A DNA stretch of 64,000 nt from Azonexus sp. (GTDB lineage: Bacteria > Pseudomonadota > Gammaproteobacteria > Burkholderiales > Rhodocyclaceae). Under the pieces are notes generated by a model. That model was given only the letters and a program-made list of their open reading frames with translations. It was not told the origin of the DNA and did not search any database. Of this stretch, positions 1 through 64,000 are shown in pieces (the first letter of the stretch is position 1; the number at the start of each line of letters is the position of its first letter). The stretch covers positions 1 to 64,000 of the forward strand of contig JAUYEI010000027.1 of the NCBI GenBank assembly GCA_030691385.1, written 5' to 3'. The position numbers and the translations under genes are program-made.

Positions 1-138
1 GACAAAAACTTGACCCCCATGACATCAACAGAGTAAAAACCGAAAACCCCGCGTCGCTACGCTCCGACTGTCCAGTTTGCTCCGGAATGCGTGTCCAGTT
101 TGGCTCGGAATCACTGTCCAGATTCGTCGGAATACGCA
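1..138. mobile_element. Terminal part of a probable IS21-family insertion sequence
   Basis: Three imperfect direct repeats of 22-23 bp lie head to tail at 69-91, 92-114 and 115-136. Each starts TGTCCAG and contains a CGGAAT core, and the last runs into GGAATACGCA, ending at 138. Repeated transposase-binding sites at a TG...CA terminus are typical of IS21-family ends, so the element body (istA/istB) would lie to the left, outside the window. No coding sequence of the element is visible here, so the family is inferred from the end structure only. Confidence 0.5.
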
Positions 139-168
139 GCCAATCTGTGTGGGGCTTTGCTTTTGGTG

Positions 169-546
169 CTACGCCGTAGCTTTTTCCTTGCCTGCTACTA
201 CATCGGCCACGGTCTTACCCGCAGAAATTCCAGAGATAGGGGTGATGCTTTTGAGGACGCCGCCAAGCTCTTTCGTGTCGTACGAAATCTGAAGGCCATA
301 CTCAAACATGTAATCCCCCGGTGTTGGCGCGTCAGGATGGACTACAGGCGTGGTTTCAGTTTTGGCGACATATCCCGGCAGGACACGCTCAGGGACACGG
401 GCAACGCCCACTTCGATTTTTTCGCCATGCACGATGCATTGACAGAGGAAAGTGCGGGAGACATGCCCAGTTGCAGCCCCCGTGGTCTTGTTCTTTTGGG
501 CGAAATCCTTGACTTCGACGGACAGGAGGGTGACGCGTGTTTTCAT
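169..546 (-). CDS. Small protein of a probable filamentous-phage remnant, function unknown
   Basis: The frame encodes 125 aa and starts at an ATG (546) with AAAGGA seven bases upstream. The protein begins MKTRVTLLSVEVKDF and ends in an Ala/Lys-rich tail. It has no signal peptide or membrane segment and I recognise no catalytic motif. It is divergent from a Cro-like regulator, with palindromic DNA between them. This is the arrangement of the control region of filamentous (inovirus-like) prophages, where a small DNA-binding protein gene often lies opposite the repressor. A single-stranded DNA-binding role is possible but is only a guess from size and context. The gene stops about 30 bp from the IS21-like end, so downstream phage genes are either disrupted or outside the window. 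Confidence 0.55.
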   Translation of the reverse strand: MKTRVTLLSVEVKDFAQKNKTTGAATGHVSRTFLCQCIVHGEKIEVGVARVPERVLPGYVAKTETTPVVHPDAPTPGDYMFEYGLQISYDTKELGGVLKSITPISGISAGKTVADVVAGKEKATA

Positions 547-558
547 GATTTTTCCTTT

Positions 559-572
559 GCGTTACGTAACGC
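559..572. promoter_or_regulatory. 14-bp perfect palindrome, probable operator
   Basis: GCGTTACGTAACGC is a perfect palindrome just upstream of the ribosome binding site of the leftward 125-aa gene. It lies in the divergent control region shared with the Cro-like gene at 713, so a repressor-binding role is likely, but this rests on position and symmetry only. Confidence 0.45.
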
Positions 573-641
573 TTTGAGTTCTACGGTTTACAAATAGGCC
601 AATCTGGCCGAAACTTATTGTGACCTTTAGCGGTCTATGCA

Positions 642-689
642 ATGGGTTTTTACCCATGGATGAATTACATCATAGTAATTTACCCATGG
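642..689. promoter_or_regulatory. Inverted and direct repeats upstream of the phage-type regulator
   Basis: ATGGGT (642-647) and ACCCAT (652-657) form an inverted repeat. The 11-mer TTTACCCATGG occurs twice, at 649-659 and 679-689, exactly 30 bp apart. Repeats spaced by about three helical turns in front of a small HTH gene are a plausible autoregulatory operator array. Confidence 0.45.
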
Positions 690-712
690 TCAATAGACGA
701 AAGGAATTTTTT

Positions 713-1000
713 ATGCAAATCGCCGACTACTTAGAAACCGGAGCAAAGAAGGCCGGAAGCCTTTCCGCACTGGGCCGATTTCTTTCAATCAGCCAACCGG
801 ACATAAGCAAAGCGAAAAACGGGAAAGGCCGGATTCCGCTTGAAGCAGCCATCATGCTTGCCGACTACATCGGAGCCGACCGAATCGCCGTCATATCAGC
901 CAACGAGCTGGCCACGGAGAAGAAGGAAGAGAAACGCGCCTTCTGGAGCCATCTTCTAGTAAGCCCAAATACGTCTTATATAAGACAGATGATGAATTGA
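713..1000 (+). CDS. Cro/CI-like phage regulator (small HTH protein)
   Basis: The gene encodes 95 aa. The start at 713 is chosen because AAGGA lies eight bases upstream; a longer in-frame start at 620 has no such site. Residues 15-45 fit a Cro-like helix-turn-helix (KKAGSLSALGRFLSISQPDISKAKN in two overlapping parts), followed by an amphipathic stretch containing IMLADYIGADRIAVI. Proteins of this type act as repressors or accessory regulators of filamentous phages and related elements. It sits divergent from the 125-aa gene with palindromic and repeated sites between them, so it probably controls both. The sequence then passes directly to the mdh region, so this seems to be the right edge of the remnant. 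Confidence 0.65.
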   Translation: MQIADYLETGAKKAGSLSALGRFLSISQPDISKAKNGKGRIPLEAAIMLADYIGADRIAVISANELATEKKEEKRAFWSHLLVSPNTSYIRQMMN

Positions 1001-1123
1001 CAGCCAGACGCCGAACTTTTACCATCTTGAGTTCTCGTGCCTGCTGACGCAAGGAAGCAAACAAAGCAGGTTTCGGGCAAATACGAACAATTTCAACCAC
1101 GCTGTTTCAAACAGGAGCGATAC

Positions 1124-2110
1124 ATGTCCAAAGCCCCCATGCGCGTTGCCATTACCGGCGCCGCCGGCCAGATCGGTTATAGCCTGCTGTTCCGCATCGC
1201 CTCCGGCGAAATGCTCGGCAAAGACCAGCCGGTCATCCTTCAGTTGCTCGATCTGCCGCAAGCTCAGCAAGCCGTCAAGGGCGTCATGATGGAGCTGGAA
1301 GACTGTGCCTTCCCGCTGCTCGCCGGCATGGTTGCCACCGATGATCCGAACGTCGCCTTCAAGGATGCCGACGTCTGCCTGCTGGTTGGCGCCCGTCCGC
1401 GCACCAAGGGTATGGAGCGTGCTGACCTGCTGACCGCCAACGGCGCCATCTTCACCGTTCAGGGCAAGGCCATCGCCGAGAACGCCAACGAGAACGTCAA
1501 GGTTCTGGTCGTCGGCAACCCGTGCAACACCAACGCCTTCATCGCCGCTGCTGCTGCCAAGAAGGTTGGCCGCACCAACCCGAACAACTACCACGGCATG
1601 CTGCGTCTGGACCATAACCGCGCCCTGTCGCAACTGGCCGGCAAGATCGGTCGTCCAGTTTCTTCGCTGAAGAAGCTGGTCGTCTGGGGCAACCACTCGC
1701 CGACGATGTACGCCGACTACCGCAACACCACTTCCAACGGTGACAGCGTCAAGGCCCTGATCAACGATCACGCCTGGAACAACGATGTCTTCCTGCCGAC
1801 CGTCGGCAAGCGTGGCGCCGCCATCATCGAAGCCCGTGGCCTGTCTTCGGCTGCTTCGGCGGCCAATGCTGCCATCGACCACATCCGTGACTGGGTGCTC
1901 GGTTCCGACGAGTGGGTTACCCTGGGCGTGCCGTCTGACGGCTCCTACGGCATCCCGGCCGGCATCGTTTTCGGCTTCCCGTGCGAGTGCAAGGGTGGTT
2001 CGTTCAAGATCATCCAGGGTCTGGAAATCGACGAGTACAGCCGCGAGAAGATCAACTTCACGCTCAAGGAACTGACCGACGAAGCCGAAGCCGTCAAGGA
2101 CATGCTGTAA
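1124..2110 (+). CDS. mdh: Malate dehydrogenase (NAD-dependent)
   Basis: The 328-aa cytosolic enzyme interconverts malate and oxaloacetate in the TCA cycle. The N-terminal dinucleotide fold carries [17 protein letters not shown], and the active-site segment [12 protein letters not shown] contains the catalytic His. The length and sequence are typical of the LDH-like MDH group found in betaproteobacteria. The start at 1124 is set by AGGAG seven bases upstream; the longer open frame from 1037 lacks a site. It is followed by a strong terminator, so it is probably expressed as a single gene. The CitE-like gene downstream belongs to related C4-acid/CoA metabolism and is commonly found beside mdh in this group. 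Confidence 0.97.
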
Positions 2111-2163
2111 GGCGAGGCGAGTTGCTAGCTGCTAGTTATTAGTCGTTAGCAAAAGCAAGCAAG

Positions 2164-2197
2164 GGCCGCGGTAAAATACCGCGGCCTTTTCATTTTT
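2164..2197 (+). terminator. Rho-independent terminator of mdh
   Basis: GGCCGCGGTA and TACCGCGGCC form a 10-bp perfect stem with an AAA loop, followed by TTTTCATTTTTT. The hairpin is flanked by an imperfect inverted pair built on TTAGTCGTTAG (around 2138-2149) and CTAACGACTAG (around 2207-2217). Confidence 0.9.
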
Positions 2198-2232
2198 TGC
2201 TCGCTACTAACGACTAGCGACTACCAACTAAT

Positions 2233-3216
2233 ATGCGCCATCCCAAAGCTGTTCTTTTTGCCGGCGAAAAGCCCTTCCCTATCCTGCCCGCGGTCGACCA
2301 TTACGCCGGCTCGGAAAAGCCGATGCGGAAAGCCCTGCAGTTGCAGAAGGAACTGGGGCCGATTTTCGACATTACCTGCGATTGCGAGGATGGCGCCCAT
2401 GCCGGCGCCGAGCGCGAGCATGCTGAAATGGCGGCTGGCGTAATCATGAGTAGCGACAACCGTTTCAATCGGGTTGGCGCACGCGTCCATGACGTAACCC
2501 ATCCGCACTGGCGGCAGGATATGGAAATCCTGGTCGGCATTGCTGGCAGCAGACTCCCGTTCATCACCCTGCCCAAACCCTGCAGCGCCGGCGATGTTCT
2601 AGTGCAGATCGAGGCACTACGTGAAATTGAGCAGAATTTTGGCGTCGACCGCAGGATTCCGGTCCATGTGCTGATCGAAACCCATGGTGCCTTGCGCGAA
2701 GTCTGGGAAATTGCTGCTTTACCCGGTGTCGAGAGCCTGGATTTCGGCCTGATGGATTTCGTCTCGGGTCACCATGGCGCCATTCCCGGCAGTGCGATGA
2801 AGAGTCCCGGCCAGTTTGATCACCCGCTGGTCGCCCGCGCCAAGTGCGAGATCAGCGCCGCGGCACTGGCCTGCGGTGTGGTTCCGTCGCATAACGTGAC
2901 CACCGAACTGAAGGACATCGACACCATCCGCAATGATGCCCGGCGCGCCCGGACCGAATTCGGCTACCTGCGCATGTGGAGCATCCACCCGAACCAGATC
3001 GTGCCCATCGTCGAAGCCATGCGCCCGGACTTCTCCGAGGTTCAGGCCGCCGCCGAGATCCTGATTGCTGCCCAGGACAAGGACTGGGGGCCGATCCAGC
3101 ATGAAGGCAAGTTGCACGACCGGGCCTCCTACCGCTATTACTGGGAGTTGCTCGACCGCGCCCACGTCACCGGGATGGACATTCCGGCTGCTGCAAGGAT
3201 TCGCTTTTTTGCCTGA
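2233..3216 (+). CDS. HpcH/HpaI (CitE-like) CoA ester lyase/aldolase
   Basis: The 327-aa protein belongs to the citrate lyase beta-subunit-like branch of the HpcH/HpaI aldolase family, Mg-dependent TIM-barrel enzymes that cleave or form malyl-CoA-type thioesters. Characteristic pieces are FDITCDCEDGAHAG (metal-binding acidic segment), IPVHVLIETHGALREV with the family's Glu, and LDFGLMDFVSGHHG. The C-terminal region (RMWSIHPNQIVPIVEAM) is the usual CitE-like lid. It follows mdh after a terminator. The stop codon overlaps the proposed TTG start of truC. The exact substrate cannot be read from sequence; a malyl-CoA or citramalyl-CoA lyase-type activity is the best guess. Confidence 0.88.
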   Translation: MRHPKAVLFAGEKPFPILPAVDHYAGSEKPMRKALQLQKELGPIFDITCDCEDGAHAGAEREHAEMAAGVIMSSDNRFNRVGARVHDVTHPHWRQDMEILVGIAGSRLPFITLPKPCSAGDVLVQIEALREIEQNFGVDRRIPVHVLIETHGALREVWEIAALPGVESLDFGLMDFVSGHHGAIPGSAMKSPGQFDHPLVARAKCEISAAALACGVVPSHNVTTELKDIDTIRNDARRARTEFGYLRMWSIHPNQIVPIVEAMRPDFSEVQAAAEILIAAQDKDWGPIQHEGKLHDRASYRYYWELLDRAHVTGMDIPAAARIRFFA

Positions 3217-3970
3217 ATTTCCGGTTGACCGTAGCACTGAACCGCCGCTGTCCATCCTCTACCGCGACGAGCAGATCGTCGTCATCGACAAGCCGCCCGG
3301 GCTGCTCGTTCACCGCTCGGAAATCGATCGTCACGAAACGCGCTTTGCCATCCAGATCCTGCGCGACCAGATCGGCCAGCACGTCTGGCCAGCCCACCGG
3401 CTGGATCGCGGCACCTCCGGCGCCCTGCTTTTTGGCCTGAGCAAGGAAATCGCCAGCCAGTTCGGGCGACAATTCGAAGCCGGCACTGTGGAGAAAAGTT
3501 ATCTGGCCGTCGTTCGCGGCCACCCGCCCGAGTCGGGCAGCATCGATCATGCCCTGTCGCGACAGCGGGATGCCTACGAATTCCAGGGCGAACGCAGCAG
3601 CACCGAGGCCCAGTCCGCGCTGACACACTACCGAAAACTGGCCGAAATCGAACTGCCGGTTGCCGTCGACCGTTACCCCAGCAGCCGCTACGCCCTGCTC
3701 GCCCTGGAACCCATTACCGGCCGCCGCCATCAGATCAGGCGCCACCTCAAACACATCGCCCACCCGATCATCGGCGATGCCACCTATGGCAAAGGACGCC
3801 ATAACCGCTTTTTTGCCGAGCATTTCGGCTGCCACCGACTGCTGCTGGCCTGTATCGGCCTGGCTTTTAACCACCCGGCCGACGGGCGACGAATACAAAT
3901 AAAAGCGCCAGTGTCCGGCGAATTCGCTGCCACACTGGCGCTTTTTGGCTGGCCTGCCGAGCTGGCTTAG
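3209..3970 (+). CDS. truC: tRNA pseudouridine synthase C (RluA/TruC family)
   Basis: About 253 aa. The catalytic motif HRLDRGTSGALLFG carries the essential Asp of the RluA-type pseudouridine synthases, and ITGRRHQIRRHLKHIAHPI is the conserved RNA-binding strand of the TruC branch, which modifies U65 of tRNA. No ATG is available near the N terminus. A TTG at 3209 preceded by AAGGA (3195-3199) fits best and gives MPEFPVDRSTEPP before the conserved ILYRDEQIVVIDKP; this start is uncertain. It overlaps the stop of the CitE-like gene, so the two are probably co-transcribed. The first codons are written by a copy of the dispersed TTTCCGGTTGACCGT motif, and the last codons contain a terminator hairpin. 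Confidence 0.88.
   Translation: MPEFPVDRSTEPPLSILYRDEQIVVIDKPPGLLVHRSEIDRHETRFAIQILRDQIGQHVWPAHRLDRGTSGALLFGLSKEIASQFGRQFEAGTVEKSYLAVVRGHPPESGSIDHALSRQRDAYEFQGERSSTEAQSALTHYRKLAEIELPVAVDRYPSSRYALLALEPITGRRHQIRRHLKHIAHPIIGDATYGKGRHNRFFAEHFGCHRLLLACIGLAFNHPADGRRIQIKAPVSGEFAATLALFGWPAELA
3217..3233 (+). repeat. Copy of the dispersed TTTCCGGTTGACCGT motif
   Basis: ATTTCCGGTTGACCGTA starts directly after the stop codon of the CitE-like gene and lies inside the first codons of truC. It matches the core of better-formed copies at 8985-9037 and 21962-22011. Confidence 0.55.
3901..3946. terminator. Bidirectional terminator hairpin inside the 3' end of truC
   Basis: AAAAGCGCCAGTGT (3901-3914) pairs with ACACTGGCGCTTTTT (3932-3946): an 11-bp stem with A-tracts and T-tracts on either side, so it could work on both strands. 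It encodes residues of the TruC C terminus and lies just before the convergent stop codons of truC (3968-3970) and the CBS gene (3967-3969), which overlap. Confidence 0.75.
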
Positions 3971-4404
3971 GCGATGTGTTCCTCGAGATGCTCACGGAAC
4001 TTTTGGTCGCGCTCAAGCTGGACCATGTCCTGACCCAGCGCATCGCGGGCGGAAACCATGCCCAGCGGCGCACCATTCTGATCGACCACCGGCACATGGC
4101 GAAAACCGCCATCGACCATGAATTGCAAGGCGTAGCCCAAGGGCTTGTCAGCACGAATCGTCTGCGGATTGGCAACCATGACCTGGGCCAGCGTGGTTTT
4201 GTCGGGGTCCAGGTTGGCAGCCAGAATCTTGTTGAGCGCATCGCGCTCGGTGAAGATGCCGACAATCCGGTTATTTTCGACAACCAGCATGGCACCAACC
4301 CGCTTCTGGGCCATCAGGCTGCAAGCTGCGCGAACCGTACTTTCCTTGGCGGCCGAAACGACAGTTTGGCCGGCGATGATGTTGCTGATGATTCGATTTG
4401 TCAT
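3967..4404 (-). CDS. Tandem CBS-domain protein
   Basis: The 145-aa protein consists of two CBS domains, roughly residues 8-62 and 75-130, with the repeated pattern ...GAMLVVENNRIVGIFTERD and ...HVPVVDQNGAPLGMVSARD. Such stand-alone pairs bind adenosyl nucleotides and act as energy or redox sensors; the partner is unknown. The start at 4404 (MTNRIISNI) is chosen because AGGAGA precedes it, whereas the longer frame has no site. It is convergent with truC and shares the terminator hairpin at 3901-3946. Confidence 0.9.
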   Translation of the reverse strand: MTNRIISNIIAGQTVVSAAKESTVRAACSLMAQKRVGAMLVVENNRIVGIFTERDALNKILAANLDPDKTTLAQVMVANPQTIRADKPLGYALQFMVDGGFRHVPVVDQNGAPLGMVSARDALGQDMVQLERDQKFREHLEEHIA

Positions 4405-4439
4405 ATTTGTCTCCTGCGTGTTGTAAAAATCCGCGACGC

Positions 4440-4461
4440 GCCTCCCGGCAAAGCGGGAGGC
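4440..4461 (-). terminator. Terminator-like hairpin
   Basis: GCCTCCCG and CGGGAGGC form an 8-bp perfect stem with a 6-base loop between the small ORF at 4478-4549 and the CBS gene. On the minus strand a T-run follows only after about ten bases, so it may be a weak terminator or a processing site for the porin operon transcript. Confidence 0.4.
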
Positions 4462-4477
4462 ACAGCACATGCGAAGA

Positions 4478-4549
4478 TTACCCCAGCTTGATGACAATCA
4501 CCGCAATGGCTATAAAGATGATGACCATGCCGATCAGTTCAACGTTCAA
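4478..4549 (-). CDS. Candidate 23-aa single-span membrane peptide
   Basis: A TTG at 4549 preceded by AGGGGA opens a 23-codon frame ending in TAA at 4478. Apart from a short MNVEL head and a KLG tail, the product is almost entirely Ile, Val, Ala and Phe, a good single transmembrane helix. It lies 18 bp after the stop of the periplasmic binding protein gene and would be the third gene of the porin operon. An internal ATG at 4528 gives a shorter version. There is no homology evidence; the support is the composition, the ribosome binding site and the position. Confidence 0.4.
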   Translation of the reverse strand: MNVELIGMVIIFIAIAVIVIKLG

Positions 4550-4567
4550 TGCATTCCCCTAAATTTT

Positions 4568-5005
4568 TTACGGTGCCAGTTCGTAAACCACGCGAACCCG
4601 TGCATCCGCCTTGGCCAGATCGATAAAGCCTATGCCACCCGGATGAGAGACCACCCATTTCAGCACCTCTTCGGCGGAGCCCACCTTGGCCGGTGGCTGC
4701 ATGCGCCCGGAAAAGACCTGCCTTGACCAGTAGGCATTGATTTCTGAGAGATCCTTGCCAACCAGCAAGCCATAGAAACGGAGCCTGTCCGGATGCGTAT
4801 CGGGCAGATCCACCGGCTGCGCCTCGATGCCATTGAAATACTGCCGATTGCGCCCAAAGAAAATATTGATCACCTCGTTACGCGTCATCGCTGCCACGCC
4901 ACAGCGGGCATTGACGACGACAACCAGTTCGGCGCGCACCTCCGCTGCCGGCTGAACCAGCAGCCAGAAAATCGAGCCGAGGAGGATAAGGCGACGAAAT
5001 GGCAT
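4568..5005 (-). CDS. Periplasmic PstS-like substrate-binding protein
   Basis: The 145-aa protein has a signal peptide (residues 1-25, RRLILLGSIFWLLVQPAAEVRA) followed by a short PBP-like domain. The segment NEVINIFFGRNRQYFNGIEAQPV matches the compact PstS-like proteins of Proteobacteria, where a phosphate/anion-binding fold is cut down to about 120 residues. GGIGFIDLAKADARVRVV is the usual C-terminal strand pair. The start is 4 bp after the stop of the porin gene, so both are one operon. Small PstS-like proteins beside an outer-membrane porin suggest uptake or sensing of an anion, but the ligand is unknown. Confidence 0.8.
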   Translation of the reverse strand: MPFRRLILLGSIFWLLVQPAAEVRAELVVVVNARCGVAAMTRNEVINIFFGRNRQYFNGIEAQPVDLPDTHPDRLRFYGLLVGKDLSEINAYWSRQVFSGRMQPPAKVGSAEEVLKWVVSHPGGIGFIDLAKADARVRVVYELAP

Positions 5006-5009
5006 GGTT

Positions 5010-6251
5010 TCAGAACACGAAATCCATGGTCAGCGAAAAGACATCCATGCGCCCATCCCAGCGCGCCCGGTTATCCTGGCGATAGGGGAAAAGGGAAGAT
5101 GCTTCGCCACGGATGCCATCCCATTGCGCCTTGACGGCCACATTCCGGACAACATCCCAGCGCATGCCGGCAAAAATCGTTCGCTGGTCGGCGTGTGAAT
5201 CCTGCATGACATAGGCAGCTACTTCATTCTGCGGGACCGAAGAACTATTTAGTCCGGGCTGCTTGTTAGAGCGCACCCACGAATAACCCGAATAGGGCGT
5301 TAACGTGCCCATCCGATAACCAGCTAGCGCATACCCGCCATCGGAGCTTTCCAAGGCGTTGCTACCCTGATCGATATGGTTCAGCATTAACTGCGCCTGC
5401 CACGGGCCTTGGTCATACACAACACCAAGCGAGTAATAGTGCGTACGAGCACCGCGCGTAGACAGGAAGTTGAGCGCCTCGGATATATTTGCCGGAGGAA
5501 TCTTCAAGACCGTGGCAATCGGCAGATCGTTCTTGAACTTGATATTGGCGTAGCTTGCCCGGACCTGCCACGGACCGCGCTGATATTCGAGATAGCCACC
5601 AAGCATCGGTGAGCCGGCAATATCCCACTGCTCGTCGGCCAAGGGAATCTTGCCGTTGGAATGGCCATAAAAGGCTTTGGTCCGCAGGACACCTTCCCCA
5701 AGCGAGAGATTGATCGCGGCATCGGCGCCGTGAATGCTGTAGAAAGGCAAATACCAGAAATAATCGCCGGGCGGACGGACCGTCAGGAAGGAATAACCGA
5801 CCCAACGCGAATCGGCCATCATGAAGAATTCCGTACCCAGTCGGCCGGCGCGCAGGCTCAGGTTGGGCGTCGGGTTGTACTTGATGAAGGCCCACGAAAT
5901 ATCGGGTGTGAAAGTCCTGTCGTAGCGATAGCGACTGGTTGCCTGCACCACCGCCTCGAACTGCGGACTGATACGCCAGGCCGCTTGCAGACCGAGCACG
6001 CTGTCGATTAGGGCGCTCCAATCTTTGCCGACCCCCCGGGGCTGCGAAATATCGCGGACGAATTCGACGTCGTCGGTGGTCGTGCGGGCCAGGCCAAAGG
6101 TTCCGAATCCATTCAGGCTGAGGGCCGAATCGGATTCGGCCATGACATGCGGCGCGACGGAGAGGAGCGCCGAGCCGGCAAGGGCCAGGAACAACCGGCC
6201 GGGCGAACACGCTGGCGCAACCCGGCGAAACAGATTGGCAATCGTCATCAT
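5010..6251 (-). CDS. Outer-membrane porin-like beta-barrel protein
   Basis: The protein is 413 aa with an N-terminal signal peptide ending near APHVMAES. The mature part shows alternating amphipathic strands rich in Tyr/Trp/Gly (for example LSLNGFGTFGLART, HYYSLGVVYDQGPWQAQLM), and the last residue is Phe (LTMDFVF), the signature recognised by the BAM complex. It is the first gene of an operon with a PstS-like protein and a possible membrane peptide. The exact porin family is not clear to me; its substrate is unknown. Two start codons in tandem (6251 and 6248) are possible. Confidence 0.82.
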   Translation of the reverse strand: MMTIANLFRRVAPACSPGRLFLALAGSALLSVAPHVMAESDSALSLNGFGTFGLARTTTDDVEFVRDISQPRGVGKDWSALIDSVLGLQAAWRISPQFEAVVQATSRYRYDRTFTPDISWAFIKYNPTPNLSLRAGRLGTEFFMMADSRWVGYSFLTVRPPGDYFWYLPFYSIHGADAAINLSLGEGVLRTKAFYGHSNGKIPLADEQWDIAGSPMLGGYLEYQRGPWQVRASYANIKFKNDLPIATVLKIPPANISEALNFLSTRGARTHYYSLGVVYDQGPWQAQLMLNHIDQGSNALESSDGGYALAGYRMGTLTPYSGYSWVRSNKQPGLNSSSVPQNEVAAYVMQDSHADQRTIFAGMRWDVVRNVAVKAQWDGIRGEASSLFPYRQDNRARWDGRMDVFSLTMDFVF

Positions 6252-6325
6252 ATCGAGATTTTCATCAGCGCTCGAAGCGGACTGACAACGTGGGAAGAGT
6301 CGTTCCCGCGTTGTCCGGTGAGCGG

Positions 6326-7570
6326 TTATTCCGGCAAGGCGATTTTCTGTTCAGTGCTGAACTGATAGTCCTTGAAAATGTGCTCTGCGGTCAGTAGCTG
6401 ATAGCTCCCATCGGCTGCCTTGCGTGTCGTGTCCTTGAGGCGGTAGGTCAGGTAGCCGCAGGTCCAGATGTCAAAATTGCGCATGTGGGTGCACAGGCAG
6501 GTCTTGTCCATCACCGAAATCTTGCGGACACCGGGATGCAGGGCCAGTTCGCGATTGTAGGAGGTGACGTAGGCGCACTTGCCGTTGGCGTCGAGCAGGT
6601 AGCCGTAGGCTTCGCAGTTCGGGCGGATGCCGTCGCCGATACCCGGGCTGCTCTTGATCATGCGCATCGGGTAGCCGGTCGGGGAAATCTGGTTGACCTC
6701 GATGTCGTCTTCGCTGGCCTTGAAGTATTCCTGCTTGACCTTGTCCGGCAGGCCGCATTCTTCGGAAACGGTAAAGCGGGTCGCCACCTGGACGGCGGCT
6801 GCACCGCTTTCGAGGAAGGCCGTTGCATCGGAACCGGTGAATATGCCGCCGGCCGGAATGACCGGAATATCGAGGTGCTCGTTCTTCAGGAACTGGATCA
6901 CTTCGGCGACGATGGTCGCCAGGTCGTACTGCGCCCAGTCCATGCCGAAGCCGAGGTGACCGCCAGCCAGCGGGCCTTCGACCACGATGTAGTCGGGCAG
7001 ACGGCCGGTGCGCATACTCTTTTTGAGGAACAGTTGCAGGGCGCGCACCGAGGAAACGATGATGCCGAGCTGGACGTCGCGGAAACGCGGGTGCTCCTCG
7101 ATCAGCGCAAACGAGCCAAGGTGCAGGCCGGCCGCCAGCGTGATGCCTTCGATGCCGGCATCCATCGCCGCTTCCAGGCGGACCTTGAGCGTCTCTTTCG
7201 GCGCGTTCATGGTCAGCTTTTCCATGCAGTTGATGAAGATCAGGCCGCTGCCGGTTTTGCGCGACATGGCCTCCTCAACGTGCAAACGAGTAGCTTCAAC
7301 CAGCTTGCCGAGATCGAACTTGACGGCTGATTTGTCTTCGTTCTCGACGTTGTATTTGTAGAGCGCGAGCTTTTCCTTGACAAACTTGGTCTTGTAGCGG
7401 CGATCCGAGACGGTCTTGATCATCGCGTCGGAGATGTGGCCGACACCGCCCAGACGGGCGACTTCGACGGCCAGATCGACACTCGAAATATCCACCCCCA
7501 TGCCGCCAATCATGATTGGTACTAGCTCGTGCTTGCCAAGCCGCAAGCGGAAATCGTCCACACGCTTCAT
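6326..7570 (-). CDS. Nitronate monooxygenase-like flavoprotein
   Basis: About 414 aa of a TIM-barrel FMN enzyme of the NMO/2-nitropropane dioxygenase family. Family features are PIMIGGMGVDISSVDLAVEVARLG at the N terminus (read in parts), YIVVEGPLAGGHLGFG with the conserved H and G residues, PVIPAGGIFTGSDATAFLESGAAAVQVATRF for phosphate binding. The C-terminal 90 residues are unusual for the family in carrying several cysteines (CEAYGY, CAYVTSYN, CLCTHM, WTCGYL), perhaps a metal site. The ATG at 7570 has AGGA at the better distance than the one at 7573. It is divergent from nnrS with 160 bp between. The physiological substrate cannot be deduced. Confidence 0.85.
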   Translation of the reverse strand: MKRVDDFRLRLGKHELVPIMIGGMGVDISSVDLAVEVARLGGVGHISDAMIKTVSDRRYKTKFVKEKLALYKYNVENEDKSAVKFDLGKLVEATRLHVEEAMSRKTGSGLIFINCMEKLTMNAPKETLKVRLEAAMDAGIEGITLAAGLHLGSFALIEEHPRFRDVQLGIIVSSVRALQLFLKKSMRTGRLPDYIVVEGPLAGGHLGFGMDWAQYDLATIVAEVIQFLKNEHLDIPVIPAGGIFTGSDATAFLESGAAAVQVATRFTVSEECGLPDKVKQEYFKASEDDIEVNQISPTGYPMRMIKSSPGIGDGIRPNCEAYGYLLDANGKCAYVTSYNRELALHPGVRKISVMDKTCLCTHMRNFDIWTCGYLTYRLKDTTRKAADGSYQLLTAEHIFKDYQFSTEQKIALPE

Positions 7571-7734
7571 CATTGTCCTTATGAATACCGGCCGGTCCCC
7601 TCGCTCGCGGCCAAGTGGCGGATTTTACGCCAATGTTAAGACCGATGCGTGACGAGCCGGGGATAAATCAAGTTTCGCCAGGCCGACTGTGGCTAAACTT
7701 GCTACTTCGATCGACTCTCCGCCGATAGGTTCAC

Positions 7735-8895
7735 ATGCGTTTCTCAACTCACCCGTTCTGGCTGGTCGGCTTTCGACCTTTTTTCACGCTGGCCTGCCTG
7801 GCCGGGATGATCCTGCCGCTCATCTGGGCTTTGATCTTCAGTGGGGCCATTGAAGCGCCGGCGGCGAATTTCAGCTCCGTCCAGTGGCACGCCCATGAAA
7901 TGTTCTTCGGTTTTGGCTGGGCGGTGCTCGGCGGCTTCCTGCTGACCTCGACCAAGAACTGGGTGAACATCCGCGGCTATCACGGTCCGGCGCTCGCGCT
8001 GCTGGCTGCCGCCTGGATCATCGAACGAATCGGCATGGCCTTTGGCGGTAACTGGCCGAAAGCCCTTTTTCTGCTGAGCAACAACCTCTTTCTCGGCAGC
8101 ATCGTCGCCATGCTGCTGTGGACGCTGATCCGCCATCGCGAGACGGATAGCTACCGCGACAACGCCTTTTTCCTGATCATGTTGCCCGGCTTTCTGCTGG
8201 CCAAATACCTCATGCTCGAAGGTGGCGAATTTCCCGCTGGCTACAGCATGGCGACGGCCCTCTTCCGCCTGGCCTTCCTGGTCATGCTCGAACGAACGCT
8301 GACCGGCTTCATGAAGGCGGCCTTCCAGGCGCAGATCCTGCGCCACCCAGGGCTGGACATGGCGATCAAGCTGCTCGGCCTCGTGCTGGTTCTGGAATTT
8401 GCCCTGCCCCGGCCGCTGACCGCCGCCATCTCGCTAACCCTCGCCGCCCTGCTCGCCATCCGCTTTTTCTACTGGAAGCCACAACTGGCCTTCAAGCGGC
8501 TCGACATCGGCGTCATGTACATCGGCTACCTGTGCATCGTCGCCCAACTGTTGATCGAAGCGCTTGGTCACGTCATGAGCTTTGTCTGGGTCGGCTCGGT
8601 GTCCGTCCATCTATTCACCTTCGGCGCCATGGGCCTGGTCATTCCGGGCATGATCGTCCGTATTTCCAAGGGCCACACCGGGCGCAAGGTCGTCTTCGAT
8701 GGCGGCGACAAGCTGGTGCTGGTCATCATGCTCGTCGCCCTCGTTGCCCGCATCATCGTCCCGCAATTCGCCCCGGCCGCCTATCTCGGCTGGATACACC
8801 TGTCGGCCGCCTGCTGGTTCGCCGCCTTCGGCATCCTCGCCTGGCGCTACATTCCGATTCTGTTGCAGCCGCGCATCGACGGGCGCGAACACTAA
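7735..8895 (+). CDS. nnrS: NnrS family membrane protein
   Basis: The 386-aa protein has about twelve hydrophobic segments over its whole length and His residues at membrane borders (WHAHEMFFGFGWAVLGGFLLT is the family signature, read in parts). NnrS proteins are heme- and copper-containing membrane proteins that protect against nitrosative stress and usually belong to NO-responsive regulons in denitrifiers. I looked for a complete FNR/NNR box (TTGAT-N4-ATCAA) in the 160-bp upstream region and saw only half-sites such as AAATCAAG. This suggests a nitrate/nitrite-respiring lifestyle but does not prove it. Confidence 0.92.
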   Translation: MRFSTHPFWLVGFRPFFTLACLAGMILPLIWALIFSGAIEAPAANFSSVQWHAHEMFFGFGWAVLGGFLLTSTKNWVNIRGYHGPALALLAAAWIIERIGMAFGGNWPKALFLLSNNLFLGSIVAMLLWTLIRHRETDSYRDNAFFLIMLPGFLLAKYLMLEGGEFPAGYSMATALFRLAFLVMLERTLTGFMKAAFQAQILRHPGLDMAIKLLGLVLVLEFALPRPLTAAISLTLAALLAIRFFYWKPQLAFKRLDIGVMYIGYLCIVAQLLIEALGHVMSFVWVGSVSVHLFTFGAMGLVIPGMIVRISKGHTGRKVVFDGGDKLVLVIMLVALVARIIVPQFAPAAYLGWIHLSAACWFAAFGILAWRYIPILLQPRIDGREH

Positions 8896-8984
8896 GGGTT
8901 CGTAAGGAAATAACCTGGATATTTGGCCGCTTGTTGCGCTCGGTGATTGCCCCATTGATCGACGAAACCCGGCTTGCGGCATAG

Positions 8985-9037
8985 TTTTACGGCCGACCAC
9001 GGCAATCCCACGGTCAACCGGAAAAATCGCCCAAAAT
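8985..9037 (-). repeat. Full copy of the dispersed TTTTCCGGTTGACCGT element
   Basis: Read on the minus strand: ATTTTGGGCGATTTTTCC then GGTTGACCGTGG, a variable middle, and TCGGCCGTAAAA. The outer arms (TTTTGGGCGA and TCGGCCG-AAAA) are an imperfect inverted repeat. It is intergenic between nnrS and rlmF. Just downstream, ATGTCGC (9061-9067) and GCGACAT (9072-9078) form a separate perfect hairpin with a CTTC loop. Confidence 0.6.
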
Positions 9038-9117
9038 CAGAATCTTGCCGGGTGCTGCCGATGTCGCCTTCGCGACATTCGTGGGACAATCCCGTCCCCG
9101 CTGTAGGAAGGACCACC

Positions 9118-10140
9118 ATGCATCCCCGCAACAAGAACGCCGCCGGCTACGATTTCGCCGCCCTGGCCGCCACGTCGGCCGCGCTCGCCAAGCACATCAA
9201 GACGACGCAGGCCGGCACGCCGAGCATCGATTTCGCCAACCCGGCCGCCGTCAAGATGCTCAACCGGGCGATCCTCATGCATCACTACGGCGTCAAGGGC
9301 TGGGACATTCCGGCCGGCTACCTGTGCCCGCCAATCCCCGGCCGCGCCGACACCATCCACAGCGTCGCCGACCTGCTTGCCACCTGCAATAAAAAGAACA
9401 TTCCGAGCGGCCCCGGCGTCCGTGTCCTCGACATCGGCACCGGCGCCAACCTCGTCTATCCGCTCATCGGCCACGCCGAATACGGCTGGTCCTTCCTCGG
9501 CGTCGATATCGACGAAGCGGCGCTGGCCAACGCCCAGGCCATTCTCGCCAAGAACCCCGAACTGGATGGCGAGATCGAACTGCGTCACCAGACCGTCTGG
9601 GAGAACATCTTCACGGGCCTGCTGCGCTCCGGCGAAGTCTTCGACCTGTCGATCTGCAACCCGCCCTTTCACAACTCGCCGGATGACGTTCACGCGGTCA
9701 GCCAGCGCAAATGGAACAACCTCAACAAACCGGGCGCCAAGCGCGGCGCGGCCGAGCCGCGCCTCAACTTCGGCGGCGGCGGTAGCGAACTGTGGTGCAA
9801 CGGCGGCGAACGCGCCTTCGTCAAGCTGATGGTCGAGCAAAGCTGCAACATCCCGAAGCGCGTCATGTGGTTCACCAGCCTGCTCTCGCAGGGCGACAAC
9901 CTGCCGCACATCGAAGCCGCGCTCAAGAAAGCCAAGGTCGTCGAGTCGCGCATCATGCCGATGGCCCAGGGCCAGAAGCAAAGCCGGCTGATCGCCTGGA
10001 CCTTCTTCGGCAACGGCGAACGGGAAAAATGGCGCAAGGAACACTGGTCGTCGGCCCCGGCCTTCGGCACCACGGCGCCCGACGCGCAACCGGCCTTCGC
10101 GCCGGCCGAAGCCGCGCCGCCGGCGGCCGACCCCGTATAA
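9118..10140 (+). CDS. rlmF: 23S rRNA (adenine(1618)-N(6))-methyltransferase
   Basis: The 340-aa enzyme methylates A1618 of 23S rRNA using SAM. The SAM site is VLDIGTGANLVYPLIG, and the N6-adenine methylase signature is present as ICNPPFHNS. The N-terminal HPRNKNAAGYDFAALA and NGGERAFVKLMVEQS are typical of RlmF (YbiN). The start at 9118 is fixed by AGGAAGGA just upstream; the in-frame start at 8974 runs through the dispersed repeat and is rejected. The C terminus carries an Ala/Pro-rich tail after residue 315. psd follows 29 bp later. Confidence 0.95.
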   Translation: MHPRNKNAAGYDFAALAATSAALAKHIKTTQAGTPSIDFANPAAVKMLNRAILMHHYGVKGWDIPAGYLCPPIPGRADTIHSVADLLATCNKKNIPSGPGVRVLDIGTGANLVYPLIGHAEYGWSFLGVDIDEAALANAQAILAKNPELDGEIELRHQTVWENIFTGLLRSGEVFDLSICNPPFHNSPDDVHAVSQRKWNNLNKPGAKRGAAEPRLNFGGGGSELWCNGGERAFVKLMVEQSCNIPKRVMWFTSLLSQGDNLPHIEAALKKAKVVESRIMPMAQGQKQSRLIAWTFFGNGEREKWRKEHWSSAPAFGTTAPDAQPAFAPAEAAPPAADPV

Positions 10141-10169
10141 TTGTCCGTTTTCAGTCTGGAAATTCGCCC

Positions 10170-11018
10170 GTGTCCGACCGCCTCGCCGTCCTGCCCCAAT
10201 ACCTGATCCCGAAACAGGCGCTCACCATCCTCGCCGGCAAACTGGCCTCAAAGGAAGCCGGCAGCCTGACGACCAGCGTCATCCGCTGGTTCGTCGGTCG
10301 CTACAACGTGAACATGGCCGAGGCAGCCAACCCGGACATCGCCAGCTACAAGAGCTTCAACGAGTTCTTCACCCGGCCGCTCAAGGAAGGCGCCCGGCCG
10401 CAGGCCGACGCCGATTTCATCAGCCCGGTCGATGGCGCGATCAGCCAGTTCGGCCCCATCGCCCGCGACCAGATTTTCCAGGCCAAGGGCCACAGCTACT
10501 CGACCACCGCATTGGTCGGCGGCGACCGCGAGTTAGCCAAACAATTCGAGAACGGCAGCTTCGCCACCCTCTACCTGAGTCCGCGCGACTATCACCGCAT
10601 CCACATGCCCTGCGCCGGCAAGCTGACGCGCATGATCTACGTGCCCGGCGAACTGTTCTCGGTCAATCCGACCACGGCCCGCGGCGTGCCCGGGCTGTTC
10701 GCCCGCAACGAGCGCGTCGTCTGCGTTTTCGAATCCGAATTCGGCCCCTTCGTGCTGACCCTGGTCGGCGCCACCATCGTCGGCAGCATGGCCACCGTCT
10801 GGCACGGCATGGTCAACCCGCCGCGCCCGGGCGTCGTGCGCGAATGGCGCTACGACGAGCAGAACATCGTGCTCAAAAAAGGCGAGGAAATGGGCCGCTT
10901 CCTGCTCGGCTCGACGGTTGTCATGCTCTTCCCGAAAGACACGCTGGCCTTCAATCCGGACTGGGCACCGACCGGCGCCATCCGGATGGGCGAAGCGATG
11001 GGCGCCAAGCCCGTCTGA
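10170..11018 (+). CDS. psd: Phosphatidylserine decarboxylase
   Basis: About 282 aa. The proenzyme cleaves itself at the LGST motif (FLLGSTVVMLF near the C terminus) to give the pyruvoyl cofactor that decarboxylates phosphatidylserine to phosphatidylethanolamine at the inner membrane. SYKSFNEFFTRPLK, SPVDGAISQFG and YLSPRDYHRIHMP are the other conserved blocks. A GTG at 10170 gives the N terminus expected for the family (MSDRLAVLPQYLIPKQALT); the much longer open frame from 9792 overlaps rlmF and is not used. The next gene is convergent, with one base between the stop codons. Confidence 0.95.
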   Translation: MSDRLAVLPQYLIPKQALTILAGKLASKEAGSLTTSVIRWFVGRYNVNMAEAANPDIASYKSFNEFFTRPLKEGARPQADADFISPVDGAISQFGPIARDQIFQAKGHSYSTTALVGGDRELAKQFENGSFATLYLSPRDYHRIHMPCAGKLTRMIYVPGELFSVNPTTARGVPGLFARNERVVCVFESEFGPFVLTLVGATIVGSMATVWHGMVNPPRPGVVREWRYDEQNIVLKKGEEMGRFLLGSTVVMLFPKDTLAFNPDWAPTGAIRMGEAMGAKPV

Positions 11019-11019
11019 A

Positions 11020-12306
11020 TTACTGGAAGGCCCCCGGCGCCAGCATGCTGTTCGGGCGCATCGGGCGGTTGCCGACCGGAAAACGGAACTCGGCGCTCGG
11101 CATCAACTCGACACCGCGCGCCTGCCCCGGTGGCCTGACGGCTCCGCGCAGCGGCGACATATTGGTCAGGCGCAGCGGAACGCCGCCAAATTCGATCAAG
11201 TCTCCGCGCGCCACCAGACGATTGCCGTCGAAACGCCCCTGCCCCGGCTGGAACAGATCGCCCGGCCCGACCATCAGGTTGTTGAGCAGCCAGACCTCGA
11301 CATCCACCCCGAACTTGTCGGCGTTAACATTCAGGAAGCGCCCGGCATGGCTGTCGTTGATCAACGTGTTGTGCGCCATGTACAAGGCGTTGTCCGACCA
11401 GCGCCGGCCTTCGGCACCGTAGGAAACGATGCTCGGATTGTCCGTCCCGGCGCTCTGGCCGATGGCATTGCCGATCACGTAGGCGAGGCCGCCATTGGGA
11501 AACTCCAGTTCGTAGGAAGCCCGGCCGCCGGCGCCATCGACCAGCATGTTGTACAGAATGTGATTTTCACGGGCCCGCGATTTGACCAGATGGCCGAGGT
11601 AGCCGTTTGAGAAGCGACTGCCACGCAGCACGAACTTGCCGATCCCGCCGACGTAGAGCAGATGGTGCAGGTCGCCCGGATGGCGCGGCGCATCCCCAAA
11701 TTCGCTATCGACGACTTCCAGACTCTGCTCCGGTGAATTCGCCGTCAAGATCCCCATTTCGTTGTCGAAGAAGGCGCAGGACTGGATCGTCAGATTTCCC
11801 TTTTCGAAACGGATGCCGGCGCCGTTGAGGCTGGCCACCCGGGCGCCGCGAAACTCGATGTTCTCGATCCGCACCTTGCCACCACGGACGACCCAGATCG
11901 CCTTGCCCTCGGCGCTCTTGCCATCGGCCAGCATGACCGGCCGGCCGCCAACGCCACGGATGATGATTTCATTTTTGGCCCAAATTACCGGTTGACCGTG
12001 GTAATCGCCCGGGCGGATCTCGATGACCTCGCCATCCTGCGCCAGCCGCGCCGCTTCGGTGATCGTGGTGATTTTTTCGCCCGGCCCGACGATCATCGTC
12101 GCCGGCTTGGCGACGATAGCAGCCAGCTTCGCGTCAGCGGCAACCGTCTTCAACTGGCCATCCGGCGAACGGCGGATTTCGCCGAGATAATCGGGCGCCG
12201 GCGGCAGTTTGTCAGGCGTCTGGGCCAGCGCCCAAGCACCTGGCACAACCAGCAGCGCGACCAGACACAGCGGCGGCATGCGACGATGAAAGAACTCTTG
12301 GATCAT
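11020..12306 (-). CDS. Secreted right-handed parallel beta-helix protein
   Basis: The 428-aa protein has a signal peptide (hydrophobic LCLVALLVVPGAWALAQ) followed from about residue 85 by repeated short strands of the pectate-lyase/NosD type, such as GPGEKITTITEAARLAQDGEVIEIRPGDY and RIENIEFRGARVASLNGAGIRF (shown in parts), each coil about 22 residues. Proteins of this fold act on or bind polysaccharides, but no catalytic residues can be assigned, so it stays a hypothetical. ATG at 12306 has GGAG upstream. The coil at 11969-11999 coincides with a copy of the dispersed CCGGTTGACCGT motif (coding for HGQPVIWAKNE). Confidence 0.8.
   Translation of the reverse strand: MIQEFFHRRMPPLCLVALLVVPGAWALAQTPDKLPPAPDYLGEIRRSPDGQLKTVAADAKLAAIVAKPATMIVGPGEKITTITEAARLAQDGEVIEIRPGDYHGQPVIWAKNEIIIRGVGGRPVMLADGKSAEGKAIWVVRGGKVRIENIEFRGARVASLNGAGIRFEKGNLTIQSCAFFDNEMGILTANSPEQSLEVVDSEFGDAPRHPGDLHHLLYVGGIGKFVLRGSRFSNGYLGHLVKSRARENHILYNMLVDGAGGRASYELEFPNGGLAYVIGNAIGQSAGTDNPSIVSYGAEGRRWSDNALYMAHNTLINDSHAGRFLNVNADKFGVDVEVWLLNNLMVGPGDLFQPGQGRFDGNRLVARGDLIEFGGVPLRLTNMSPLRGAVRPPGQARGVELMPSAEFRFPVGNRPMRPNSMLAPGAFQ
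11969..11999 (+). repeat. Dispersed CCGGTTGACCGT motif inside the beta-helix gene
   Basis: ATTTTTGGCCCAAATTACCGG directly followed by TTGACCGTGG matches the intergenic copies over about 30 bp, including the leading ATTTTTGGCC. It is fully inside a coding sequence, so it may be coincidence of codons or a captured copy. Confidence 0.4.
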
Positions 12307-12453
12307 GGCTTTCTCCGAGCGTAGGGGAAGCAGCACAAAACCGGAAAATCGACAGCAACCGGGACTCACCATGAGACGGCAGCCGAGATGCATTTGTCAA
12401 CCCGGCCGGCCGTGGCAAACTGCGCGTCTCGCTCAACACACGAAGCCACCATC

Positions 12454-12906
12454 ATGCAAATCTGGGTCGATGCCGATGCCTGCCCCGGCGTCATCAAGGA
12501 AATCATCTTCCGCGCCGCCGAGCGTCGACAGATCCAGACCATCCTGGTCGCCAACCAGATGCTGCGCACGCCACCATCGAAATTCATCCGCGCCATCCAG
12601 GTGCCGAGCGGCTTCGATGTCGCCGATGCGCACATCGTCGATCAACTCACAGCCGGCGACCTCGTCGTCACCGCCGACATCCCGCTCGCCTCGCTGGTCA
12701 TAGCGCGCGGCGCCCATGCGCTCAACCCGCGCGGCGAGCTGTACACCACGGCGACCATCCAGGAACGCCTGACCATGCGTAATTTCATGGAAGAACTGCG
12801 CGGTGCCGGTGTCGAAACCGGCGGCCCCAGCGCCTTCAGCCAGGCCGACCGGCAGGCCTTCGCCAATCAGCTCGACCGTTTTCTGGCCAGGGTTCCGCCG
12901 GCCTGA
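12454..12906 (+). CDS. YaiI/YqxD family protein (DUF188, UPF0178)
   Basis: The 150-aa protein has the DUF188 hallmarks: [17 protein letters not shown] at the N terminus, [16 protein letters not shown], and [19 protein letters not shown], a PIN-like fold with conserved Asp residues that may bind metal. Its function is not established. The start at 12454 is the family start; the frame continues upstream without a site. It is divergent from the beta-helix gene and convergent with the next gene. A short inverted repeat (TAGCCTG/CAGGCTA around 12914-12936) in the 28-bp gap could act as a weak terminator. Confidence 0.92.
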
Positions 12907-12934
12907 AGCCCTGCTAGCCTGTTCCGGCAGCAGG

Positions 12935-13351
12935 CTAATTGATACGAAAACCCATCACGTTGCTCATCAGATGCAACTGGGGTTGGCTGTCCAGCCAGTC
13001 CCGTGCGGCGGAAACCGTCGGGCAGACTTCGGTCTGATAGGAAACGAGGCCAGCCACCGCCGGCGTATTCCGGATGCGCGTCGCCAAGGCCTCTTCAGTC
13101 GTCACGAAGACAATCCGGCAATTCGGATTCGAAGCAAAGGCACCATATTGAAGCACGGCGACCTCGGTCAGCACATCCTCGGAAAGCTCATGTTTCGTCA
13201 CCGCCAAAAAATCGTCGATGACATAACGGGCATCGTCAAAGCGAAAGTCGCCTTGAACATTCTCGACAGCCTCAACGAATTCCCGGGCGGAAACAATCCC
13301 CGAAAACTTCTTGATCACACCGTCAGGTTCCCAGACCAGTTCGTAAGCCAT
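12935..13351 (-). CDS. Hypothetical protein, possibly STAS/SpoIIAA-like
   Basis: The 138-aa soluble protein starts MAYELVWEPDGVIKKF. Alternating strand/helix pattern with SGIVSAREFVEAVENVQ and a central strand CRIVFVTTEEALATRI resembles the STAS/SpoIIAA-like fold, but I cannot name a family with certainty. Its upstream region is interrupted 53 bp before the start by a 175-bp MITE-like element (13405-13579), which may carry or disrupt its promoter. Confidence 0.65.
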   Translation of the reverse strand: MAYELVWEPDGVIKKFSGIVSAREFVEAVENVQGDFRFDDARYVIDDFLAVTKHELSEDVLTEVAVLQYGAFASNPNCRIVFVTTEEALATRIRNTPAVAGLVSYQTEVCPTVSAARDWLDSQPQLHLMSNVMGFRIN

Positions 13352-13404
13352 ACACCACCTTGGCAAAGGGTTAATCGAAAAATGCTTCCATGCCATTCAT
13401 TCAA

Positions 13405-13579
13405 CCCAAAAACCTCAGCAAGGGATGACAAAACCCCCTTCGACAAGCTCAGGACAGGCTTCGATACGCCCACTGCGTGGGCAAACGGGGGGCACCTGTC
13501 GAGAAGCCCGTTCGTGCTGAGTAGCCTTGCGCAACAAGGCGTATCGAAGCATGAACGGGCACTAACTGAGGTTTTCAGG
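13405..13579. mobile_element. Palindromic MITE-like element, copy 1 (175 bp)
   Basis: Starts CCCAAAAACCTCAG and ends CTGAGGTTTTCAGG, imperfect terminal inverted repeats. It is flanked on both sides by TTCAA (13400-13404 and 13580-13584), a 5-bp target duplication. The interior holds long inverted arms built from CTTCGATACGCC and GGCGTATCGAAG and from CGAACGGG-type sequences, so the whole element can fold into a long hairpin. A second copy lies at 29556-29720. No transposase is encoded. Confidence 0.8.
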
Positions 13580-13710
13580 TTCAAGATAGTACATCCACCG
13601 CCCCTGGTTCAACATCTAGTGCAAGCCATAGGTCCGCCAAGCAACCGGACCTGTTGGACAGGCCCGGAAATGAAAAAATTCCCGGCCGGTTGCCCGACAG
13701 GGGATTTTTT

Positions 13711-13740
13711 TACGGTCGACCGGAAATTCCGGCCAAAATC
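13711..13740 (-). repeat. Dispersed TTTCCGGTCGACCGT motif, copy
   Basis: Read on the minus strand GATTTTGGCCGGAATTTCC then GGTCGACCGTA. Here the centre is the perfect palindrome CGGTCGACCG. It is preceded by CCCGGCCGGTTGCCC (13680-13695), a possible partner arm. Intergenic, in a mosaic of element fragments. Confidence 0.55.
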
Positions 13741-13810
13741 GAAATTACATCTCGACCGTAGCCGCCTGCTCGGCGAATGAGGTGGGTCGTCAATCACAGA
13801 GTCCAACGGG

Positions 13811-13977
13811 TTAAGCTGCCATTCTATTTGCATAGCACTGCTGACTGAACGCGGCAGGTGACTGATAGCCAAGTCGTGCCGGCTTGCGGATGCGGTTGTA
13901 GAAGATCTCGATGTATTCGGTGATCTCCAGCTTTGCCTCCTCGCGAGTGGCAAAGCATCGGTGATGAACCAGTTCGT
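13811..13977 (-). pseudogene. C-terminal fragment of an IS3-family transposase (OrfB)
   Basis: About 55 codons ending in TAA at 13811 read ELVHHRCFATREEAKLEI, then EYIEIFYNRIRKPARLGYQ and a SPAAF-type end. This is the C-terminal end of the integrase core of IS3-family OrfB proteins. The rest of the transposase is missing: upstream of 13978 the sequence is unrelated. A short open frame ending in REKASGVP on the same strand (about 13985-14075) could be the tail of another lost gene. Confidence 0.8.
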
Positions 13978-14064
13978 TTTTTCAGGGAACCCCAGAAGCT
14001 TTTTCTCTGCGGGCACGGGCCAGATCAAGTCGCAGGCGCCGGGCCAGGGGGGCATCGCCATAAT

Positions 14065-14179
14065 CCTTGAGACCTCGGTTGGACGTGGCAGATGGTGCGC
14101 CTGGGCGGGATGGCCGGCGCGAAGCAACGCCGCAGCAGGCTCATGCCGGCAAGATGGAGCGACAAAGCCGGGTGCCCGA
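14065..14179. mobile_element. Truncated copy of the 235-bp MITE
   Basis: CCTTGAGACCTCGGTTGG and the following 100 bp match the inverse orientation of the 235-bp element at 37939-38173, with a few substitutions, and similarity stops near GGGTGCCCGA. Only one terminus is present, so it is an older, truncated copy. It lies in the 640-bp gene-poor mosaic between 13580 and 14245, which also holds the IS3 fragment. Confidence 0.75.
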
Positions 14180-14244
14180 GATCAAGAAAATCCAATTTCA
14201 CACCGGCTGAAATCAGCCGGTTTCAGGTTGGCCGCGACAAGCGC

Positions 14245-14478
14245 TCAATTCGGCACCTTCTGCCAGCCTTTCGCCTGCATGCAGGCATGCATCCGGCGCA
14301 CGCTGGCATTGGTGACCACGCCGTCGGCGCTGGTATAGACCTGCTGCTTGCAGAAAATCTCGTCGCGCCTGTACTCGCCGTCGAGCGCCCCGCGCTTTTC
14401 CCAGTGCCACGACGAACAGCCCGCCAGGCCAATAAAGGCAATGATTAATAATCCTTGAAACCTCAGTTGACCGCTCAT
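14245..14478 (-). CDS. Small lipoprotein with a MITE inserted in its signal sequence
   Basis: The downstream part encodes LLIIAFIGLAGCSSWHW and then about 55 soluble residues with two further Cys (FCKQQVY, HACMQAKGW): a lipoprotein signal with lipobox LAGC. A 235-bp MITE (14453-14687) with ATAAT duplications splits the signal. Removing the element and one duplication restores ATG AAA TTA TTA ATC, giving MKLLIIAFIGLAGC, a normal 70-aa lipoprotein starting at 14697. The insertion (240 bp) keeps the frame, so the original ATG still reads through to the stop (150 aa). An ATG inside the element at 14478 instead gives MSGQLRFQG joined to LLIIAFIGLAGC, a functional-looking signal of 77 aa total; I list that version. 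Function of the lipoprotein is unknown. Confidence 0.7.
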   Translation of the reverse strand: MSGQLRFQGLLIIAFIGLAGCSSWHWEKRGALDGEYRRDEIFCKQQVYTSADGVVTNASVRRMHACMQAKGWQKVPN

Positions 14479-14687
14479 CCATGTCTGGTCTGCCGCGTGA
14501 ATACGGGCTCCCATGCCTTCGAGGCCATTCACCCGTTGGCTGACAGTGCTACACGGCCGCTGGCACGCTTGCTCGGGCGTCCGGCTTTGTCGCTCCTTCT
14601 TGCCGGCATGAGCCTGCCGCGGCGTCGCTTCGCGCCACCCATCCCGCCCAGGCGCATCACCAGCCACGTCCAACTGAGGTTTCAAGG
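14453..14687. mobile_element. 235-bp MITE, copy 1, inside a lipoprotein gene
   Basis: Perfect 17-bp terminal inverted repeats CCTTGAAACCTCAGTTG / CAACTGAGGTTTCAAGG bound a 235-bp element with a 5-bp target duplication ATAAT (14448-14452 and 14688-14692). It has no transposase, but its minus strand is open throughout in the frame of the host gene. An equally long copy lies at 37939-38173, and a truncated one at 14065-14179. Confidence 0.9.
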
Positions 14688-14781
14688 ATAATTTCATGGC
14701 GCAAATTCTACGCTGATCGTCGCAAAGCCACCCTCGCCGCACCACGCAACTGATTATTCATAACCAACTTTTAATTTAATA

Positions 14782-14799
14782 TTTATTCTGTAGAATAAA
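14782..14799. promoter_or_regulatory. Inverted repeat, probable antitoxin operator
   Basis: TTTATTC-TGTA-GAATAAA is a perfect 7-bp inverted repeat 24 bp before the antitoxin start, in an AT-rich promoter region. Xre-type antitoxins of RES systems bind such repeats to repress their own operon. Confidence 0.6.
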
Positions 14800-14823
14800 A
14801 CAAGACCATCAGGAAACACCATC

Positions 14824-15207
14824 ATGCCGACCGCCCTGCAAGCCAACCCGCTCTCCGAACGCTCCCGCGTGTTGTCGACGGCCGTGGTTGAAGCTGCCAG
14901 ACGCCTCGGCCTGGGTTCCACCGATCTCAACGCCATTATCGGCACGAGCCAGCCCTCGGCCTCGCGCCTGCTCAACGGCAAGTACTTCATCCCGGAAGGC
15001 AGCAAGACCTGGGAGTTGTCGGCTCATTTCGTCCGCCTTTATCGGTCGATTTCCTCGCTGGTCGGCGGCAACGACGATCTGGCCCGGAGCTGGCTCAAGT
15101 CCGGCAACCAGGCTTTCGACAACCGCCACCCGCTGGATGTCGTCAAACGCGTCGAAGGTCTGCTCCATGTCTGCGAATACCTGGACGCCCACCGCGCTCG
15201 CGTCTGA
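14824..15207 (+). CDS. Xre/MbcA/ParS-type antitoxin (DUF2384)
   Basis: The 127-aa protein has an N-terminal HTH (ARRLGLGSTDLNAIIGTSQPSASRLL in parts, residues 25-50) and a C-terminal toxin-binding domain containing FVRLYRSISSLVGGNDDLARSWL and GLLHVCEYLDAHRARV, the DUF2384 pattern. Such antitoxins neutralise RES-domain toxins by covering their active site. It overlaps the toxin gene by 41 nt. The palindrome at 14782-14799 fits autoregulation. Confidence 0.92.
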   Translation: MPTALQANPLSERSRVLSTAVVEAARRLGLGSTDLNAIIGTSQPSASRLLNGKYFIPEGSKTWELSAHFVRLYRSISSLVGGNDDLARSWLKSGNQAFDNRHPLDVVKRVEGLLHVCEYLDAHRARV

Positions 15208-15898
15208 AGCCCGGCACTGGTCGGGCAAGGGCTGGCGCGCCGTCGAGGCGCTGCACCGGGTGGCGACGATGACGCTGGTGCACGGCGATCTCGACGAGCA
15301 GTCGCTGCTCGAAGACATTCTCGAAGAAGCCAAGCCCGTCCTGCCGCGCGAAACCAGCGGCCTGCACTGGCTGCTCGCCACGCCCTTCCGCTACTGGCCG
15401 AAACCACCATCCGGCTCGCGCTGCCGGGCGCGCACCGATCCTGGCGTGTTCTACGGTGCCGATGAGGAAAAGACTGCCTGCGCCGAATGCGGCTACTGGC
15501 GCCTGCGTTTCTGGCTGGACAGCGAAGGTCTGGCCGGCCGCGAAGCGTCGATCCCGATCACGCTTTTCGAATTCCACGGGGCCACGCCCCAGATGCTCGA
15601 CCTGACCGCGCCGCCACTCGTCGCCGACCACGCCAGATGGACCGATCCGGTCGACTACGGCGCCACCCAGAAGATCGCCGGCACGGCGCGGCAAGCCGGC
15701 ATCCAGTTGATCCGCTATCAGTCCGTCCGTCACCCCGCAGGCCATTGTCTGGCCATCCTGACGCCACAGGTATTCAAGGGCGTCGACGAGGCTTTCCGCA
15801 ATGTCCAGCACGGCTGGACGCTGTGGCTCAAGCCGCCCGGACTGACCGTCTGGCAGCGCGAACTGAGGCCGGAAAGCCACGTTTTTCGGTTCGCCTGA
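15167..15898 (+). CDS. RES-domain toxin (NAD+ phosphorylase/glycohydrolase type)
   Basis: The protein is about 243 aa. RES family features include the N-terminal WRAVEALHRVATMTLV, the RES core LLATPFRYWPKPPSGSRCRA, PGVFYGADEEKTACAECGYWRLRF and the C-terminal LIRYQSVRHPAGHCLAIL; conserved Arg, Tyr and Glu residues bind NAD. RES toxins deplete cellular NAD. The ATG at 15167 lies within the antitoxin gene and gives the expected length; an upstream extension to 14888 would read the antitoxin gene in another frame. Length is slightly above many single-domain RES proteins because of an N-terminal segment. The pair is a standard type II Xre-RES module. Confidence 0.9.
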   Translation: MSANTWTPTALASEARHWSGKGWRAVEALHRVATMTLVHGDLDEQSLLEDILEEAKPVLPRETSGLHWLLATPFRYWPKPPSGSRCRARTDPGVFYGADEEKTACAECGYWRLRFWLDSEGLAGREASIPITLFEFHGATPQMLDLTAPPLVADHARWTDPVDYGATQKIAGTARQAGIQLIRYQSVRHPAGHCLAILTPQVFKGVDEAFRNVQHGWTLWLKPPGLTVWQRELRPESHVFRFA

Positions 15899-16003
15899 AA
15901 AACGGTGCGGCATGGAACCATGCCGGCCTCCATACGTTCCAAGCACTATCAGCCTGAACCATTATCTGGCGATGGCGAGCAGCCTAATCGTGAAAGGGCA
16001 ATC

Positions 16004-16372
16004 ATGAACAACCCTGTCGGCTGGTTCGAGATTTACGTGCAGGAGATGGATCGCGCGAAAGCGTTCTATCAAACCGTGTTCGATGTTGAGCTGACCAAGC
16101 TCGAAAGCCCCGGCCTGGAAATGTGGGCGTTTCCGATGCAGCCAGACGGCTATGGCGCGCCCGGCTCACTGGTCAAAATGCCGGGTTTTGCTTCCGGCGA
16201 CAACAGCGTCCTGATCTACTTCAGTTGTGCCGATTGCGGCGTGCAGGCGACTCTAGCCGCCAATTCCGGCGGGCGCATCCACAAGGAAAAAATGTCCATC
16301 GGCCAGTACGGCCACATCGCGCTGATCGTCGACACGGAAGGCAACATGATCGGCCTGCATTCGATGCAGTGA
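16004..16372 (+). CDS. VOC (glyoxalase/bleomycin resistance) family protein
   Basis: The 122-aa single VOC domain starts MNNPVGWFEIYVQEMDRA and contains AFYQTVFDVELTKLESPGLEMW, VLIYFSCADCGVQATLAAN and YGHIALIVDTEGNMIGLHSMQ. These are the four-strand units of the fold with a His/Glu metal-binding pattern. The substrate cannot be predicted; this subgroup is often called a glyoxalase-like or PhnB-like protein. The start is chosen by homology; the frame is open back to 15905 without a ribosome binding site. Convergent with lolA. Confidence 0.9.
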   Translation: MNNPVGWFEIYVQEMDRAKAFYQTVFDVELTKLESPGLEMWAFPMQPDGYGAPGSLVKMPGFASGDNSVLIYFSCADCGVQATLAANSGGRIHKEKMSIGQYGHIALIVDTEGNMIGLHSMQ

Positions 16373-16386
16373 GCAAGCTGCCTTTC

Positions 16387-16415
16387 AATTTTGGCCATTT
16401 TTTCCGGTTGACCGT
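16387..16415 (+). repeat. Dispersed TTTTTTCCGGTTGACCGT motif, copy
   Basis: AATTTTGGCCATTTTTTCC followed by GGTTGACCGTC, in the 55-bp gap between the convergent VOC and lolA genes. The T-rich left part may also serve as a terminator tail. Confidence 0.6.
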
Positions 16416-16427
16416 CGGGATCGCGTT

Positions 16428-17048
16428 TTAATCGCTCACCACATCGGTACCGGCCGGCGGGGTAAACGTGAAGGTGCTGGCCGGCAAAGCGGGGTTGCGC
16501 TCGATCCTGTTGAAGCGAATGTGCGTCGTCTGGCCAAAGCTGTCCTGCAATTCCATGGCTTTGAGATCCTTGCCGGCAAAACCGAGACGAACCGCCTCAA
16601 ACCCGCTGTCACCGGCCTTTGGGGTGGCTTCGACCCAGGCCATGCCTTCGGCTTCGCCGGCTTCCTTGAGCGTGAAGTTCTTTTCCAGCTCGTTGCTGCC
16701 GGAGAGCAGCGCCGCCGGCGAACCGCCGATGGCCTGGCCGGCCTTGCGCACGGTGACCTGCTGCAGGTCGGGGTCGTGAATCCAGACTTTTTCGCCGTCG
16801 CCGACGACCAGTTGCGGGTACGGTTTGAGGATTTCCCAACGCAGCTTGCCCGGCCGCGAAATGGCGACGGTGCCTGACGACTGCTGCGGCTTGCGGCCAT
16901 TCTTGCCGATGACCATCTGCGAAAAGTCGGCTTTCAGGGTGCGCGTGCTTTTGAGGAAGTCATGCAACTGATCGATGGCGCCGGCATTGGCCAGCAGCGG
17001 GAACAGGGCCAGTGCGACGGTCAACCGGAATTTTTGGGGAAATTTCAT
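16428..17048 (-). CDS. lolA: Outer-membrane lipoprotein carrier protein
   Basis: The 206-aa periplasmic chaperone takes lipoproteins from LolCDE to LolB at the outer membrane. The signal peptide is MKFPQKFRLTVALALFPLL-ANA. The mature part begins with the LolA pattern AIDQLHDFLKSTRTLKADFSQMV and contains SGTVAISRPGKLRWEI and GEKVWIHDPDLQQVTV. It lies 65 bp downstream of ftsK on the same strand, the usual lolA-ftsK pairing. Residues 4-11 of the signal peptide (PQKFRLTV) are encoded by a copy of the dispersed CCGGTTGACCGT motif (17017-17045). Confidence 0.95.
   Translation of the reverse strand: MKFPQKFRLTVALALFPLLANAGAIDQLHDFLKSTRTLKADFSQMVIGKNGRKPQQSSGTVAISRPGKLRWEILKPYPQLVVGDGEKVWIHDPDLQQVTVRKAGQAIGGSPAALLSGSNELEKNFTLKEAGEAEGMAWVEATPKAGDSGFEAVRLGFAGKDLKAMELQDSFGQTTHIRFNRIERNPALPASTFTFTPPAGTDVVSD
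17017..17045 (-). repeat. Dispersed CCGGTTGACCGT motif at the 5' end of lolA
   Basis: On the minus strand ATTTCCCCAAAAATTCCGG then TTGACCGT. It overlaps the start region of lolA and encodes part of the signal peptide, where sequence constraint is low. Confidence 0.45.
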
Positions 17049-17113
17049 ATTTTCAGCTTAGCGGATTGAGCCGTAGTGCCGTGTTTCAGGGTGTAACAAA
17101 TTGCTGGCGAAAA

Positions 17114-19405
<2,292 letters not shown>

Positions 19406-19419
19406 CCGGGCACCCACCG

Positions 19420-20085
19420 TCAGGCGACTCCGGGAATGACCAGAATGTCATTCTCGTAACGGATGTAACCGCTCAATTCCAGATCGCGCATGACCTTGCT
19501 GACCATTTCGCGCGATGCACCAATCATTTTCGCCATGTCCTGCTTCGACATCTTTTTCTTAACAATACGATTGCCGTCCACGATCTCCGACATATCGAGC
19601 AGGAGACGGGCTACACGGCCATAAACGTCGAGCAGGGCGAGGCTTTCGATCTTGCGATCAGCCTCGCGCAAACGCAGGACAAGAATCTTCATGAGCTTCT
19701 GGGCGACCTGGAAATTATCCTGCATGCAGCGCTGCAACGAATCCTTGTCGAGGAACAGCAGTTCGCAGGCTTCGGCCGCGACCACATTGGCCGAACGCGG
19801 ACTGCCGTCGATCAGGCCCATTTCGCCGAAAAATTCGCCGGGGCCCAGCCAGGCCAGAATGATCTCGCGACCTTCTTCGTCGGTATTGGTCACCTTGGCC
19901 CGCCCGCTGATCAGGACATACAGGGAATCCGTACTGTCGCCGGCCCGCACGACAGAGGCGCCACGTTCGGCCCGCTTGCGCCCGGCAACCCTGGAGAGTT
20001 TTTCCAGTTCATGCTCTTCCAGCCCGGAAAACAGGGGGACATTGCGCAAGACCACCAAGCTCAAACCACATGGAGTTGCTGACAT
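19420..20085 (-). CDS. Crp/Fnr-family transcriptional regulator
   Basis: The 221-aa regulator has a cyclic-nucleotide-binding domain (residues 15-130, with [21 protein letters not shown], the phosphate-binding cassette) and a C-terminal winged helix whose recognition part is [21 protein letters not shown]. There are no N-terminal Cys ligands, so it is not an Fe-S FNR; it is closest to the Crp/Clp-like branch. Whether it binds cAMP or c-di-GMP cannot be told by eye. It is divergent from trxB. Confidence 0.92.
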
Positions 20086-20179
20086 AAATCAGTTTCCGTT
20101 CATAGAGTTACGAAATGATTATAAACCGCTTTCCCAAATTACACAGGAACTTCGAAAAATTTGCAGGCTCAGAGAACGC

Positions 20180-20185
20180 TATAAT
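20180..20185 (+). promoter_or_regulatory. Probable -10 box for trxB
   Basis: A perfect TATAAT lies 29 bp before the trxB start; the expected -35 region is AT-rich and only loosely matches TTGACA. AAGAGG (20202-20207) is the ribosome binding site and selects the second ATG (20215). Confidence 0.45.
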
Positions 20186-20196
20186 TTTCCCATTAA

Positions 20197-21171
<975 letters not shown>

Positions 21172-21173
21172 AT

Positions 21174-21932
21174 TTGATCGACCCGGAAGACCTGGCTGCT
21201 TTCCAGGCGGAAGTGGCCGATATCGAGCCACTGCCGCCGGTCAATCGCGTTCAGTTGAACAAACCGAAACGCGTCGTTCCGCCCCGGCCATCGGCCAGCG
21301 AAAAAAACGCACCTGAGCGCAAAAAGCCGCACCAGGATGCCTTGCCGGCGCACTGGAACATCCCCGCCGCAGCGCCCGAGACGACACAGCAGCCGGCCAC
21401 ACTCGATCCGGTCCAGGCCGAATTCCGTGCCGCGATGGCCGGGGTCCAGCCACTCGCTCCAGCCAATCTCGTCGAGCACGGGAAACGGCCACCACCGCCC
21501 CGCCCGCTCCAGCATCTTGCCGACGAACAGGCCGCCCTGCATGAAAGCCTGCACGGCTACATCGGCCTGCAGGATCGCCTCGAGGGTGGTGACGAGCCGC
21601 ATTATTTACGCACCGGACTGGCCCAGAATGTCCTGCGCGATTTGCGCCGCGGCCGTTGGGTGATCCAGGATGAAATCGACCTGCACGGCCTGAATCGCGA
21701 CGAAGCCCGGCATCTGCTCGCCGGCTTTCTGGCCGAGTGCCTGCACCACGGCAAACGCTGCGTCCGGGTCGTGCATGGCAAGGGTTTGGGGTCGCCGCAG
21801 AAGACATCCATCCTGCGCCAGCTCGTACGCGGCTGGCTGGCCCAGCGCCAGGAAGTGCTGGCCTATTGCCAGGCCAAGCCGCCCGATGGCGGCGAAGGCG
21901 CGCTGATCGTTCTGCTGCGCAACCAGAAATAA
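21174..21932 (+). CDS. Smr-domain protein
   Basis: The 252-aa protein has a Pro-rich, variable N-terminal half and a C-terminal Smr domain (residues about 165-250) with the hallmark IDLHGLNRDEARHLL and RVVHGKGLGSP; the final strand is GALIVLLRN. Smr domains bind or cut structured nucleic acid; stand-alone proteins of this type (YdaL/SmrA-like) are possible nucleases. Translation begins at a TTG just after the trxB stop, so it is likely translationally coupled to trxB. The gene ends at a good terminator. Confidence 0.88.
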   Translation: MIDPEDLAAFQAEVADIEPLPPVNRVQLNKPKRVVPPRPSASEKNAPERKKPHQDALPAHWNIPAAAPETTQQPATLDPVQAEFRAAMAGVQPLAPANLVEHGKRPPPPRPLQHLADEQAALHESLHGYIGLQDRLEGGDEPHYLRTGLAQNVLRDLRRGRWVIQDEIDLHGLNRDEARHLLAGFLAECLHHGKRCVRVVHGKGLGSPQKTSILRQLVRGWLAQRQEVLAYCQAKPPDGGEGALIVLLRNQK

Positions 21933-21935
21933 CGA

Positions 21936-21961
21936 AGGGCAGCCATAGCTGCCCTTTTCAT
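21936..21961 (+). terminator. Rho-independent terminator of trxB-smr
   Basis: GGGCAGC-CATA-GCTGCCC is a 7-bp perfect stem followed by TTTTCATTTTT. The T-run passes straight into the dispersed element at 21962. Confidence 0.85.
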
Positions 21962-22011
21962 TTTTGGCCGATTTTTCCGGTTGACCGTGGAAGTCCGGTT
22001 CTCGGCCAAAA
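21962..22011. repeat. Best copy of the dispersed palindromic element (50 bp)
   Basis: TTTTGGCCGA (21962-21971) and TCGGCCAAAA (22002-22011) are perfect 10-bp inverted arms around the core TTTTTCCGGTTGACCGTGG. It is intergenic between smr and glnB, directly after a terminator. The core recurs at 8985-9037, 16387-16415, 13711-13740, 42719-42747 and at gene ends. Confidence 0.7.
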
Positions 22012-22019
22012 CGAAGCGA

Positions 22020-22370
<351 letters not shown>

Positions 22371-22382
22371 CTATGCAGGTTC

Positions 22383-23999
22383 TTAAAATTCGTCGGAATA
22401 TCGATTGGTAACAGGATACCGCCAATCCTTGCCAAAACCACGCGGCGTGATGCGAATGCCGATCGGCGCCTGGCGGCGCTTGTATTCGGCGATATGGAGC
22501 AGGCGAACGACCCGGCGCACGGCATCTTCGGGCAAACCGGCCGCGATGATTTCGCGCGGACTGCGGTCTTCTTCCATGTAGGCGCGGACGATGGCATCGA
22601 GCACCTCGTACGGTGGCAATGAATCCTGGTCAGTCTGATCGGGTTTCAGTTCCGCCGATGGGGGCCGGACGATGATGTTTTCCGGAATCACCGGGTCGCC
22701 CTGGCACAGCGTGTTGCGGTAGCGCGACAGGCGATAGACCAGCGTCTTGTAGACGTCCTTGATCACCGCGAAGCCGCCGGCCATGTCGCCGTACAGCGTG
22801 CAGTAGCCGACGGCCATTTCCGACTTGTTGCCGGTGGTCAGCACCAGCGCGCCAGTCTTGTTGGAGATGGCCATCAGGATGTTGCCGCGAATGCGGGCCT
22901 GGATGTTTTCTTCGGTCGTATCGGCCGGCAGGCCGACAAACAACGGATCGAGCATGCTGCCGTAGACGTCCATCGCCGGCGCAATGGCAATCTCGTCGTA
23001 GCGCACGCCAAGAACGCGGATCATCTCGCGTGAATCATCGAGACTCATCTGCGCCGTGTAGGGCGACGGCATCATGACCGCCCGCACCTTGTCGGGACCG
23101 AGCGCATCGACCGCCACGCAGAGCGTCAGCGCCGAGTCGATACCGCCGGACAGGCCGATGATGGCGCCCTTGAAACCGGTCTTGCCGATGTAGTCACGGA
23201 CGCCGAGAACCAGCGCCTGGTAGGCCTCGGCCTCGATCGACAGTTCGTCGGCCATTTGCCCGGAATGCAGGCACCCGGCATCGAAATCAACGATGCCCAG
23301 CGCCTCCTCGAACGAGGGCAGGCGCATGCAACAATTTTTCCAGGCATCGAGCGCGAACGAAGCACCATCGAAGACCAGTTCGTCCTGGCCACCGACCAGA
23401 TTGCAGTAGATGGCCGGAATGCCCGTGGCGTCGATGCGCTCACCGAGCACCTGGGCGCGTTGCTGATGCTTTTCGAGATGGCAGGGCGAGGCATTGAGAA
23501 CGAGCAGCAATTCAGCCCCTGCCCGATAGGCCTGTTCGGCGGCGCCCTCTTCCCAGATGTCGGCGCAGATGTTGATGCCGCAACGGACACCGCCCAGCGT
23601 CACGACGCATGCTTCGCTGCCCGCCTCGAAATAGCGTTTTTCGTCGAAAACTTCGTAATTCGGGAGACGGATCTTGCGGTAACCCGCGATTTTCCGGCCA
23701 TTTTCAATGACCGTCGCCGCGTTGTAGCAGCGTCCTTCGTCTTCTTCCGGATAGCCGACAATGACGGCAATGCCATCGACCCGGCTGGCCAGATCGTCAA
23801 GCGCCCGCTGGCAGGCCCGATAAAAATCCGGGCGCAGCAACAGGTCTTCCGGCGGGTAGCCGCACAAGGCCAGTTCCGGCGTCAGCAGCACCTGGGCGCC
23901 GCGGGCTTTCGCCTCGGCAGCGCACTGGATGATGCGCTCGACGTTGCCCGTCAGGTCACCGACGGTGGCGTTGAACTGGGCAACGGCGAGTCGCAGCAT
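22383..23999 (-). CDS. nadE: Glutamine-dependent NAD+ synthetase
   Basis: The 538-aa protein has an N-terminal nitrilase-type glutaminase domain (ELALCGYPPEDLL with the catalytic Glu, the Lys near RKIRLPNYEVF and the Cys in GINICADIWEEG) and a C-terminal ATP-pyrophosphatase domain with LSGGIDSALTL. It amidates deamido-NAD using glutamine-derived ammonia, the last step of NAD synthesis. It lies 6 bp downstream of ppa; coupling the two is logical since the reaction releases pyrophosphate. Confidence 0.97.
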   Translation of the reverse strand: MLRLAVAQFNATVGDLTGNVERIIQCAAEAKARGAQVLLTPELALCGYPPEDLLLRPDFYRACQRALDDLASRVDGIAVIVGYPEEDEGRCYNAATVIENGRKIAGYRKIRLPNYEVFDEKRYFEAGSEACVVTLGGVRCGINICADIWEEGAAEQAYRAGAELLLVLNASPCHLEKHQQRAQVLGERIDATGIPAIYCNLVGGQDELVFDGASFALDAWKNCCMRLPSFEEALGIVDFDAGCLHSGQMADELSIEAEAYQALVLGVRDYIGKTGFKGAIIGLSGGIDSALTLCVAVDALGPDKVRAVMMPSPYTAQMSLDDSREMIRVLGVRYDEIAIAPAMDVYGSMLDPLFVGLPADTTEENIQARIRGNILMAISNKTGALVLTTGNKSEMAVGYCTLYGDMAGGFAVIKDVYKTLVYRLSRYRNTLCQGDPVIPENIIVRPPSAELKPDQTDQDSLPPYEVLDAIVRAYMEEDRSPREIIAAGLPEDAVRRVVRLLHIAEYKRRQAPIGIRITPRGFGKDWRYPVTNRYSDEF

Positions 24000-24005
24000 G
24001 ACAGC

Positions 24006-24554
24006 TTAGTAGTTCGGTTTGTCTTTCGCGTCGTTGAAACGCTGAATGCCGGTCATGATCTCGTTGCGGGCAGCTTCAATACCTTCCCAGCCATTGACCT
24101 TGACCCACTTGCCCGGCTCGAGATCCTTGTAATGCTCGAAGAAGTGGGCGATCTGCCTGCGCAGCAGTTCCGGCATGTCTTCGAAGGTCTTGACGTCCTT
24201 GTAGAGCGGGGTCAGCTTGTCGACCGGCACGGCCAGCAGCTTGGCATCTTCACCACCTTCGTCGGTCATCGATAGCTGACCGAGCGGGCGGCAGCGCACG
24301 ACAACGCCCGGCGGCAGGGAGAACGGGCTGACCACCAGCACATCGACCGGATCGCCATCGCCAGCGATGGTGTGCGGGATGTAGCCGTAGTTGCAGGGAT
24401 AGTGCATGGAGGTCGACATGAAACGATCGACGAAAATCGCGCCGCTTTCCTTGTCGACTTCATATTTGACGGGTTCGGAATGGGCCGTGATTTCGATGAT
24501 GACGTTGAAATCGTCGGGCAGGGACTTGCCGGAAGGAACGCTGTTTAGAGCCAT
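24006..24554 (-). CDS. ppa: Inorganic pyrophosphatase
   Basis: The 182-aa soluble family I enzyme has the metal-binding signature DGDPVDVLV, as well as [24 protein letters not shown] and [18 protein letters not shown]. It hydrolyses PPi and pulls biosynthetic reactions forward. It is first in the ppa-nadE-glnB run on this strand. Confidence 0.97.
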
Positions 24555-24614
24555 CGTTATCTCTCTGCGGTTGGGTTTGGGAACTTGTAATTATAACGTC
24601 GAGGCAGCGCTTAT

Positions 24615-25400
24615 TTACTGCCAGGCGGCAAGAAACTCCTGCCAGTGCGGCGCGCCGATCCGGGCTAGCTGGGCCTTGACGAAATCGCACTCGGCCAGCT
24701 CTTCGGCTGCCGTCAGCTCACCGCGCATGCGCCGGAAGCGGTTATAGACCAGGTAGGTATTGATGACATCGGTCTCGCAATAATCGCGAATCTCGGCGCT
24801 CTTGCCGGCCTGCCAGGCTTCCCAGACCTTGCCGCCATCCATGCCGAGCTTGCCGGGAAAGCCGTAGAGCTTGGCCAGGTCGTCGAGCGGTGCGTTGGCG
24901 CGGGCGTTGTAGAGCGCCAGCAGATCCATGAGATCGAGATGACGCATGTGGTAGCGGCTGATGTAGTTGTTCCACTTGAAATCGCGCGAATCGGCGTAGT
25001 CGCCGTCACCGAGATCCCAGTAGCGCGGCGCCGCAACACCATGCAGCATGCCGCGGTAGTGCAGCACCGGCAGGTCGAAACCGCTGCCATTCCATGAAAC
25101 GATCTGCGGCGTGAATTTCTCGATGCCGTCGAAAAAGCGCTGAATGATGGCGCCTTCGTTGAGGTCGGGCTCGGACAGCGACCAGACCTTTAGCCCCTCG
25201 CTGGTACGCAGCACGCAGGAAATGGTGACGATGCGCTGCAGGTGCAATTGCAGAAAGTCATTGCCTGTCTTGGCGCGCCGTTGCTGGAAAGCGAGCTCGG
25301 CCACTTCATCGCCGGAAAGCCCGGCCGGCAGGTCGTTGAGACGGCGGAGGCCGGCGACGTCGGGAATGGTCTCGATATCGAAAACCAGAACAGGTTTCAT
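24615..25400 (-). CDS. PolB-related 3'-5' exonuclease
   Basis: The 261-aa protein starts [14 protein letters not shown], the Exo I motif (DxE) of DEDDy exonucleases; Exo II lies in IVSWNGSGFDLPVLHYRG and Exo III around YCETDVINTYLVYNRF. It has no polymerase domain: this is the predicted 3'-5' exonuclease family related to the PolB proofreading domain. The start overlaps the stop of cysM (ATGA), so the genes are translationally coupled. Its cellular role is not settled. Confidence 0.9.
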   Translation of the reverse strand: MKPVLVFDIETIPDVAGLRRLNDLPAGLSGDEVAELAFQQRRAKTGNDFLQLHLQRIVTISCVLRTSEGLKVWSLSEPDLNEGAIIQRFFDGIEKFTPQIVSWNGSGFDLPVLHYRGMLHGVAAPRYWDLGDGDYADSRDFKWNNYISRYHMRHLDLMDLLALYNARANAPLDDLAKLYGFPGKLGMDGGKVWEAWQAGKSAEIRDYCETDVINTYLVYNRFRRMRGELTAAEELAECDFVKAQLARIGAPHWQEFLAAWQ

Positions 25401-26296
25401 GCCGGGAAGACACCTGTCGACAGGTAGCGGTCGCCACGATCGCAAACGATGGTGACGATCACGGCATTTTCCAGCTCCCGCGACAGGCGCAAAGCCACCG
25501 CCAAGGCACCGCCGGAGGAAATGCCGGCAAAGATCCCCTCTTCCATCGCCAGCCGTCGCGTCATGGCCTCGGCATCGGCCTGACTGACGCTTTCCACACG
25601 GTCAACCCGATTTTTATCGAAAATCTTGGGCAGGTAAGCTTCCGGCCATTTGCGGATGCCGGGTATCTGGCTACCGTCTTCCGGCTGACAACCGACGATC
25701 TGGATGGCCGGATTCTGCGTCTTGAGAAAAGCCGAGGTGCCCATGATGGTGCCGGTCGTCCCCATGCTCGAAACGAAGTGCGTGATCTTGCCTTCGGTGT
25801 CGCGCCAGATTTCCGGGCCGGTGCCTTCATAATGGGACAGCGGATTGTCCGGGTTGCCGAACTGGTCGAGGATGATGCCCTTGCCTTCGTCGCGCATTTT
25901 CTCGGCGACGTCGCGGCACAATTCCATGCCGCCATCCTTGGGCGTCAGTACCAGTTCGGCACCGTAGGCACGCATGCTCTGCCGGCGCTCGATGCTCTGG
26001 TTCTCGGGCATGACGAGGATCATCCGGTAGCCCTTGATCGCCGCCGCCATGGCCAGCGCGATACCGGTGTTGCCGGAAGTCGCCTCGATCAGCGTATCGC
26101 CCGGCTTGATGTCGCCCCTTGCTTCGGCGTGGACGATCATCGACAGCGCCGGGCGATCTTTCACCGAGCCAGCCGGGTTGTTGCCTTCGAGCTTGGCGAG
26201 GATGAGATTGTTGCGCTGGTCGTTATCGGCGCCCGGGATACGCACCAAACGTACCAGCGGCGTGTTTCCAACAAAATCCTGCAGGGTTTTATACAT
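25397..26296 (-). CDS. cysM: Cysteine synthase B
   Basis: The 299-aa PLP enzyme makes cysteine (or S-sulfocysteine) from O-acetylserine. The PLP Lys lies in [16 protein letters not shown], the phosphate loop in [16 protein letters not shown], and the Arg of the CysM-type active site in [19 protein letters not shown]. The start (26296, [17 protein letters not shown]) lies inside the end of hldD; an ATG at 26302 adds two residues. hldD-cysM overlap is common in betaproteobacteria. Confidence 0.95.
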
Positions 26297-27287
26297 TTTC
26301 ATGGAGCCACTCGATGTATTGGGAGACGCCCTCCTCAACCGTGGCCATCGGTGCAGCATAGCCGGCATCGCGCAGGCGCGTCAGATCGGCCTGGGTGAAT
26401 GCCTGATACTTGCCCTTCAGCGCCTCGGGGAAGGCAACGTATTCGAGCAAACCCTGTGCCCGCAATTCGTCAAGCGATAGCGGCGCTTCGCTTTTTGCCT
26501 TGCGGCAGCCGTTGACCGCAGCAACCGCGACATCGTTGAAACTCTGCGCCCGGCCGGAACCAAGGTTGAAGATGCCGGACTTTTCCGGATGATCGAGGAA
26601 GTACAGATTCACCTTGGCCACGTCGCCGACAAAAATAAAATCGCGCTGCTGGCCGCCATTTTCGTAGCCGTGCGAGCCTTCAAACAGCTTGACCTTGCCG
26701 TCGGCCTTGAACTGGTTGAAGTTGTGAAAGGCCACCGAAGCCATGCGCCCCTTGTGCGTTTCGCGCGGACCATAGACGTTGAAGTAGCGGAAACCGACGA
26801 TCTGCGACGAGGGGTTCTGCGCCAGTTTCTGGCGAACGATCTGGTCGAACAGGAACTTCGAGTAGCCATAAACGTTGAGCGGCCCTTCGTACTGGCGCTC
26901 TTCCTTGAAAACATTGCTGGCGCCGTAGGTCGCCGCGCTGGAAGCGTAGAGAAACTGCACGTCCTGATCGAGACACCAGTCGAGCAGGATGGCGGAGTAA
27001 CGGTAGTTGTTCTCCATCATGTAGCGACCGTCGGTTTCCATGGTGTCCGAACAGGCACCCTCATGGAAAATGGCGTCGATCTCGCCATCGAAATGGCCGG
27101 CCTGGATTCGTGCGATGAAATCGTTCTTGTCGATGTAATCGGCAATCTCGCAATCGATCAGGTTCCTGAACTTGTCGGCCTTGCTCAGGTTGTCGACCGC
27201 GATGATCCGGGTTACGCCGCGCTCGTTGAGCGCCTTGACGATATTGGAACCAATGAAGCCGGCAGCGCCGGTAACGACTGTGTACAT
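26289..27287 (-). CDS. hldD: ADP-L-glycero-D-manno-heptose 6-epimerase
   Basis: The 332-aa SDR enzyme has [18 protein letters not shown] at the N terminus, the [12 protein letters not shown] catalytic Tyr/Lys and [20 protein letters not shown], specific for HldD. It epimerises ADP-D-heptose to ADP-L-heptose for the LPS inner core. It follows hldE by 9 bp and overlaps cysM. Confidence 0.97.
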
Positions 27288-27296
27288 GATTACTCC

Positions 27297-28232
27297 TTAC
27301 AGGGCTGCGGCAAGTTCTTCACGGCTGACAACGGCAGTGCCGAGTTTGCCGACGACGATGCCGGCAGCGATGTTGGCAACACGAATGGCCTCAGCCCAGT
27401 CGGCCCCGGCAGCGATCATGACAGCCAGCGTGGCGATGACGGTATCGCCGGCGCCGGAGACATCGAAGACCTCGCGGGCGACGGCCGGCTGATGGTGAGC
27501 TTCGTCGGCGAACAGGGTCATCCCCTCTTCGCTGCGGGTGACCAGCAAGGCTTCGAGGCCGAGATCGCCGCGCAGCTTGCGCGCCTTGGCGGCCAGTTCG
27601 TCATCCGATGACCAGCGCCCGACAACCCCTTTCAGCTCCGAGCGATTCGGCGTGATCACCGTAGCCCCGGCGTACTTGCCCCACTCGTCACCCTTGGGAT
27701 CGACAAGAACCGGCTTGTCGTGCGCCCGCGCGATGCGGATCATTTCGGCGATATGCGTCAGCCCGCCCTTGCCGTAGTCGGAAAGGACAACCACGTCGGA
27801 CTGGACAACCCGGGTTTCGAAATCGGCCAGCTTGGCCTGCAGAATTTCATGCGATGGCGTCGTCTCGAAATCGATGCGTAGCAGTTGCTGCTGACGACCG
27901 ATGACGCGCAACTTGACGGTGGTGTCGATCTCACGGTCAACGTGCAAATTGGCATCAATTTGACCTTCCTCAAGCAGGCGGCCCAGCGTACGGCCCGCCT
28001 CGTCATCGCCAACCACCGAGAGCAAGGCCGAAACAGCGCCGAGCGAAGCGGCATTGCGGGCGACGTTGGCCGCCCCGCCGAGGCGCTCTTCCATGCGCTG
28101 CACCTTGACCACCGGCACCGGCGCTTCCGGAGAAATCCGGCAGACCTCGCCAAACCAGTAACGGTCGAGCATCACGTCGCCGACCACGAGCAGGCGAACC
28201 TGCGAAATCTTTTCCAGCATGCTGCCGCTCAT
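27297..28232 (-). CDS. hldE: D-glycero-beta-D-manno-heptose-7-phosphate kinase
   Basis: The 311-aa PfkB-family kinase corresponds to domain I of HldE (RfaE1); the adenylyltransferase domain is absent, so that step needs a separate gene (hldC/rfaE2) outside the window. Signatures: VVGDVMLDRYWFGEV at the N terminus, GGAANVARNAASLG, and the C-terminal DVSGAGDTVIATLAVM with the catalytic Asp. It acts in ADP-heptose synthesis together with hldD just downstream. Confidence 0.93.
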   Translation of the reverse strand: MSGSMLEKISQVRLLVVGDVMLDRYWFGEVCRISPEAPVPVVKVQRMEERLGGAANVARNAASLGAVSALLSVVGDDEAGRTLGRLLEEGQIDANLHVDREIDTTVKLRVIGRQQQLLRIDFETTPSHEILQAKLADFETRVVQSDVVVLSDYGKGGLTHIAEMIRIARAHDKPVLVDPKGDEWGKYAGATVITPNRSELKGVVGRWSSDDELAAKARKLRGDLGLEALLVTRSEEGMTLFADEAHHQPAVAREVFDVSGAGDTVIATLAVMIAAGADWAEAIRVANIAAGIVVGKLGTAVVSREELAAAL

Positions 28233-28235
28233 TAA

Positions 28236-29555
28236 TCAGCGCCCGATAGCGAAATATTCGATACCCGAAGCACGCACGAACTTCGGGTCGTACAGGTTGC
28301 GGCCATCGAAAATCACCGGATTTTTCAAGGTGGCCTTGATCGCTTCGAAATCCGGGCTGCGGAATTCCTTCCATTCGGTCACGATGAGCAGCGCATCAGC
28401 ATCGGCAAGCGCACCCATCGGGCTTTCGGCATATTTCAAACGCGGCTCATCACCAAAAACTCGTTGCGTCTCATGCATGGCCACCGGATCGTAGGCGGTC
28501 ACGGTAGCACCGGCAGAAAACAGGTCAGCAATCAGTTCACGGCTGGGCGCTTCGCGCATGTCATCGGTATTCGGCTTGAAGGCCAGGCCCCACAGGGCGA
28601 AATGCTTGCCCTTGAGGTCGCCGAAACGGCCCTTGAGCTTGCCGGTCAGTACATGCTTCTGCGCATCGTTGGCCTCCTCGACAGCGGTCAGCACCTTGAG
28701 GGTGATGCCTGCCTCGTCCTTGGCCGTCGCGATGAGCGCCTTGACGTCCTTGGGAAAGCAGGAGCCGCCGTAGCCGCAACCGGGGTAAAGGAAGTGGTAG
28801 CCAATGCGTGGATCGGAACCGATACCCTGACGGACCATTTCAATGTCGGCGCCGAGCACTTCGGCCAGATTGGCCAGTTCGTTCATGAAACTGATACGCG
28901 TCGCCAGCATGGCGTTGGCAGCGTACTTGGTCAGTTCGGCGCTCTTGACGTCGGTGATGATGAGGCGCTCGTGATTGCGCTGGAAGGGTGCGTAAAGGGC
29001 ACGCATGAGGTGGATGGCCTGCTCTTCCTCGGCGCCGACAACGATCCGGTCAGGCCGCATGAAGTCTTCGACAGCCGCCCCTTCCTTGAGGAACTCCGGA
29101 TTGGACACCACGCTGTAGGGGATGCCAACGCCCCGCTTGGCAAGTTCGTCAGCGATGGCAGCCTTGACCTTGGCGCCGGTACCGACCGGCACGGTGCTCT
29201 TGTCGACCACGACTTTATAGTCGGTCATCAAACGACCGATATTGCGGGCTGCACCAAGAACGTACTGGAGATCGGCCGAGCCGTCTTCATCAGGAGGTGT
29301 GCCGACCGCAATGAACTGAATGGTGCCGTGCTGGACTGCTTTTTCAACATCAGTCGTGAAGTGCAGGCGACCGGCGGCGACATTGCGGCGGACCATCTCC
29401 TGCAAGCCGGGTTCGAAGATGGGGATACCGCCCTCTTCCAGGATACGAATCTTCTCCGGATCGACGTCCAGACAAAGGACATCGTTACCCACTTCAGCCA
29501 GACAGGTGCCACTGACCAGACCGACATAACCGGTGCCGACAACGGTAATTTTCAT
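28236..29555 (-). CDS. ugd: UDP-glucose 6-dehydrogenase
   Basis: The 439-aa enzyme oxidises UDP-glucose to UDP-glucuronate. The NAD site is [23 protein letters not shown], the catalytic Cys lies in [18 protein letters not shown]. The ATG at 29555 is the family start. A 165-bp MITE-like element is inserted immediately before it: the ATG is part of the 5-bp duplication, and the original ribosome binding site (AGGAAGG) is now 170 bp away, where it serves a new leader ORF ending in TGA that overlaps this ATG. A GTG at 29597 inside the element could give a 14-residue extension. hldE follows 4 bp downstream. Confidence 0.95.
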
Positions 29556-29725
29556 CCTAAAAACCTCAGCAAGGGATGACAAAACCCTTCGATACACCCA
29601 CTGCGTGGGCTACTCAGGGCGAACGGGGGAGCACCTGTCGGGAGAAGCCCGTTCGTGCTGAGTAGCCTTGCGCAGCAAGGCGTATCGAAGCATGAACGGG
29701 CGCTAACCGGGGTTTTCAGGTTCAT
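29552..29725 (-). CDS. MITE-derived 57-codon leader ORF, coupled to ugd
   Basis: The original ugd start context (AGGAAGG-CCTT-ATG) now begins a frame that crosses the whole inserted element without a stop and ends TTTTTAGGATGA, where the TGA overlaps the ugd ATG. The product ([16 protein letters not shown]...) is unlikely to have a function; the point is that ribosomes loading at the old site would terminate exactly at the new ugd start, allowing reinitiation. Evidence is positional only. Confidence 0.5.
29556..29720. mobile_element. Palindromic MITE-like element, copy 2 (165 bp)
   Basis: Starts CCTAAAAACCTCAGCAAG and ends GGGGTTTTCAGG, flanked by the target duplication TTCAT (29551-29555 and 29721-29725). 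About 85-90% identical by eye to the copy at 13405-13579, lacking a ~20-bp piece near the left. The arms CTTCGATAC...CGAACGGG and CCCGTTCG...GTATCGAAG make the element nearly palindromic. Confidence 0.85.
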
Positions 29726-29734
29726 AAGGCCTTC

Positions 29735-30907
29735 CTACAAGGATTGATCGAATTCTTCACTGCGGCGCGGCGGATAGGTCTCCCAACCGCCACAGGCCGG
29801 ACAGCGCCAATAGAACTGGCGGGCCTTGAAACCGCAATTATCGCATCGATAGCGCGACAGGCGTTTCGTGTAGCCCTGGATAATGGTCCTCGCCAACTCG
29901 ACATCCGGACGAACCTCCGGCGCCACCAGCGGCAAACGTGCACTCATCAATTTTTCCAGGCCAAGCAAGGTGGGATTGCGTTGCAGTTCGGCCCGCACCA
30001 GGCGATACGCCGCTTCGACACCTTCGCTTTCCAGGACTAGCTGGTAGACCACCTCAAGCAGGTCAAGCGATGGATAACGCTCGAGATAACCGCTCAACAA
30101 CGCGATGCCTTCGGCCGGCCGCTCCAGCTTGCGATAGGCCTCAAGGAGTCGCTGGGCAACCAGCGCCAGATAGGCCGGATCCTGTTGCTCAATGCGCTGC
30201 CAGGCTTCGATGGCGCCATTGAGATCAAGCTCCTGCAACAAAATATCCCCTTGCAGAAGACTGGCCCGCACGCACTTCCGATTCTCCTGGGTGGCAACCT
30301 CAAGGTACTCACGGGCCGAATCCGGGCGAGAACGCATGATTTCGTTGGCCGCCAACTCGCAGTAGTACTCGGCGATATCGCGATGCGAGGCGACATCCGG
30401 CAATTCACGAGCAATTTCGACGGCCTTCAGCCACTCCTTCTCGACCTGATAAATTTCCAGCAGATTGCGCTTGGCCTCTTCCTCAAAATCGGTTCCCAGC
30501 AACTTGTTGAAGATTTCTTCGGCCCGATCGAGCAGTCCCGCCTTCAGGTAATCCTGCCCGAGCTCGGACAGCGCCTGCAAACGTACCTTGTCGTCAAGGT
30601 CAGGCAAGTCGATGAGGTTCTGGTGCATGCGGATGGCACGCTCTGTTTCACCACGCCGGCGAAACAGGTTACCGAGGGCAAAATGCAGTTCGACAGTCTG
30701 CGAATCGACCTTGGCGACTTCAAGAAAGGAGTCGATTGCCTTGTCGGGCTGCTCGTTGAGCAGAAAATTCAGCCCCTGAAAATAGGAGCGGGGCAAGGTG
30801 CGGGATTCATGCACGACCTGCTGCATGTCGACGCGGGCGGCGATCCAGCCAACTGCAAAGAAAACCGGGATAAGCAGTAGCTGCCAGTATTCGAATAATT
30901 CGTTCAT
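29735..30907 (-). CDS. lapB: Lipopolysaccharide assembly protein B
   Basis: The 390-aa protein has an N-terminal membrane anchor (residues 5-22), a series of TPR repeats and a C-terminal rubredoxin-like zinc site (YRCDNCGFKARQFYWRCPACGGW). LapB regulates LPS synthesis by controlling LpxC degradation by FtsH. It overlaps lapA (ATGA), the usual pair. The natural spacing to ugd was about 9 bp before the MITE insertion. Confidence 0.96.
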   Translation of the reverse strand: MNELFEYWQLLLIPVFFAVGWIAARVDMQQVVHESRTLPRSYFQGLNFLLNEQPDKAIDSFLEVAKVDSQTVELHFALGNLFRRRGETERAIRMHQNLIDLPDLDDKVRLQALSELGQDYLKAGLLDRAEEIFNKLLGTDFEEEAKRNLLEIYQVEKEWLKAVEIARELPDVASHRDIAEYYCELAANEIMRSRPDSAREYLEVATQENRKCVRASLLQGDILLQELDLNGAIEAWQRIEQQDPAYLALVAQRLLEAYRKLERPAEGIALLSGYLERYPSLDLLEVVYQLVLESEGVEAAYRLVRAELQRNPTLLGLEKLMSARLPLVAPEVRPDVELARTIIQGYTKRLSRYRCDNCGFKARQFYWRCPACGGWETYPPRRSEEFDQSL

Positions 30908-31194
30908 GCGTTTGGCGGCACTTCCGGAGTTAGCGAAACTGGCTTTTGCACAGCCTCACGCTTCAGGCGCGATATTTCACGACGCAGACGAAATATGACG
31001 CCAAGCAATGAGAGCGCGCCAAGCATCACGCCACCGATAAAGAAGGCCAGCAGGGCGATCACCAAGGGCGTCTGCCAGACAGTTCCCGGCAGAAGGCGCA
31101 GGCTTGCCGGATCGGTGTTCTGGGTCGCGAAAACAACCAGAAAAACAAAAATGATGGCCCGTATGGCCCAGGTCAGTGCTGTCATGACATTCAA
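30904..31194 (-). CDS. lapA: Lipopolysaccharide assembly protein A (DUF1049)
   Basis: The 96-aa inner-membrane protein has two transmembrane helices (IRAIIFVFLVVFATQN and VIALLAFFIGGVMLGALSLLGVIF in parts) and a basic coiled-coil tail (RLRREISRLKREAVQ). It works with LapB. It lies downstream of ihfB behind a terminator, so some expression may come from its own promoter. Confidence 0.93.
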   Translation of the reverse strand: MNVMTALTWAIRAIIFVFLVVFATQNTDPASLRLLPGTVWQTPLVIALLAFFIGGVMLGALSLLGVIFRLRREISRLKREAVQKPVSLTPEVPPNA

Positions 31195-31226
31195 TAAAAA
31201 AGGGCAGTGAAATCATTCACTGCCCT
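31194..31226 (-). terminator. Rho-independent terminator of ihfB
   Basis: On the minus strand AGGGCAGTGAA-TGA-TTTCACTGCCCT forms an 11-bp stem followed by TTTTTTATTG, 25-30 bp after the ihfB stop. Confidence 0.88.
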
Positions 31227-31255
31227 GAATCTACCACATTGGGCCAAGCCCGGCG

Positions 31256-31540
31256 TCAGATCGCCTGATCGACCCTTTCGCGCAATTCTTTTCCAGCCTT
31301 GAAGTGGGGAACCCACTTGGCCGGGACGCCAACCTTTTCCCCTGATTTGGGGTTACGGCCAGTACGCGGCGGCCGATAGTTGAGCGCAAAGCTGCCGAAT
31401 CCACGGATCTCGATACGATCGCCTCGCACAAGTGCTTCGGACATCGCATCGAGAATCATCTTGACCGCAAAATCAGCATCTTTCGCCACCAACTGGGGAA
31501 ACCGCTCCGCCAGTCGGGCGATGAGCTCGGATTTGGTCAT
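31256..31540 (-). CDS. ihfB: Integration host factor subunit beta
   Basis: The 94-aa HU/IHF-family protein has [15 protein letters not shown] and the DNA-bending arm with [18 protein letters not shown]. It makes the IHF heterodimer with IhfA. It lies 12 bp after rpsA, the conserved rpsA-ihfB pair. Confidence 0.97.
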
Positions 31541-31552
31541 GCTATTGCCTTA

Positions 31553-33232
31553 TCAGCCTTGCTGGTTAAGCTTGGCCTTCAACAGGGCACCCAGGTTGGT
31601 CGTACCGGAAGCAGCAGCGGAAGACTCGGCAGAAAGCTTCTGCATGGCTTCGTGCTGTTCGGCATTGTCCTTGGCCTTGATGGAAAGGTTGATGCCACGG
31701 GTCTTGCGATCCACGTTGATGATCATGGCTTCAACCGTGTCACCCACCTTGAGGTGCTGCGACAGGTCGTCGATACGATCACGCGAGAATTCGGAAGCAC
31801 GCAGGTAACCTTCGTTCTCACCATCGAGCGTCAGCACGGCGCCGCGAGCGTCAACCGTCTTGACGGTGCAGTTCACGATGCTGTTCTTCTCGTGGGTAGC
31901 GATGAAGTTGGTGTACGGATCACCTTCCATCTGCTTGATACCGAGGGAGATACGCTCCTTCTCGACGTCGATGCCGAGGACCAGCGCCTCAACTTCGTCG
32001 CCCTTCTTGAAGTTGCGGATGGCTTCTTCGCCAGTCGCAGACCAGGACAGGTCGGACAGGTGAACCAGACCATCGATGCCACCAGGCAGGCCGATGAAGA
32101 TACCGAAGTCGGTAATCGACTTGATGGCGCCCTTAACCTTGTCGCCCTTCTTGTGATTCATGGCGAAGTCGTCCCAAGGATTGGCCTGGCACTGCTTCAT
32201 ACCCAAGGAGATACGACGACGCTCTTCGTCGATTTCGAGGATCATCACTTCGACTTCGTCGCCGAGCTGGACAACCTTGGACGGATGAACGTTCTTGTTG
32301 GTCCAGTCCATTTCGGAAACGTGAACCAGGCCTTCGATGCCTTGTTCGATTTCAACGAAAGAACCGTAGTCGGTCAGGTTGGTGACCTTGCCGAACAGAC
32401 GGGTACCAGCCGGGTAACGGCGGGCAATGCCAACCCACGGATCGTCGCCCAGTTGCTTCATGCCCAGGGAGACGCGGTTCTTCTCGGCGTCGAACTTGAG
32501 GATCTTGGCGGTAACTTCGTCGCCCACGTTGAGCACTTCGCTCGGGTGACGGACACGGCGCCAGGCCAGGTCGGTGATGTGCAGCAGGCCATCGATACCG
32601 CCGAGGTCGACGAATGCGCCGTAGTCGGTGATGTTCTTGACGATACCCTTGACGGTAGTGCCTTCCTTGAGGTTCTCGAGAAGCTTTTCGCGATCCTTGT
32701 CAGCGGTGGCTTCGAGCACGGCACGGCGGGACATCACGACGTTGTTGCGCTTGCGGTCAAGCTTGATGACCTTGAACTCCATGGTCTTGCCTTCGTACGG
32801 CGTGGTGTCCTTGACCGGACGCATGTCGACGAGGGAACCCGGCAGGAAGGCGCGAACACCGTTGGACATGACGGTCAGACCGCCCTTGACCTTGCCGGTG
32901 ATGGTGCCGGTAACCAGGGAGTTGTTGTTCAGGGCTTCTTCCAGGAAGTTCCAGGCGGCGATGCGCTTGGCGCGATCGCGCGACAGGCGCGTTGCGCCGT
33001 AGCCGTCTTCCAGCATTTCGATAGCCACCTGGACGAAATCGCCCACCTTGACTTCGAGTTCGCCCTGATCATTCAGGAATTCTTCGAGCGGAACATAGGA
33101 TTCCGATTTCAGGCCGGCATTGACCACAACGAAATTGTGATCGATGAGCACCACTTCTGCAGTGATGACTTCGCCTTGACGCATTTCCTGGCGAGCCAGG
33201 GATTCTTCAAATAGTTGAGCAAAAGATTCCAT
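31553..33232 (-). CDS. rpsA: 30S ribosomal protein S1
   Basis: The 559-aa protein contains six S1 (OB-fold) domains; the central four repeat the pattern [28 protein letters not shown]...[13 protein letters not shown]...RVSLGMKQL (quoted in pieces). S1 carries mRNA to the 30S subunit. The order aroA/cmk-rpsA-ihfB is the standard betaproteobacterial one. Confidence 0.98.
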
Positions 33233-33324
33233 TGACGGAGAGAGCTTTCATGCTGCCGCGAATCGTGAAATCCACAGCGGGTTAGGGTTTAAAACAAATT
33301 ACCAGCCACCTGGCTGGCAACACC

Positions 33325-35256
33325 TTACTGCAATGCTTCCCTGCTCCATTCCAGCACCTGATTCACCGCCTGTTCGATGGTGAGATGCGTGGTGTCGAGC
33401 AGCCTGGCATCGGCTTCTTGCCGGAGCGGAGCGACGCTGCGTTGCGAATCGCGCTCGTCACGTTGCTTCAGGTCCAGCAGAAGGTCGAGGAGATTAGCAG
33501 AGAATCCTTTTTCGATCAACTGCTTATAACGACGCTCGGCGCGCGCTTCGGGACTCGCCGTCAGGAAGACCTTGAGCCCGGCTTGCGGGAATACGACCGA
33601 ACCCATGTCACGCCCGTCACCGACCAGACCGGGCAGCTTGTTGAACGCTCTCTGGCGGAACAAAAGTGCCTCGCGCACAGCCGGCAGGGCAGCAACCATG
33701 GACGAGCCGGTCGACATTTCTTCGGTACGGATGGCGTCGCCGACGAGAATGCCATTGAGGCGGATATCGCTTTCGGAAAACTCAACGTCGAGTCCGGCGG
33801 CAAGGGCTGCCACGCCAGCCTCATCGGACCAATCCACGCCAGCCTGCTGAGCGGCCAGTGCGGTCAACCGGTAAAGAGCACCGGAATCGAGATAGGAATA
33901 CCCCAACTCCGCCGCCACCCGTGCCGCCACCGTTCCCTTGCCGGAAGCCGAAGGGCCGTCGATGGCGATCACCGGCACCGCTTTGGTCACCGCAGCGAAA
34001 CGCTCGAAGTAATCGGGAAAGGTCTTGGCCACACACTTCGGATCGTTGATGCGCAGCGGCGTACCGAACGCGGCCAACGAGAAGCACATCGCCATACGGT
34101 GGTCGTCATAGGTATCGATAGCAGCCGATTTGAGGGCCGCCGGAGTAACGGAGATGAAATCCTCACCCTCCTCAACGACAGCACCCAGCTTGCGCAATTC
34201 GGTCGCAATCGCCGCAATGCGGTCAGTTTCCTTGACCCGCCAGCTAGCGATATTTCGCAACGTGGTCGTTCCTTTGGCGAACAAGGCCGTCGTTGCTAGC
34301 GTCATCGCCGCATCGGGAATATGGTTGCAATCGAGGTCGACCGCAACCAAACCTGATTTCGGTGCCCACGCCGCCATCCAGTTCGGCCCCATCTCGATTT
34401 CAGCCCCCATTTTGGCCAGTGCCTCGGCAAAACGTACGTCACCCTGGATTGAATCGCGCCCAACGCCCTCAACACGAACCGGCCCGCCGCCGATAGCGCC
34501 CAAGGCCAGGAAATAGGAGGCCGACGAAGCATCGCCTTCAACGTAGATCGTTCCCGGCGAAACATAGCGACTACCAGCCGTCACCGTAAACCGCTGCCAA
34601 CCGTCGCGCTGAACCTGCACGCCAAAACGCGCCATGGTTGCCAGCGTAATCTCGATGTAGGGTTTGGAAATCAGCTCGCCAACGACGTCGACCGCAACAG
34701 TCTGCCCGGTCAGCGGCAGAGCCATCAACAAGCCGGTCAGAAACTGGCTGGAGACATCGCCGCGCACCTTGACAACGCCACCCGGTTTGATGTGCGCCGG
34801 TTTCAGGTGCAACGGCGGATAACCCTCGTTGCCCAGATAAGTGACATCCGCCCCGAGCTGCCGCAGACCATCGACCAGATCGCCGATCGGCCGCTCATGC
34901 ATGCGGGCGACGCCCTTCAGGACGTAATCACCGCCAGCCATGGCCAGCGCCGCAGTGAGCGGACGAAACGCTGTCCCTGCATTACCGAGAAAAAGCTCCG
35001 CCTGTTTTACCGGAAACTGGCCGCCACACCCTTGGATTAACCAGTTTTCACCACCCAGATGGGTAACTCCGACGCCAAGCATCTTGAGCGCATCAAGCAT
35101 CCGCTCGGTGTCATCCGAAGCCAGCAGATCGCGGACTTCGGTTCCACCTTGCGCGAGCGCTGCCAGCAAGAGCACGCGGTTGGAAATGCTTTTTGAACCG
35201 GGAAGCCGCACGGTGCCGGCAGCGGAAAGTAATTCGGGAAGGTCCAGGAATTCCAT
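33325..35256 (-). CDS. aroA-cmk: Fused EPSP synthase / cytidylate kinase
   Basis: 643 aa from [10 protein letters not shown]. Residues 1-425 are 3-phosphoshikimate 1-carboxyvinyltransferase ([49 protein letters not shown]). Residues 430-643 are (d)CMP kinase, with P-loop [19 protein letters not shown] and [13 protein letters not shown]. In most relatives aroA and cmk are neighbouring separate genes; here there is one continuous frame with only a short linker (AAVTKAVP). It makes a shikimate pathway intermediate and CDP. tyrA and hisC, normally just upstream, are 27.5 kb away. Confidence 0.96.
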
Positions 35257-35394
35257 GGAATCAATAGCAGACAAGGTGAGCGAGGCCGCGAAAACTAGGT
35301 GAAGGAGAAAGCATTGTCAACGCGAAAATAAATCGGCGATTGCCAAGCGCTTCTGGCATCGATATTCTCTCACCATTCTCCGGAGATCAGCGTC

Positions 35395-35991
35395 ATGGTC
35401 ATACCCCAGACAAAAAACACCTTTGACATGGACGCCTACATGGCCTGGGAAGAAAAACAGGTCGAGCGCCATGAATATTGGTCCGGCGAAGTATTTGCCA
35501 TGTCTGGCGGCACAGACGCGCATTACACGATACTAGGCAATTTGTTTGTCACCTTAAAATCCAGCCTATCAGGATCACCCTGCCGACCGTTCGTTTCCGG
35601 CATGAAAGTTCAGATCAAGGCCGCTGATGCCGCGCTCTACCCTGACGTCTTCGTAACCTGTGACCATCGCGACAAGACGCCCGAGGCCAATCTGGCCAAG
35701 GCGCACCCGATCCTCATTGCCGAAGTGCTATCCGACTCCACCGCCGCCTACGACCGTAGCCGCAAATTCGAGCTCTACCAGAAAATACCGGAACTCCAGG
35801 AATACCTGCTCATTGAACAGGATCGCCAGCACGCGGATTTATTCCGGAAAAATGCCGAAGGACTGTGGGTACTCCACCCGATTCGCCCCGGCGACACCAT
35901 CCAGCTTCACAGTTTGAACCAGAACATCTCGTTGGCTTCAGTTTATGAAGATGTTGATATCAACACAGAGATTCGACAAGGCTCGCCCTAA
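35395..35991 (+). CDS. Uma2-family (DUF820) putative restriction-type nuclease
   Basis: The 198-aa protein has the Uma2 fold of PD-(D/E)XK nucleases: NTFDMDAYMAWEEKQVERHEYWSGEVFAMSGGT at the N terminus (read in parts), ALYPDVFVTC with the catalytic Asp, and LIAEVLSDSTAAYDRSRKFELYQKIPELQEYLLIEQD with Glu and Lys. Biological role unknown; these genes are common in mobile or repetitive contexts. It has GGAGA upstream and is the only rightward gene in the 17-62 kb stretch after smr. It marks the junction between the aroA end and the polysaccharide island. Confidence 0.85.
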   Translation: MVIPQTKNTFDMDAYMAWEEKQVERHEYWSGEVFAMSGGTDAHYTILGNLFVTLKSSLSGSPCRPFVSGMKVQIKAADAALYPDVFVTCDHRDKTPEANLAKAHPILIAEVLSDSTAAYDRSRKFELYQKIPELQEYLLIEQDRQHADLFRKNAEGLWVLHPIRPGDTIQLHSLNQNISLASVYEDVDINTEIRQGSP

Positions 35992-36021
35992 AAGCCGGCA
36001 TCAACCAATAAAGATATCGAA

Positions 36022-37860
36022 TCAAAGATTGATCGCCGGACAATACTCCGGAACCCAGCGCCGCAACACCTCGCGCACGACATCATCGTTCTGGCTGGTT
36101 TCGCTAAGCCAAACTTGTAAATTCAGCAAAAATTCATCGTCGACCGCGCGACCCTGAGCTATCCGCAATTTGGGGTGCGGTGTTGGCCGGGTTTGCTCGG
36201 CATCGGCCAGCAATTCTTCATAAAGCTTCTCGCCCGGACGCAAGCCGGAAAACTCAATACGAATTTCGCTATCCGTATAGCCGCAAAGGTGAATCATCTT
36301 GCGTGCCAGATCGACGATCCTGACTGGCTCACCCATGTCGAGTACAAATATCTCCCCGCCCTGCCCCATCGCTGCCGCCTGTAGCACCAGTTGCGCCGCT
36401 TCCGGAATCGACATGAAATAGCGGGTGATTTCCGGGTGGGTAACCGTCACTGGTCCGCCACGGGCAATCTGCTCCTGAAACTTGGGGATCACACTGCCGG
36501 TACTGCCCAACACATTGCCAAAACGAACCATCTCGAATTGCGTCCCGGAACTCTGACAGTGCAAGGCTTCGCAGACCATCTCAGCCAATCGCTTGGTCGC
36601 GCCCATCACGTTGGTCGGGTTGACTGCCTTGTCAGTCGAAATCAGCACAAAACGCTCAGCCCCGAAACGACTCGCCGTCTGCGCCACCCGCAAGGTACCC
36701 AACACGTTGTTGCGTACCGCCTGCCAGGCATTGCCCACTTCCATCAGCGGCACATGCTTGTAAGCTGCAGCGTGGAAAACCACTTGCGGCTGATAGGCTG
36801 AAAACACCTCATCCAAGCGCGCCGCATCCTTGACATCACCTGCCAACGGCACCAGGGAAATCTCTGGCATATGCACCGAGAACCACTGCTCCAACGTATA
36901 AAGCGCGAACTCACTTTGCTCGAACAGCACGAGCTTCGCAGGCCTGAAACGCGCCAGTTGCCGACATAACTCACTGCCAATCGACCCCCCCGCGCCAGTC
37001 ACCAAAATAGTCCTGCCGGCCACCATGCTTGCCACATGCTGAGAATCAATCCACACTGGCTCCCGACCGAGCAAATCCTCAATTGCCACAGGGCGAATCG
37101 ACGAAATGGCAACCCGCCCAGCCATCACATCTTCCAGCCCTGGCACAGTAAAAATATGCGCCCCGGCCTCCACTGCCAGATCGGTTGCCCGGCGGCACGT
37201 TTCGGCTGCAGCCGACGGCATGGCCAGGATCACATGCGACGCTTTTTCTGAAGCCAGCACCTCCGGCAAGGCATCAATACCCCCTACCACCCGATGTCCG
37301 GAAAGCTCTCGCCCCCACTTGCTGCGATCATCATCAACCAGACAGACGACGCGCCAATCAGCGCTACGTTCGAGTTCGCGCACCAGCATGGCGCCACCAC
37401 GCCCAGCCCCGACAATCACCACCGGCTTGCCCTGAGCGATCAGGCCGCCATACAAGCGATGCTCCTTCCACATCCGGTATGCTGCCCGACCACCGCCCAT
37501 GTAGAGCATCATCAGCATCGGGTAAAGGATCAGCAAGGAACGCGGCACGACCTGCTGCTCGGTCCGATACAAGACAAAAAACACCATCAATCCTGCGGTA
37601 GACAGCCCAACAGCCCGCAAAACCCGCTTCAAGTCCGGCAAACTGGCAAACATCCAGATGCCACGATACAAACCTGCAACACGGCAAGCTACAGCGTGCG
37701 CTGGCAACAGAAACACCAAACCCCAGCCCATCACCGCAGCAAAATTGCCAGGCAGATCAAAATTGAAACGTAATAGAAATCCACCCACCCAAGCAAAAAT
37801 CAGGGCAGATAGATCGAATAGAAAAACGAAGAGTGAAAGGAAAACTTTAGTCACATGCAT
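36022..37860 (-). CDS. CapD/FlaA1-type nucleoside-diphosphate-sugar 4,6-dehydratase (membrane bound)
   Basis: The 612-aa protein has four N-terminal transmembrane helices, a CoA-binding-like Rossmann domain (VVIVGAGRGGAMLVREL) and a C-terminal SDR domain with ILVTGAGGSIGSELCRQLARF and the STDKAVNPTNVMGATKRLAE active site. WbpM/PglF-like enzymes of this kind convert UDP-GlcNAc to the 4-keto-6-deoxy sugar used for the first sugar (QuiNAc, Bac or FucNAc type) on undecaprenyl phosphate. It is normally beside the initiating transferase; here TA genes and a MITE lie between it and the PglC-like gene at 39101. Confidence 0.94.
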   Translation of the reverse strand: MHVTKVFLSLFVFLFDLSALIFAWVGGFLLRFNFDLPGNFAAVMGWGLVFLLPAHAVACRVAGLYRGIWMFASLPDLKRVLRAVGLSTAGLMVFFVLYRTEQQVVPRSLLILYPMLMMLYMGGGRAAYRMWKEHRLYGGLIAQGKPVVIVGAGRGGAMLVRELERSADWRVVCLVDDDRSKWGRELSGHRVVGGIDALPEVLASEKASHVILAMPSAAAETCRRATDLAVEAGAHIFTVPGLEDVMAGRVAISSIRPVAIEDLLGREPVWIDSQHVASMVAGRTILVTGAGGSIGSELCRQLARFRPAKLVLFEQSEFALYTLEQWFSVHMPEISLVPLAGDVKDAARLDEVFSAYQPQVVFHAAAYKHVPLMEVGNAWQAVRNNVLGTLRVAQTASRFGAERFVLISTDKAVNPTNVMGATKRLAEMVCEALHCQSSGTQFEMVRFGNVLGSTGSVIPKFQEQIARGGPVTVTHPEITRYFMSIPEAAQLVLQAAAMGQGGEIFVLDMGEPVRIVDLARKMIHLCGYTDSEIRIEFSGLRPGEKLYEELLADAEQTRPTPHPKLRIAQGRAVDDEFLLNLQVWLSETSQNDDVVREVLRRWVPEYCPAINL

Positions 37861-37938
37861 GCGCGGGGAAAGCCCGGTTAATCCTGAATTGAGCTAGCGA
37901 TTGTAACCGCTGCCAACACCGCCTCTGGCAAGTTTCAA

Positions 37939-38173
37939 CCCTGAAACCTCAGTTGACCGCTCATCCATGTCTGGTCTGCCGCGTGAATACGGGCTCCCCT
38001 GCCTTCGATGCCATTCACCCGTTGGGTGACAGCGCTACGCGGCCGCTGGCACGCCTGGTCGGGCGCCCGGCTTGGTCGCTTCTCCTTGCAGGCATGAGCC
38101 TGCTGCGTCGTCGCTTCGCGCCGGCCATCCCGCCCAGGCGCACCATCTGCCACGTCCAACTGAGGTTTCAAGG
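37939..38173. mobile_element. 235-bp MITE, copy 2
   Basis: Same length as copy 1 and about 90% identical by eye. Ends CCCTGAAACCTCAGTTG and CAACTGAGGTTTCAAGG, with a 5-bp duplication TTCAA (37934-37938 and 38174-38178). It is inserted at the very end of the hepT-like gene: that gene's stop codon (38175-38177) lies in the duplication. The minus strand is again open across the element. Confidence 0.9.
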
Positions 38174-38174
38174 T

Positions 38175-38642
38175 TCAAGGGAGATAGTTTTCTTTAACAA
38201 AAGATACTAAACGCTCATGGATAGCAAACAGCCATGGAGCACTCTCAACCATGTTGCTTAATATCTGATGCAGTTCGTTTGCGTCATCTTCGTATTCGTG
38301 ATTCACGGAATTACGAAGCTCCCGAACAAGCTTCCATTTTTCAAGGTTGTCGAGAATGCTCAGCTTCTCCATCAAAGCCAATACGGCACCAAATGGGCTG
38401 GTTGCGCTTTCTTCCTCGATTGCCACGCTTTTCATCGACTTCCCAATCTGCTCCTGGTAGGTCGCAAAACGCGTAGTAAAGGCCGAAATTATCTCGCGCT
38501 CATCCAACGTCAGGACGGATACATCTCCTTCCTTGATGGTAGTCAGCGGCCCGGCCATCTTGCTAATGGAGTGCTGCACGTCAGCTTGCATCCGAACCAA
38601 GTTCTCCAGCTTCTTCTGAAGAATGCTGAGATTTTCACTCAT
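38175..38642 (-). CDS. HepT-like toxin (HEPN ribonuclease)
   Basis: The 155-aa all-helical protein carries the HEPN RNase motif RX4HXY as RNSVNHEY (in LVRELRNSVNHEYEDDANE). HepT toxins cleave tRNA and are blocked by AMPylation from their MntA partner. The start overlaps the stop of the nucleotidyltransferase gene (ATGA), typical of the pair. Slightly longer N-terminal half than compact HepT proteins. Its stop codon is in the target duplication of the adjoining MITE, but the frame is intact. Confidence 0.85.
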   Translation of the reverse strand: MSENLSILQKKLENLVRMQADVQHSISKMAGPLTTIKEGDVSVLTLDEREIISAFTTRFATYQEQIGKSMKSVAIEEESATSPFGAVLALMEKLSILDNLEKWKLVRELRNSVNHEYEDDANELHQILSNMVESAPWLFAIHERLVSFVKENYLP

Positions 38643-38926
38643 CTAAGGCGAACTCCTGTACTTTTGGCTATCCGGTGAATTGGCTTGTCTCCCGTACCAA
38701 CAATCAAGTCAACTTTTAGATCGAAAAGGTCGGTTAGGTCTGATTTGCACTTCACCTTGCGCAATGCGTCGGCGGATTCGGTTTCGACGAAAATATCTAC
38801 GTCTCCGCCACGCTTCTGGTCATCCACCCGAGAGCCGAAGAGCCATATTTTTGCGCCATCCCCAAACTGCGCGGAAATAAGGCTTATAGCTCTCCGGGCG
38901 GCATCCTCTGATATTCGCATAGTCAC
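38639..38926 (-). CDS. MntA-like minimal nucleotidyltransferase antitoxin
   Basis: The 95-aa protein has the GSX10DXD motif as GSRVDDQKRGGDVDIFVE. A third acidic residue lies in KVDLIVG. MntA-type enzymes AMPylate the Tyr of the HepT motif. Start MTMRISED; an ATG two codons later is equally possible. With the HEPN gene it forms a complete HepT/MntA module placed between the CapD-type dehydratase and the initiating sugar transferase. Confidence 0.87.
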   Translation of the reverse strand: MTMRISEDAARRAISLISAQFGDGAKIWLFGSRVDDQKRGGDVDIFVETESADALRKVKCKSDLTDLFDLKVDLIVGTGDKPIHRIAKSTGVRLR

Positions 38927-38972
38927 CTCTTCCTATATTCAGCGACGAGCGCAGCAAAGCATTCGTTTGGCT

Positions 38973-39108
38973 TCAATGTTCCCGCTTTTCGCCGATCGGG
39001 CGAATGTCCATGTCAAACATCCATTTCTACAGATTCTGCGTCTATGGCATCGTACTCCTTGTGGGTGCCGATGAATTTTACATAGACCGCCTGGTATTGA
39101 TCAGTGCG
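38973..39108 (-). pseudogene. Remnant of a higBA toxin-antitoxin operon
   Basis: Codons 39108-39013 read YQAVYVKFIGTHKEYDAID and then stop, the C-terminal end of HigB toxins (family ends ...RFIGTHxxYDxIDAxT). It is followed on the same strand by ATG (39011) MDIRPI, the standard HigA start, which runs out after 12 codons. The rest of both genes is gone; the stop codon of the sugar transferase lies at the left edge of the fragment. Confidence 0.7.
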
Positions 39109-39661
39109 TAACCCCATCTCGCCTAAGCACCTTGACTGCCGTCAGCCAGAGAATCCGTATATCAAACCAGAAAGACCGGCGCTTCAAATACACCACATCG
39201 AGTTCGACTTTTTCTGGAATCGGCAGTTCATCGCGCCCATTCACCTGCGCCCACCCAGTCAATCCGGGCAGTAGTTCATGCACGCCGCGCTCGGTGCGCA
39301 TGGCAATCAAATCATCCTGATTGAACAGCGCCGGCCGTGGGCCGACAAAGCTCATGTCACCGACCAGAATGCTCCACAACTGCGGCAATTCGTCGAGGCT
39401 GGATTTACGCAGGAATGATCCAATCGGCGTCAGACAGGCCTTCGGATCCACGAGCAAATGGGTCGCTACCGCCGGAGTACCAACACGCATGCTGCGAAAT
39501 TTTGGCATTCTGAAAACAAGGTTGCGCCGCCCGACTCGATCCGACCAATACAAAGCCGGGCCAGGCGAGGTCAAGCGCACCAATAGCGCGACCAACAGCA
39601 CTGGAACCAGCAAAAAAACACTGGCTACAGCTACCAGCAGGAGATCAAATAGCCTTTTCAT
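39101..39661 (-). CDS. Initiating undecaprenyl-phosphate sugar phosphotransferase (PglC/WcaJ type)
   Basis: The 186-aa monotopic phosphoglycosyl transferase has an N-terminal reentrant helix (KRLFDLLLVAVASVFLLVPVLLVALL) and the catalytic core with KFRSMRVGT, LRKSSLDELPQLWSILVGDMSFVGPRP and GLTGWAQVNGRDELP. It transfers a sugar phosphate to undecaprenyl phosphate, starting the repeat unit. The short form lacking the N-terminal multi-span domain corresponds to PglC or WbpL-independent initiation. Intact despite the higBA remnant at its stop. Confidence 0.93.
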   Translation of the reverse strand: MKRLFDLLLVAVASVFLLVPVLLVALLVRLTSPGPALYWSDRVGRRNLVFRMPKFRSMRVGTPAVATHLLVDPKACLTPIGSFLRKSSLDELPQLWSILVGDMSFVGPRPALFNQDDLIAMRTERGVHELLPGLTGWAQVNGRDELPIPEKVELDVVYLKRRSFWFDIRILWLTAVKVLRRDGVTH

Positions 39662-39779
39662 GTTTTTTCACTGTGTCATATGACATTCTAAAATCTGGCA
39701 CTTTGTTGCCAGAAAACACTTCAAGCGACTTTTGAGGCTAAGTGTGACGGCATTTCCCATGGTTAAATATCCAAGCGGC

Positions 39780-40901
39780 TCATTTGTTATTACCCCTGTC
39801 ATTACCCTTACTTGGAGGTAATTGATTACCCTCATTGCCGCCATTTGCTCTTGACCACATTGCGCCAGAACCACGTCCAGAACAGCTAATCAACTTCAGT
39901 TCCTGCTGTTCACGCAAGACATAGCGAACCATGTCTCGACTAACGCCGGGGCAAACCTGTTCCAACTCGCTAATCTTGAATTCGCCTTTGGTACGCGAGA
40001 GCAGTTGATTGATACCTGCAACAACCATCTCACGCTTCTCACCACGAGGCGCCTTGATTTCACCAACACGCTCAACGAAATCACGGTAAGCCGTTTTTTT
40101 GATGGACAGGACGTAGTTGATGTAATGCCAAGGGTTGTGTTTGCCCTCGTGCCAGTCCTTCGAGCTTAGTTCCAGCGTCTCGTAGTAACGATCCTTGCTC
40201 TGCTCAACCAAGCGCTCCAGGCTAATATAGCGACCTACCTCGTAACCAACTTGATAACTCAGCAACAGCCACAGGAGGCGAGAAACACGCCCATTACCAT
40301 CTCGGAATGGGTGAATACACAGAAAATCCAGATTGAAAGCAGCAAGCGCAATCAGCGGTGGCACCCAGCGCTCTTCAAGGCATTGCTGCCAGTCAGCCAC
40401 CAGCACATCCATAACAGCCTGTGTTTGTGCGGCAGGAATGGTTCGGAACCGAACACGTTCAGACCCGTCTGGGTAACGCTCGATGATGTCGCCATCCCGT
40501 TCTTTGTATTTTCCGGCGTCCCAGATTTGGCCACGGGTCAGTGCATGCAACCGACAGATCGTTTCGTTGCTGATAGGCAGTTCAGCGGCATCCTTGTGGA
40601 TGAGGGCCAAAGCATCACGGTAGCCACGAACCTCTTCCTCATCGCGGTCACGAAATAGCGGTCTTGGTGCAACCAAAACATCGCGGACTCGATTCAGATC
40701 AATCGTTACCCCCTCAATCCGATTCGAGGAAACGGCACTTTCAATGATCGCCGACTCTCGGAGTGCCTTCAGCCGCTGCGGTGATTGCTGGGTGTAAAGC
40801 GCCTGTTTGCCTCGAAACTCACCCAAATCGTTGAGATACCAAGCAGTGCTCGTTTCGATTGGAAAACGATTAAGGGAAAAAAGACGAAGTGTCGTAATCA
40901 C
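39780..40901 (-). CDS. Fic-domain AMPylase (class II, self-inhibited)
   Basis: The 373-aa protein carries the Fic motif HPFRDGNGRVSR (complete, including catalytic His) and an N-terminal inhibitory helix SSNRIEG matching (S/T)xxxE(G/N), so it is class II and autoinhibited. A C-terminal winged-helix-like part (FKISELEQVCPGVSRDMVRYVLRE) and a Gly/Asn-rich tail follow. Fic enzymes attach AMP to target proteins. The GTG start overlaps the stop of the upstream gene (GTGA), implying coupled translation and a functional pair. Confidence 0.9.
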   Translation of the reverse strand: MITTLRLFSLNRFPIETSTAWYLNDLGEFRGKQALYTQQSPQRLKALRESAIIESAVSSNRIEGVTIDLNRVRDVLVAPRPLFRDRDEEEVRGYRDALALIHKDAAELPISNETICRLHALTRGQIWDAGKYKERDGDIIERYPDGSERVRFRTIPAAQTQAVMDVLVADWQQCLEERWVPPLIALAAFNLDFLCIHPFRDGNGRVSRLLWLLLSYQVGYEVGRYISLERLVEQSKDRYYETLELSSKDWHEGKHNPWHYINYVLSIKKTAYRDFVERVGEIKAPRGEKREMVVAGINQLLSRTKGEFKISELEQVCPGVSRDMVRYVLREQQELKLISCSGRGSGAMWSRANGGNEGNQLPPSKGNDRGNNK

Positions 40902-41533
40902 TTTGCCACCTCGCGCTCCTTGATCCAATCCACCCTGTTGTAGCGGTACCCAGGAAACTCCTGCTCCAAAGTCGTCAGCCCCAGAAGCAGCCGTCGCGCC
41001 AATGACGCAACTTGAGCCAGTTCGGCTTCGTTTCGAACTTCCAGCGGAACAACCAGGCCGACGCCGGTCGCCCAATTCAAGCGTTCACGTTTCCACGAGG
41101 CTTTAACCTCCAGATCAATGCCTTCAGCAGTCAGGCGTTCGCCGATTGAGCGCAAATGCTCGTAGTGAGCATCCTGTTCAGCCGCTGGCTGGCGAGAGGT
41201 GTAGCTAACGATCTTCTTGCGCGACTTGCCAACCCGCTTGTAATTCGTCGTTGCCCCATCAAACAGCCAGTCATCCTGTGGGCCCGGGCCAGCCTCAATC
41301 CAGGATTGCTCGTCAATTGCACAGTCATATACATAGCGCGGGTGCTGCCACCACACGATGACACGCCGCCCATTTAAGATGAACCCAACGTCATCCCACC
41401 ACGACAAAGCATCCGGTGACTTTTCGTTGTAGGAATGAGGGATGAATAGTCCATCCTGACCTAATCGCCACTGATGGTGCCGATGGTATTGGCGCTGCAT
41501 CCGGCCAAAGAGTTCCTGCTTGTGGTTTTTCAT
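40898..41533 (-). CDS. Unknown protein coupled to the Fic gene
   Basis: The 211-aa soluble protein starts MKNHKQELFGRMQRQYHRHHQW. It is rich in Trp (WWDDVGF, VWWQHPRY, SWIEAG, DDWLFD) and has a central block TTNYKRVGKSRKKIVSYTSR. I recognise no family. Because its stop overlaps the fic start and the two share a direction, it may be a partner, target or regulator of the Fic protein. It is not a short DUF2559-type antitoxin like FicA. Confidence 0.75.
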   Translation of the reverse strand: MKNHKQELFGRMQRQYHRHHQWRLGQDGLFIPHSYNEKSPDALSWWDDVGFILNGRRVIVWWQHPRYVYDCAIDEQSWIEAGPGPQDDWLFDGATTNYKRVGKSRKKIVSYTSRQPAAEQDAHYEHLRSIGERLTAEGIDLEVKASWKRERLNWATGVGLVVPLEVRNEAELAQVASLARRLLLGLTTLEQEFPGYRYNRVDWIKEREVAK

Positions 41534-41539
41534 GCCAGA

Positions 41540-41722
41540 CTATCCTTTGCGATCCGGCACATTGCGGCGAAAAGCCCAATCGGAAGCTGTAAATCCATCA
41601 TGGAAGCGCAACGCCTTATCAGTCGTGATTACGCTCTGGCGAGCCTCGCCGGTATGGAGACTCAACAGAACTTCCGTCTCGGTAATAGCAAGGAAAATCA
41701 CTCGCCCGACAGCATAAAGCAC
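41540..41722 (-). CDS. Small hypothetical ORF upstream of the Fic operon
   Basis: A 60-aa frame from a GTG (41722) ends 7 bp before the start of the unknown 211-aa gene. The product (VILFLAITETEVLLSLHTGE-like, then SVITTDKALRFHDGF) has reasonable composition and could be the first gene of a three-gene Fic operon. There is no clear ribosome binding site, so this is only a candidate. Confidence 0.35.
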   Translation of the reverse strand: MLYAVGRVIFLAITETEVLLSLHTGEARQSVITTDKALRFHDGFTASDWAFRRNVPDRKG

Positions 41723-41765
41723 TCACGCATGCGCGTGATTTTCAGGCTCAACCGAAAGGTCCGCA

Positions 41766-42623
41766 TTAATCGACGATACGGCGTTCTTCCCTGGCTCGTC
41801 GCCAGGCGTCGGCCACAAAGACCCCGAGCACGCCAGCCAGCAGGCCACCGATGCCACCCAATGCCAGCAATAGCCCCCTCTTCGGGGAGGCCGGCCGGTC
41901 CGCGATGTAGGATGCCTCCAGCGCCTGAGTCGGCAAAGTAACCGGTGGCAACAGAGACAACTCCATCGAAGCCAACAACTGCCTGAGACCGAAAATCTCT
42001 GATTGTTTTTGCACTCGCAGCGATGTCAGTAGCGAAACCGGTGCAAATTGCCCATCCTTGATATTTGAATTAATGCCTGAAGCTTTGGTAAGTTCGTCCA
42101 CTTCCCGCTCAACAACGTTCAGCTTTTCCCTGCTGAGTTTGATGTCCGCGGTGATCCTGTCTTTCAGCGGCAAGGTAGTCTCATCGTGGCGACGCACCAG
42201 CATTTCGATAATGATCTTGTTGCGTTTTCGTACCTCATCGGGCGTTTGGCCGCTTACCTTGAGCGAGATCATCGCAGTCCCCTTGACTATCGAGACATTG
42301 ACGATACCTTTGCCATTGGCATTCTCCCTGAGTTCCTGAAGCAACCTGTCATCGCCTATCTTCGTGGCCATTTCCATCAAAAACGCAGGCGAACCCAAGC
42401 GTGCAACGACCGTTTCCGAAGCCTCGATGACGGTACCCGCCACCTTGCCCACCTGCAATGTCGTCACCGACTCATACTTCGCGGGAATCACGACGATAGC
42501 CGACAGCGCACCACCTACGCCAAGCACTACGCCTCCGACGATAGTTCGCCAGCCCTTGCACAACCTTTCCCACAGATCGAACAGGCTGATCTCGTCATCC
42601 TGCACCATTTCGCTTTCGTTCAT
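41766..42623 (-). CDS. wzz: Wzz-type polysaccharide chain-length determinant
   Basis: The 285-aa polysaccharide co-polymerase has an N-terminal transmembrane helix (IVGGVVLGVGGALSAIVVI), a periplasmic coiled-coil domain and a C-terminal one preceded by a Pro-rich motif (RPASPKRGLLLALGGIGGLLAGVLGVF). The N-terminal MVQDDEISLFDLWERLCKGWR is the Wzz pattern. It sets O-antigen or capsule chain length together with Wzy. Confidence 0.92.
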   Translation of the reverse strand: MNESEMVQDDEISLFDLWERLCKGWRTIVGGVVLGVGGALSAIVVIPAKYESVTTLQVGKVAGTVIEASETVVARLGSPAFLMEMATKIGDDRLLQELRENANGKGIVNVSIVKGTAMISLKVSGQTPDEVRKRNKIIIEMLVRRHDETTLPLKDRITADIKLSREKLNVVEREVDELTKASGINSNIKDGQFAPVSLLTSLRVQKQSEIFGLRQLLASMELSLLPPVTLPTQALEASYIADRPASPKRGLLLALGGIGGLLAGVLGVFVADAWRRAREERRIVD

Positions 42624-42717
42624 TTATCCAGTTTCCAGACAATTCAATGCGCCGCGCCAGATCGATGATTTTAACCGGCTTGCCCATCTCCAGTTCAAGA
42701 TCCCGTCTCCAGACCTG
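42618..42717 (-). pseudogene. Fragment of a CapD/FlaA1-type dehydratase
   Basis: About 30 codons read LELEMGKPVKIIDLARRIELSG, the conserved C-terminal segment of the dehydratase family (compare VLDMGEPVRIVDLARKMIH in the intact gene at 36022). Nothing else of the gene remains; it ends at the start of wzz. It shows that a second dehydratase gene once stood here, upstream of wzz. Confidence 0.6.
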
Positions 42718-42718
42718 C

Positions 42719-42747
42719 AATTTCGGCCGTTTTTTGCCGTCGACCGT
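42719..42747 (+). repeat. Dispersed motif, variant TTTTTTGCCGTCGACCGT
   Basis: AATTTCGGCCGTTTTTTGCC then GTCGACCGTAG, between the dehydratase fragment and the SDR gene, matching the consensus except CCGGTTGACC to GCCGTCGACC. Confidence 0.5.
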
Positions 42748-42753
42748 AGCAGT

Positions 42754-43716
42754 TCATCTCCCAGCCCCCTCCGTCGCCAGCCAGTGCGCCGCAGTCCGCC
42801 GCAAGCCCTCATCAACGCTGATTGGCGGCGACCAGTCGAGCAATTCCCTGGTCTTGCTGATATCGACATCCAGCGAACCACACAATCTCTGAGCAATCCC
42901 CGGCCGGCCGATTAATCTACTTCCGAGCATGATCAAGCCTACCGGCACTGAAATCAGCCGCGCCGGCCTGCCCAACGCTGCAGCCATCCGGCGCAACAAT
43001 GCTGCGGTCGACAAGTCTTCATCATCGGAAACCAGAAAAGTCTGGTTTCCGGCGGCCGGATGATCGATGCAGGTAATAATCAGATCGACCAGATTATCCA
43101 GAAACACAAGACTGCGCTGATTCTCCGTCACGCCGCCGAGTGGAAGCGGAATCCCGCGCGACAACCACCGCATCATTGCCAGAAAATTCGCCTTGACCCC
43201 AGGCCCATAGACCAAGGGCGGACGAATGATGACCACTTCCATCCCTGTCTGATGCGAGAGCTCCCGTAACCCCTTTTCAGCTTCGTATTTGGAGACTCCA
43301 TAAGGATCAACTGGCGCAGGCAACTGGTCAGGCATAAATGGCTGCCCCGGCAAAGTATGCTCGCCGTTGACCTTAATCGAACTAAGAAAGACGAACCGTC
43401 GCACCCCCGCTTCCGCAGCCTGCCTAGCCAAGCGCAAGGTACCATCAACATTTACGCGTCTGAACTCAGCTAAGGGATCGGCAGATTCATCGTTCATGAC
43501 ATGCACACGTGCTGCGCAATGGATGACAACCGAAACCCCCTTCAGCGCCCCTACCCAATCTTGTTCAGACGATAAAGTCCCCTGAACAACATCAACACCT
43601 ACCTGAAAGGCGGCGGCATCGGTATCTCGCAACACCACCCGGACAGGACCACGTTTTTCCAGCAACGCCCACACAGCTCTGCCGACAAAACCTGACGCGC
43701 CAGTCAAGAGGATCAT
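42754..43716 (-). CDS. NAD-dependent epimerase/dehydratase (GalE/WbpV-like)
   Basis: The 320-aa extended SDR protein starts MILLTGASGFVGRAVWALLEKRG, with the active site FVFLSSIKVNGE and YGVSKYEAEKGL. Members near WbuB-type transferases are thought to act on UDP-HexNAc (4-epimerase or 4-reductase). Start overlaps the stop of the glycosyltransferase gene (ATGA). Confidence 0.88.
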   Translation of the reverse strand: MILLTGASGFVGRAVWALLEKRGPVRVVLRDTDAAAFQVGVDVVQGTLSSEQDWVGALKGVSVVIHCAARVHVMNDESADPLAEFRRVNVDGTLRLARQAAEAGVRRFVFLSSIKVNGEHTLPGQPFMPDQLPAPVDPYGVSKYEAEKGLRELSHQTGMEVVIIRPPLVYGPGVKANFLAMMRWLSRGIPLPLGGVTENQRSLVFLDNLVDLIITCIDHPAAGNQTFLVSDDEDLSTAALLRRMAAALGRPARLISVPVGLIMLGSRLIGRPGIAQRLCGSLDVDISKTRELLDWSPPISVDEGLRRTAAHWLATEGAGR

Positions 43717-44933
43717 CGAACTTCCTTAAAAGTCGTCAGCAGAGTCTCTTTCAATTTACGAGCCAAAAGACGCGGCTCAAAGTTTCTTTCATAATAGGCA
43801 CGAGCATTCTTTCCCATAGCCTCGAGAATTTCCGGCGGCGCATTTCTCAACTGCCGAATTGCATCAGCCAGTCCATTGGCATCTTCGGCAGGAGAGGTAA
43901 CACCAGCTTTTGCCTCGAGAACAACTCGCGCCCCCTCTCCGTCAAGTGATGCAATGATCGGCCTTCCTGCTGCCAGATAGGCCTGCACTTTGCTCGGTAC
44001 GGTCTGACTCATGATCGGACTCCGTACCAGACTCACCAGAAGCGCCGAGGCCCGCGACATGATTGATGGCATTGCTGATAGCGGAAAACGACCAGGCAAC
44101 AGAACATTGCTTATCTTTCGTCGAGACACTTCCAATTGCAACCAATCGCTACGGCTGCCGCTACCGACCAAAATCAGCGTAATGTCCTTTTCCCCATGGA
44201 GAATCTCGGCAGCGTCGAGAATCGTTTCAAGTGCCTGCACGCTCCCCAAGTTACCTGCGAATACAACATTGAACCCTGACTCGAAAACCAAGGGGCAACT
44301 TTCTATTATCGCTGATCTGGAAAACGCAAAATCACCAGGATTCGGGTGGTAACAAACCGGCGTATTGCCCGCCATTTTCCGAACCGGCTCAATGAAAGCC
44401 TGGGACTGGACCAATAGCATGTCGTTCTTTCGGTAGATCCATCGAACCATAGAGGCGACAGTGGTGAGCAATTTCTGGTTACGGACAAAACCCGTTGCAC
44501 TCAAGCTCTCCGGCCACAAGTCCTGAACCCATGTGATCAGCACAGCATTTTTCAGCCAGGCCAACCATACTGCGGGAATAGCCTGAAGAATGGGCGACGG
44601 AGCAAAAACCAGAACCGAGTCAATCGAACGCCCCCGTAGCAGCCAAGGGCCGAAAACTGCCGCAGAAAACACAAACGACAAATAGTTCAATGCAAGACGC
44701 AAAGCGGAGCCTTGGCCTCTAGGGAAAAGGGGGACACGAAAAATCCGGACACCATCGTGCTGTTCCGCCCCAACTGACCACCAGGAATATCCCTTCAAAG
44801 TCGAACCCGAGGGGTAATTTGGTTGACCGGTCAAAACCAGCACGTCACACCCTTCATCCCGGAGTGCTTGCACAACCTCCGTAATACGAAAAGTCTCCGG
44901 CCAGTAATACTGGGACAACACAAGAACCCGCAT
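43713..44933 (-). CDS. wbuB: WbuB-like GT4 glycosyltransferase
   Basis: The 406-aa GT-B enzyme begins MRVLVLSQYYWPETFRITEV and has LTGQPNYPSG, TWVQDLWPESLSATG, a C-terminal GNLGSVQALETILDAAEIL and VPSKVQAYLAAGRPIIASLDGEG. It matches the WbuB/WbjE group that adds a 2-acetamido-2,6-dideoxy-L-hexose (such as L-FucNAc), which fits the neighbouring pathway genes. Confidence 0.9.
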   Translation of the reverse strand: MRVLVLSQYYWPETFRITEVVQALRDEGCDVLVLTGQPNYPSGSTLKGYSWWSVGAEQHDGVRIFRVPLFPRGQGSALRLALNYLSFVFSAAVFGPWLLRGRSIDSVLVFAPSPILQAIPAVWLAWLKNAVLITWVQDLWPESLSATGFVRNQKLLTTVASMVRWIYRKNDMLLVQSQAFIEPVRKMAGNTPVCYHPNPGDFAFSRSAIIESCPLVFESGFNVVFAGNLGSVQALETILDAAEILHGEKDITLILVGSGSRSDWLQLEVSRRKISNVLLPGRFPLSAMPSIMSRASALLVSLVRSPIMSQTVPSKVQAYLAAGRPIIASLDGEGARVVLEAKAGVTSPAEDANGLADAIRQLRNAPPEILEAMGKNARAYYERNFEPRLLARKLKETLLTTFKEVR

Positions 44934-44948
44934 TCTTCGAAATCCGCC

Positions 44949-46088
44949 CTACGCCGTTTCCGTCTTGCGCCATACCTTCCGGTTAACGAAATCGGTATAG
45001 CTCTGAATGATGCGAAGCACCTTCTCCGAAACGTTATCCGGCGTGTAATCGTTGACCATTCGTAACGCCCGATGCTCGCCACGTGGCTGACATTCCAGAA
45101 TCGCCAAACCCTGCATTACCCGGTCAATACTCAATCCGACCATCATCACCGCAGCCTCCTCGAACCCCTCCGGCCGCTCATGAACCTCGCGCAGATTCAG
45201 TGCCGGGAAATTCAGGATGGACGATTCCTCCGTAATGGTGCCACTGTCCGACAATACGCAGCGTGACTCCGTCTGTAGCTTGATGTAATCCAGAAAACCG
45301 AAAGGCTTCAGGAACTGCACAAGCGGATGAGCCTCCCGGTTCATGGTCTCCAGTCGCTTGCGTGTACGCGGATGGGTCGAAACGATAACTGGATCCTGGT
45401 ATTTTTCCGCCAAGGCATTCAGGATATCGAACAGCTTCCCGAGGTTTTCCGGGGAGTCCACATTTTCTTCACGATGCGAACTCACAACGAAATAGCGATG
45501 CTTATTCAAGGCCAGGCGACTCAAAACATCAGACGCCTCAATACCGGGCCCGTAATGTTCGATTACTTCCCGCATCGGGCTACCAGTCTTGATTACCTGA
45601 TCCGGAGGAAATCCCTCGCGCAACAGGTATTCACGGGCGATCTCGCTATAGGTCAGGTTGATATCCGAGGTGTGGTCGACGATCCTGCGGTTGATCTCCT
45701 CCGGCACACGAAAATCGAAACAGCGATTCCCCGCCTCCATGTGGAAAACAGGAATCTTTCGCCGCTTGGCCGCAATCGCAGCCAGGCAACTATTGGTATC
45801 ACCCAGCAACAACAACGCTTCCGGCTGATATTTCTGTAGCGCCTTGTCGGCAGCCATAATTACTTGCCCAATAGTGTCGGCCGCCGTCGCCCCGGCCGCC
45901 TCCAGAAACATGTCCGGCTTGCGTATCCCCAAATCGCTGAAAAAGACCTCATTCAATTCATAGTCATAGTTCTGCCCAGTATGGACGATCACATGCTCAC
46001 AATACTGATCCAGCTTCGCCATGACACGAGAGAGACGAATAATCTCGGGGCGAGTGCCCACGATCGTCATCACTTTAAGCTTACGCAT
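44949..46088 (-). CDS. fnlC: UDP-HexNAc 2-epimerase of the UDP-L-FucNAc/QuiNAc pathway
   Basis: The 379-aa non-hydrolysing 2-epimerase starts MRKLKVMTIVGTRPEIIRLSRVM. HTGQNYDYELNEVFFSDLGI, HMEAGNRCFDFRVPEEINRRIVDH and SSHREENVD are typical for WecB-like and FnlC/WbjD enzymes. Here it should invert C-2 of the UDP-6-deoxy-L-HexNAc. The start overlaps the fnlA stop. Confidence 0.93.
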   Translation of the reverse strand: MRKLKVMTIVGTRPEIIRLSRVMAKLDQYCEHVIVHTGQNYDYELNEVFFSDLGIRKPDMFLEAAGATAADTIGQVIMAADKALQKYQPEALLLLGDTNSCLAAIAAKRRKIPVFHMEAGNRCFDFRVPEEINRRIVDHTSDINLTYSEIAREYLLREGFPPDQVIKTGSPMREVIEHYGPGIEASDVLSRLALNKHRYFVVSSHREENVDSPENLGKLFDILNALAEKYQDPVIVSTHPRTRKRLETMNREAHPLVQFLKPFGFLDYIKLQTESRCVLSDSGTITEESSILNFPALNLREVHERPEGFEEAAVMMVGLSIDRVMQGLAILECQPRGEHRALRMVNDYTPDNVSEKVLRIIQSYTDFVNRKVWRKTETA

Positions 46089-47091
46089 TGACAACCTCGC
46101 GAATGATGTCCAACTTCATCAGCGTCCGCTTTACCCCCTCGACATCGAGACGTTCCGTGTTGTGCGAGGTGTAATCATCGAGCGCCGAAACCTCCGTTTC
46201 GCCTTCGACAAAATACTTGTTGTAATTGAGATCCCTGGAATCAGCTGGCACCCGGTAATAACCACCCAAGTCTTCAACTCGCGCCATTTCTTCGCGAGAC
46301 AGAAGTGACTCGTAGAGTTTCTCACCATGTCGGGTGCCAATAGTCTTGATTTCATTACTCCGGCCAAGCAATTCCTTCATTGCCTGAGCCAGGTCACCTA
46401 CCGTGGATGCCGGTGCCTTCTGAACAAAAATATCCCCTGGGCGAGCGTTCTCGAAAGCATACAAAACGAGATCCACAGACTCTTCAAGCGTCATCAAAAA
46501 ACGGGTCATGCTCGGATCGGTGATCGTCAGTGGCTTATCCGACTGAAGTTGATCCAGGAACAAAGGAATAACTGAGCCTCGGGAAGCCATCACATTGCCA
46601 TAGCGGGTAGCAGAAAGAATCGTCTTCCCGGGATCGCAAAGCCGCGACTTTGCCACCATCAATTTCTCCATCATTGCCTTGGAAATACCCATGGCGTTAA
46701 TTGGGTAAACAGCCTTGTCGGTGCTGAGCACGACACAGCGCTCAACCTCGTTGGCAATCGCCGCACGCATCACGTTCTCAGCACCCAGCACATTCGTGCG
46801 AACCGCTTCCATAGGGTAGAACTCGCATGACGGAACCTGTTTCAACGCTGCGGCATGGAAAACATAATCAACTCCACGCAGCGCATCATGAATGCTGTCG
46901 TAGTTTCGTACATCACCAATGTAGAACTTGAGCTTGTCGCTATTCAAAGCGATACGCATGTCCTCTTGCTTCTTTTCATCGCGGCTGAAAATCCGGATTT
47001 CGGAAATATTGGTATGCAGGAAGCGCTGGAGAACAGCATTACCGAATGAGCCGGTGCCCCCGGTAATCAATAAAGTCTTATTCTTGAACAT
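46081..47091 (-). CDS. fnlA: UDP-GlcNAc 4,6-dehydratase/5-epimerase
   Basis: The 336-aa soluble SDR starts MFKNKTLLITGGTGSFGNAVLQRFL and has the STDKAVYPINAMGISKAMMEKLM active site. FnlA/WbjB/CapE enzymes do dehydration and 5-epimerisation of UDP-GlcNAc, the first step to UDP-L-FucNAc or UDP-L-QuiNAc. It lies 22 bp after the reductase gene. Confidence 0.95.
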   Translation of the reverse strand: MFKNKTLLITGGTGSFGNAVLQRFLHTNISEIRIFSRDEKKQEDMRIALNSDKLKFYIGDVRNYDSIHDALRGVDYVFHAAALKQVPSCEFYPMEAVRTNVLGAENVMRAAIANEVERCVVLSTDKAVYPINAMGISKAMMEKLMVAKSRLCDPGKTILSATRYGNVMASRGSVIPLFLDQLQSDKPLTITDPSMTRFLMTLEESVDLVLYAFENARPGDIFVQKAPASTVGDLAQAMKELLGRSNEIKTIGTRHGEKLYESLLSREEMARVEDLGGYYRVPADSRDLNYNKYFVEGETEVSALDDYTSHNTERLDVEGVKRTLMKLDIIREVVNA

Positions 47092-47113
47092 AATTGTCCT
47101 TTCAAAAATCGAT

Positions 47114-47968
47114 CTAGCCAAAATCCTTCATGGAGTTAACCAATTCAGCCCAAGGTTTTGGCTGGAATCCGGTAATCGAACGGAAGCGCGAAGAATCCAG
47201 CGAACGATCGATTACAAAATTCTCATCGGCTTCGATATCGATAGCTTTTCCATAGGCATTCGCTACCAGCCGCAATAGGTCATATTTGCTGATCGGATCA
47301 GCGGAAACATGATAAAGCCCTCGCAATTGCGGATACGGCAGGACGTGATCCCGGATTAACCGGGCAATTTCCACAGTCGGCAAGCCGGAAAAAATTGCTC
47401 TTCTGAACCCTTTCACCGAGCCGCTTTGCGAGAGAAACCAACCCACCAGACTTCTCGCACCTTCTAGTTCGTGACCAATGATCGACGTCCTTAGCGTGAT
47501 CGCGTTTGGATAGTCAACCTCGCCAAGGAATTTGCTGCGCCCGTATAGGTCCTTGGCATCCGAAAGATCTGCCTCGGTATACATCCCCTTGGAACCTGAA
47601 AACACACAATCCGTGCTCATATGAATAAAACGCGCGCCAGCAACAGTGCATAAACGAGCCAAGCGATGTGGTAGCAAGGAATTGATTGGAATCGCTGCTA
47701 ATGGGTCGTCAGCCTCAGAAAGTTGCTTGACCAGACCAATACAGTTGATGACTACATCAGGCTGAACCTTACTAAACACTGCCAACAGGCTATCCACACT
47801 CTCGACGTCGACACCTACAATCAAATGCGGCTGCACTACCAACGGGAGCAATTTGGCCGAACGATTCGAACGCACTGTTCCAAAAGCTTCAAAGCCGCGA
47901 CTCTCGGCAAAAACACGCAGTACCGCGTTGCCAAGCATTCCTGACGCACCAAGCACCAAAACTCTCAC
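47114..47968 (-). CDS. RmlD-like 4-keto reductase of the L-HexNAc pathway
   Basis: About 284 aa from GTG at 47968 (VRVLVLGASGMLGNAVLRVF) with AGGGGG upstream; GTG at 47989 is an alternative. The SDR active site is HMSTDCVFSGSKGMYTE and DLYGRSKFLGEV, an RmlD-type dTDP-4-keto-rhamnose-reductase-like protein. In the place of FnlB/WbjC of the L-FucNAc pathway this shorter RmlD-type protein resembles the reductase of UDP-L-QuiNAc routes (WbvR-like). So the end product could be UDP-L-QuiNAc; sequence alone cannot decide. Confidence 0.88.
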   Translation of the reverse strand: MRVLVLGASGMLGNAVLRVFAESRGFEAFGTVRSNRSAKLLPLVVQPHLIVGVDVESVDSLLAVFSKVQPDVVINCIGLVKQLSEADDPLAAIPINSLLPHRLARLCTVAGARFIHMSTDCVFSGSKGMYTEADLSDAKDLYGRSKFLGEVDYPNAITLRTSIIGHELEGARSLVGWFLSQSGSVKGFRRAIFSGLPTVEIARLIRDHVLPYPQLRGLYHVSADPISKYDLLRLVANAYGKAIDIEADENFVIDRSLDSSRFRSITGFQPKPWAELVNSMKDFG

Positions 47969-47999
47969 ATCTGCCCCCTGTTTACCCACAACATTCCTC

Positions 48000-49130
48000 T
48001 CACGTTTTTTTATGCTCTGCCAACTCAAATAGCCGGCACCACGTTTCCTGGGCAGTTATCTTCCAGTCATAGCGACCGCTTCGCAGCAAAGCAGCACGTG
48101 CAACCCTCTGCGCGTATTCACTATCACTCAAAACCTGAACCATCGCTCGCACGATGCCTTGAGAATCGAATGGCGAAAAATAGGCGATTTCCCCCCCGCC
48201 GAACTCGGGCATTGGCATCACGTTCGACGACAGCACAGGCCGTCCGCTCCCCATGGATTCCAGCAAAATATTTGGGCAGTTTTCGCAAGACGAGGCAAAC
48301 AGGATTGCATGGGCATGTTGATACCACGCCGGAAGACTTTCATACGGCGCCGCACCAGGCATCATCACTTGGCCATCAAGGCCGAGTTCCTGAACCAATT
48401 GAGCCACAGGCCCGGCCTCTGGCATGTCGGTCTCGCCAAGAAACACAAGGTTCAAGCCCTCGCGGAGTTTCATAGGTAATGCAGCGAAAGCACGGACGAC
48501 CTCACGGTGGTGCTTGTAGATGTCAAAGCGCGAAACATAGAGCAAGTATCGCCCCTCAGGCGCACCATTCGGACGAGGTAAAGCATGTCCAGCCGAACGG
48601 AATTTCTCACTGATCCCATGCGGGATCGTCACCGGATTCGGAATGCGTGCCAAGCGCTCGATCAGCCTGCGTGCGTAGTCGGAAATAAAGATGGTCAAAT
48701 CCGCTTGTGCCATGCTTCGCAACAGCACTCGCCGCAAAATCACGTTGCGCAACCGCTGCAAGCCCAAAGGCATGCTGCCCACCAACGCCGGATCGAACGG
48801 AATCATGTTGCGGAACATCGTAACGACCTTGCACCCAGTTGGAACGCGAGTGCCCACAACCCCGCCCGGACAGAACAGCACATCCGCACGTTCGCGACGC
48901 AAGAAGCGGGGTAAAACCCAACGCTCCCACAACGCTCGGAGCAACGGGTTGGTGGTTGGCCAACGACTGTAAGCACGCTTGATTTGTGGGTCAGCCGGCA
49001 ACTCAAGGGAGGCCGGTGCAAATACCAGCATCTCCACGTCCGTCCGTGCCGGCATGTGGGCGAAAATATTCTTGAGGTATGTCTGCCCACCGCCCATTCG
49101 AGCCGAGTACGCATTGACGACAATCTTCAT
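48000..49130 (-). CDS. GT4 glycosyltransferase
   Basis: The 376-aa GT-B protein starts MKIVVNAYSARMGGGQTYLKNIFAH and has the Rossmann E-x7-E-type segment SSCENCPNILLESMGSGRPVLSS in its C-terminal domain. GGGQTYLKN and PHGISEKFR are family blocks. The acceptor and donor are unknown. It overlaps the stop of asnB (ATGA). Confidence 0.92.
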   Translation of the reverse strand: MKIVVNAYSARMGGGQTYLKNIFAHMPARTDVEMLVFAPASLELPADPQIKRAYSRWPTTNPLLRALWERWVLPRFLRRERADVLFCPGGVVGTRVPTGCKVVTMFRNMIPFDPALVGSMPLGLQRLRNVILRRVLLRSMAQADLTIFISDYARRLIERLARIPNPVTIPHGISEKFRSAGHALPRPNGAPEGRYLLYVSRFDIYKHHREVVRAFAALPMKLREGLNLVFLGETDMPEAGPVAQLVQELGLDGQVMMPGAAPYESLPAWYQHAHAILFASSCENCPNILLESMGSGRPVLSSNVMPMPEFGGGEIAYFSPFDSQGIVRAMVQVLSDSEYAQRVARAALLRSGRYDWKITAQETWCRLFELAEHKKT

Positions 49131-50992
49131 GCGCTTTGCTCAACTTGACTCTTGTAAAACTGCAGCAGCACCAGAACACTCCAGAGCGCAGTATGCGCCT
49201 GCAATTTATTTTTCTGATGTGCTTTCCAAAGAGATCTCACGGCTTGTGCATTAAGTTCCAACGCATCAAACGCCTGATCGTCTTCCATCAAAGACTCACC
49301 CCAAGCACGCAGCCCCCCCCTTAACCATTGCGCCATCGGCACACCGAACCCCATTTTTGGGCGGTCCAGGATTTCTCTGGGGATGTACCGGTAAGCTAAC
49401 TGGCGCAGGAGGTACTTGTTGGTCCCATTCCGGATTTTCCAGCTCAGGGGAAGTTTGGCAGCCCACTCGATGATCTTGTGGTCGAGCAATGGATCCCTTG
49501 CCTCCAGGGAAAAAGCCATTGACCCCACATCTACCTTCTGCAAATAATCGTCAGGGAGAGTGTAGGCCAAATCGAGCCGCATTCCGGTTTCCGCATATGA
49601 CAAATCGCCAGGAAAATTTGAAGCACGTTCACTGAAAAGATATGAAAGTGGATGTGTTCCTTCCAATAGAGATGCCTTCATCAAATTGGTAGCATCTTTG
49701 ATAACGCCCCGCATAAATGCATAGGCAGGCGCGGAACCATCTATAGCAATAACTTTGCCGAGCCAACGCATGCGCTGCACTGACGAAAGTTGAGCCGAAG
49801 AGTTCAACATCTTGCGCAAAGCAAGCGGCATCCTGTGTGCCTGCTGCAGCCGGTTCATTATCTGGTAATAATGATATCCACCAAAAGCTTCATCTCCGCC
49901 ATCCCCAGAAAGGCTAACCGTCACCGATCTGCGTGCCAAACGCGAGACCGCCATGACAGGAAAGGCCGAATAATCGAAAAACGGCTCATCATACTGCTTG
50001 ACAAAAGTTGGCATGAGTTCGAGCAGGTCGTCGACCGCAAGCCGCTCGCACGTGTGTTCGGTGCCCAAGTGAGTGGCAACAGCCGCGGCAAACTCGCTTT
50101 CATCAAACACCTTGTCTTGGAAGCCGATAGTGAAGGTTCGTACCGGCTCCTTTGAATGCTTCATCATGTACGCCGCGACGAGTGAACTATCTATACCACC
50201 AGACAAAAATGCTCCGAGGGGCACATCACTGACCAACCGAAGACGCACTGAGTCATCGATCAATGCGTCAATTTCATCCAGCAAATCACTCTCTTGCGCG
50301 TCCCCCAAAGATTGATCTGTCTCGATATGGTCTGCCGACCAGTATTGCGTCTTTGTAACACCCTTACCTGTCACCGTCAGGTAATGCCCAGGTTCTAATT
50401 TCTGAACATTCTCAAAAATCGAGTAAGGCGCCGGCACATAGCCTGCCTCCATAAAATAACGAACCGCCTGCCTGCTAATCGAGCGACTCAACCCCGGTAG
50501 CAGCGCACAAAGGGCTGCGGGCCGTGAAGCAAAACCAAACGAATCGCCAACAGAGCAATAGAAAAGCGGCTTTACACCCAGGCGATCACGCGCAAGGAAT
50601 AATTCATTTTTCTCCGCATCCCAGATTGCGAACGCGAACATGCCTCTGAAATAGTCAAGAGCCTTAGTGCCAAACTTCAAAAAATAGGCAAGAACAACTT
50701 CCGTATCAGAATGCGACCGAAAATTATGTTCGCCTTGAAATAATGCCCGGAGTTCTTGATAGTTATATATCTCACCATTAAAAACAATATGGTAGCGGCC
50801 ACAAAACGAAACCATCGGCTGTGCAGCATACTCAGACAGATCAATGATGGAAAGCCGAGTATGCATTAACGTCGCAGGCCCAAGCCGTCGAATGCCCCGA
50901 CCATCTGGGCCACGTCTCTCGATAGCACGAAGAACTGTGTCGACCACCGCCTCTGAAAGATTTATATTAATAGAACCAGCAATGCCACACAT
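49127..50992 (-). CDS. asnB: Asparagine synthetase-like amidotransferase
   Basis: The 621-aa protein starts MCGIAGSININ, with the Cys2 nucleophile of the glutaminase domain (then RGPDGRGIRRLGPATLMHTRLSIIDLS). Its synthetase domain has FLSGGIDSSLVAAYMMK (PPi loop). In O-antigen clusters such AsnB (WbpS-like) proteins amidate uronic acids rather than Asp. A run of eight G on the coding strand (49313-49320) lies in the codons for LRGGLRAW near the C terminus. Confidence 0.94.
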   Translation of the reverse strand: MCGIAGSININLSEAVVDTVLRAIERRGPDGRGIRRLGPATLMHTRLSIIDLSEYAAQPMVSFCGRYHIVFNGEIYNYQELRALFQGEHNFRSHSDTEVVLAYFLKFGTKALDYFRGMFAFAIWDAEKNELFLARDRLGVKPLFYCSVGDSFGFASRPAALCALLPGLSRSISRQAVRYFMEAGYVPAPYSIFENVQKLEPGHYLTVTGKGVTKTQYWSADHIETDQSLGDAQESDLLDEIDALIDDSVRLRLVSDVPLGAFLSGGIDSSLVAAYMMKHSKEPVRTFTIGFQDKVFDESEFAAAVATHLGTEHTCERLAVDDLLELMPTFVKQYDEPFFDYSAFPVMAVSRLARRSVTVSLSGDGGDEAFGGYHYYQIMNRLQQAHRMPLALRKMLNSSAQLSSVQRMRWLGKVIAIDGSAPAYAFMRGVIKDATNLMKASLLEGTHPLSYLFSERASNFPGDLSYAETGMRLDLAYTLPDDYLQKVDVGSMAFSLEARDPLLDHKIIEWAAKLPLSWKIRNGTNKYLLRQLAYRYIPREILDRPKMGFGVPMAQWLRGGLRAWGESLMEDDQAFDALELNAQAVRSLWKAHQKNKLQAHTALWSVLVLLQFYKSQVEQSA

Positions 50993-50996
50993 GGCC

Positions 50997-52208
50997 TCAC
51001 CAAACCTTTGTATGAGATTTAAAATACCTGTCACCAAACAGCATTTCAAGAAAATTCAAAACAAAATAGATAAAAAATATTTTGAACAACAAGTAGGTAG
51101 TGGAAACCAAATAATCATGGAATATCGAAAGAACCAAGGCAGTGAGATAAAATGAATAAATATATACCCAAATCACACCTTGTCTGGAAGCTGATGATAC
51201 ATATTTGAAAAGCCCACCGATGAGGAACGCGAAAACAAGCGATGCATATCCAAAATATTGATAGTAAACACCCAGTGCCGTATATACATTTGTGCTGTAC
51301 CCCCCCGGCAAATCGGCATAGTCCATCTGCATGGCCAGAAGATCGAGGCCACCTAACGGCAACCCGAAGGCCTCAAGCTTGTTTGCCAAAGATTCAACAT
51401 CTCTCCAATAAACGATTGTGTCGCCACGCATGACATAATCAAGTGAACCAAGACCTCCAAAAATGTAGACGAATACGAACTTGAGTCCCTCAAGGGTATT
51501 CGCAACATCTGGCCGAAAGATCGGAAAGGTTACTGCAAACAAAAACAGGACAACTATACAAATAAATATGATGCGCTTTAATCGAACCAGCTTCAATTGG
51601 TAGAGAGTAAACAACAGCATCAAAATTGCACTCATAAAAAATGACCTTGATCCATCCAACATCGAGACACCAAGCGCCAGGCAAACTCCAAAAACAAACA
51701 GCCAATTAGATTTAACCGCATATCCACTAAAGAATCTTGACCGATACTTCATTGAATAGGTGACCCTGCGTTGCTGCAGCAGCACGAATCCCAAGGTCGC
51801 TAACCCAAAAAGAAGCTGATTGGCATTCACAAAATAGCTCATACCATCAATTACAGGATCTCCCTGCAGCATTGATTGGCGAATTTCATTCAATGCGGAG
51901 ACAATAGACCCAGAATACGATATAAAAGTTAATACATTTACTGCATAATATATATTGGCAAGTACCAAAACAATAACCAACGAAGCCAGCAATGATGGCG
52001 AAGCAGCAACTGACTTCTTCGGGAGCACTTTGAGTACTTTGAGTGCTCCAACCCCCCCCAAAAAAAATGCAAGACAAAAAGATAATACATAAACAAGTAC
52101 AACAAGGCTTACGGGACCAAACGATATGAAATAACCAAATATCGCAATTACCCAAGTACCGAGCAATATTAGTTCCGGAAAATCCGTTAATCTATTGCCG
52201 CTCATCAT
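50997..52208 (-). CDS. wzy: O-antigen/capsule polymerase-like protein
   Basis: The 403-aa protein is very hydrophobic, with about ten to twelve membrane segments and a large periplasmic loop in the C-terminal half (DYVMRGDTIVYWRDVESLANKLEAFGLP region and YADLPGGYSTNVYTALG). It has little similarity to others but the topology fits Wzy-type oligosaccharide repeat polymerases. The DNA is visibly more AT-rich than the flanks, typical of wzy. A coding-strand run of T8 then G8 lies at 52052-52067 (codons for FFLGGVGA). Confidence 0.82.
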   Translation of the reverse strand: MMSGNRLTDFPELILLGTWVIAIFGYFISFGPVSLVVLVYVLSFCLAFFLGGVGALKVLKVLPKKSVAASPSLLASLVIVLVLANIYYAVNVLTFISYSGSIVSALNEIRQSMLQGDPVIDGMSYFVNANQLLFGLATLGFVLLQQRRVTYSMKYRSRFFSGYAVKSNWLFVFGVCLALGVSMLDGSRSFFMSAILMLLFTLYQLKLVRLKRIIFICIVVLFLFAVTFPIFRPDVANTLEGLKFVFVYIFGGLGSLDYVMRGDTIVYWRDVESLANKLEAFGLPLGGLDLLAMQMDYADLPGGYSTNVYTALGVYYQYFGYASLVFAFLIGGLFKYVSSASRQGVIWVYIYSFYLTALVLSIFHDYLVSTTYLLFKIFFIYFVLNFLEMLFGDRYFKSHTKVW

Positions 52209-52252
52209 AAATGCGCTCCATCAAATTCCATAACAAATGCCGGCGCCTATTA

Positions 52253-53308
52253 TTAACAAAAAAACGAAATACTGTCTAATATGTTCTCGGACACTTTGTT
52301 TAGGGAGAATCTATTGATCAAGACATCTCTCGCAATGCGCCCGGCAGCTTCCCGTTTCGCAGGGCTACGAGAAAAAGTCGCGAATGCATCTTGCCATTCA
52401 TCACTTGAACCAGCGGCAATGCCGAAACTACCTAAGGATAGAACTTCTTTATTCATTCCAAAGGGCGATGCGATCACCGGTATGCCTGCTGCCATATATT
52501 GCAGCATCTTGAAGCTGCACTTACCTCGGGACAGATCGCTATCGTCGATCGGCATTATCCCCACATCAAATTCGTGCAGGAGCAAGTGCTCAGTAGTCGG
52601 ATTCCATGGTCGAAACAGCAATTGTTCCAATGGGACGGAGAGTTCAGTTGGTGCTCGATCCGCAACAATCATCAAGCGTGCCGACGGATGATCACTCAGG
52701 AACCTGACTAGGGAACCTTCAATCGCCTTAAGGAACCGAAAATTTCCAGAAGTACCGATCCACCCGATGACAAACGGCGAATCCGGATCCTTGGGCGTTA
52801 ATCTAGGCGCAAACCGATCGGCATCAACAGCGGTGGGAATCACACGAATGTTTGAGCAATACTGCGAGCACCAGTCTGCAAGAAACGCATTGCCGGCAAA
52901 GACCATATCAGCATACCCAACCAGTCGAGCGATTTGGCTCTTGCCCAAGGGATTGTAGAGCCAGATCGCGTCATCAATATCCACAATGAGAGGCTTCCGA
53001 AGCAGGCGCACCATGTCGTCCAACCCAGGAACGAAATTTCGCTCCAACCATGTCACATCAGTTCGATGGCTGCCAATGATTCCAGGAACGCGTAGCGCCA
53101 GATTTAGTGACATTTGTCCGATGACCAGCGGCGGAATATAGCGCGCCCGTACCTTGCCCAACTGTCCGGGAAGGCGCGCAGCCTGATCTAAGGCTGGACA
53201 GTATTCGCGCACATCAACACCGGCGCTACGCAAATTCGGCAAATGCTGACGAATCCTGAATCTTGCTGATGGTGTGTTATGCCCACTGGTCAAGGCGGCT
53301 ACGCGCAT
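52253..53308 (-). CDS. GT4 glycosyltransferase
   Basis: About 351 aa from ATG at 53308 (MRVAALTSGHNTPSARFRIRQHLPNL), the usual N terminus of the group; a GTG at 53386, overlapping the methyltransferase stop, gives a longer version. Conserved pieces are VDIDDAIWLYNPLGKS, TAVDADRFAP, WIGTSGNFRFLKAIE and KCSFKMLQYMAAGIPVIASPFG. Substrate unknown. Confidence 0.88.
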   Translation of the reverse strand: MRVAALTSGHNTPSARFRIRQHLPNLRSAGVDVREYCPALDQAARLPGQLGKVRARYIPPLVIGQMSLNLALRVPGIIGSHRTDVTWLERNFVPGLDDMVRLLRKPLIVDIDDAIWLYNPLGKSQIARLVGYADMVFAGNAFLADWCSQYCSNIRVIPTAVDADRFAPRLTPKDPDSPFVIGWIGTSGNFRFLKAIEGSLVRFLSDHPSARLMIVADRAPTELSVPLEQLLFRPWNPTTEHLLLHEFDVGIMPIDDSDLSRGKCSFKMLQYMAAGIPVIASPFGMNKEVLSLGSFGIAAGSSDEWQDAFATFSRSPAKREAAGRIARDVLINRFSLNKVSENILDSISFFC

Positions 53309-53378
53309 CGCGGATCCCGTGGAATCCGACAGCCAAGAAGGATAGATCGAATCGACTGCTTCATGATGATTTCCACCT

Positions 53379-54443
53379 TCAGCCACGCGCCACGGGCAGT
53401 TCAGATCTCGTTCCGGTTTTCTTCAAAACAAGATTGATAAAATCAGAATTTGTTTCCATAACTCGGCCAGACCAATCCTTCAGCAGCGCCACTTGCTTCG
53501 CCACTTCGTGCATGTCAGTGCCACGGAATTGCGCTATGGCAAGCGACTCATCCAGCGTTTCAAGCTTGGAAACGAAGGTCGCCTCTGTTTCGAATCCAAG
53601 GGTGCGCGTCAAATTGAGGGCTCCTTCGAATGTCGGAATTGCCAAGTGACGTGGCGCTTCAAGCCCACGCCAATTTTCCCGGAGCGTGTGAAGGACGACG
53701 CTTCCAGCGTTTGGCAAACTGATAAGAGCTATTCCTCCGACCTTGAGCGCACGAGAAATAGCCAGAAGCAAGGATTTCGGATCATGCACATGCTCCAGTA
53801 CATGGGAACAAACGACGCAATCAATCTTGTTGTCGAAATCCGCCAAGGCCTCATAAGTACCTTGAATGACATCATGTCCCGATGCCCTGACAACCCTTAC
53901 CGCTTCGGGATCCATTTCGATCCCTAGCGTACTCCACCCTAGCTGTTTAGCAGAATTCAGAAACTGTCCATCTCCGCAACCCACGTCTATGACCTTACCT
54001 TTGGGTAAGCGATTCAACACTTGCAAAATAAATGAAGGTGAGGCGACCCTCCGCCTAAAAACAGATAAAAGCGGAAACATGAATCGGGGAAATGGAAGAC
54101 GAGGGTTAAGTTTTATACCAAACCACGCAAAATAACAAAGATTCCGAATCAGGCTTTTGCTTGTCGATAATGCGTAGCTGCCCCTGGATAGGCCATGGGT
54201 ATAGTAGGTTAAGTATGCCATCCCAATGGACTCCTGCGTTGGCCTTGGATCCAAATAAAGCGCGCTACAGTTCTGGCATGCCCAATAATTCCATTTTCCC
54301 GGAGCACATTGAAAAGCCCAATCCTGAATATTCGGATACTCAAGAACACGCTTGTTGGATCCGCAATACGGGCAAGCTCCCACGTTCTCAAGATTTTCTA
54401 GTGGCCAAGATTGATCAATTATCGACGCATTCGTGTTAGACAA
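53379..54443 (-). CDS. Class I SAM methyltransferase with N-terminal zinc domain
   Basis: The 354-aa protein has an N-terminal C-X2-C ... C-X2-C ribbon (ACPYCGSNKR and YWACQNCSALYLDPRP), then the methyltransferase core with KGKVIDVGCGDGQFL and VVCSHVLEHVHDP, a Methyltransf_23-type enzyme. Probably methylates a sugar of the glycan or its precursor. The start is a TTG (54443) overlapping the wzx stop, since no ATG lies nearby. Confidence 0.87.
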   Translation of the reverse strand: MSNTNASIIDQSWPLENLENVGACPYCGSNKRVLEYPNIQDWAFQCAPGKWNYWACQNCSALYLDPRPTQESIGMAYLTYYTHGLSRGSYALSTSKSLIRNLCYFAWFGIKLNPRLPFPRFMFPLLSVFRRRVASPSFILQVLNRLPKGKVIDVGCGDGQFLNSAKQLGWSTLGIEMDPEAVRVVRASGHDVIQGTYEALADFDNKIDCVVCSHVLEHVHDPKSLLLAISRALKVGGIALISLPNAGSVVLHTLRENWRGLEAPRHLAIPTFEGALNLTRTLGFETEATFVSKLETLDESLAIAQFRGTDMHEVAKQVALLKDWSGRVMETNSDFINLVLKKTGTRSELPVARG

Positions 54444-55710
54444 GGTTTTGTTCTTTCTTAAAATACCTATTGACTGCGAAGTGGAGCAGCATCAAATCAA
54501 GAAGTACGCGTAACAGCCATGCTGTCGCCGCCCCAAGCAAACCGAAAACAGTTGCTAACCAATATAAGACCACGAAATAAAAAGCCAACTCAACGAGATG
54601 AAACATTGCAGTCAAACGCGGTTTGCCCAGTGCGTGAAGTACGGTATAAGGAAGTTGAGCAATCGAGTTCAACCAAATACCCACAGCTAATATCAATACG
54701 ACAGGCAACGCCTTCTGCGCGAAATCAGGGGTTAACCACAATGAAAGGACTGGATAAGCAAGTGCTGCCGCTATCATACAAGCGGCTAACATCGTGAACG
54801 CTATTCGCCGTTGATTGATTTTGTAAATGTCGACCAGGGCGCCACCCCGAAGCGGGGTTAATATTGGCAACAGAGCTCCACAAAGCGCTACTGGAATAAT
54901 CAATAGACGCTGCAATCCTTCTTGAGGTATCGCGTAGTACTGCAATTGTTCAGCACCCACCACCCCGGCAACAAAAAATCGGTCGCCATAAATCATTAAC
55001 GGTCCAATAACCCCAGAAACGGTCACCCAGAAGCCGTACGAGAAAAGCGCCCCAATCTGACTTTTAATTGCCAATGAACCTGTTGAATTGAACAAGTGAT
55101 ATCTCAACTGAATCAGACTCAACATAACCACAATCAGACGCGCGCCAACCAAATAGAGTGCAATACACCATAAAGTATTACCGTGCAAGCTGACGGATAA
55201 CGCTGGGAGCGCAAACATACTCAGACCAAAAAAAAGCCGAATTACGTTTGATTCAGCAAACCTTCCAAACCCCTCCAGAGCGCCTCTCAGACCACTCGTA
55301 ACCGTTGTTGGCAATACACCAAGCGCGGCAATTTGGAACGCAAGTTGTGTATCTGATTGCCATTCCGGACTAATCTTTAGCCAACTATGAGCAAGTAATG
55401 GGGCGATGAGCAACATTACAATCGCTCCGACTACTCCGGTCACAATCGTCACTAAAAGCCCCGCTTTTAGAGCCCCGCTGACTTTGGCATCCTGCCCATC
55501 TGCAAGCAGTTTACTAATTTCAAACGTAAGTGCACGCCCCACTCCCATATCAAATAACCCAAAATAACCGATTAAGGCCCAAATAAGTGCAACGACACCA
55601 AAAGCTTCACCCCCCAATTGTTTTAGGATAAAGGGTATAAACGCAACCCCAGCCAATAGCGGCAAGCCTGTTCCCACCATATTCCATATGGTATTGCGCC
55701 TTAGCGACAT
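54436..55710 (-). CDS. wzx: Wzx-type repeat-unit flippase
   Basis: The 424-aa protein has about twelve transmembrane helices of the MOP/polysaccharide transporter superfamily, starting MSLRRNTIWNMVGTGLPLLAGVAFIPFILKQLG (read in parts). Conserved FGLFDMGVGRAL and YGDRFFVAGVVG. It moves undecaprenyl-linked repeat units across the inner membrane. First gene of the wzx-to-wzz run. Confidence 0.92.
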   Translation of the reverse strand: MSLRRNTIWNMVGTGLPLLAGVAFIPFILKQLGGEAFGVVALIWALIGYFGLFDMGVGRALTFEISKLLADGQDAKVSGALKAGLLVTIVTGVVGAIVMLLIAPLLAHSWLKISPEWQSDTQLAFQIAALGVLPTTVTSGLRGALEGFGRFAESNVIRLFFGLSMFALPALSVSLHGNTLWCIALYLVGARLIVVMLSLIQLRYHLFNSTGSLAIKSQIGALFSYGFWVTVSGVIGPLMIYGDRFFVAGVVGAEQLQYYAIPQEGLQRLLIIPVALCGALLPILTPLRGGALVDIYKINQRRIAFTMLAACMIAAALAYPVLSLWLTPDFAQKALPVVLILAVGIWLNSIAQLPYTVLHALGKPRLTAMFHLVELAFYFVVLYWLATVFGLLGAATAWLLRVLLDLMLLHFAVNRYFKKEQNLV

Positions 55711-56004
55711 GTCGCAGGCGTCCTATATAAATCTGACTGGTATAATTCCATTTCGTCCATATCTACGGCGCACGAAACACCCAGGGGCTCCGCACTCGAA
55801 TGGTATAAATTTCCTGAATCCGTGGTCATAGAAGTTCGCCCTGCTCCTGAAGGGCGATTCGCATGATTTTTGCGGATCAGACCCGGTTGATGCCGGCTCC
55901 CGAGAGCGGAAACGAGAGGACTGCGTCGTTTTCCTCGTCTGAAAGGTGGCGTTGGCGAGACGGTATCAACTCAGTTGGGCACTCCCCCGCACACCGCTAC
56001 CTTT
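55711..56004. other. Gene-poor gap between wzx and the IS element
   Basis: No confident gene. A short minus-strand frame ending LSFPLSGAGINRV (around 55886-55965) looks like the tail of a lost gene but I do not recognise it. GGCGTTGG occurs at 55948 as well as in the IS terminus at 56005. The region should contain the promoter for the leftward wzx run; no clear -10/-35 pair was found by eye. Confidence 0.5.
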
Positions 56005-56919
56005 GGCGTTGGTGCACAATTAGCGATTGATTATATAGCAATGGCTTACGTCCGCGATTTTCGGCATGCACTCCCCCTGTTCCCATCCTGATTCATGCAG
56101 CAGGCACAATTTGCCCAGCCCGGACAGACTTTGGCATGCCAAGGGAACTGGTTGATGATGGCTACCCGGACGTGGCTCTCGGTAACCTGCCGGTCAAACT
56201 CACGGGAGGCATGTGTGCCTGCGGTATCGTAGGCGCCATCCGCCGAGACTTGGCCGACTTCACCGTCGACTTGGGCCAACAGATCAGGGAAGACTTCACT
56301 GTCGTGCCAGTCAGCGGTGGTCACTTCAATCCCAATGATGTCCTTAGTCGTTTCATCGACTGCCAAGTGAATCTTGCGCCAAGTGCGGCGTTTGCCGACG
56401 CCGTGTTGGCGGACCTTCCACTCGCCTTCGCCGAATATCTTCAGCCCGGTCGAGTCGACCACGACATGCGTAGCACCGGTTCTCGGACGACGGGGGATCC
56501 TGACTTCCAGCGTGGCGGCCCGGCGCGACATATGGGTGTGGTCCGGCACGGGCAGATCCAGAGCACACAGGCGCATCAGCGATTTGAGCAGGCCTTCGGT
56601 CGCCCGATAGGGCAGACGAAACAGGGTCTTGAGCGTCAGGCAAGTCTGGATCGCCACATCCGAGTAAGTGCCCGGTTTGCCTCGGCCAACCGGACGCGGC
56701 GGCGTCCAACTCTTGCCAATGCTTTCCTCGTCAAACCAGATGGTCAGGTTGCCTCGATTGACCAGCGCACGATCGTATTCAGCCCAGTTCTTGACCTGGT
56801 AGCGGTATTTCACCTTCGCCAGGCTCTTGTCTATGTTGCTCGTTGCGGCCACCGGGAGTCCTCCTTCGCTTCAAAATTCCGCCATGGGGCGGCGCATGAC
56901 ATTATATTGCGCCAACGCC
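56005..56919 (-). mobile_element. Defective IS5-family insertion sequence
   Basis: Bounded by imperfect terminal repeats GGCGTTGGTGCACAATTA (from 56005) and GGCGTTGGCGCAATATAA (reading left from 56919). About 915 bp, shorter than usual (1.1-1.2 kb). It encodes one degenerate transposase. No target duplication is visible, and the right end cuts rmlC exactly at a codon for Phe; a deletion beside the element must have removed the rest of rmlC. Confidence 0.75.
56093..56852 (-). pseudogene. IS5-family transposase with internal deletion and frameshift
   Basis: Starts MAATSNIDKSLAKVKYRYQ; the DDE core is visible as VVVDSTGLKIFGEGEWKVR and SADGAYDT. After GAYDTAGTHA the frame jumps to REFDRQVTESHVRVAIINQF, which normally follows about 60-70 residues later, so an in-frame deletion removed the region with the catalytic Glu. 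A further frameshift near CCCTTGG hides the native end (LGMPKSVRAGQIVPAA, stop at 56093-56095). Not functional. Confidence 0.85.
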
Positions 56920-57270
56920 GAATCCGGGCGGAATCCAGAGCTGTTTCTTGTTCTCTGCGCTCAGAATTTCTCCCACCCATTGCCCGTAGGTTTTCGAGTC
57001 TTTTCTCAAGTCGACCGCAACATCAAAAACTTCACCTTGCACAACTCTGACGAGTTTGCCTTGGGCTTTGGGTGGCAATTGGTAATGCAGGCCTCGCAGC
57101 ACATTCTTCGCACTTTTCGAGTGGTTATCCTGAACGAAGGTAATGTCTTGCCCCACAGCCTCGTTGAAGGCTTTCTGGTTGAAGCTTTCGAAAAAGAAAC
57201 CACGGTCATCACTGAAAACTTTGGGTTCGATGATCAGGACATCGGGAATGAGCGTGGGGATGGCGATCAT
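56920..57270 (-). pseudogene. rmlC: dTDP-4-dehydrorhamnose 3,5-epimerase, truncated by the IS
   Basis: 117 codons of RmlC (about 180 normally): PTLIPDVLIIEPKVFSDDRGFFFESFNQKAF, QDNHSKSAKNVLRGLHYQL with the catalytic His, and WIPPGF, after which the IS terminus begins. The cupin core strands that close the active site are missing, so it is inactive. The start overlaps the KilA-N stop (ATGA). Confidence 0.92.
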
Positions 57271-58082
57271 TTGAGATTTTTTGCTGTGTTGTGGTTTAGC
57301 AGAGAGCGTAATTGACCAATCGCCAAGTCATTCAGTACTTTCAACCGCTCAGTCTGCGAAACACCTTGGCGAATAAACGCGGCGTTGAGGCTTTCCAGGT
57401 TTGAAAGGACCACCAGTTGCTCGACAGTCGCGGCATCCCGAATATTGCCGGGTTGATTTGGGTTTTGTTCTCGCCATTCTTTTGCGGCCATGCCAAATAA
57501 GGCCACATTTAGCAGATCAGCTTCTGATGCGTAGATGAGCCCGGACTGCGCTGGTGAAACGCGGTGCGGAATGATCGTTTCCTTGATCGCATCGGTGTGT
57601 ATTTTGTAGTTGATTTTGGCAAGGCTGCGTTTGATGTCCCAGCCTGACTCAAGCTTAACCGCCTCTTCTTCCTTGAGCCGTTGAAATTCCTTGATCAGAT
57701 AGAGCTTGAACTCTGCTGATACCCAGGATGCGAATTCAAAGGCGATGTCTCTATGGGCGTAGGTACCACCGCCCCGTCCGGCAGTGCTTTTTATGCCAAT
57801 GGCAGCCGTGGCCTCGATCCATTTGTTGGGCGACAAGGTGAAGCTATTGGATCCTGCCTGAAGCCTGAAGGAGTCGAATTCGACCCCTTTAAACGCAACG
57901 TTGTTGATCTTTTCCCACAGCCCCAGGTATTCAACAGTGGAGCGATTGCGCAACCAGTTTTTGACAACATCCTTGGGTTCGTCGGGATTACGAACGCGGG
58001 CAATGTCAGTCAATGAGATGTAGTCATCGTCATTGATTCTGGTCAGCGACACGAGTGTGTCTTGAACGACAAGTTTTTTCAT
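57267..58082 (-). CDS. KilA-N domain protein
   Basis: 271 aa. N-terminal KilA-N DNA-binding domain (residues 5-120: RINDDDYISLTDIARVRNPDE, NWLRNRSTVEYLGLWEKINN, FTLSPNKWIEATAAIGI, AHRDIAFEFASWVSAEFKLYLIKEFQRL) and a C-terminal helical part with LNVALFGMAAKEWREQNP that often accompanies it. Such proteins occur in phages and in phage-defence/TA islands. It sits where rmlA or rmlD would be and overlaps the rmlC start. ATG at 58082 is preferred to the longer frame. Confidence 0.9.
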   Translation of the reverse strand: MKKLVVQDTLVSLTRINDDDYISLTDIARVRNPDEPKDVVKNWLRNRSTVEYLGLWEKINNVAFKGVEFDSFRLQAGSNSFTLSPNKWIEATAAIGIKSTAGRGGGTYAHRDIAFEFASWVSAEFKLYLIKEFQRLKEEEAVKLESGWDIKRSLAKINYKIHTDAIKETIIPHRVSPAQSGLIYASEADLLNVALFGMAAKEWREQNPNQPGNIRDAATVEQLVVLSNLESLNAAFIRQGVSQTERLKVLNDLAIGQLRSLLNHNTAKNLK

Positions 58083-58141
58083 GAGGCCGATCCGCACGCA
58101 GTATAACCACCCCATGTCCGGGTAATTTCATCGGTAAGGAT

Positions 58142-58186
58142 TGCGGAGCCGCCGGCGAGGATGATACCTTTGCGGTTAGTGCTCAT
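58142..58186 (-). pseudogene. rmlA: 5' stub of rmlA (glucose-1-phosphate thymidylyltransferase)
   Basis: ATG at 58186 followed by codons for MSTNRKGIILAGGSA, the conserved RmlA N terminus up to the nucleotide-binding loop, then unrelated sequence. The ATG overlaps the DUF2442 stop (ATGA). The rest of rmlA is gone. Confidence 0.8.
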
Positions 58187-58437
58187 GCGGCACGCTTGAC
58201 AAGTTGAGTCATCTCTAAAACCCGTTGGGGTGCCAATTCCAGGCCATTTGGCCATGCCATGGCACCAGACTCGACGAAGGCCCGGGCCACATACGCTTCT
58301 TCACGCAGAGGAAGAAGCAAGGAGCCTTGACGATTTGCGAGGTAGGCATGCAAATTGAACAAGCCTTCGGATCCATCCGAAAACGCCACGGCAAATTGTT
58401 CATTGCCAAGATACTTGAGGTTCAACAGGCTAATCAT
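58183..58437 (-). CDS. DUF2442 protein, copy 2
   Basis: 84 aa starting MISLLNLKYLGNEQFAVAFSDGSEGLFNLHAYL, with the DUF2442 end MAWPNGLELAPQRVLEM. Usually paired with DUF4160 as a suspected toxin-antitoxin module. Overlaps the upstream DUF4160 gene by 8 bp and the rmlA stub by 4 bp. Confidence 0.9.
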   Translation of the reverse strand: MISLLNLKYLGNEQFAVAFSDGSEGLFNLHAYLANRQGSLLLPLREEAYVARAFVESGAMAWPNGLELAPQRVLEMTQLVKRAA

Positions 58438-58699
58438 CGTAATCTGCTCCCTGAATTCTATTCAACGGCTCAAAATGTTGAGCTTTCGCCCAATTCTTCA
58501 CCAATTCATCCTGATGACGGAGGCACCATTCCTTGACAATGGCTGCGGCCTTTTTCGGCAATGCGCCGCGCAGGATTTCTCCGGTTTCAATTGAAACAAA
58601 CGCAGAAAACCCTTGGTATTCCACGTGAACATGTGGCGGCGGATGATCGTCGTGCCACATGCGAACAATGATGCCGAAAAAAACAGAAAGAATTGGCAT
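58430..58699 (-). CDS. DUF4160 protein, copy 2
   Basis: 89 aa with the full DUF4160 pattern: MPILSVFFGIIVRMWHDDHPPPHVHVEYQGF (in parts) and the HxPPHxHxxY metal-like motif, then RQDELVKNWAKAQHFEPLNRI. Partner of DUF2442. Confidence 0.9.
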   Translation of the reverse strand: MPILSVFFGIIVRMWHDDHPPPHVHVEYQGFSAFVSIETGEILRGALPKKAAAIVKEWCLRHQDELVKNWAKAQHFEPLNRIQGADYDD

Positions 58700-58704
58700 G
58701 TTGA

Positions 58705-58734
58705 TTAAGCGCTAATGCCATTGCGAGTAGTCAT
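58705..58734 (-). pseudogene. Second rmlA-like 5' stub after DUF2442 copy 1
   Basis: ATG at 58734 overlaps the stop of the upstream DUF2442 gene exactly as in copy 2, and the frame reads MTTRNGISA then stops, resembling MSTNRKGII. Supports tandem duplication of the module with the rmlA start. Confidence 0.5.
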
Positions 58735-58988
58735 GCGGCACGACCCGTCTGCTGGATCAGGAGATCCATCAGGAATTCCGGTGCCAGATCGGCGCCGTTG
58801 GACCATACGACTGTTTTCATGACTTGATCTTGACGGGCAGTCATGAACATCTGTTCATCTTTAAGGGGCTCGAACATCTCACCCCAAAGCTCGCCAAGCA
58901 AGGATATCTCCCCGGATACCCCGCTGTTGAAGCGCACAAAAAGCCGGTAACCGGGTTTCGGCTCGATCTGTTCAGTGTGAAGAAACAT
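58731..58988 (-). CDS. DUF2442 protein, copy 1
   Basis: 85 aa: GYRLFVRFNSGVSGEISLLGELWGEMFEPLKD and VVWSNGADLAPEFLMDLL are DUF2442 features. Diverged from copy 2. Three bp after the DUF4160-like gene. Confidence 0.88.
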   Translation of the reverse strand: MFLHTEQIEPKPGYRLFVRFNSGVSGEISLLGELWGEMFEPLKDEQMFMTARQDQVMKTVVWSNGADLAPEFLMDLLIQQTGRAA

Positions 58989-58991
58989 TGA

Positions 58992-59204
58992 TTACTCCAA
59001 TGGATCGATTGACTTGAGTGGCTTACGAACTTGGGCAAGCGCCCAATCTTCAAGCAGTTCAGATTGATGAAGGTCAAGCCATTCCAGAACAGAGCGATGT
59101 GCGCGCTTTGGAAATTCGCCCCGAACAACGCCTGTTTCGATTTCGACCGTGATTTCGTAGTCGCCATAACGCGCAAGCCGCAACCGGATCAGGAGATCAC
59201 TCAT
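58992..59204 (-). CDS. DUF4160-like protein, copy 1 (shortened)
   Basis: 70 aa. The second half (RGEFPKRAHRSVLEWLDLHQSELLEDWALAQ) matches DUF4160, but the N-terminal HxPPHxH part is missing and replaced by MSDLLIRLRLARYGDYEI. It may have lost activity or be a variant partner of DUF2442. Confidence 0.75.
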   Translation of the reverse strand: MSDLLIRLRLARYGDYEITVEIETGVVRGEFPKRAHRSVLEWLDLHQSELLEDWALAQVRKPLKSIDPLE

Positions 59205-59271
59205 CTGAAGTGATGCCAGAAAAACCCAGCGACTCCATGCCTGTCACCGCCGAAAAAATGCCTCCAAGAAA

Positions 59272-59496
59272 TTACGCTGCCAATAATGCGTGAAGTCTGG
59301 CGGCGGTCGGTTCCTGTACTTCAACGGCATCGAACAGGCTTGCCGGGTACAGGTAGTCTTCTCCTGAATCGTCTATAACGCGAACCATGCCCTGCGTATC
59401 TTCCGGGGAAAGCACTTCGTAAAGTCGCCCCAACGTCAAATCGTCAGCAGAAAATTCGCCTAATCCCTCGCGGGAAACACAAACCATGAATTTCAT
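59272..59496 (-). CDS. Small hypothetical protein
   Basis: 74 aa starting MKFMVCVSREGLGEFSADDLTLGRLYEVL, with a C-terminal YLYPASLFDAVEV; resembles the small SH3-like DUF proteins often beside the gene upstream. The ATG overlaps the upstream stop (ATGA), so the two form a pair. Confidence 0.6.
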   Translation of the reverse strand: MKFMVCVSREGLGEFSADDLTLGRLYEVLSPEDTQGMVRVIDDSGEDYLYPASLFDAVEVQEPTAARLHALLAA

Positions 59497-59705
59497 AGCC
59501 ATTCCTTTATCTTGAGATTCACTTTCCCGATACCATGAGCCTCGTACCAATGTAACTCGGCTTGCCTTGCGACGCCATCATCTCGCCGCAGGGTTGCGAC
59601 TCCCTTTTTCTTGCGCCAGTTCCCCAAGCCGTAGCGGCTTCGCAGAATTGCAAGGTCACGAATGCCATTGCCTTCGGCAATTGTTTCGACATTCTTGATT
59701 GAGCC
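59493..59705 (-). pseudogene. Hypothetical protein fused out of frame to the rmlB fragment
   Basis: The frame reads GSIKNVETIAEGNGIRDLAILR and YGLGNWRKKKGVATL, then ELHWYEAHGIGKVNLKIKEWL, a known type of small conserved protein found with TA-like genes. It lacks a start of its own: upstream the same frame runs through rmlB out of register to an ATG at 59828. Its 5' end was lost at the junction with rmlB near 59706. Confidence 0.6.
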
Positions 59706-59707
59706 AA

Positions 59708-59967
59708 CGGTCGACGTGCGATTCGGCGGCAAAATTGACGATGGCGCGGGGTTGGTGCTCGGCCAGGAGCTTGGCGACGAGGTCGAAATCACCGATGTCG
59801 CCCTTGATGAAAACATGCCGGGAATCACCGTCGACCGCAGCGAGGTTCTCCAGGTTGCCGGCGTAGGTCAGCGCATCGAGATTGATGACTTTTTCGTCCG
59901 CCTGAGCCAGCCAGTCGAGGACAAAATTGCTGCCGATGAAACCGGCGCCGCCGGTAACGAGGATCAT
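59708..59967 (-). pseudogene. rmlB: dTDP-glucose 4,6-dehydratase, 5' fragment
   Basis: 87 codons from ATG 59967: MILVTGGAGFIGSNFVLDWL, NLDALTYAGNLENLAAVDGD, then AIVNFAAESHVDR, the typical RmlB start. At the codon for Arg the sequence switches to unrelated DNA. About 270 residues with the catalytic Tyr/Lys are missing. Confidence 0.93.
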
Positions 59968-60035
59968 TGTGTTCTCCAAACCAGGCAAGAAATCGCAGCG
60001 CAGGACAAAACTATTGTTTTTAACATATTCCGGAT

Positions 60036-60791
60036 TCAAGTACTTTGGGCCGACGCATCGGTGTTATTCAAACGATCCAGCGCCACCGAAATACTCTCCC
60101 GCAACGCCTCAAAGGCAGCCAGGTAGCGTTCGAGTTGATCGAGGATGCGAGAAATTTCGAGTTCGTCATAGACATGCGACGAAAGATTGCGCATCTCGAT
60201 CATGTCCAGCCAAACCGCTTCATCGGCAATCAAGCCCTGGGCGAAGGCCTCCTTGAAGATCGGACGCGGGGCCCGGGCATCGATCCCGAGGTAGTCGAGC
60301 AGGCGCTTCAGGGCCTTCCAGGCCATTTCGTAGGTAAATTCGAAGCGTTTGGCGGCCACGTCGAGCACGATATCGCCGTTACCTTCACGTACCCAACGCT
60401 CGCGCTCAGTCACCACGAGGCGAAAGCGTTCCAGTGCCCGGCTGAAATAGAGCAAGCCGTCCTCACTGCGCAAGGCCTTGCCGGCACTGAAAATCACCAA
60501 ACCAGTGTCGCGCACCCGGTTGGCAAAGCGAGTATCAGCATTGGCAATATTGGCGACGTCGATTCGGTAAAGGGTATTAAGTCTTTCGACGTCATCGCGA
60601 ATGGCGGTCAAGACGGTCGCATCGGCCTCGGCTGCGTCGAAGGCAAAATCGTAATCGCTCTCCAGTCGTGCATCACCGGTCACGCGGGAGCCAAACAGAA
60701 AAATTCGCTTGGGCTGTACGTGCCTGAGAATGATTTCCTTAACTTGACGCACAAGGCTCGGATCGTAATGTTGCGTGGATATGTTGCTCAT
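60036..60791 (-). CDS. Fused MNT nucleotidyltransferase-HEPN protein
   Basis: 251 aa. Residues 1-110 are a minimal nucleotidyltransferase with GSX10DXD as GSRVTGDARLESDYDF (MntA-like). Residues 120-240 are a helical HI0074/HEPN-type domain with RX4HXY as RNLSSHVY. The two halves are normally separate genes (antitoxin and HepT toxin or substrate-binding partner). The fusion is one uninterrupted frame starting MSNISTQHYDPS. It is divergent from the galE neighbour's end and lies just before the rmlB fragment. Confidence 0.85.
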   Translation of the reverse strand: MSNISTQHYDPSLVRQVKEIILRHVQPKRIFLFGSRVTGDARLESDYDFAFDAAEADATVLTAIRDDVERLNTLYRIDVANIANADTRFANRVRDTGLVIFSAGKALRSEDGLLYFSRALERFRLVVTERERWVREGNGDIVLDVAAKRFEFTYEMAWKALKRLLDYLGIDARAPRPIFKEAFAQGLIADEAVWLDMIEMRNLSSHVYDELEISRILDQLERYLAAFEALRESISVALDRLNNTDASAQST

Positions 60792-60861
60792 GATTCAGAA
60801 TGGATTCGTTTGGCCGGCTATTTTATGTTGAATGATCAAGATGTTTCATTGGATCAAACAA

Positions 60862-61872
60862 TTACCGAAATCCATTCGGATTGTTGCTTTGCCAGCGCCA
60901 GGCATCGACACACATGGCATCCATGTTTCGCGCGGCGCGCCAGTTGAGCAGTTCGGCCGCAAAAGCGGGATCGGCGTAGCAGGAGGCAACATCACCGGAG
61001 CGGCGCGGCGCCAACTCGTAAGGAACCGGGCGACCGCTGGCCTTTTCAAAGGCCTTGACGACATCGAGCACGCTGTAGCCGGTCCCGGTGCCGAGGTTCA
61101 CCGCAAAGCATTGCGCCTCGTTCAGGCAGGCCAGCGCCTTGAGATGCCCGAGCGCCAGATCGACAACGTGAATGTAGTCGCGCACGCCGGTGCCATCCGG
61201 CGTCGGGTAATCGTCGCCCCAGACCTTCAATTGCTCGCGCCGGCCGACGGCGACCTGGGCGACGAAGGGCATCAGGTTGTTCGGGATGCCTTGCGGGTCT
61301 TCGCCGATCAGGCCGCTTTCGTGCGCGCCGACCGGGTTGAAGTAGCGCAGGATGCCGATCCGCCAGGTGGGGTCGGAGCGGTAGAGGTCGCGCAGCATGT
61401 CTTCGATGACCAGCTTGGTCCGGCCGTAGGGGTTGGTTGCCGAGAGCGGGTGATCTTCGGTCAGCGGCAGGCGTTGTGGGTCGCCGTAGACGGTGGCGGA
61501 GGAACTGAAGACGAGGGTCTTGACACCGCATTCGCTCATGGCGCTGAGCAGGCGATGCGTGCCGATGACGTTGTTGTCGTAGTATTCGAGCGGTTTTTCG
61601 ACGGATTCGCCGACCGCTTTGAGCCCGGCAAAATGGATGACCGCCTGGCAATCAAACTGGCGCAAGGCGGCAGCGACGGCTGCCTGGTCGCGGATATCGC
61701 CCTCGACGCAGTAAATTTTTTTGCCTGTGATGGCCTCGACGCGCTTCAACGATTCCCGATGACTATTGGAAAAATTGTCGAAGACGACCACTTCCTGACC
61801 GGATTGGAGAAGTTCGACGCAGGTATGTGAGCCGATATAGCCGGCCCCGCCAGTCACGAATATCATCGTCAT
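60862..61872 (-). CDS. galE: UDP-glucose 4-epimerase
   Basis: 336 aa: [37 protein letters not shown] and [14 protein letters not shown] (catalytic Ser/Tyr/Lys). Supplies UDP-galactose (or UDP-GalNAc) for the glycan. ATG 61872 or 61866. Last sugar gene of the island before ligE-tyrA. Confidence 0.96.
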
Positions 61873-61953
61873 TCGCCGTGGAAAATAAAGGTGGGATTTT
61901 ACCCTTTCAAGATCAAGGGCGCATTACGACCAAGGTAAAGAATTGAAGCAGGG

Positions 61954-62790
61954 TTACTCGTCCCGAATACGCAGGAAACTGGCAAATCTCGGCAAGCCCT
62001 TACCTGTGACATCGCGGTAGCGGTAGGTGACCGTCGCGCCCAGCGCAGGCGGGTCGCGTCTTTGCGCCGCCGAGAAACCGGTACCCAATAAAAACTCTTT
62101 CCCTTCCGGCGTACGCACTTTCAAGGCCCCCAGCATGCCGGCGAAACGCCCCTTGCCCGGCTGATGGCCGATGACCACCGCTTCGGCGTCCTGCCATGGT
62201 TTGACCTTGAGCAGCACGTCGCTGCGCCCGGTTTCGTAGGGCGCATCGGCCAGATGCAGCATTAGCCCTTCGCCACCGGCCCGAACGACCTCGTCGAGGC
62301 GCTTTTTGAGATTGCTACGGTCAACCGGAAAAAACTGCTGAATTTGAAATAACCACGGGACGTTGGCCTGCCGTACCAAAAGCCGTATCTGCTCGGCGCG
62401 CTCGCTGAACGGGCCCGGGGCGCCGGGCAATTCGAAAATCATGTAGCGCACCTCACGCCACGTGGCATCGTCAGGAATCTCGCGCCGGACAATGCCGGAA
62501 ACGCGCTCGAACTGGCCGCGGGCGATCCACAGTTCACCGTCGAGCGGTTGTTTCGGCAGGCCGGCGAGAAACCAGGCCGGCGCGTTGATGGTCTTTCCGC
62601 TACGGAAACGCAGCACCTGCCCGTCCCAGATGGCCCGCACACCATCAAGCTTTTCGCTGACCAGGTAGCGGGAGACATCAATCTGCTCACGATAGACATT
62701 GGCTAGCAGAATGGCCGGCGCGTCGGCTGCAGCGAGGATCGGCAGCATCAGCGCCAACCCGATGAGCAGCGCCTGAAGCAGCCGGGACAT
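61954..62790 (-). CDS. ligE: Periplasmic-type ATP-dependent DNA ligase (LigE-like)
   Basis: 278 aa with a signal peptide (LLQALLIGLALMLPILAAADA). The nucleotidyltransferase core has motif I EKLDGVRA (adenylated Lys), motif III YMIFELPG, motif IV EGLMLHLADAPYE and motif V LLKVKPW, followed by an OB fold. Minimal Lig E-type enzymes are thought to work outside the cytoplasm, perhaps on taken-up or biofilm DNA. It overlaps tyrA by one base. The codons for FFPVDRS (62315-62345) match the dispersed motif. Confidence 0.9.
   Translation of the reverse strand: MSRLLQALLIGLALMLPILAAADAPAILLANVYREQIDVSRYLVSEKLDGVRAIWDGQVLRFRSGKTINAPAWFLAGLPKQPLDGELWIARGQFERVSGIVRREIPDDATWREVRYMIFELPGAPGPFSERAEQIRLLVRQANVPWLFQIQQFFPVDRSNLKKRLDEVVRAGGEGLMLHLADAPYETGRSDVLLKVKPWQDAEAVVIGHQPGKGRFAGMLGALKVRTPEGKEFLLGTGFSAAQRRDPPALGATVTYRYRDVTGKGLPRFASFLRIRDE
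62315..62345 (-). repeat. Dispersed TTTTTTCCGGTTGACCGT motif inside ligE
   Basis: On the minus strand AAATTCAGCAGTTTTTTCC followed by GGTTGACCGTAG, coding for QQFFPVDRS in a variable segment between ligase motifs III and IV. Confidence 0.45.
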
Positions 62791-63659
62791 CAGCCCTCGC
62801 CGGCCCAGTCGCGGCGGGCGCGACGCGCGATGCCGAAAACTTCCTCAAGACGTTCGCCATCGTTGCGGGCCAGCGCGGTGCGCAATTCGTCGAGCTGCGC
62901 CCGGTAGCAATCCAGTTCGCCGAGCAGTGCCTCGCGGTTGGCGAGGCAGATATCGCGCCACATTTCCGGATGGCTGGCGGCGATGCGCGTGAAGTCGCGG
63001 AAGCCGGAGGCGGCGAAGGTGAAGAACAGATCGGCGTCATCGCGCACGGCCAGTTGATGCACGAGCGCGTAGGACAGCAGATGCGGCAGATGGCTGACCG
63101 CGGCGAAAACGCGGTCGTGCATTTCCGGCGTCAGTTCGTAGATGTCGGCGCCACAGAGCGACCAGGCGCGCTTGATGTGGTCGAGGGCGTCGTCGCTGTT
63201 TTCTGCCAGGGGCGTGACGACGACTTTCCTGCCCTGGTAGAGATCCCAGCGCGCCGCTGCCGGGCCGCTGTTTTCGGCACCGGCAATCGGGTGGGCCGGC
63301 ACGAACTGGCCGATCCGGTCGCCCAGCGCCGCGCGCGCCGCAGCGACCACGTCGCCCTTGGTCGAACCGCCGTCGGTGACGATGGTATGCGGGCCAAGAT
63401 ACGGTCCGATACGTTCGAAAATATCGGCCATCTGGGCCACTGGCGTCGCCACGAGGACGATGTCGGCATCCTCGATTTCATGGGTCGGATTGATGCCGGC
63501 CCGGTCGATGACACCGAGTTCCTGTGCCTTGCGCAAGGTGGCCGGGGTGCGGCCGAAACCGACGACTTCCTCGACGGCGTCGGCTTCCTTGAGGGCCAGC
63601 GAGAAGGAACCGCCGATCAGGCCGGTGCCAAAGACGACGACTTTGCCGAATTCGGCCAT
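62790..63659 (-). CDS. tyrA: Prephenate dehydrogenase
   Basis: 289 aa: KVVVFGTGLIGGSFSLALKEA (NAD site), TDGGSTKGDVV, PAHPIAGAENSG and AVSHLPHLLSYALVHQL with active-site His. Oxidises prephenate to 4-hydroxyphenylpyruvate for tyrosine. ATG at 63659 is the family start. Four bp after hisC. In relatives aroA follows directly; here the polysaccharide island intervenes. Confidence 0.96.
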   Translation of the reverse strand: MAEFGKVVVFGTGLIGGSFSLALKEADAVEEVVGFGRTPATLRKAQELGVIDRAGINPTHEIEDADIVLVATPVAQMADIFERIGPYLGPHTIVTDGGSTKGDVVAAARAALGDRIGQFVPAHPIAGAENSGPAAARWDLYQGRKVVVTPLAENSDDALDHIKRAWSLCGADIYELTPEMHDRVFAAVSHLPHLLSYALVHQLAVRDDADLFFTFAASGFRDFTRIAASHPEMWRDICLANREALLGELDCYRAQLDELRTALARNDGERLEEVFGIARRARRDWAGEG

Positions 63660-63663
63660 GGTC

Positions 63664-64000
63664 TTAGAGCGCCTGCGCCAGCGCTTCGAGGAAGCGGGCG
63701 TTTTCCGCCTCGCTGCCGATGGTGACGCGCAGACATTCCGGCAGACCATAGCCGCCGATCGGCCGGACGATGACGCCCTGTTTGAGAAGCTTCTGATTGA
63801 CCCCGCCACCATCGCCCACCTTGAACGTGACGAAATTGCCGTGCGGCTTGATGTATTCCAGCCCCAGTTTTTCCAGGCCGGCAACGATCTGCCCCATGCC
63901 ACGCCGGTTCAGCTCGTAGCTGGCCTGCAGGAATTCGTCGTCATCCAGGGCGGCCAGCGCGCCGGCCAGCGCCAGGTTATTGACGTTGAACGGCTGACGA
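63664..64000 (-). CDS. hisC: Histidinol-phosphate aminotransferase (C-terminal part)
   Basis: The last 112 codons are visible; the gene continues beyond the window. FNVNNLALAGALAAL, YIKPHGNFVTFKVGDG and GVIVRPIGGYGLPECLRVTIGSEAENARFLEAL are the HisC C-terminal blocks. The hisC-tyrA pair begins the aromatic cluster in betaproteobacteria. Confidence 0.93.
   Translation of the reverse strand, partial: RQPFNVNNLALAGALAALDDDEFLQASYELNRRGMGQIVAGLEKLGLEYIKPHGNFVTFKVGDGGGVNQKLLKQGVIVRPIGGYGLPECLRVTIGSEAENARFLEALAQAL

Follow-up and report, generated by a model that had tools for sequence, protein, structure and literature searches.

A MITE inserted in frame just past the start of a small lipoprotein gene in Azonexus sp.

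Structure of the Locus

The window considered here, that is, the whole stretch of 64,000 nucleotides of Azonexus sp. DNA that was analysed, contains on its minus strand a small lipoprotein gene into which a small mobile DNA element has entered in frame, just past the start. The element is a MITE located after codon 3 of the gene and bounded at both ends (14453-14687) by the exact 17-bp repeat CCTTGAAACCTCAGTTG; the coordinates of all features are listed in Table 1. Together with one copy of the target-site duplication it amounts to 240 bp, and 150 codons stay open up to the stop ending at 14245. The reading frame survives because 235 + 5 = 240 and because the element family, as it happens, has few stops in this register.

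An earlier sequence-only reading of this DNA had described a MITE lying in frame within a lipoprotein signal, and the 17-bp repeats, the ATAAT duplication and the open frame were all found. It had also proposed a 240-bp insertion through which the original start still reads, as is indeed the case for 150 codons from the original ATG. Its statement that the element is free of stops in this frame holds for this copy, but only for 31 of the 41 copies compared. Likewise, the in-frame ATG that it had placed within the terminal repeat exists (14478-14476) but lies 6 bp inward of the 17-bp repeat; the sequence agrees with the proposed fusion of MSGQLRFQG, read from this ATG, to the hydrophobic core and the lipobox.

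Table 1. Positions of the inserted gene, the element and associated features in the window.
Feature	Position	Strand	Basis or remark
Lipoprotein gene in its present form	14245..14697	-	150-codon frame from original ATG through element to stop; translation without internal stop
Original ATG	14695..14697	-	Intact and in frame
Target-site duplication ATAAT, copy on the gene's 5' side	14688..14692	.	Direct repeat
Target-site duplication ATAAT, second copy	14448..14452	.	Direct repeat
MITE, 235 bp, in the gene's orientation	14453..14687	-	Exact terminal repeats and family copies
17-bp terminal inverted repeat, one end	14671..14687	-	0 mismatches
17-bp terminal inverted repeat, other end	14453..14469	+	0 mismatches
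Element-internal ATG, in frame with the gene (MSGQLRFQG...)	14476..14478	-	Transcript position 220
Remaining lipoprotein gene: hydrophobic core, lipobox LAGC, mature domain	14248..14451	-	Sequence, alignment
Second element of this family, truncated, 3' of the gene	14065..14180	+	Repeat at 14065-14081, 2 mismatches
TAGAAT, putative -10 box of a leaderless promoter	14705..14710	-	7 nt before original ATG

As regards the neighbourhood, a divergent Xre/MbcA/ParS-type antitoxin gene was recognised within 14824-15898 (PF09722, E=8.5e-13). The ORF at 15167-15898, after the antitoxin gene, may be, as a guess, a RES-type partner; it has no NCBIfam match. Upstream of the antitoxin gene a perfect palindrome, TTTATTCT-GT-AGAATAAA, occupies 14782-14799 and has similar counterparts at two other loci (L033 and L036), so that it is a candidate operator. 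On the minus strand at 13823-13990 there is a remnant reading TREEAKLEITEYIEIFYNRIRKPARLGYQSPAAFSQQC, which we take to resemble the end of an IS3-family transposase.

Empty Site and Relatives of the Gene

An empty site was found in a Rhodocyclaceae MAG (VIKE01000014.1, locus L119), where the flanks are colinear at 90-91% identity. Identity is 90.2% over window positions 15906-14689 and 91.1% over 14452-14239, and exactly 240 bp find no counterpart: positions 3006-3009 of the locus are common to both alignments, and the insertion therefore measures 240 bp. The joining of the gene to an unrelated piece by assembly is ruled out by these colinear flanks. The proteins of close relatives start MKLLMIAFIGLAGC, MKLLMIAFIGLAAC or MKFLMIAFIGLAGC, that of VIKE01000014.1 being of the MKLLMIAFIGLAGC type. 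The expectation that removing the element and one ATAAT would restore a continuous ORF was thus upheld by the N termini of the relatives, and the suggested search for element-free relatives yielded, in VIKE01000014.1, an empty site with the N terminus as reconstructed.

Protein relatives occur in 28 of the 35 congeners searched, whereas the 24 genomes from other families have none (29 of 60 genomes when the own genome is included), and the gene is single-copy in its own genome. When 26 sequences are aligned, all 16 invariant residues are present in that of the window. The relatives, although short, display the bacterial lipoprotein layout of n-region, core and lipobox cysteine, with the cysteine at position 14 or near it. 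Pfam and NCBIfam searches with the lipoprotein returned 0 families, and a plasmid comparison gave no match. At window positions 14440-14447, beside the insertion, codons 4-5 depart from all five close relatives at 3 of their 6 bases; the figure for the aligned flank is 19 of 214 (P=0.011). One of the three changes creates the ATTAT target.

The Element Family

Matches to the terminal repeat with at most 3 mismatches number 226 in the genome, against 3 for a reversed control pattern, by which a chance repeat is ruled out. This count suggests that the elements in the genome number about a hundred and come in several lengths; paired ends were found at 195, 234, 235, 274 and 283 bp. The copies compared are the best 40 of 167 candidates plus one neighbour, 41 in all and not a random sample; the scored candidates (best 40 of 167) gave 40 near full-length copies and one fragment. 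A length of exactly 235 bp is found in 36/41 copies. The family is short and multicopy, with terminal inverted repeats and a target-site duplication, as expected of a MITE, and the element is too short to encode a transposase. A full-length transposase partner was not found: the IS1380-type gene at L111 is without such ends, and no mate was seen in 14 of the 20 stretches inspected, 7 of these being cut by contig ends. Matches to the family occur in 15 of 60 genomes, the own genome included, with a best identity of 81% outside the own genome.

An exact 5-bp duplication flanks 20 of the 41 copies, all fitting WTNAW, and 78 of 82 flanks fit this motif; the others deviate at positions 1, 3 or 5, with the exception of one odd copy (L099). 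Half of the copies at L001-L030 and L090-L099 have flanking 5-mers that do not match each other; even so, the two sides are nearly always WTNAW and, L099 aside, they differ at positions 1, 3 or 5 only, T2 and A4 being constant. Recombination between elements accounts for some of these unequal flanks, but not for the 10 copies in which the middle base agrees and a single W differs.

Other copies were also noted. Downstream of the gene, an 81-nt arm (14100-14180) of the truncated second element is 91% complementary to the full element, while a second full copy lies in the window at 37939-38173 with a TTGAA duplication. Elsewhere, the element at L090 adjoins a gene whose apparent TTG start falls within the duplication, and that at L097 interrupts a membrane-protein gene (LrgA/CidA-like by eye) with a stop within the element. 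Codon usage proved an unreliable guide to which frames around the 41 copies are genes and which are antisense; next to L096, a frame of 499 codons has a codon-usage score of 0.17, but there is a gene-like frame on the opposite strand.

Original Start and Putative Promoter

The gene is probably leaderless, judging from the stretch before its original start. The window sequence at 14695-14711, GTAGAATTTGCGCCATG, contains TAGAAT, and GTARAAT stands 7 nt before the ATG in 10 of twelve named relatives, drawn from genome contigs, and 6 nt before it in one; the twelfth (L129) has no TARAAT box at its presumed start, nor has any of three more distant relatives inspected (L037, L038 and L039). A Shine-Dalgarno core is absent from the stretch before the start in 12/12 named relatives. 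The layout of a leaderless gene, namely a -10-like box and no Shine-Dalgarno core, is hence found in the window and in 11 of the 12. In the genome, GTARAAT-N7-ATG occurs 8 times against 0 for a reversed control, although these are pattern matches and not necessarily gene starts. A plain sigma-70-like promoter scan of 14200-14850 gave 0 sites and recognised no -35 box, so that the promoter call depends on the conserved -10-like box and its spacing. As described in the literature, a TANNNT box about 12 bp upstream marks bacterial leaderless genes, which are reported in only 9 of 71 beta-proteobacterial genomes (PMC3160421).

Coding Constraint and Age of the Insertion

The frame used here is stop-free in 31/41 copies and the reverse frame in 36/41. 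By comparison with a star simulation, which ignores shared ancestry, open frames are in excess (31 against 20.2 expected, and 35 against 26.0, of 36 copies). Stop-making singletons in the element frame number 2 against 2.05 expected and distinct stop-making changes 4 against 4.03, and by this lack of depletion the possibility that the element was selected to encode a protein is rejected; among 12 stop-depletion tests, one (reverse frame 0) gave P=0.02. This copy differs from its subfamily consensus at 19 positions, 6 of them private, and 17 of the 19 differences change an amino acid in this frame, so there is no sign of constraint at the protein level.

With the 6 private changes in 235 bp as a guide to age, the chance of finding no stop is 0.60, and 0.34-0.06 when indels are assumed at 5-20% of substitutions. 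The intactness of the gene therefore proves little (P 0.06-0.60). In the host part, the gene's own lineage shows 4 silent and 3 amino-acid-changing codons, the five relatives 21 and 9 (P=0.66; P=0.42 by hand count), so that constraint after the insertion cannot be demonstrated; nothing here favours either continued or lost selection on the inserted gene. Both the open-frame chances and these codon counts would suit a gene that is dead and decaying, its open frame being a leftover of a young insertion. We regard this as improbable, given that the promoter box, the start and the frame are intact, that none of the 16 family-invariant residues has been lost, and that the gene is retained in 28 of the 35 congeners searched.

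Expression and Fate of the Inserted Gene

According to the sequence-only reading, the host gene acquires a new start from the element, and it is possible that the element ATG serves in this way. Ribosomes starting there (14478) would make a 77-residue lipoprotein beginning MSGQLRFQGLLIIAFIGLAGC, the element replacing the start and rescuing the gene. Such a product has the cysteine at position 21 and retains R6, the hydrophobic core, the lipobox and the family-invariant residues. By a PROSITE-style lipoprotein-signal rule it passes, whereas the 150-residue form fails because its cysteine is at 94. Moreover, in the predicted fold of an mRNA beginning at the original AUG, the bases of the element ATG are unpaired (0.96/0.91/0.95) and those of the original AUG partly paired (unpaired 0.46/0.25/0.18); to this extent the fold favours the earlier proposal. 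On the other hand, the element ATG has neither a Shine-Dalgarno core nor a TARAAT box 6-8 nt upstream, a strong terminal-repeat stem is predicted to begin about 9 nt after it, and an out-of-frame ATG lies 4 nt upstream (ORF 14213-14482). It is also an ordinary family variant, present in 15/41 copies (ATA in 25, GTA in 1), and was not made for this gene. With the original ATG intact, in frame and still preceded by the conserved box, a replacement start is unsupported as the main mechanism, and we consider it unlikely. An ATG beside a lipobox is insufficient for claiming that a start has been replaced, since in a gene that is leaderless the old AUG should win.

The explanation we prefer, with about even confidence, is that the MITE sits in a probably leaderless gene whose old AUG is still used, and that the gene has most likely suffered damage or else depends on a minor internal start. 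The target taken by this non-autonomous transposable element was ATTAT on the gene strand, after codon 3. RNA polymerase would still start at or next to the original ATG, because TAGAAT lies 7 nt before it, and as the window retains this box the mRNA should still begin with the old AUG. Ribosomes would then begin there as before and read through the element, and the 150-residue product would have its signal core buried at residues 83-94. With the core so placed, export and lipidation would probably be weakened or lost, which makes damage to the gene the most likely outcome, if it does not live on a minor internal start. Several points speak against this explanation: the negative sigma-70 scan, the boxless L129, L037, L038 and L039, the rarity of leaderless genes in beta-proteobacteria, the partly paired old AUG next to an open new ATG, and the excess of open frames in the star simulation. 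The retention of all 16 invariant residues also fits a working protein.

Two further readings were considered. In one, the 150-residue product would still be exported, the buried core acting as an internal signal and the lipobox being cleaved; in its favour, the frame is open and neither core nor lipobox has changed, but 82 residues precede the core and none of the aligned sequences has such an n-region. The n-region of an ordinary lipoprotein is far shorter than 82 residues, and we hold this reading to be highly improbable. In the other, which appears decidedly unlikely, two products would be made: the old 5' AUG would yield a 150-residue intracellular form and the element ATG a 77-residue lipoprotein. 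A mobile element would then have turned a single-start gene into a dual-localisation gene. As a natural experiment, the locus is well suited to comparing leaderless with internal initiation and to gauging the n-region length that a lipoprotein signal tolerates.

Comparison With Known Systems

Literature searches for MITE-supplied start codons, leaderless lipoprotein-gene insertions and MITEs in Dechloromonas returned nothing on point. Fusions of MITEs to genes in frame are established for the RPEs of Rickettsia and for ERIC/RU in enterobacteria (PMC10969869, PMC2229807, PMC2759123). The Rickettsia palindromic elements are described in these sources as small in-frame repeats within protein genes that are read through (Ogata et al., 2000; PMC10969869, PMC2229807), and the present element resembles them in being a small repeat inserted in frame and read through. 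In the same accounts RPE families are frequent in coding genes, whereas here one case was recognised among 41 copies, orthologs having been compared for this copy alone. Moreover, unlike in coding repeats of the RPE kind, no selection against stops was found in this element. With respect to the leaderless bacterial genes of PMC3160421, the likeness lies in the TARAAT 6-7 nt before the ATG and the missing Shine-Dalgarno core; the present call differs in being made from sequence, with no -35 recognised.

The closest parallel is the Yersinia RU-2 element, which, in the cited descriptions, provides residues 1-30 of YPO1552 as well as part of its predicted signal peptide (Delihas, 2007, PMC2759123; PMC2229807). 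There, as here, a MITE-like element is fused in frame to the gene of an exported protein that has element-free relatives. According to the same descriptions, the YPO1552 locus shows conservation among strains, and its annotated start comes from the element; in the present case, by contrast, the element lies downstream of the original start and its putative promoter, both of which persist, and the empty site can be aligned to the base. In-frame fusions of MITEs, with one that provides the start of a predicted signal peptide among them, were thus already published in 2007, and the present case is a fresh, clean instance: an example, legible base by base, of a MITE that enters a coding sequence with the frame unbroken and with the empty site present in close relatives. 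What appears unusual among such fusions is that the probable original promoter, together with the original start, still stands upstream of the element.
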